From Prasinococcaceae sp. CCMP 1430 (Eukaryota; Prasinodermophyta; Palmophyllophyceae; Prasinococcales; Prasinococcaceae): 25,051 bases of DNA. How positions within the stretch are numbered: the first letter of the stretch is position 1; each line of letters begins with the position of its first letter. Under the pieces are notes generated by a model. The model did not search any database and was not told the origin of the DNA. It was given only the letters and a program-made list of their open reading frames with translations. The translations under genes were made by a program, and so were the position numbers. This document shows, in pieces, positions 1 to 25,051 of the stretch. The stretch covers positions 2,100-27,150 of the forward strand of contig RQSC01000267.1 of assembly GCA_013416795.1 (NCBI GenBank). The letters run 5' to 3'.

Positions 1-58
1 GCCCGCCGCGCACTCGCCGCGCGCCTGCCGCGCGCGCCAACCGCGCGCCGCCGCAGAA

Positions 59-2273
59 ATGTACAGCGACTCCGACTCCAGCGACGGTGGAGTCGAAGAA
101 GAGGAGCAGGAGTGGGAGGACGGGCAGAGGTTCAAGGATGCCCTCCTCAGCGGCGAGGTCCCGGTACGTGCGCTGCGTGCGGGCGCGCCCGTGTGCTGCG
201 CCCGCGAGACGCGTCAAGAGTAAGCACTTTCACACACGCGAATTGAATTTTCGCGTGATGCGACAGCTGAGCGCGCACGTGCGCGAGCGCATGCACGGCG
301 CATGCGCCGCGTGCTTCTGCGTGTGCGCACATGCGCGTGTATGTGTGCATGCGTGGTGCGTGTGCGACCTGGCGCGCGAGCGGGTGTGTGCGCAGGCGGA
401 CGGGCGAGCGAGCAGCCGGGTTGGCAGGCGGTCGGGCGAGCGGCGGCCAGGGGCGTGCGTGCGTGCGTGGGTGCATGAATTCATCATGTGCGTGCATTTC
501 GCCTGCGCTGACATTGCCACCACGCTTGTGTGCACACAGCTCATGTACGCGCCGGGCTCAACGACACGCATCAAATGCCCGATCGACAGCTGCAGGAACC
601 AGAAGGGCTGGCCGCTCGACGACCTGATCAACCACGCCAAGGACTTCAAGAAAAAGTTAGTCCCCGAGCACCGCGCACTCCACCATGCGCTCGTCAGCCT
701 ACCTCGGTCGCGCATCCTCAAGCTGATCCGAGAAGGCGGGGCAGGAGGTTCACAGCAAGGTCCGCAGGGCGCACACATGGAACGCGGCTTCGCCCCAGCG
801 CCGCTGAATGCCAGCACAACATGGGGCCGGCGGGTTGTGGTGCAGGTCAGCCCCACATCGGATGACTTCAGCCGCAGCGACTTCCTCGAGATGGTCAACA
901 AATGGTCTCGAGGCTCCCTCAAGCACTTCAACGTGGACGGCCTCACATTGTACACGGAGTGGCGGTCCGAGGAAGCAGCGCGCACTGCTGCTCAGATGCT
1001 CGCGCAGGAGGATGAGCTCAAAGACGTGCGCATGGCAAGCGCAACAGAAGACGATGACTGCTGCTTCATGACGGCACGGCAGAAGGAGCGCAGGCACGAG
1101 GCGCAGAGACTGAAGAAGCTGAGAGCAGCAGTCGCCTCTGCCAGGACCCAGGACGAGTTGGCAACGCAGACGAAGCTTGTGAGAATGGAGCAGGCCCTTC
1201 GAAGGGCCGAGGCGCGCGCAGCGGAGTCGGAACGTGCCCTCGAGGCTGCGAAGGAGCAAATCCACCAGCACGCAGAGGACCGCAATCTCGCAGAGCGGCA
1301 CCTGGGGGAAGCGCAGGAGACCATCCATCAGATGCACTTGCAGCTTGCTGCAAGCTCCCAAGCGAACGCGTTGGCCCTGCAACAGCAGCAAGCGGACGCC
1401 GACAAGCTTCGTCGAGATGTCGAGCAGCGCTTGCAACAGCTCGCGCTTGACCAGGTCCAGTCAGACCAACATCGCGCCGCCATGACTGAGCTACAGCACC
1501 AACTGCGCGAAGCCAAGCTTGACGCGAGGCGCTGCAGATCAGAGTGCGAGGATGCCAAGCAGCGAGCTGGTGCGAGCGAAGTGAGAGCTGCTAACGCCGA
1601 GGAGAGGTCGGTTGTGTTGCGCCACACGAGCTTGCCTTGCGATGGCGTCCCCTCTGATCCGCTCGTGCCAACGTGCCCACCGGCCTGACACCCCCTCCCA
1701 TCGCCACACAAAACTCGCAGCGATAGATGCAACAAGGACCTCCTTCGCGACGCGTCTCGCAGCCTGGAGCGATCGAGGCAGACGGAAAGGAAGGAACGGG
1801 CGCGCTTCGCAGAGGAGCTCAGGGCGCAGAAAGCCGAGTCCGATGCAGCGACGAGGCGTGCAGACGAGTGCGAGGCAGAGCTCTCAACACACAAGGCGAA
1901 AATGGCAGAACTCGACAAAGAGTTCGCGTCCATGCAGGTGCGAGCAGAGGAGGCGGAGAAGCGCGCCGCCGATGAGGCAGGAGGTCAGTGTCAGATGTGT
2001 CTTGAGCCATTGAGAGAGCATCCCTGTGCTGCTTATTATCCCTGCGGGCATGTTTACCACGTTCATTGCGCGAAGACGTGGAATAAGAACAACCCGACTA
2101 CGCAGATGGGTACGTGCCCGCAGTGTGGTGCGAGCACGAAGTGTCTTCCCGTCGCTCAAAAGGATGGCTCCTCAGCAAGGCGAGCACCTGAGGAGAAGGC
2201 ACGTTGCTGTTGTAGCGCGAAGCCCTGTGTGCGCTCGCAGCCGCAATCGCAAGAATTCCAAATTTTCGACTGA
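59..2273 (+). CDS. zf-XS-like zinc finger / coiled-coil / RING-H2 protein, three exons
   Basis: Proposed exons are 59-163, 540-1606 and 1721-2273, giving 574 residues. Intron 1 (GTACGT...ACACAG) is phase 0; intron 2 (GTCGGT...CGCAG) is phase 2; both keep the frame. The start ATG at 59 gives an acidic Ser/Asp/Glu N-terminus. Residues about 46-85 (CPIDSC, then LINHAKDF, then EHRALHHAL) resemble the zf-XS zinc finger of plant SGS3-type dsRNA-binding proteins, though the Cys spacing is C-x4-C rather than C-x2-C. The following WGRRVVVQV...EAARTAAQMLAQ segment could be a degenerate XS domain. A long charged coiled coil comes next. The last exon ends in a RING-H2 finger (CQMC, CGHVYHVHC, CPQC), implying E3 ubiquitin ligase activity. 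The splice model is inferred from frame and motif continuity, not transcripts. RING is secure; zf-XS is likely but unproven. Confidence 0.72.
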
Positions 2274-2320
2274 CATCGTGAGCTGCGCATCTGCCGACTC
2301 GCAGTGCATCTTGAACCTCT

Positions 2321-2539
2321 TCTTCCCGTAATAGGGTTCCCGTAGCGAATGCTTGGACATGATGTTGCTGCTAAGGGTGCGATTACAGTGCAAGAAGACG
2401 CAAGCGCAAGGTTGCGTGGCGCGCGTGTGTAAACCCTAAACCCTAATTATGTTACTGTACTGTACAGTACAAGGGCGCTGCTAGCTAGGCAACCTCTGCG
2501 CTTGCGTCTGTCACCCCAGTAACGTAGCATTGGGAAGGC
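2321..2539 (+). repeat. Dispersed direct repeat, copy 1 (interrupted)
   Basis: The blocks 2321-2366 and 2469-2539 match 3298-3343 and 3344-3433 with few changes. In this copy about 100 bp, including a telomere-like tract and a 16-bp perfect palindrome at 2456-2471, separates the two blocks; ATGTT occurs at both edges of the interruption. The motif GCGCTTGCGTCT occurs at 2498-2509 and in reverse orientation at 2396-2407. No coding function is visible. Confidence 0.75.
2431..2446 (-). repeat. Interstitial telomere-like tract (C-strand)
   Basis: AAACCCTAAACCCTAA, about two units of the plant/algal-type telomere repeat TTTAGGG read as the C-rich strand. It is too short to be a functional telomere here and lies inside repeat copy 1. 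Confidence 0.7.
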
Positions 2540-3130
2540 GCACGTTCGAGTACCCTGTCTACAAAGACCGCTTCGCCTCACCACAAGACCTGCTCATGCC
2601 CCGCACCGGAGAGCGCGGCTACTGCATGGCCTGGTGTCGTCGCTTCGGGCTTCAGTCGACGCTCGTCTCTCCGGACGCCCCACATGCTCCTTCGTGCCAC
2701 TCTGCAGCAGGCATCAACGGCGCCCACACCACGGTCTGCACGTCGACTGCTGGCTGCCGCTATGCCCTCGCAAGCAGCACCAGCCACCCCCCGCCCTCCC
2801 CGGCGGCGCTCGGCTCGCATTCGCGGCCAGGCCTGCCACGGCGAGGGAGGGTGGGGCGACCTGCAGTATTGCTCGAGCCCTGCAGGGGCTTTGCCGAGAG
2901 GCCCAAGGGCCCGCTCCCCCGAGGGGGCGGGTCACGTCTCCCACGGCCCCCCAGGCTAGAGGGGAGGGGGTGACACAAGGAGTGCTGTGGAACGTCTCAA
3001 GTGTGGCCCCTAGCGAGAGGGGCCCCGATCTTACCGTTGCGGCGCGTGCGCGCAGCGCACGCGCGCGTACGCGCAAGATTCCGCTCGGGGAACCGCGCGG
3101 CGGATAAGATCGCCTGAACCCTGCCTGTGT
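2540..3130. other. No confident gene; possible gene relic and GC-rich hairpins
   Basis: Several short reading frames overlap on both strands but none has a recognisable motif. 2530-2690 could be a decayed exon (frame beginning MGRRTFEYPVYKD). A perfect 7-bp stem with a 6-base loop lies at 3005-3024 (GGCCCCT/AGGGGCC), and 3040-3075 is an alternating CG/GC palindromic stretch. It looks like subtelomeric-type filler. Confidence 0.4.
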
Positions 3131-3170
3131 ACCCTAACTAGGTTAGGGTTAGGGTTAGGGTTTAGGGTTT
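3131..3170 (+). repeat. Interstitial telomere-like tract (G-strand) with inverted junction
   Basis: 3141-3170 holds about three TTAGGG units followed by TTTAGGG units. Immediately before it, ACCCTAAC at 3131-3138 is the exact inverse of GTTAGGGT at 3142-3149 with a 3-base spacer, so the tract begins with a C-strand/G-strand junction. Together with the C-strand tract at 2431-2446 it brackets about 700 bp in the orientation of two chromosome ends. Confidence 0.8.
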
Positions 3171-3339
3171 GCGACATGTTTGTGCCTTTCACTCCCGGCT
3201 CATTGAAGCCACCGTCAAGGACCGCTGCAAGCGCTTCCTCGACGACTCCGCCAACTACTTCCTAGACACACGCGCGATACGCAACCTCGCGCTTGCGTCT
3301 TCCCGTAGTAGGGTTCCCGTAGCGAATGTTCGCACATGA
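3166..3339 (+). other. Short open frame, possible exon relic
   Basis: A frame without a start runs to a TGA at 3337-3339 and reads as a plausible charged protein segment (FHSRLIEATVKDRC, then KRFLDDSANYFLDT). It overlaps the second repeat copy at its 3' end. It may be a terminal exon or a relic of a gene broken by the repeats. I do not recognise the family. Confidence 0.25.
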
Positions 3340-3433
3340 TGTTACAAGGGCGCTGCTAGCTAGGCAACCTGTGCGCTTGCGTCTGTCACCCCAGCTGCTG
3401 CTAGGGAGCCCAGTAAGGTAGCATTGGGAAGGC
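3298..3433 (+). repeat. Dispersed direct repeat, copy 2 (contiguous)
   Basis: Matches copy 1 at 2321-2539 but lacks the ~100-bp interruption and instead carries an extra 19 bp at 3395-3413 bounded by CCCAG. GCGCTTGCGTCT occurs at 3373-3384 and also just upstream at 3289-3300. The copy ends 12 bp before the gene A stop codon, so it probably forms gene A's 3' flank. Confidence 0.75.
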
Positions 3434-3444
3434 AAACCTCATTG

Positions 3445-6400
3445 TCATTCGCAATACTGGGCGACGCAACGAGTGGCAAAATTCTTGGTGTCCAGGGCGC
3501 AGATGCGCTTGTTGCCCTTCCGCACGTAGTGCCTGCCCTTACCGCAGGACAAATCGGTCCAGGCGTACGCCTTGTCGTAGCCGCATCCGGTGCGCGAAGT
3601 GATGGGGTGCTCATCAAGCGTCGGCAGACGCGCGCCCGCGTCGCCGCAGAACGCCTGCGCCTCCTCGAAGGAGCCCTTGAAGCACTCGCCATCGGGCTTG
3701 GACGCTGCGCACAGCTTGGCCACATCATCGAACCTCCACGCCTTCTGGTCGTCCTGCTGCTGGCAGCACACCCCGGCAGGGGAGGAGCCGTCGACCCCGT
3801 CGTCGCCGTCGGCCGGCGTGGTCTTCCCGCCCTCGTCGCCTTCGCACGTGGGCATGCAGCACCTCACACCGAACTTGCGCCCCGCCGCGGCGCACACAGA
3901 GGGCCCACCGTCGCCGCGGCGCGCGATGAACTTGTTGGCGCCGGCCTTGCCGGCCTTGCCGCAGGTCTCGTTAGTCCACACGAACTTCTTGTCGAGACCG
4001 CAGCCGGTGCCGATCGCCGCCGACACGAGCGCATCGGCCGAGCACAGCTCGGCGCCCTCGTCGGCGCAGATCTGCTCGGCGGCCGCCCAGCCCTTCGACT
4101 TGAAGCAGCGGTTGCCCTTCTTGAGCTTGGAGGCGCCGCACATGTCCCCCGACACTTTCCAGTCGGGCTGGTCGCGCTCGCAACACTGGCCTCTTTCGAG
4201 ACGCGTTGGCGTGGGCGTGGGCCTCGGCGTGGGCTTGTTGGTCGGTGACTTGGTCGGAGCGGTTGTGGGCGTAAGCGTAGGCCTTGGCGTGGGACTGGAG
4301 GTGGTGGGCGACTTCGTCGGGCTCTTCGTAGGCGAGTGCGTTGAGGTGGGGGACTCGGTGGGCTTGTACGTGGGCCGCTTGGTGGGGGCCTTTGTTGGCG
4401 GCGGCTGCACGGGCGCCTTGGTCGGCTGCTTGGTCGGCATGGGCGTGGGCTTGGGCGTGGGCTCGTCCGCGGCGGTGGGCGACTTGGTCGGCGACTTGGT
4501 GGGGCGGTCCTTGGGAGGCAGCGTGGGCGCCTTGGTGGGCGACGCCGTCGGGAGCGCTGGGCAGTGCGTGGGGCCAACTGGCTCGCCACACGAGATGTAG
4601 GACTTGCGCTCGCAGCCGGCGGGCTTGCAGAAGCACTCGGTGGGGTCAACAGGGCCCTTGCCCGGCGGACCGCCGCACTCGACCGTGGCGCCCTCGCGCT
4701 CCAGGCACGGCATGTCCACCTCAAAGAGCGCCGAGTTGTCCTCGAAGAGCACGAGCGCGTCAGGGGTGGCCAATTCGACAAGCGACTGCAGGTTGACGGC
4801 GTCGAGCGCGTGCTCCTCGGTGACCACGAAGACGCCGGCGTCGCACCGGTTCAGGTTGAACTCGTGCCTGCCGCACGACGAGTGGCACGGGCTGACGCCC
4901 GAGCAGTCGCGGTGCGTCGGGCCCACGGCCTCGAGCTTGGGCGTCACGATGGTGTAGAGCATGGTGGCGTTGCGCACCACGAAACCCTCGCCATTCTCGC
5001 TGCAGACGCAGCGGCCCTCCCACACCGGGCGCGGCAGGTAGTGCACGTGCTCGAGCGCGGGCAGGTAGAGGCAGGGCAGCACGGTGTTCACGATGCTCAG
5101 GTCGCCCGCGGTCGAGATGAGCGAGCTCAGGTCGAGGTCGGTCAGGCGGTAGTCGTTCTCGAAGGAGACGCTCGAGGAGGGGGGGTCCACACCCACCGGG
5201 TAGACGTGCTTGAGCGCGCCCAGGTTGACGGTGGTGAGCTCGGGGTTGTCCTCGATGTCGATCTTCGAGGTGAGCACGAGGCTGCCGAGCTGGATGGTAC
5301 GCAGCGCGTCGTTGTCCTCCACCTCGGTCTCGCCCTGGACGAAGACGAGCTTGGGCGCGCCGAAGTACATCAGGGCCATGTTGTCGTCCACCTCGAGCTC
5401 GCGGTCGATGGTGCCGGGGCCGAACTGCGAGCTGTACTCGCCGCCGCCGACCACGACGAGCTCGGGCAGGGCGAGGTACTCGAGGGCCTCGTTGTTGTCC
5501 ACCTCAATGGTGCCGGCCGTCACGAGGCTGCCCAGGTGCACGCGCTTCAGCATGGGCAGGTACTCGAGCTCGAGCTCGCCCAGCACGGCCTTGAGAGCGC
5601 TGAGGTCGATCTCCTCGATGAACGCCTGCTGCCTCTCCCTGTCCTCGCCGCTGAGTTGGTCGATGCCGGCCTTCTCGCCGCCCACCACGACGAGCGCCGA
5701 CAGGTCGAGCACGGGGCCCAGCAGGCGCAGGTCCTCGATGTACAGGTTGTCGCGCACGGCGCGCAGGCCGCTGAGGTCGAAGGACGCGAGGAGCATGTCC
5801 GGGTTGTCGCACGGCGCGTGCTCGGTGACGTCTTCGTTGTCGTCGCTGCAACGGGCGGCGGCGCGGGTCAGCGCATGTCCCGGCAGCGCACCAAGCAAGG
5901 TCCGCGCGCAGCGCGCGCGAGCGGGCGCGCCGCGCACCAGTTCCACAGCCGCAGGTCGTCGCCGACGTAGACGAGGTCGCGCGCGGTGAACTCCACGAGG
6001 TTGTACGAGCCGATCACGTGGAAGTCCTCGACGGTCCCTGCAGGTGAGGCAGGTGGATGGAGCCCACGTCGTCCTCCGCCTTGGACTCGATGTCGTAGGC
6101 CACCTTGCAGCCCGCCTCGGCCACCTCGTGCAGCGTGTACTCGGGTTCGCAGTCATCGGAGTCGTCGCAGGCCTCGCGCAGCTTCTCGTAGTAGCAGAAG
6201 ACGTCGTCCGAGCCGATGCCCGCGCCGCACGGCTGCGTGGGCGGCAGGCACTGCGAGGACACGGCGTTGTCAAAGTTGTTGCACTCGCACTGCGTGATGT
6301 CCGCGCAGTCGAGCGAGGCGACCTCCTCGAGGCACTGCAGCTCCACGATGGGCAAGTTCTTGTTGCCCACGATGTCCACGTGGCCGGTCACGTTGCGCAG

Positions 6401-8068
6401 CGCGGTCAGGTCGAGCAGCTCCATGCGGTAGTTGTCGGTGACGGTGACGAAGGCCGGCGTGGTGTAGTAGTACTCGTAGTCGAAGATCTCCTCGAGGTGC
6501 GGCATGACGCTCATCACCAGCTGGTAGTTCTTGGAGACCATGAGGCCGCCGTAGATGACCTCCAGGCGCGGCGCGAAGACGAAGCGCAGCGCGTCGTTGT
6601 AGGTGATCACCACGTTGCCCCACACGCGCCAAAGGGCGTCGAAGTTCAGCGCGAGCAGCGCCGGGTTGGCGCTCACGTCGATCGAGCCGCCGACGGACAC
6701 GACGTCGCGCAGCACGACCGTCGCCAGCTGGTCGTTCTCCCTGATCTCGATGGTGGGCAGGTCCATGTCCTCGTCGCGGTAGCTGCAGCTCGAGTGCTCG
6801 AAGCACGCGCCGCACCCGAGGTCGGTCGCCCAGTGGCACAGGTCGGCGTACTCCGGGTTGAAGCCCTCGCGCGTGCACGAGCCGTGCTCGGAGTCGTCGT
6901 AGCACGTCTGCGCGCCGGCGAGCCAACACAGGCCGCACACGACGGCGGGCGGGTGGGCGGCGAGCAGCGACTCGGCGCCGGCGTAGACGAGGTGCGGGTT
7001 GTGCTCGACGCTGAGACGGCCGAGCAGGAAGAGCATCTCGCGCAGGTCGAGCGCAGCCAAGCGCGCGTTGTCGCGCACGATGATGTCGTCGGTCACCACG
7101 AGCACATTGGAGAGCGTCGCCAGCGAGGCGAGCGCGCGGTTGGTCTCGAAGAGGATGTCGCCGTTCACGGCGCGCAGCGAGGAGAGGTCCACGGCCTCGA
7201 GCGCGTCGGTGCGCACGACCTCGAGGTCGCCGTTGACGAAGAGGAGCTTGCCCATGTCCACGACTGGGCCGAGGAGCGGGTGCTTGGCAATGCGCAGGCC
7301 GCCGGGGGCCTTGAGCCTGTAGGGCGCCTTGCCGAAGGTGTCGGGGTCCACCACGGCAGCGCCGCGGTAGTCGATGGCCTCGGCGGTGATGTTGCCCAGC
7401 GCCTCGCGCCACGCGGCGAGGAAGTCGTCAGTGGAGTCGGCGTCGGGCGCGAAGGCGTCGGGGAGGGAGGTCACCGGCGTCGGGATGGCCTCGACGACGT
7501 CGGCGCCCATCGACATGCTGAGGCCGCCGCCCTCGCCGCCCGACAGCCACCAGTCGTCCGCGCCGTACGGGCAGTTGTAGCCGAACACTGCCCTCAGCGA
7601 GCGCAGGTCGAGGTGCTCGAGCGCGCTGGAGCCGTCGTGGCGGCCCTCGATCTCGACCTTGCCCTCGACGGTCCGGAGACCTGAGAGGTCGATCCCCGTC
7701 ACGTGGGTGGTGGACACCTCGAGGTTGGCGTACGTCCCGCAGGGCGCGCGGTTGGGGGTCACGATGGAGCGCAGCTTTGACGCGTCGATGAAGCCCTCGT
7801 CCTTCTTGCCGATGCCCGCGCTGGTCACGTTGCCGTAGACGATCGTGCAGCCACGGTGCGCGACCTCGGCCAGCGTGTAGCCCTCCGGAGTAGGCGGGGC
7901 GTTACAGACGACGCGGTCGCGCGGCGGCAGCGGGCCAAAGTCGCCAGTGATGGCGTCCTGCGGCGCGTCCTCGGCGCGCGCAAGGCCGGCGCCGGCCACA
8001 GCGGCGAGCGCGGCCGCCGTCGCGAGGCGCGAGGTGCGCCCGCGCCCGCGGTGGGGCGGCGCGCTCAT
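3445..8068 (-). CDS. Gene A: secreted L-domain-like / Pro-Thr linker / Cys-rich protein, frameshifted
   Basis: Read leftward from ATG at 8068-8066 to TGA at 3447-3445. A signal peptide (Ala/Leu-rich core ending ALARAED) is followed by about 1,000 residues of repeating 'L-x-x-L-x-V-x-G-x-L-x-I-x-x-N' strands like receptor L-domain / ECM33-type solenoids. Next is a Pro-Thr linker (about 4560-4200) and two Cys-rich modules (about 4190-3850 and 3775-3448) sharing 'GTGCG-x-D-x-x-x-x-WT...CGK...RC'; from memory these resemble an algal domain catalogued as DUF7495, unchecked. An intron at 5937-5846 (GTGCGC...TTGCAG, 92 bp) is supported by gene B. Against gene B one base is missing near 6036, so the reading frame breaks there: young pseudogene or sequencing error. 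With that base the protein would be about 1510 residues. Likely surface or wall protein; ligand unknown. Confidence 0.8.
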
Positions 8069-8562
8069 GGCGGCGGGCGCAACGAACCTCGCGAGTACGG
8101 GTTGAGATGGATGCACGCGTGGGGGGCGAGGAGGGGGAAGTGCAGGAGGCGCACGGTGCGTCACCGTGCGCGGGTGTGCCACCGCGCCGCGCTTTGCGCG
8201 CTCCGCATCCGACGCGCGCGCGCGCGCGCGCAGCCGGCAGCGCCACCGCTCATCCCGCCATTGCTGACGATGATGCACGGCGCCACACACGACGCGGCCG
8301 CACGCGCCTCACGTCGGAGCACCAGCACCAGGGCAGTCGCCCAGCCTGCTACGCGCGCGCGCGCGCAGCCCGCCGCGCGGCCGCAGGCGGCGCGGGACGG
8401 CAGCACAGGACGGCGCGCGGGCGCGGCCTCGGGGGGCGGGGGCTGCGAGCGCCGGCACGGGAGGGAGGTGGAGAAAGGCGGGGTGGGACGGGGCGTGGCA
8501 AGAGCGAGCGAGCGTGTGTGTGTGTGTGTGTGCGTGCGTGCGTGTGTGTGTGACACGGCGCG
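8069..8562. promoter_or_regulatory. Divergent intergenic region with GT tract
   Basis: Lies between the start of gene A (leftward) and the 8563 gene (rightward), so it should hold both promoters. It contains alternating CG runs near 8216-8232 and 8351-8365 and a GT/GC-rich alternating tract at 8513-8552 directly before the ATG at 8563. I see no clear TATA box. Confidence 0.4.
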
Positions 8563-9305
8563 ATGGCTGCCGCGTCGGCGGGAGCGGCCACCCGCCTGCT
8601 GTTGGGGGCGGCCGCCCGGGGCAGGCGGCGCCGCGCGCGTCCTGCCACGTGCGCCGGGCGCCGCGGCGTCTGCCGAGGCGCCGATGCCGACGCCCCCGAG
8701 CGTGCCAGCGCCGCCGACCTGAAGCTCATTGTGACGGAGGATGGACGCCTCGTGTCGGACGAATTGCCCCCGGGGACGTACACGGTGGTGCGTTCGAGGC
8801 GCGCGCACCCGGTTGTCCCACCGCCCGCACTTGCGCGCCGTCGCTCGCCCCTCGCTCGGCCCTGGCTGTTGAGGCGCGCGGGCGCTTGCGCCCAGAGGTG
8901 CTGACCCAACCCGCACCCACAACAACAACAACAACAACAACATCATCATCATCATCAACACACGCACGCACGCAGCACGCGTGGTGGGGCGGCCTGGGCA
9001 AGGCGCACGACCTGTCGAGCGCCGGCGCGCCCGCGTGCGACGCCCAGACGCAGTCAAACTGCGTGGTGTTCGCCTCGCTGCTCGACGAGAGCAACCTGCT
9101 GTGCGAGGGCCTGCCGGAGGGCGAGTACGCCGTCCTCGCGTCGAGCGACGGCGCCAGCGGCGAGGAGGTGTGCCACATCACTGAGGACGGCGCCATCGAG
9201 TGCGACGCCCTGCCCCCGCCCGCTGACGACGCGCCCGGCGGCGGCGACGCCAAGGGGGGCAGCGCGCACACCAAGCGCGGGCCGCGGATCAGGCTCGGCG
9301 GGTGA
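8563..9305 (+). CDS. Small two-exon protein of unknown function with a duplicated 'TEDG' motif
   Basis: Exon 1 is 8563-8787 and exon 2 is 8976-9305, joined by a phase-0 intron (GTGCGT...ACGCAG) to give 184 residues. The N-terminus (MAAASAGAATRLLLG... then Arg-rich) looks like an organelle transit peptide. The body repeats a short unit: 'IVTEDGRLVSDELPPGTY' in exon 1 and 'HITEDGAIECDALPP' in exon 2, with 'GLPEGEYAVL' echoing 'ELPPGTYTV'. The motif continuing across the proposed junction is the main support for the splice. Four Cys lie in exon 2. I do not recognise a family. Confidence 0.5.
8919..8955 (+). repeat. CAA / CAT microsatellite in intron
   Basis: About seven CAA-type units (8919-8940) run directly into five CAT units (8941-8955), just before the predicted splice acceptor of the 8563 gene. 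Confidence 0.9.
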
Positions 9306-9578
9306 CCGCTTGGGCGTGCGGACACATGCGCGCGCGACGATCGACTTTCGCGTGCTCCGTCTCTCTGCGTGTGCCTGTTTTGTGTGCGTCGTGTGGGCCG
9401 TGGGTCTGTGGCAGGGCAGTACGCCCCGTCAATGAAAGCTTCTTTAAATGCCACCACCATGATTACGTGCTGCCCCGTAGGAGCGTCACCGTTGTTGGCG
9501 TGTGACCTCGCGTCCCGCGCGCCGCGCGCGATTTCGCAAGCAGCACCCGCGGCCTCGTTCGCGCGTTCGTCGGCGCAG

Positions 9579-10343
9579 TCAGGAAGAATCGCTCGCCCTC
9601 GTCGCCTGCGCAGCCTCGACGCGCGCGATCTCCGCCTCGGTCTCGATGCCGAGCGCGGGCAGGATGGCGCGCGCGGTCCTCCACACGTCGCCGCGCGCCA
9701 GGCGGTACTCGGCGACGAGCCACTTGTGCAGCACCGCGCCGCGGTCGCCGTGCGCGATCTCCTCGGGGCCGAGGCAGGCCTCGATGTTGCGCAGGAGCGC
9801 CGAGGGGGCCGCGTCGCCCAGCTCGGCCGTGCGCGCCATGTTGGCCATAAGCTCGTCCGCGAGAGCGGGCGAAGAGGCCAGGTGCGCCCAGTGGCGCAGC
9901 CGCGCGCGGCGCTCGTCGTCCCCCGCGTCTGCGGCGACCTCAGCGCCGCGAAGGAGGACGAGCGATAGGACGGAGATGGCGGTGGCCTCGTCCTCCTCGC
10001 GCTGGGCGCCCTCCGGCCAGAGGCGCTCATTGCCCTCTAGAAGGCGCAGCAGCTCGCCGCACGCCTCCTTCTTGGCCAGCTTCTTGTGCTCGTGCCAGCG
10101 CGAGCGCGCGCCGGGGCCGTTGTGCAGCTGGACGAAGCAGCGATAGGCCGCGCGCAGGGCGCGCGGGCGGCGGTCCATCGCCTGCACCGATACGGGCACG
10201 CGCGGAGCCGCCTCCTCGCGCTCCTCGAAGGCGAATGCCACCTCGGTGGCGAGGTCGCGCCCACGCCGCTGGAGGAACTCGTTGAGCAGCGACACGCCGT
10301 CGGCGTGCCGCGCTGCGTCGTCCCGTTCGGGGAGGGAGGCCAT
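9579..10343 (-). CDS. dsRNA-binding-motif-like protein
   Basis: From ATG at 10343-10341 to TGA at 9581-9579, 254 residues with no intron needed. The frame stays open upstream to 10667, but the ATG at 10343 is preferred because the candidate core sequence starts here and an AT-richer, promoter-like stretch lies at 10431-10480. Residues about 17-103 fit the shape of a dsRNA-binding motif: helix 'LLNEFLQRRG', a central 'YRCFVQLHNGPG' strand, then 'HEHKKLAKKEACGELLRLL', matching the family's 'KK-x-AK-x-x-A' helix 2. The rest is Ala/Glu-rich helical sequence without a catalytic motif. It lies tail-to-tail with the 8563 gene. Function beyond possible dsRNA binding cannot be said. Confidence 0.6.
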   Translation of the reverse strand: MASLPERDDAARHADGVSLLNEFLQRRGRDLATEVAFAFEEREEAAPRVPVSVQAMDRRPRALRAAYRCFVQLHNGPGARSRWHEHKKLAKKEACGELLRLLEGNERLWPEGAQREEDEATAISVLSLVLLRGAEVAADAGDDERRARLRHWAHLASSPALADELMANMARTAELGDAAPSALLRNIEACLGPEEIAHGDRGAVLHKWLVAEYRLARGDVWRTARAILPALGIETEAEIARVEAAQATRASDSS

Positions 10344-10750
10344 CGCCAGGGCCGCTCGACCCCGCGGGCCGGCGCCGTGCGGCCCGGCCTCGCCGCGCGC
10401 GTACGCGCCGTGTGGCGCGCGCGCGGCGGTACGGAAAAAATCCTCAACGCTCAAACGCCTCAAATTGTTTGTTTCTGTGCACGCCGGCACGCGCATGGCG
10501 TGCACCGCGCATGTGAGCACCCAGCAACTGCCGAATAGGCATTGCCACGTCCCCCAACTCTTGCTACACCTTTGTGCTGTGCACGATGGCGCGCGCCATG
10601 AGTCGTCGCAGACTGTCTCTCGACTTCCATTTTGTTTTACTCTCACTCGAGGAGCATGCAATGTCAATCAATGCAGAGAAAGGTCTCGGGATGCTACCGT
10701 GATGCTACGCGCAGCACGCACCCAGCCTGCCCGCCCGCCTGCCTGCCCGC
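10344..10750. other. Intergenic: promoter side of the dsRBM gene, 3' flank of gene B
   Basis: No convincing gene. 10431-10480 is distinctly AT-richer than its surroundings (a run of six A, then CAAATTGTTTGTTT) and probably carries the promoter or 5' UTR of the leftward dsRNA-binding-like gene. 10560-10750 should include the 3' UTR of gene B. Confidence 0.4.
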
Positions 10751-13700
10751 CTAGCAGTACTCGGCGACGCAGCGAGCGCCGAAGGACTTGCTGTCGACCA
10801 CGCACTTGCGCTTGCCGTTCTTGATGGCGATGTGCTTGCCCTTGCCGCAGGACTCGGTCGTCCACACGAGGAGCTTGTCGAGGCCGCAGCCGGTCCTGAT
10901 CGTGACGCCGTACTCCTCCGGAGCGGGGAGGCGCGCGCCCGCGTCGCCGCAGAACGCCCGCGCCTCCTCGAAGGAGCCCTTGAAGCACTCGCCGTCGGGC
11001 TTCGACGCAGCGCACAGCTTGGCCTCGTCGTCGAACTTCCACGCCTTCTTGTCGTCCTGCTGCTGGCAGCACACCCCGGAGGAGGGGGAGCCGTCGTCGC
11101 CGTCGGCCGGCCCGGTCTGCCCGCCCTCGTCGCCGTCGCACGTGGGCATGCAGCACCGCACGCCGAACTTGCGCCCCGCCGCGGCGCACACGGAGGGCCC
11201 GCCGTCGCCGCGGCGCGCGATGAACTTGTTGGCGCCGGCCTTGCCGCAGGTCTCGTTGGTCCACACGAACTTCTTGTCGAGGCCGCAGCCGGTGCCGATC
11301 GCCGCCGACACGAGCGCGTCGGCCGAGCACAGCTCGGCGCCCTCGTCGGCGCAGATCTGCGCGGCGGCCGTCCAGCCCTTCGACTTGAAGCAGCGGTCGC
11401 CCTTCTTGAGCTTGGAGGCGCCGCACATGTTCCCCGACACCTTCCAGTCGGGCTGGTCGCGCTCGCAGCACTGGCCCCTTTCGAAGCGCGTGGGCGCGGG
11501 CGTGGGCCTCGGCGTGGGCTTGTTGGTCGGCGACTTGGTCGGCGCGTACGTGGGCGCGGGCGTGGGCCTGGGGGTGGGCCTGGCCGTGGTGGGCGACTTC
11601 GTCGGGCTCTTCGTGGGCGAGTGCGTAGAGGTGGGGGACTTGGTGGGCTTGTACGTGGGCCGCTTGGTGGGGGCCTTGGTCGGCGGCGGCACGTGCCCGC
11701 GGAACCAGCCGACGAACCAGCCGTACCCGCACCCGAACCCGCACCCGAGCAGGCGCCGCCACCCGCTGAACCAGCCGCTGAACCACCCCGCCTCCTTGGG
11801 AGGCAGCGTGGGCGCCTTGGTGGGCGACGCCGTCGGGAGCGCCGGGCAGTGCGTCGGGCCCACCGCATCGCCGCACGAGAAGTACGACTTGCGCTCGCAG
11901 CCGGCGGGCTTGCAGAAGCACTCGGTGGGGTCAACAGGGCCCTTGCCCGGCGGACCGCCGCACTCGACCGTGGCGCCCTCGCGCTCCAGGCACGGCATGT
12001 CCACCTCAAAGAGCGCCGAGTTGTCCTCGAAGAGCACGAGCGCGTGGGGGGTGGCCAGCTCGACGAGCGACTGCATGTTGACGGCGTCGAGCGCGTGCTC
12101 CTCGGTGACCACGAAGACGCCGGCGTCGCACCGGTTCAGGTTGAACTCGTGCCTGCCGCACGACGAGTGGCACGGGCTGACGCCCGAGCAGTCGCGGTGC
12201 GTCGGGCCCACGGCCTCGAGCTTGGGCGTCACGATGGTGTAGAGCATGGTGGCGTTGCGCACCACGAAACCCTCGCCGTTCTCGCTGCAGACGCAGCGGC
12301 CCTCCCACGCCGGGCGCGGCAGGTAGTGCACGTGCTCGAGCGCGGGCAGGTAGAGGCAGGGCAGCACGGTGTTCACGATGCTCAGGTCGCCCGCGGTCGA
12401 GATGAGCGAGCTCAGGTCGAGGTCGGTCAGGCGGTAGTCGTTCTCGAAGGAGACGCTCGAGGAGGGGGGGTCCACACCCACCGGGTAGACGTGCTTGAGC
12501 GCGCCCAGGTTGACGGTGGTGAGCTCGGGGTTGTCCTCGATGTCGATCTTCGAGGTGAGCACGAGGCTGCCGAGCTGGATGGTGCGCAGCGCGTCGTTGT
12601 CCTCCACCTCGGTCTCGCCCTGGACGAAGACGAGCTTGGGCGCGCCGAAGTACATCAGGGCCATGTTGTCGTCCACCTCGAGCTCGCGGTCGACAGTGTC
12701 GGGGCCGAACTGGACGTTGTACTCGCCGCCGCCGACCACGACGAGCTCGGGCAGGGCAAGGTACTCGAGGGCCTCGTTATCGTCCACCTCGACGGAGCCG
12801 GCCGTCACGAGGCTGCCCAGGTGCACGCGCTTCAGCATGGGCAGCCACTCAAGCTCGAGCTCGCCCAGCACGGCCTTGAGAGCGCTGAGGTCGATCTCCT
12901 CGATGAACGCCTGCTGCCTCTCCCTGTCCTCGCCGCTGAGTTGGTCGATGCCGGCCTTCTCGCCGCCCACCACGACGAGCGCCGACAGGTCGAGCACGGG
13001 GCCCAGCAGGCGCAGGTCCTCGATGTACAGGTTGTCGCGCACGGCGCGCAGGCCGCTGAGGTCGAAGGACGCGAGGAGCATGTCTGGGTTGTCACATGGC
13101 GCGTGTTCTGTGACAAATTCCTCGTCATCGCTGCAACACGTGGCGGCGCTGGTCAGTGCACGTCCAGAGCATGGCAAGGGCGTGCAGAGCGCGAGCGGCC
13201 GCGCCGCGCACCAGTTCCACAGCCGCAGGTCGTCGCCGACGTAGACGAGGTCGCGCGCGGTGAACTCCACGAGGTTGTACGAGCCGATCACGTGGAAGTC
13301 CTCGACGGTCGCCTGCAGGTGAGGCAGGTGGATGGAGCCCACGTCGTCCTCCGCCTTGGACTCGATGTCGTAGGCCACCTTGCAGCCCGCCTCGGCCACC
13401 TCGTGCAGCGTGTACTCGGGTTCGCAGTCATCGGAGTCGTCGCAGGCCTCGCGCAGCTTCTCGTAGTAGCAGAAGACGTCGTCCGAGCCGATGCCCGCGC
13501 CGCACGGCTGCGTGGGCGGCAGGCACTGCGAGGACACGGCGTTGTCAAAGTTGTTGCACTCGCACTGCGTGATGTCCGCGCAGTCGAGCGAGGCGACCTC
13601 CTCGAGGCACTGCAGCTCCACGATGGGCAAGTTCTTGTTGCCCACGATGTCCACGTGGCCGGTCACGTTGCGCAGCGCGGTCAGGTCGAGCAGCTCCATG

Positions 13701-15346
13701 CGGTAGTTGTCGGTGACGGTGACGAAGGCCGGCGTGGTGTAGTAGTACTCGTAGTCGAAGATCTCCTCGAGGTGCGGCATGACGCTCATCACCAGCTGGT
13801 AGTTCTTGGAGACCATGAGGCCGCCGTAGATGACCTCCAGGCGCGGCGCGAAGACGAAGCGCAGCGCGTCGTTGTAGGTGATCACCACGTTGCCCCACAC
13901 GCGCCAAAGGGCGTCGAAGTTCAGCGCGAGCAGCGCCGGGTTGGCGCTCACGTCGATCGAGCCGCCGACGGACACGACGTCGCGCAGCACGACCGTCGCC
14001 AGCTGGTCGTTCTCCTTGATCTCAATGGTTGGCAGCTCCATGTCCTCGTCGCGGTAGCTGCAGCTCGAGTGCTCGAAGCACGCGCCGCACCCAAGGTCGG
14101 TCGCCCAGTGGCACAGGTCGGCGTACTCCGGGTCGAAGCCCTCGCGCGTGCACGAGCCGTGCTCGGAGTCGTCGTAGCACGTCTGCGCACCGGCGAGCCA
14201 GCACAGGCCGCACACGACGGCGGGCGGGTGGGCGGCGAGCAGCGACTCGGCGCCGGCGTAGACGAGGTGCGGGTTGTGCTCGACGCTGAGACGGCCGAGC
14301 AGGAAGAGCATCTCGCGCAGGTCGAGCGCAGCCAAGCGCGCGTTGTCGCGCACGATGATGTCGTCGGTCACCACGAGCACATTGGAGAGCGTCGCCAGCG
14401 AGGCGAGCGCGCGGTTGGTCTCGAAGAGGATGTCGCCGTTCACGGCGCGCAGCGAGGAGAGGTCCACGGCCTCGAGCGCGTCGGTGCGCACGACCTCGAG
14501 GTCGCCGTTGACGAAGAGGAGCTTGCCCATGTCCACGACTGGGCCGAGGAGCGGGTGCTTGGCAATGCGCAGGCCGCCGGGGGCCTTGAGCCTGTAGGGC
14601 GCCTTGCCGAAGGTGTCGGGGTCCACCACGGCAGCGCCGCGGTAGTCGATGGCCTCGGCGGTGATGTTGCCCAGCGCCTCGCGCCACGCGGCAAGGAAGT
14701 CGTCAGTGGAGTCGGCGTCGGGCGCGAAGGCATCGGGGAGGGAGGTCACCGGCGTCGGAATGGCCTCGACGTCGTCGGCTCCCATCGATACGCCCCCGCC
14801 CGATGTCGAGCCGAGCCACCAGTCCGGCGCGTCAGCGGGGCAGTTGTATCCGAACACGGCCCTGAGCGAGCGGAGGTCGAGGTGCTCCAACGCGCTTGAG
14901 CCGTCGTGGCGGCCCTCGATCTCGACCTTGCCCTCTACGGCCCTGAGCCCCGAGAGGTCGATGCCCGTCACGTTGGTGGTGGAGATCTCGAGGTTGGCGT
15001 ACGTCCCGCAAGGCGCGCGGTTGGGAGCCACGATGGAGCGCAGTTTTGACGCGTCGATGAAGCCCTCGTCTTTCTTGCCCGCGCCCGCGCTGGTGACGTT
15101 GCCGAAGACGACGGTGCAGCCACGGTGCGCCACCTCGGCAAGCGTGAAGCCCTCCGCGGTCGGCGGCGCATTGCAAACGACGCGGTCGCGCGGCGGAAGT
15201 GGCCCAAAGTCGGCGGTGACGGCGTCCTGTGGCGCGTCCTCGGCGCGGGCGATGCCAGCGCCAGCGCTGGCCACGGCAGCGAGCGCTGCCGCCGCCGCGA
15301 AACGCGAGGCGCCACCGCGCCCGCGGCGGCGATGCTGCGCGACCAT
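10751..15346 (-). CDS. Gene B: secreted L-domain-like / linker / Cys-rich protein, intact paralogue of gene A
   Basis: Read leftward from ATG at 15346-15344 (good GGCCATGG context) to TAG at 10753-10751; 1504 residues after removing an 81-bp intron at 13211-13131 (GTGCGC...TTGCAG). The intron position is shared with gene A. Since 81 is a multiple of three and lacks stops, the unspliced frame is also open. Architecture follows gene A: signal peptide ending GIARAED, leucine-rich L-domain-like repeats, Pro-Thr linker, two Cys-rich modules ending AEYC. It differs at 11691-11792, where a 34-residue Gly/Trp/Phe-rich segment replaces Pro-Thr sequence. Stretches matching gene A at about 6041-6738 are identical by eye, while the 5' end is clearly diverged. 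Likely cell-surface or extracellular protein; partner unknown. A GTG-started extension to 15628 is rejected. Confidence 0.85.
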   Translation of the reverse strand: MVAQHRRRGRGGASRFAAAAALAAVASAGAGIARAEDAPQDAVTADFGPLPPRDRVVCNAPPTAEGFTLAEVAHRGCTVVFGNVTSAGAGKKDEGFIDASKLRSIVAPNRAPCGTYANLEISTTNVTGIDLSGLRAVEGKVEIEGRHDGSSALEHLDLRSLRAVFGYNCPADAPDWWLGSTSGGGVSMGADDVEAIPTPVTSLPDAFAPDADSTDDFLAAWREALGNITAEAIDYRGAAVVDPDTFGKAPYRLKAPGGLRIAKHPLLGPVVDMGKLLFVNGDLEVVRTDALEAVDLSSLRAVNGDILFETNRALASLATLSNVLVVTDDIIVRDNARLAALDLREMLFLLGRLSVEHNPHLVYAGAESLLAAHPPAVVCGLCWLAGAQTCYDDSEHGSCTREGFDPEYADLCHWATDLGCGACFEHSSCSYRDEDMELPTIEIKENDQLATVVLRDVVSVGGSIDVSANPALLALNFDALWRVWGNVVITYNDALRFVFAPRLEVIYGGLMVSKNYQLVMSVMPHLEEIFDYEYYYTTPAFVTVTDNYRMELLDLTALRNVTGHVDIVGNKNLPIVELQCLEEVASLDCADITQCECNNFDNAVSSQCLPPTQPCGAGIGSDDVFCYYEKLREACDDSDDCEPEYTLHEVAEAGCKVAYDIESKAEDDVGSIHLPHLQATVEDFHVIGSYNLVEFTARDLVYVGDDLRLWNWCAARPLALCTPLPCSGRALTSAATCCSDDEEFVTEHAPCDNPDMLLASFDLSGLRAVRDNLYIEDLRLLGPVLDLSALVVVGGEKAGIDQLSGEDRERQQAFIEEIDLSALKAVLGELELEWLPMLKRVHLGSLVTAGSVEVDDNEALEYLALPELVVVGGGEYNVQFGPDTVDRELEVDDNMALMYFGAPKLVFVQGETEVEDNDALRTIQLGSLVLTSKIDIEDNPELTTVNLGALKHVYPVGVDPPSSSVSFENDYRLTDLDLSSLISTAGDLSIVNTVLPCLYLPALEHVHYLPRPAWEGRCVCSENGEGFVVRNATMLYTIVTPKLEAVGPTHRDCSGVSPCHSSCGRHEFNLNRCDAGVFVVTEEHALDAVNMQSLVELATPHALVLFEDNSALFEVDMPCLEREGATVECGGPPGKGPVDPTECFCKPAGCERKSYFSCGDAVGPTHCPALPTASPTKAPTLPPKEAGWFSGWFSGWRRLLGCGFGCGYGWFVGWFRGHVPPPTKAPTKRPTYKPTKSPTSTHSPTKSPTKSPTTARPTPRPTPAPTYAPTKSPTNKPTPRPTPAPTRFERGQCCERDQPDWKVSGNMCGASKLKKGDRCFKSKGWTAAAQICADEGAELCSADALVSAAIGTGCGLDKKFVWTNETCGKAGANKFIARRGDGGPSVCAAAGRKFGVRCCMPTCDGDEGGQTGPADGDDGSPSSGVCCQQQDDKKAWKFDDEAKLCAASKPDGECFKGSFEEARAFCGDAGARLPAPEEYGVTIRTGCGLDKLLVWTTESCGKGKHIAIKNGKRKCVVDSKSFGARCVAEYC
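11691..11792. other. 102-bp un-reversed complement of the gene A linker segment
   Basis: Compared base by base, 11691-11792 equals the complement of 4406-4507 in the same left-to-right order at all 102 positions, while flanking bases align normally between genes A and B. In protein, each codon of gene A is complemented: Pro-Thr becomes Gly-Trp or Gly-Cys, Lys becomes Phe, Ala-Ala-Asp-Glu becomes Arg-Arg-Leu-Leu. The plus strand switches from G-rich flanks to a C-rich block and back. Confidence 0.95.
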
Positions 15347-15357
15347 GGCCGCCGCGG

Positions 15358-15369
15358 CCAATAAATAGG
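15358..15369 (-). promoter_or_regulatory. TATA-like element upstream of gene B
   Basis: On the minus strand the sequence reads CCTATTTATTGG, ending about 12 bases before the gene B ATG. It stands out in otherwise GC-saturated DNA. If it is a core promoter the 5' UTR would be extremely short, so it may instead be an initiator or AT-rich leader element. Confidence 0.3.
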
Positions 15370-16320
15370 AACTGATCCGGTGGGGGGCTACAGGAGCGTC
15401 GAGGGGGGGTGGGGACGGCGTGTGCCGTGTGTGTGCGGTGTGGCGCTGCCGACCGCGCAGCGTGGCTCTGCGCACGGCACCGTCGCGCGCGGCCGCCACC
15501 ACGCATGCTTCATCGGTATGTTTGGCGCACGCGCACCCGCGCGTGCCGTGCGCAGCTGGAGCATGCCCCTCCCGGGACGCGGCGGTGGGGCGGGCGCGGC
15601 TCCTGATGCATGTCGCCCGCTTGCTCACGGGTGCGCGTCTGGCGCGCGCGCAGCCGGCACGCGTGCGCGCGGCCGCGCACGCGTGGCCGCGCGGCGCGGC
15701 CTTCGCCTGGCTGGTAGCCAGCCCTGAGCCCTCGTGTCAGCACCTCGCGCTGCATCGCCACGCGCATCTTTGCTTCTGCCGCACCCCGCCCCTGCTGCGG
15801 CTGTTGTCCCCCCCCACCCCCCTCCTCTGCTCCGCCCCTCGTCTGCGATGTGACAGCGCGTTTGCGCTCGGCCGCGCGCGCGCGCGCGCGGCCGCCGAGC
15901 CGGCGCGCGCGCCGACGCGCCCTGGTCGGATCGGACGCGCGATCGGAAAAACAGGCAGTGCGTTTGCCCTGGGACCCGCATCGCATTGCGAGTGATGTCC
16001 CCTTTTAGCGTTTCGTTCCGTCTGTTCTCCCGCACTCCATTCCGTTTCGAAAACGTCCGAAACGCGCACCAAACGCGAACGCGCCGCCGCCGCGTACGAT
16101 GGGAGCGTTTCAGCCCTCCGGAGGCGCTCGTACCATCGGTCGGACGGTGGTGTCTGTCTCTCCCCGCTCCCGTTCCCGATTTTTTTTTTTCTTCGTTTGC
16201 GCGGGCGGGCGACGGCTGCCGCGCGGGCCGCGGCCAAAGGGCCGCCCGCATCGAATGCGTGCGGGCCATCGCTCGGATCGAAGTTCGAACGCGACGCGCG
16301 CGCAACGGCACGCCGACCGG

Positions 16321-16440
16321 GGCAGGGGTGGGGGTGGGGGTGGGGGGAGGAGGGACGACGGAGGAGGGGGAGGAGGGACGAGGGACGAGGGACAGGGGCA
16401 CGAGGAGGGACAGAGGGTGAGAGGGAAGGGAGGGGAAGGG
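16321..16440 (+). repeat. Purine-rich tract with G-quadruplex potential
   Basis: Four or more runs of 4-6 G separated by single T (about 16324-16347) form a canonical G-quadruplex motif, followed by about 90 bases of nearly pure GA sequence. It lies 90-200 bases before the preferred ATG of the coiled-coil gene, on its coding strand, so it would fall in the promoter or 5' UTR. Confidence 0.7.
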
Positions 16441-16527
16441 ATGGGCGCGGGCAGGGAGAGGGGCGCGCCACACCTGCTCGGCGCGCAGGCGAAGCGTGCA
16501 CGCGCCGGCGCCGGCGCCGCGCGCGCC

Positions 16528-19500
16528 ATGAGCGCCCTCATGAGGCGCCGCCAGCAGGAGCGTGAGGCCAAGCGCGCCGCAGGGATGGAGGACGCCGCCG
16601 CAGCCGCGAAGGGAGAAACGGGGGTGGACGGGCCGGGGGGCGATGCCAAAGGCGCAGGAGGAAGCGCGCTCATGCGCCGCAGGCAACAGGAACGTGACGC
16701 GAAGCGCGCCGGGGCCGGAAGCGCTGGCGCAGCTGGCGGCGGCGCCGCACCGCCGCCGCCGGCCGAGCACCCCACGCATCCCGAGCGCCCGCACACCGCG
16801 CAGGTGCTCTCGACGGGGGACGCGCCGCCCATGAGCGGCCTCGCGGCGCGGCGTGCGGCGCGCAAGGCAAAAGAAGAGCGCGACGCCGAGATCAAGGCCG
16901 CCAGGCGCGCCGCCGCGTCCGCCCCGGCAGGGGCGGCAGACGCTGGCACACTCGTATCCGCCGAGGTGTCCACCGAGGCGCCAGCCGCACCCTCACCGTT
17001 GTCGCCGCCCGTTGCGCACTCGAAGGCGGCGGACGCACCCGAGATGGCAGGCAGCGCGCTCATGCGCCGCCGTCAGCAGCAAAAGGAGGCTGCCAAGCCG
17101 TCTGCGTCCGCCGCGGAGGCGGCACCGGCGCCGACCGCGCGCTCCGGCCCGTCCGGCGACGTCAGCACACTCGCGGCCCAGACGCCGGTACAGGAGCAGG
17201 CCGCATCGTCCGCCTCGGGGTTGGCGCCACGCTTCTCCGCTCCCAGTGGCATTGGCAAGGTGGCGCCGCTCCCGCCCGCAGTTGCGCCGCTGGGCGACAG
17301 CAGCAACACGGCCCGCGCGCCGGCCTCAACCCAAGGCGAACCGACGACGCCCACCAGGCCGCGGCAACGCGTGACAGCGTTCGGAGGCACGCCGAGCGCA
17401 ACCGGCATGGAGAAGGCGGCGATCACGCCGCCTGTCGACGGAGGCGCGGAGGTTGCATCGTCTCTCGTCGCCACGGACGAGTCTGAGGCTGAGGCTGAAG
17501 CCGAGCCCGCACCGTGCGAAGTCCCCGGCCCCGAGACCTCGCAGGCGGCGCCGCCAGCGACGCGCCCTCAAGCTTCGGACGCGGGCTTGGAGCCGCAGTC
17601 TGCCAGCCTTGCCGTGAGCCCAAACGTCGGAGGCGATGGCTCCGACATAGACGACGTCGCCGGTGCGGTTGGCAGTTCGCCGGCGCTGACACCGGCTGCA
17701 TCGCCCAGAAGTGCTGGCACCGACCTCACTCGCCGCGTTGAGCAGGTCGAGGCCACCTCGCGCGAATCGCGCAGAAGCAGGGAGGCATTGAATGCGGCGA
17801 CGGCAGCCGCCGAGCGCCGCGCCGCCGCTGCCGAGCAAGCCGCAGAGCGCGCGCTGCATGCTGCTACCGAACAGTCCGCGCTTGTACGCCAGCTCGACCT
17901 GTGGAAGGACCGATCGCAGCGAGAGATCACAGACCTGCGCGCGAAGCTCGCGCGGCCAATGCCGTCGCCCGGGGGAAGGCCGCCCCGTACGCCCGATGCC
18001 TCCGCCGCGAAGGCCGCCGCTGCGGCGGCCGCCGACGCGGCGGCCGCCAACGCTGCCGCCACGGAGGCCGCCAACGCCGCCAGGGAGGCCCGCGAAGTCG
18101 CCGTTGAGAGGGTGCGCGCGCAGGAGGCGCAGCAGCAGCAGGCACTACAGGCTTCCTCCGACGACGATCGTGTGTACGAGGCGGTGGACGTGCTGCGCTC
18201 CGATGTGGGCGCCCTCGCACGGCGCGCGGCCGCCGCTGAGGCTGCCGCGGCGGAGGCTGCGGCGTCCTCTGATGCGCTGCGCACCGAGGCGCGCGCGAGC
18301 ACCGATCAGGTGGCCGCCGCCGTCAGCAAGGCGGAGGCCCTCATGGAGTCGCACTCTAGGCGGCTGGTGGCGCTCGAAGAGGCGTCGGTCGCGGCTGCCG
18401 AGGCCACGCAAGCGCTCGAGGAGCGGGCGGCGGAGGCCGCTGCTGCTGACGACAAGCGCGCGTCGCCCGTCCCGCGGTCTCCGGCGCATGCTGCTGAGCT
18501 TCGCCGCCTAGCGAGCGCCGTATCAACCGCCGAGGAGGCCGCGCAAGCGTCCGAAGCGCGCTCCACGAAGGCGCTCGAGGTGGCCAACGGTGCTGGGTCA
18601 CGCACTGCCGCACTCGCGCCCCGCCTCGAGGCGATGGAGCGCAGCTGCGCGCCGATTGGGCCGCGCCTCGACTCTCTCGAGGCAGCGCTGACCGAGCTGG
18701 CTGCTGCCGGTGCTGACGATACGGCTCGCAGTTCTTTCGCGCAGCTGCTAGCCCCGCGCATAGCACAGCTCGAGCAGCGTCTGGCGCTCGCCGAGGAAGC
18801 CGCGTCGCAAAGTGAGCGTGCCGTTGAACGCGCAGTGGTGGCGCGCCTCGAGTCATCTGTGGCGCCCGAGCGCGCCGAGTTGGAGGCCATGGTCGAGCAA
18901 TTCGCTGAATTGCGAGAGCGGCTGGTCGCTTCGGACGCGCGACGCCGTGACACTGAGGCAGACCTCGTCAGCGAGTGGGCGCGTCGTGAGGCTGCCGACG
19001 CAGCTGCGCAGCGCGAGGCGCAATCTGCTGCGCTCACCGCGCTTGTGCGCGGCAAAATAGAGGTGCTGAGCTCCGAGGCGAGGTCGGCCGCAGCGTCCGC
19101 CACGCAAGCCGCCGAAGAGGCGGGGGCGGCGAGGGAGGCCGCGCAGCGCGCCACAGCGCAGGCGGATCCCGCGATCAATACGAAGCTCAAGGAGGCTGCA
19201 CACGCGGCGCTCGAGGCGGCAGAACGCGCCGGCCAGTCGGTGGCGACATCGGCGGCATGTGCAACAGAGGCAGCCGAGTCTGCGGCGGCAGCGCAACGCG
19301 CGGCTGAGGCGGCCGTCGGCGACACCGGCGTGGGCGCACGCGCAGCGTCCGCCGAGGCGGCCGCGGCGTCTGCCCGCGCCGCGGCCCAGGAACGGAGCAC
19401 GGCGATGCAGTCCGCGGCGTCTGCCCGCGCCGCGGCCCAGGACGCGCGCCTTGGCGCCGATGAGGCGGTCGCTGCCGCTCGCCGTGCGGAAGAGCGCGCG

Positions 19501-20247
19501 GCGGCCGCCACCGCGCGCCTCGACCGCCTTGATGCCGAGGCGGCCGCCTTGGGCGTCGCAGGGACCGGCGCGGACAGTGCGACCGACAGTGCCAACATGG
19601 AAGGTGTCCCCTCTGACGATTCGTCTGACTCGCTGCTGGCTGGCCGTTTGGGCGTCGTGCGGGCCGTACAGGCCGCCGGTGCCGGCGCCGCGTCGGCCAA
19701 CGCAAAGGTCGACGCGCTCGCCGCGGAGGTGGCGCGAATGCACAGGGACTTCGTGCGCGGCTCTGCAAGCGGCAGGAAAGGTGGCCGAGGCAGCCGGGGT
19801 AGCGTCCGCGAGAGGGGCGACGCTGGCGGCGAGCTCCACAGCAACACGCTGTCGCTGCCCTCTCCGCTGTCGCTGCCCCACGCGCACGCACACGCGCTGG
19901 CAGCGGCGGGTGGCGGTGACAACACCGTGGCCATGGCCCTGGCGCGCGCGGCGTCGGGCCTCGCCCGCGTGGAGCAAAAGGTGGACGTCGTGACCGGCCG
20001 CGTGGACGCGATGGCGCAGGGCGGTGCCAACGGCGCTGGCCTAGCGGTGGGCCTCGCAGACGCTCGCGCGGCGATCGCCGCACTCGCGCGCCGTGGTGAC
20101 GCGGAGGCGGCGCGCTCGGACGCGCTAGCAGAACAAATAGCGCAGCTCGAGCGGAAGGCAGCACGCTCGGACGCGCTGGAGGCACGCGTGTCGGCGCTCG
20201 AGGACGCAATCGGGGCGGCTCTCGAGGCGGCGGCTCTGGATACCTGA
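16528..20247 (+). CDS. Large Ala-rich coiled-coil protein with triplicated SALMRRRQQ motif
   Basis: One exon from ATG at 16528 to TGA at 20245-20247, 1239 residues. The frame is open back to 16099, but the start at 16528 is chosen because it begins exactly on the first copy of a repeated motif and because upstream sequence is a low-complexity purine tract and poly-T. SALMRRRQQ occurs at residues 2-10, 46-54 and 176-184, each followed by a basic/acidic helix (EREAKRA, ERDAKRA, QKEAAKP); a related MSGLAARRAARKAKEERD sits at 102-119. Residues about 190-400 are Pro/Ala/Ser-rich and disordered. From about 400 to the end is Ala/Glu/Arg heptad-like coiled coil, with a 17-residue tandem duplication (ASARAAAQ...) at 19361-19441. 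Probably a filamentous scaffold; family not recognised. Confidence 0.8.
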   Translation: MSALMRRRQQEREAKRAAGMEDAAAAAKGETGVDGPGGDAKGAGGSALMRRRQQERDAKRAGAGSAGAAGGGAAPPPPAEHPTHPERPHTAQVLSTGDAPPMSGLAARRAARKAKEERDAEIKAARRAAASAPAGAADAGTLVSAEVSTEAPAAPSPLSPPVAHSKAADAPEMAGSALMRRRQQQKEAAKPSASAAEAAPAPTARSGPSGDVSTLAAQTPVQEQAASSASGLAPRFSAPSGIGKVAPLPPAVAPLGDSSNTARAPASTQGEPTTPTRPRQRVTAFGGTPSATGMEKAAITPPVDGGAEVASSLVATDESEAEAEAEPAPCEVPGPETSQAAPPATRPQASDAGLEPQSASLAVSPNVGGDGSDIDDVAGAVGSSPALTPAASPRSAGTDLTRRVEQVEATSRESRRSREALNAATAAAERRAAAAEQAAERALHAATEQSALVRQLDLWKDRSQREITDLRAKLARPMPSPGGRPPRTPDASAAKAAAAAAADAAAANAAATEAANAAREAREVAVERVRAQEAQQQQALQASSDDDRVYEAVDVLRSDVGALARRAAAAEAAAAEAAASSDALRTEARASTDQVAAAVSKAEALMESHSRRLVALEEASVAAAEATQALEERAAEAAAADDKRASPVPRSPAHAAELRRLASAVSTAEEAAQASEARSTKALEVANGAGSRTAALAPRLEAMERSCAPIGPRLDSLEAALTELAAAGADDTARSSFAQLLAPRIAQLEQRLALAEEAASQSERAVERAVVARLESSVAPERAELEAMVEQFAELRERLVASDARRRDTEADLVSEWARREAADAAAQREAQSAALTALVRGKIEVLSSEARSAAASATQAAEEAGAAREAAQRATAQADPAINTKLKEAAHAALEAAERAGQSVATSAACATEAAESAAAAQRAAEAAVGDTGVGARAASAEAAAASARAAAQERSTAMQSAASARAAAQDARLGADEAVAAARRAEERAAAATARLDRLDAEAAALGVAGTGADSATDSANMEGVPSDDSSDSLLAGRLGVVRAVQAAGAGAASANAKVDALAAEVARMHRDFVRGSASGRKGGRGSRGSVRERGDAGGELHSNTLSLPSPLSLPHAHAHALAAAGGGDNTVAMALARAASGLARVEQKVDVVTGRVDAMAQGGANGAGLAVGLADARAAIAALARRGDAEAARSDALAEQIAQLERKAARSDALEARVSALEDAIGAALEAAALDT

Positions 20248-20672
20248 GTGGCCGCCCTGCAGTTCCCAACCCGCGCGCGCTCACGGCTCGCGTGCAAGGG
20301 GCGAGTGTAGGCGCGCACACGCCCGCCATCTCCGTTCTTCTGAGAAGTTCCCACGTAACGAAATCGCAGACACTCGCGGCCCCCTTGCCCACGTGTTCGG
20401 CGCGCAGCGCTCGTGCCTGCTCGCGCGTACTCACCGATGGTGGTGGTGGGAGAGGTGTGTACATGTGGGTGGGTGGGTGGGGAGGGTGGCGACGCCCGCA
20501 CATTCCACCTTGCGGCTGCAACATAAGTGGTTCCTTAGATAGACTAGTGTACTACTGTACATCGTACTTGCACATGCACGGCGGCCTCCGGGGCCAACGC
20601 CAGCATGCACGGTGCGGAGCGCACTCCTCGCGAGAGGCTTTCGTGCGCGTGCTCGCTCGCTCGCTCGGTCGG
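20248..20672. other. Convergent 3' intergenic region with G-run
   Basis: Lies between two converging genes (coiled-coil and Yippee). No gene seen. 20466-20487 has four closely spaced GGG runs (quadruplex-capable on the plus strand). Confidence 0.5.
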
Positions 20673-21212
20673 TCAGTCCTCTACGTAGGGCATGATGCAC
20701 GCTCTTTCGACGACGAACTTCCCCACCTTGTACTTCTGGGCCGGATGGTGCGCGTGGTCGTATCGCCAGCCGATGACCTCGTCGCAACGCGCGCAGTGCA
20801 CGTCGCAGACCGTGTGCAGGCCGCTCATAAGCATGCGGTCCTCCCTGTTCCCAGGGCGCACGTTGTGCAGCTTGCGGCACAGAATGGCGCCCCCGCGGCG
20901 GCCGTGAAACGCCGTGCTCACCACGTCGTCGGCGTGCATTGCGAAGGTGCGGCAACCGTTGCACACGTACCCGCGCCGCCGCGCGTCGGGCAGCTCGTTG
21001 GCGCGCGCGCGGTCCGAGCCGCCCACGACTGGGCGCAGCGGGGGGGTGTCATGCAGGCACGCGCGGCCGAGGAAGGAGAGCCGCGGCGGCGTGCACGGCG
21101 CGAAGGCATCCTCAAGGGGCGCGGGAAGTGGTGGCAGCGGCCGAGCGACCGCCCCGGCTGCCGGCGGGGCCTCCTGCGCCGCCACGAGCACGGCCTGCGA
21201 GCTCGGGCGCAT
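20673..21212 (-). CDS. Yippee-family zinc-binding protein
   Basis: From ATG at 21212-21210 to TGA at 20675-20673, 179 residues, no intron. Residues 82-173 carry the full Yippee signature: YVCNGC (Cys84, Cys87), '[15 protein letters not shown]', '[12 protein letters not shown]', '[14 protein letters not shown]' (Cys140, Cys143), 'GWRY' and '[11 protein letters not shown]'. The two CxxC pairs bind one zinc ion in this fold (Yippee/Mis18/cereblon group). Yippee proteins are small nuclear or cytosolic factors linked to cell division and to ubiquitin ligase complexes in animals and yeast. The roughly 80-residue Pro/Ala-rich N-terminal extension is unusual, since typical members are 100-130 residues; a downstream start is possible but no Met lies close to the domain. 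Confidence 0.9.
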
Positions 21213-21309
21213 CGCCGGCGCGCTTTTTTCTTTCCCACCGCGCGCGCCCGCCTGTGCGTATTCTGCCGGTCCTCGTGCGCCTCTCCGCGCGCTCGGATCG
21301 GGGGCTCAG

Positions 21310-21468
21310 GGGCCCGTGGGCACGCCGTACGAGGGCGGCTTGTTCTCTGTGGACATTCAGCTGGGCGACAGTTATCCCTTCGAACCTCCGAAGATGGTCT
21401 TCATCACGAAGGTCTGGCATCCCAACGTGTCCAGCGCCAATGGCGCGATCTGCCTCGACATCCTCAAG
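21310..21468 (+). CDS. Ubiquitin-conjugating enzyme E2, single isolated exon (partial)
   Basis: A 53-codon phase-0 exon bounded by CTCAG before and GTGCGC after. It encodes the central UBC fold: [10 protein letters not shown], 'YPFEPPK', '[10 protein letters not shown]' with the HPN motif (exon residues 37-39), and 'GAICLDILK' with the catalytic Cys (exon residue 48). The sequence is closest in style to the UBE2K / plant UBC27 type. Neither the N-terminal helix exon nor the C-terminal half (expected to continue 'D-x-W-x-x-A-x-T') is visible nearby: upstream DNA is the opposing Yippee gene, and downstream there is an unresolved N at 21628 and then the lipase. It may be incomplete because of assembly, or a gene fragment. 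Confidence 0.85.
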
Positions 21469-21627
21469 GTGCGCAGCGCAATACAGCGCAGCACACGCCG
21501 CGTGTGTCGCGCGCGCGGCTCTGGTCAGTGCGCCAGAGCTGGCGCAAATGAGGGGCACGCTGACCCAACACCAACCGCCCATGCCTTGCGCTCGCGCCCG
21601 CGCGCGCACTCGCTGCCTCTCGCCGGA

Positions 21628-21628
21628 N
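21628..21628. other. Undetermined base (N)
   Basis: The only ambiguous base in the window. It lies 160 bases after the E2 exon and 120 bases before the lipase start, exactly where the missing E2 3' exons should begin, and may mark a collapsed or zero-length assembly gap. Confidence 0.95.
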
Positions 21629-21749
21629 CCGGCGTGCGGCCCGCGCCGCGCGAGCGCGCGCCGCTGGTAGTAGTTTGCGCGCTCGCGACGGGCCGCCCTA
21701 CTCACTGCGAGGGCGCATCAAGAGCCCTGGCGGCGCCCGCGCGCCGGCC

Positions 21750-23522
21750 ATGGCTACGGCTGCTGCTGCAGCGAGGGACAGTGCGGCGGTGCACGCGCAA
21801 AAGGCGGCGGAGGACGCCAAGTTGCGCGGCCGCCGCCGCGCGGCCGCCGCGCGGGACAGCGCCGTTGGCAGGTCGCCGCTCGGCGCGCTGTGGCGAGTCA
21901 CGCGCGAGCTCGGGCGGGGACTGGTCGGAGCACCCTGGCGCGCCGCGGTGGAGGAGTTCAACCGGTGCCTGAGGGCCATACTGAGCTGCTCACCCCATGC
22001 CAAGCCGCTCGAGTGCGCCCCCGCGCCCCCGCGCCCTGTCGCGACGCTCTGCTGCTTATTCAGTTTCGTGATCTATTACTGGGACAGCCGACAGGGCGTG
22101 TGGGTTACAGACAAAGTCCTCAAGATGGCTCCCGCCGACAGGCAGTACTTGGAGAATATGGCAGGCGCCGTCGATGCAGATGCGCCTACTGCTGACGATG
22201 ACGACGCCCCGTCCGACCCCACCTCCAAAGAGATGGGTCCGTCGGTGGAGAACAAGCAAACAACTAGGGCCGTCGTTCCTGACGTTGCGCACCAACGCAG
22301 CGGCAAGGTCAGCAAGGCGTGCATGGTGCAGCAGATGTCGTGCTTCTCCGCGGGCTTCAAGAGCCCGCTCATGGAAAAGGTGACACGCGCGCTGGTACCC
22401 GAGCTCAGCTTCGAGCCTGCCAAGCTCTCCCGCCTCACGTCGATCAGCAACCCGCGCGTCGACACCAACGCTATCGTCGCCGTGTCCAGGCCGTTACGGC
22501 TCATCACGGTTGCTTTCAGGGGAACGTCCTCGAAGGCAAACATGCGCACGGACGTCACGTTCCTCAAGAGGGGCGTCGATGACAGCGGCGGCATCTCGGG
22601 GCCGCGCGTCCATGAGGGCTTCCACGAGGCGTACTTTGATGCCGGCATCGGGCCGGAGCTCGAGGCACTGATCGCGGAGCTGTGCGCAGAGCACCCGGGC
22701 TACGACATCATGTTGACAGGGCATTCGCTCGGTGGCGCGCTGGCGACGGTGCTCGCGTACCGCTTAGCTTACCACGCCAATTTGCCAAAGGACAACCCGG
22801 TGTTTTGCATCACCTTCGGCGCTCCGCGCGTTGGCGACCCTTCATTTGCGGCGGCGCTCACCGAGGCGGACGTGCGCGTATACAGGTTCGTCAACAACAG
22901 GGACCTCGTGCCACGCATTCCATCTGTCAACTACCAGCACGCGGGCGTCCTGCTGTGGCTACGTCGCAAGCGAAAGCAGGCAAAGAATGAGGAGGCACCA
23001 GCGGCGACCGGTACTGAGAGCGCGAGTGGCAACGCAGGAGCTGCTGCGACACAGGTCGGGCAAGTCGACGTGTATGGGCGCGGGACTGAGGCGCCGTGCA
23101 ATCAGCAATGCCTGTGCTGCAACCTCGACGTGACGGATCACAACATATCTATTAGTGAGGTCGAGACTGAGGACGGCGAGGTGCGGTTGATGACCTGCGT
23201 GGATGCCTTCGACGCGCCGTGCGGAGGCTGGAATCCGTTGCGCTGGGGGACCGGGCCGCGTCCGAGCGCGGCCGGCGCGAGGAGCGACACGCAGCGCATG
23301 GCGGCCGCGCGTGCTGAAGCCGGTGTCGAATTCCACGGATACATGGCGGCGATCCGCGCCGTCCCAGACGAGGACTGGCCGTCCAGTGAAAACTGGGGCG
23401 GCGAGAGTTGCGCAGCGATCAAGGCCCGCGCCGCTGAAGCCAACAAGCACGACCACGACGCCGACGATGCCCCAGCGACAGAAGTCGCCCCACAGCGTGA
23501 CGGCGGGGAGGAGGATGCGTGA
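21750..23522 (+). CDS. Class 3 (fungal-type) lipase
   Basis: From ATG at 21750 (GGCCATGG) to TGA at 23520-23522, 590 residues; the frame is open further upstream but has no supported start there. Class 3 lipase hallmarks: 'VAFRGTSS' (about 254-261, oxyanion-hole region), nucleophile elbow GHSLGGALA with Ser326, 'TFGAPRVGDPSFA', and 'NNRDLVPRIP' with the acid Asp385. The catalytic His is not certain: His464 in 'VTDHNISI' and His529 in 'EFHGYMAAI' both suit the family's D-H-x-x-Y region, while His397 in 'YQHAG' is the usual non-catalytic His. A hydrophobic stretch (about 97-111, LCCLFSFVIYYW) may anchor the protein in a membrane or could hide a missed splice. Acidic Asp runs at 147-155 and a charged C-terminus flank the core. 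Predicted to hydrolyse acylglycerols. Confidence 0.9.
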   Translation: MATAAAAARDSAAVHAQKAAEDAKLRGRRRAAAARDSAVGRSPLGALWRVTRELGRGLVGAPWRAAVEEFNRCLRAILSCSPHAKPLECAPAPPRPVATLCCLFSFVIYYWDSRQGVWVTDKVLKMAPADRQYLENMAGAVDADAPTADDDDAPSDPTSKEMGPSVENKQTTRAVVPDVAHQRSGKVSKACMVQQMSCFSAGFKSPLMEKVTRALVPELSFEPAKLSRLTSISNPRVDTNAIVAVSRPLRLITVAFRGTSSKANMRTDVTFLKRGVDDSGGISGPRVHEGFHEAYFDAGIGPELEALIAELCAEHPGYDIMLTGHSLGGALATVLAYRLAYHANLPKDNPVFCITFGAPRVGDPSFAAALTEADVRVYRFVNNRDLVPRIPSVNYQHAGVLLWLRRKRKQAKNEEAPAATGTESASGNAGAAATQVGQVDVYGRGTEAPCNQQCLCCNLDVTDHNISISEVETEDGEVRLMTCVDAFDAPCGGWNPLRWGTGPRPSAAGARSDTQRMAAARAEAGVEFHGYMAAIRAVPDEDWPSSENWGGESCAAIKARAAEANKHDHDADDAPATEVAPQRDGGEEDA

Positions 23523-23980
23523 CGCCTCTCTAGCTGCCAGCCACGGAGATCCTTTACGCTTCGGGTCGTTTATAAATACGCACCTTACATGCACGCGGCC
23601 TTTCCAGCTGTGGCAGCTGTTACGGGTGCAGCGAGGATGCTACTAAGGGGATCGTCACTGCGGTTCGAAAAGCGGCCATCGAGAGCACGCACGAGTGCCT
23701 TCCGGGGCTCCTCGCGCCGGCCCTCACTGGCAACGCTCATACACGGCGCGTATATGCAAGAAGGTCGCCGTACGTTGGATGGTAGATGGCTTGGAGCCTC
23801 GGACCGTGCGCTGTCACCCAGCCCACTCGCCTAGCCTGAGCTATGCAGGGCAGCAGCAGAGAGCGAATATATTCCCCCCTCCCCCCGCTCCTACCGCTGT
23901 CATCGCCTTGGCGCTCCCCGCCCAAGCACACACGCGCAAACACACACCGCGCCTCCCCGCATCCCTTCCTGGCCCCAGAC
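23523..23980. other. Convergent 3' intergenic region
   Basis: Between the lipase and gene C, whose coding regions converge. No supported gene. An AT-rich TTTATAAATA lies at about 23569-23578, soon after the lipase stop, and could be a 3'-end signal or a promoter for a transcript I cannot identify. A C-run lies at 23876-23887. Confidence 0.45.
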
Positions 23981-25051
23981 TTATTTGTCCGGCTCGGTGG
24001 GCGACTCGGTGGGCGGGAAGACGGGGGTCTCGGTGGGCTCGCCGTCCTCGCCAGTTGGGGACTCGGTGGGCGGGAAGACGGGGGTCTCGGTGGGCTCGCC
24101 GTCCTCGCCAGTTGGGGACTCGGTGGGCGCGACGACGGGCGCTTCGGTGGGCTCGCCGTCCTCGCCAGTTGGGGACTCGGTGGGAGCTTCAACAGGAGCC
24201 TCGGTGGGCTCGCCGCTGGGAGACTCGGTAGGGACCACCTGGGGCGATGTCGTGACGCCCGACAAGCAGAAGTACTCGACAGAATCTGAATCCTCGCCCG
24301 CGCAGTCTGGAACGGCGAGTGAAAGCAACGGCAGAGCACCAGCGGACGGTTCGAAGGGCACAAGGCAGTGGGCACGAAGAGGCACTTGGTAGTCAGCGAC
24401 ACATGCCAAGCACATCAGACCACGCCATCAAATTGCCACACACAATCTTGCAGCGACACTCAATCGCAGGGCGGGCAGGCGTGGCAAGCTGGGCGAGCAA
24501 CGCGCGGGCAGTCACGCACTGTCGCAGCAGCAGGTGTTTGTCTCCAAGCAAATGTCGTCGCAGAAGCAGAGCGGATCGAAGAAGGGCGAGTCGGGGTCAC
24601 ACGCTGGGCAGTTGCCGTCACACAGCACAGCGTACGGGAACACTTCCGGGACGTCGGTGAACTCGCACGTGCCGAACGCCTGCGGGGCGGGAATGGGGCC
24701 CGGTGCAGCGGGGGCCTCTGCACGCGCGCGGTGTCGCGGGGCGCGCGAGGTTCATCAATGTCAGCGCAGCGACGACAAACGGTGGGCTGTTGAAAAGCCA
24801 AAAAAAAAGGCGCGAAAAAGGGCGCCGTTTCAAATTTTGGCAGGTCGGGGGAAGGGACAGTCGGTGGGCGGTCACACGCGCGCGCGCCGGCCGATGCGAC
24901 GACAGCACAGATCCAAGCTCGCGCTCCGACCACGCACCGGTCGGCGCGACGACGGGCGCTGCGGTGGGCGCGACGACGGGCGCTTCGGTGGGCGCGACGA
25001 CGGGCGCTTCGGTGGGCTCGCCGTCCTCGCCAGTTGGGGACTCGGTGGGCG
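23981..25051 (-). CDS. Gene C (3' part): Pro-Thr repeat / Cys-rich secreted-type protein, runs off window
   Basis: Read leftward, exons are >25051-24938, 24717-24520 and 24306-23981 (TAA stop). Introns 24937-24718 (GTGCGT...GTGCAG) and 24519-24307 (GTGCGT...TTCCAG) are both phase 1 and keep the frame. The first junction rebuilds '...APT-EAPAAP', continuing the repeat; the second joins 'TCCCD' to 'CAGEDSDS'. The middle exon encodes a Cys-rich segment with 11 Cys (for example 'CDGNCPACD', 'CFCDDIC'). The outer exons hold Pro-Thr repeats of the type ESPTGEDGEPTExPVxxPT. Such Pro-Thr linkers with Cys-rich modules are typical of extracellular algal proteins, as in genes A and B. The N-terminus lies beyond the window. 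The splice model rests on frame and motif continuity. Confidence 0.65.
24003..24230 (-). repeat. 57-bp coding minisatellite in gene C
   Basis: Tandem units start at 24003, 24060, 24117 and 24174, each 57 bp (19 residues). The first two are identical; the third differs over a short middle segment and the fourth is partly decayed. The same unit, joined to 24-bp APVVAPTE sub-repeats, reappears at 24945-25051 in the exon at the window edge. Confidence 0.9.

Follow-up and report, generated by a model that had tools for sequence, protein, structure and literature searches.

An exact unreversed complement of 102 bp within a Pro-Thr linker gene is probably an in-silico artefact of a draft assembly

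The window analysed here, a stretch of DNA of 25,051 nt that is identical letter for letter to the stored contig (G000:C74:2100-27150), carries a tandem pair of paralogous genes on the minus strand. Gene B (10751-15628, minus strand) is a 1625-aa open frame encoding a Receptor L domain (PF01030), a Pro-Thr linker, and Cys-rich C-terminal repeats. These repeats (CCQQ...WKFDD...CAASK...CFKGSFEEA...C; 10754-11500, minus strand) have no Pfam match. Gene A (3445-8290, minus strand), the tandem paralogue of gene B, matches the PT repeat family below threshold and is read as two open frames that overlap (3445-6273 and 6014-8290). The split lies near 6014-6273, where gene B is one open frame; the possible causes are an assembly error, an intron that went unrecognised, or an indel. 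Interstitial telomere-like repeats (TTAGGG x3, TTTAGGG) follow gene A closely on its downstream side, at 3130-3175. Elsewhere in the window, a single N at 21628, apparently a scaffold join, lies ~100 bp downstream of a ubiquitin-conjugating enzyme exon (PF00179, 21322-21519, plus strand), and 57-bp and 24-bp tandem repeats at 23998-24215 and 24938-25050 belong, on the minus strand, to another Pro-Thr-rich protein (PTESPTGEDGEPTEAPV).

Genes A and B align over ~4.4 kb with 93% identity outside the block described below. The alignment is a mosaic of identical tracts (704, 491, 274, 233, 201, and 160 bp) between diverged stretches, a pattern expected of recent conversion. Beside the block, the differences between A and B fall mostly at the third codon position (44 of 84 on the left and 31 of 57 on the right), indicating some constraint on the sequence that adjoins the block.

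In a letter-by-letter comparison, positions 11691-11792 in the linker of gene B proved to be, base for base, the unreversed complement of the ordinary Pro-Thr linker block of gene A at 4406-4507 (minus strand; coding strand PTKSPTKSPTAADEPTPKPTPMPTKQPTKAPVQ), with agreement at 102/102 positions. A sequence-only reading of the window had reported this exact relation, and the position-by-position recount that it had set as a refuting check revealed no mismatches; it had also described identical flanks in A and B on either side, which the alignment bears out. The edges of the 102-bp block are flush, with no N nearby. In direct orientation, A and B share the left flank GGCGGCGGC and, on the right, 50 identical bases beginning TCCTTGGGAGGC. 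This direct identity ends the complement match at both edges, so that it is not extendable either way. An exhaustive search of the 25,051 nt identified the block as by far the longest complement-only match, the runners-up being 16-18 bp long and mostly simple repeats; the same window held no other complement-only or reverse-only blocks beyond simple repeats and these 16-18 bp complement matches. At other registers, the best complement-only agreement between linker A and linker B was 62/102. Therefore, the repetitiveness of the linkers does not account for 102/102.

The block is the unreversed complement, and not the reverse complement, of its homologue at all 102 positions, so that the sequence-only reading was right to set an inversion aside. 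Nor does the block correspond to a donor in direct orientation, as gene conversion would give: its direct-orientation matches to the gene A block number 0/102, complementary bases never matching. A single operation, complementing without reversing, explains 102/102. Under a model of 5-mer composition derived from the sampled genome, the B block scores -13.3 and the A block +13.3, and the B block falls below all but 0.012% of the 25,538 windows scored; it is thus "backwards" by composition too.

When the complement is undone, A and B are identical over 161 bp (9 on the left, 102 in the block, and 50 on the right), a tract that is ordinary for a pair whose identical tracts reach 704 bp. The identity of the underlying block in A and B is explained by the conversion-like mosaic. 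The block contains 0 substitutions in 102 bp, versus ~5% divergence in the flanks, and in this zero decay there is no sign of time elapsed since the change. Two other origins were considered and rejected: a hairpin or secondary-structure cause, since single-strand folding around the block does not exceed that of shuffled sequences (z 0.59), and, by reasoning, a contig overlap of 102 bp set by the k-mer size of an assembler, since the A/B variant sites place no overlap at 11691-11792.

As read in gene B, the block (AGWFSGWFSGWRRLLGCGFGCGYGWFVGWFRGHV) gives a peptide that is rich in Trp, Phe, Gly, and Cys and foreign to the Pro-Thr linker. The sequence-only reading had stressed that the replacement keeps the frame over 34 codons. 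This is true solely by virtue of the unchanged length; the block is not codon-aligned, its edges in minus-strand gene B falling on the third base of a codon (11792) and the second base of another (11691). After in-place complementing, 96% of 102-bp stretches of the Pro-Thr linker are stop-free, versus 37% elsewhere in gene B. Because an equal-length swap always keeps the downstream frame, and because complemented Pro, Thr, Lys, and Ser codons are rarely stops, the surviving frame carries little if any weight as evidence for a real feature.

A whole-genome search with the gene B region identified a third locus, C39:63714-63903, which is 98.9% identical to the right flank of the block (11793-11982). 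In a three-way alignment over these 190 bp, the C39 piece carries the B base at 9/9 sites that are diagnostic for A versus B, with two private base differences. Adjoining it, the final 55 bases of the block (the right-hand 55 bp, plus strand) are present in ordinary orientation and are identical to gene A; to the left of them, the C39 sequence turns unrelated. The whole B-type piece thus measures ~245 bp (C39:~63659-63903), and on the right it terminates at a single N (C39:63904). The B bases at 9/9 sites together with the ordinary 55 bp indicate that ordinary Pro-Thr sequence is on record for a B-type copy. The piece has the look of a contig end that strayed or was misplaced, derived from the B locus or at least from a closely similar B-type copy. 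Its overlap with the block is limited to the final 55 bp of the 102, and it may represent a third paralogue; the ordinary sequence would then be demonstrated for a B-type relative and not for B itself. With this qualification, the assembly does contain the same copy in ordinary form, for the right part of the block only.

The genome assembly, a draft with gaps, comprises 24.5 Mb in 145 contigs, with a G+C content of ~69% in the sampled stretches, and its dozen or more (at least 12) strong matches to the chlorophyll a/b-binding family indicate that it comes from a photosynthetic eukaryote. Single Ns recur across the sampled contigs, the two sides of each being without overlap, and in this draft a single N denotes a scaffold join. 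Beside the Ns at C72:522159 and C72:523611, sequence is duplicated at ~100% in other contigs; the C72 pieces next to them (L018:1127-2164 and 3608-4026) recur on C75 and C109. The 1.45-kb piece between these two Ns is a repeat, with 84-86% identity to several other contigs.

The sequence-only reading had proposed aligning the whole genome against its own unreversed complement. This comparison was carried out, by complement-only BLAST and exact-seed searches, on ~180 kb of non-N sequence out of the 24.5 Mb, and revealed no further unreversed-complement block. The complement-only matches in this sample were the 11691-11792 block, its C39 match, weaker matches to other Pro-Thr genes, and a few weak ones of ~40 bp. 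The sample is <1% of the genome, with only blocks that have an ordinary duplicate being detectable, and a systematic software fault is still compatible with it. A phage collection gave no match. In a k-mer scan for "backwards" sequence, one other outlier was as strong as the block, at C72:~523860-523960. This CTAG-rich stretch (C72:523847-523940) has an identical copy on C109, which offers no ordinary version for comparison, and it is not claimed as a second complement block.

These results suggest that the block is an in-silico artefact and not a biological feature, with a probability of roughly 0.95, and that an ordinary Pro-Thr block identical to that of A is most likely what the B locus really contains. 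The 102 letters of B would have been complemented without reversal during assembly, scaffolding, gap-filling, flipping, or editing; equivalently, in a record on the other strand, the letters would have been reversed without complementing. In one possible route, a lower-case piece on a minus-strand scaffold would meet a reverse-complement routine whose letter table holds capitals only. The whole scaffold would then be reversed, with the lower-case piece left uncomplemented, and the result on the final strand would be a flush, equal-length, complement-only block, as seen. Another possible route would be a reverse call of the kind that has no effect in certain program contexts. Because undoing the complement gives the ordinary 161-bp tract shared by A and B, complementing B's own letters in place would suffice, and no copying from A would be needed. 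The sequence-only reading had named sequence handling or a deliberate edit as the likeliest cause, and this judgement is supported both by the ordinary-orientation B-type piece beside a single-N join in the same assembly and by the finding of nothing comparable in the ~180 kb sampled. Counted against the artefact are the position of the block, which touches neither an N nor a visible join, and the lack, within the sampled ~180 kb, of a second example that would prove a systematic software fault.

Within the probability given to an artefact, a special case is that the 102 letters were edited deliberately (as a watermark, a test item, or a manual slip) rather than altered by an automatic error, a possibility that we hold tentatively. 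We know of no common assembly tool that complements a block in place, and a lone instance with flush edges and no adjoining gap would suit such an edit. Conversely, the stored contig and the window carry the block identically, so that its origin is not confined to the window, and edges lying off the codon boundaries give no sign of design. In the letters, the trace of a software slip would not differ from that of a deliberate edit, and the sequence alone does not separate the two. A real change in the DNA is very improbable; it would require parallel-orientation copying of a 102-bp tract, with gene A or B's own strand as template, either in the cell or during amplification before sequencing. 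Whereas the exactness and equal length of the block and the recombination of the gene pair, reflected in its mosaic identity tracts, would accord with such copying, established polymerases and recombinases work on antiparallel strands, and to our knowledge no established polymerase or repair pathway copies DNA in parallel orientation. The single strand at the block shows no unusual folding, and the presence on C39 of a B-type piece with an ordinary block makes unlikely the unprecedented biology that the sequence-only reading had envisaged should raw reads confirm the block. The only contrary claim to antiparallel copying that was found is an in-vitro "parallel DNA PCR", in which Taq was reported in one paper to extend a parallel-annealed primer on a single-stranded template (PMC4304224); this claim refers to purpose-designed primers and a synthetic template of 120 nt in a tube, would leave a block inside a genome unexplained, and is hard to square with the ordinary B-type copy on C39.

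That ordinary inversions or template switches, acting in a chain, happened to end in an unreversed complement has scarcely any probability. Each such event yields the reverse complement, and reversing the order over 102 bases of imperfect repeat would need events that act nearly base by base; no intermediate scar is seen, the unreversed complement running along the full length. Inversions and quasi-palindrome template switches are themselves common, real mechanisms, which is what speaks for the chain. Mere resemblance of two low-complexity Pro-Thr repeats to each other's complement is the least probable of all and may be neglected. The linkers are repetitive and G+C-rich, and their off-register complement agreement is considerable, but a match at every position between imperfect repeats, at the exact syntenic position and with a sharp switch at both edges, refutes chance.

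If the block were real, the rule of antiparallel DNA copying would be overturned. As an artefact, it is still of some importance, because it shows that strand errors at the level of letters can be present in a draft assembly, leave a frame open, and thereby escape notice in gene prediction; here, the predicted receptor-like protein contains a Trp/Phe/Cys-rich segment that is false. A complement-only self-comparison is thus a cheap check of assembly quality.

In a literature search, the phrase "complemented but not reversed" was not found, and "reversed but not complemented" was found in one paper, on human regulatory elements by its title and abstract (PMC8920891). Among known systems, an inversion or a quasi-palindrome template switch resembles the block in being an equal-length replacement within homologous flanks, whereas its product is the reverse complement and the order of the block is unreversed. 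Gene conversion of tandem paralogues accounts for a mosaic with long identical tracts such as that of A and B; unlike what is seen in the block, it copies the direct sequence and never the complement. Parallel-stranded DNA, and the claimed parallel DNA PCR, would yield an unreversed complement as product, but the latter is an in-vitro reaction on a single-stranded synthetic template, with no cellular counterpart and no support at the gene B locus. Strand-handling errors in assemblies and databases usually hit a whole record or a contig end, whereas the block is an internal 102 bp without an adjoining N. In other respects they match it: a complement without reversal, equal length, flush edges, no decay, and an ordinary copy recorded elsewhere in the same assembly.
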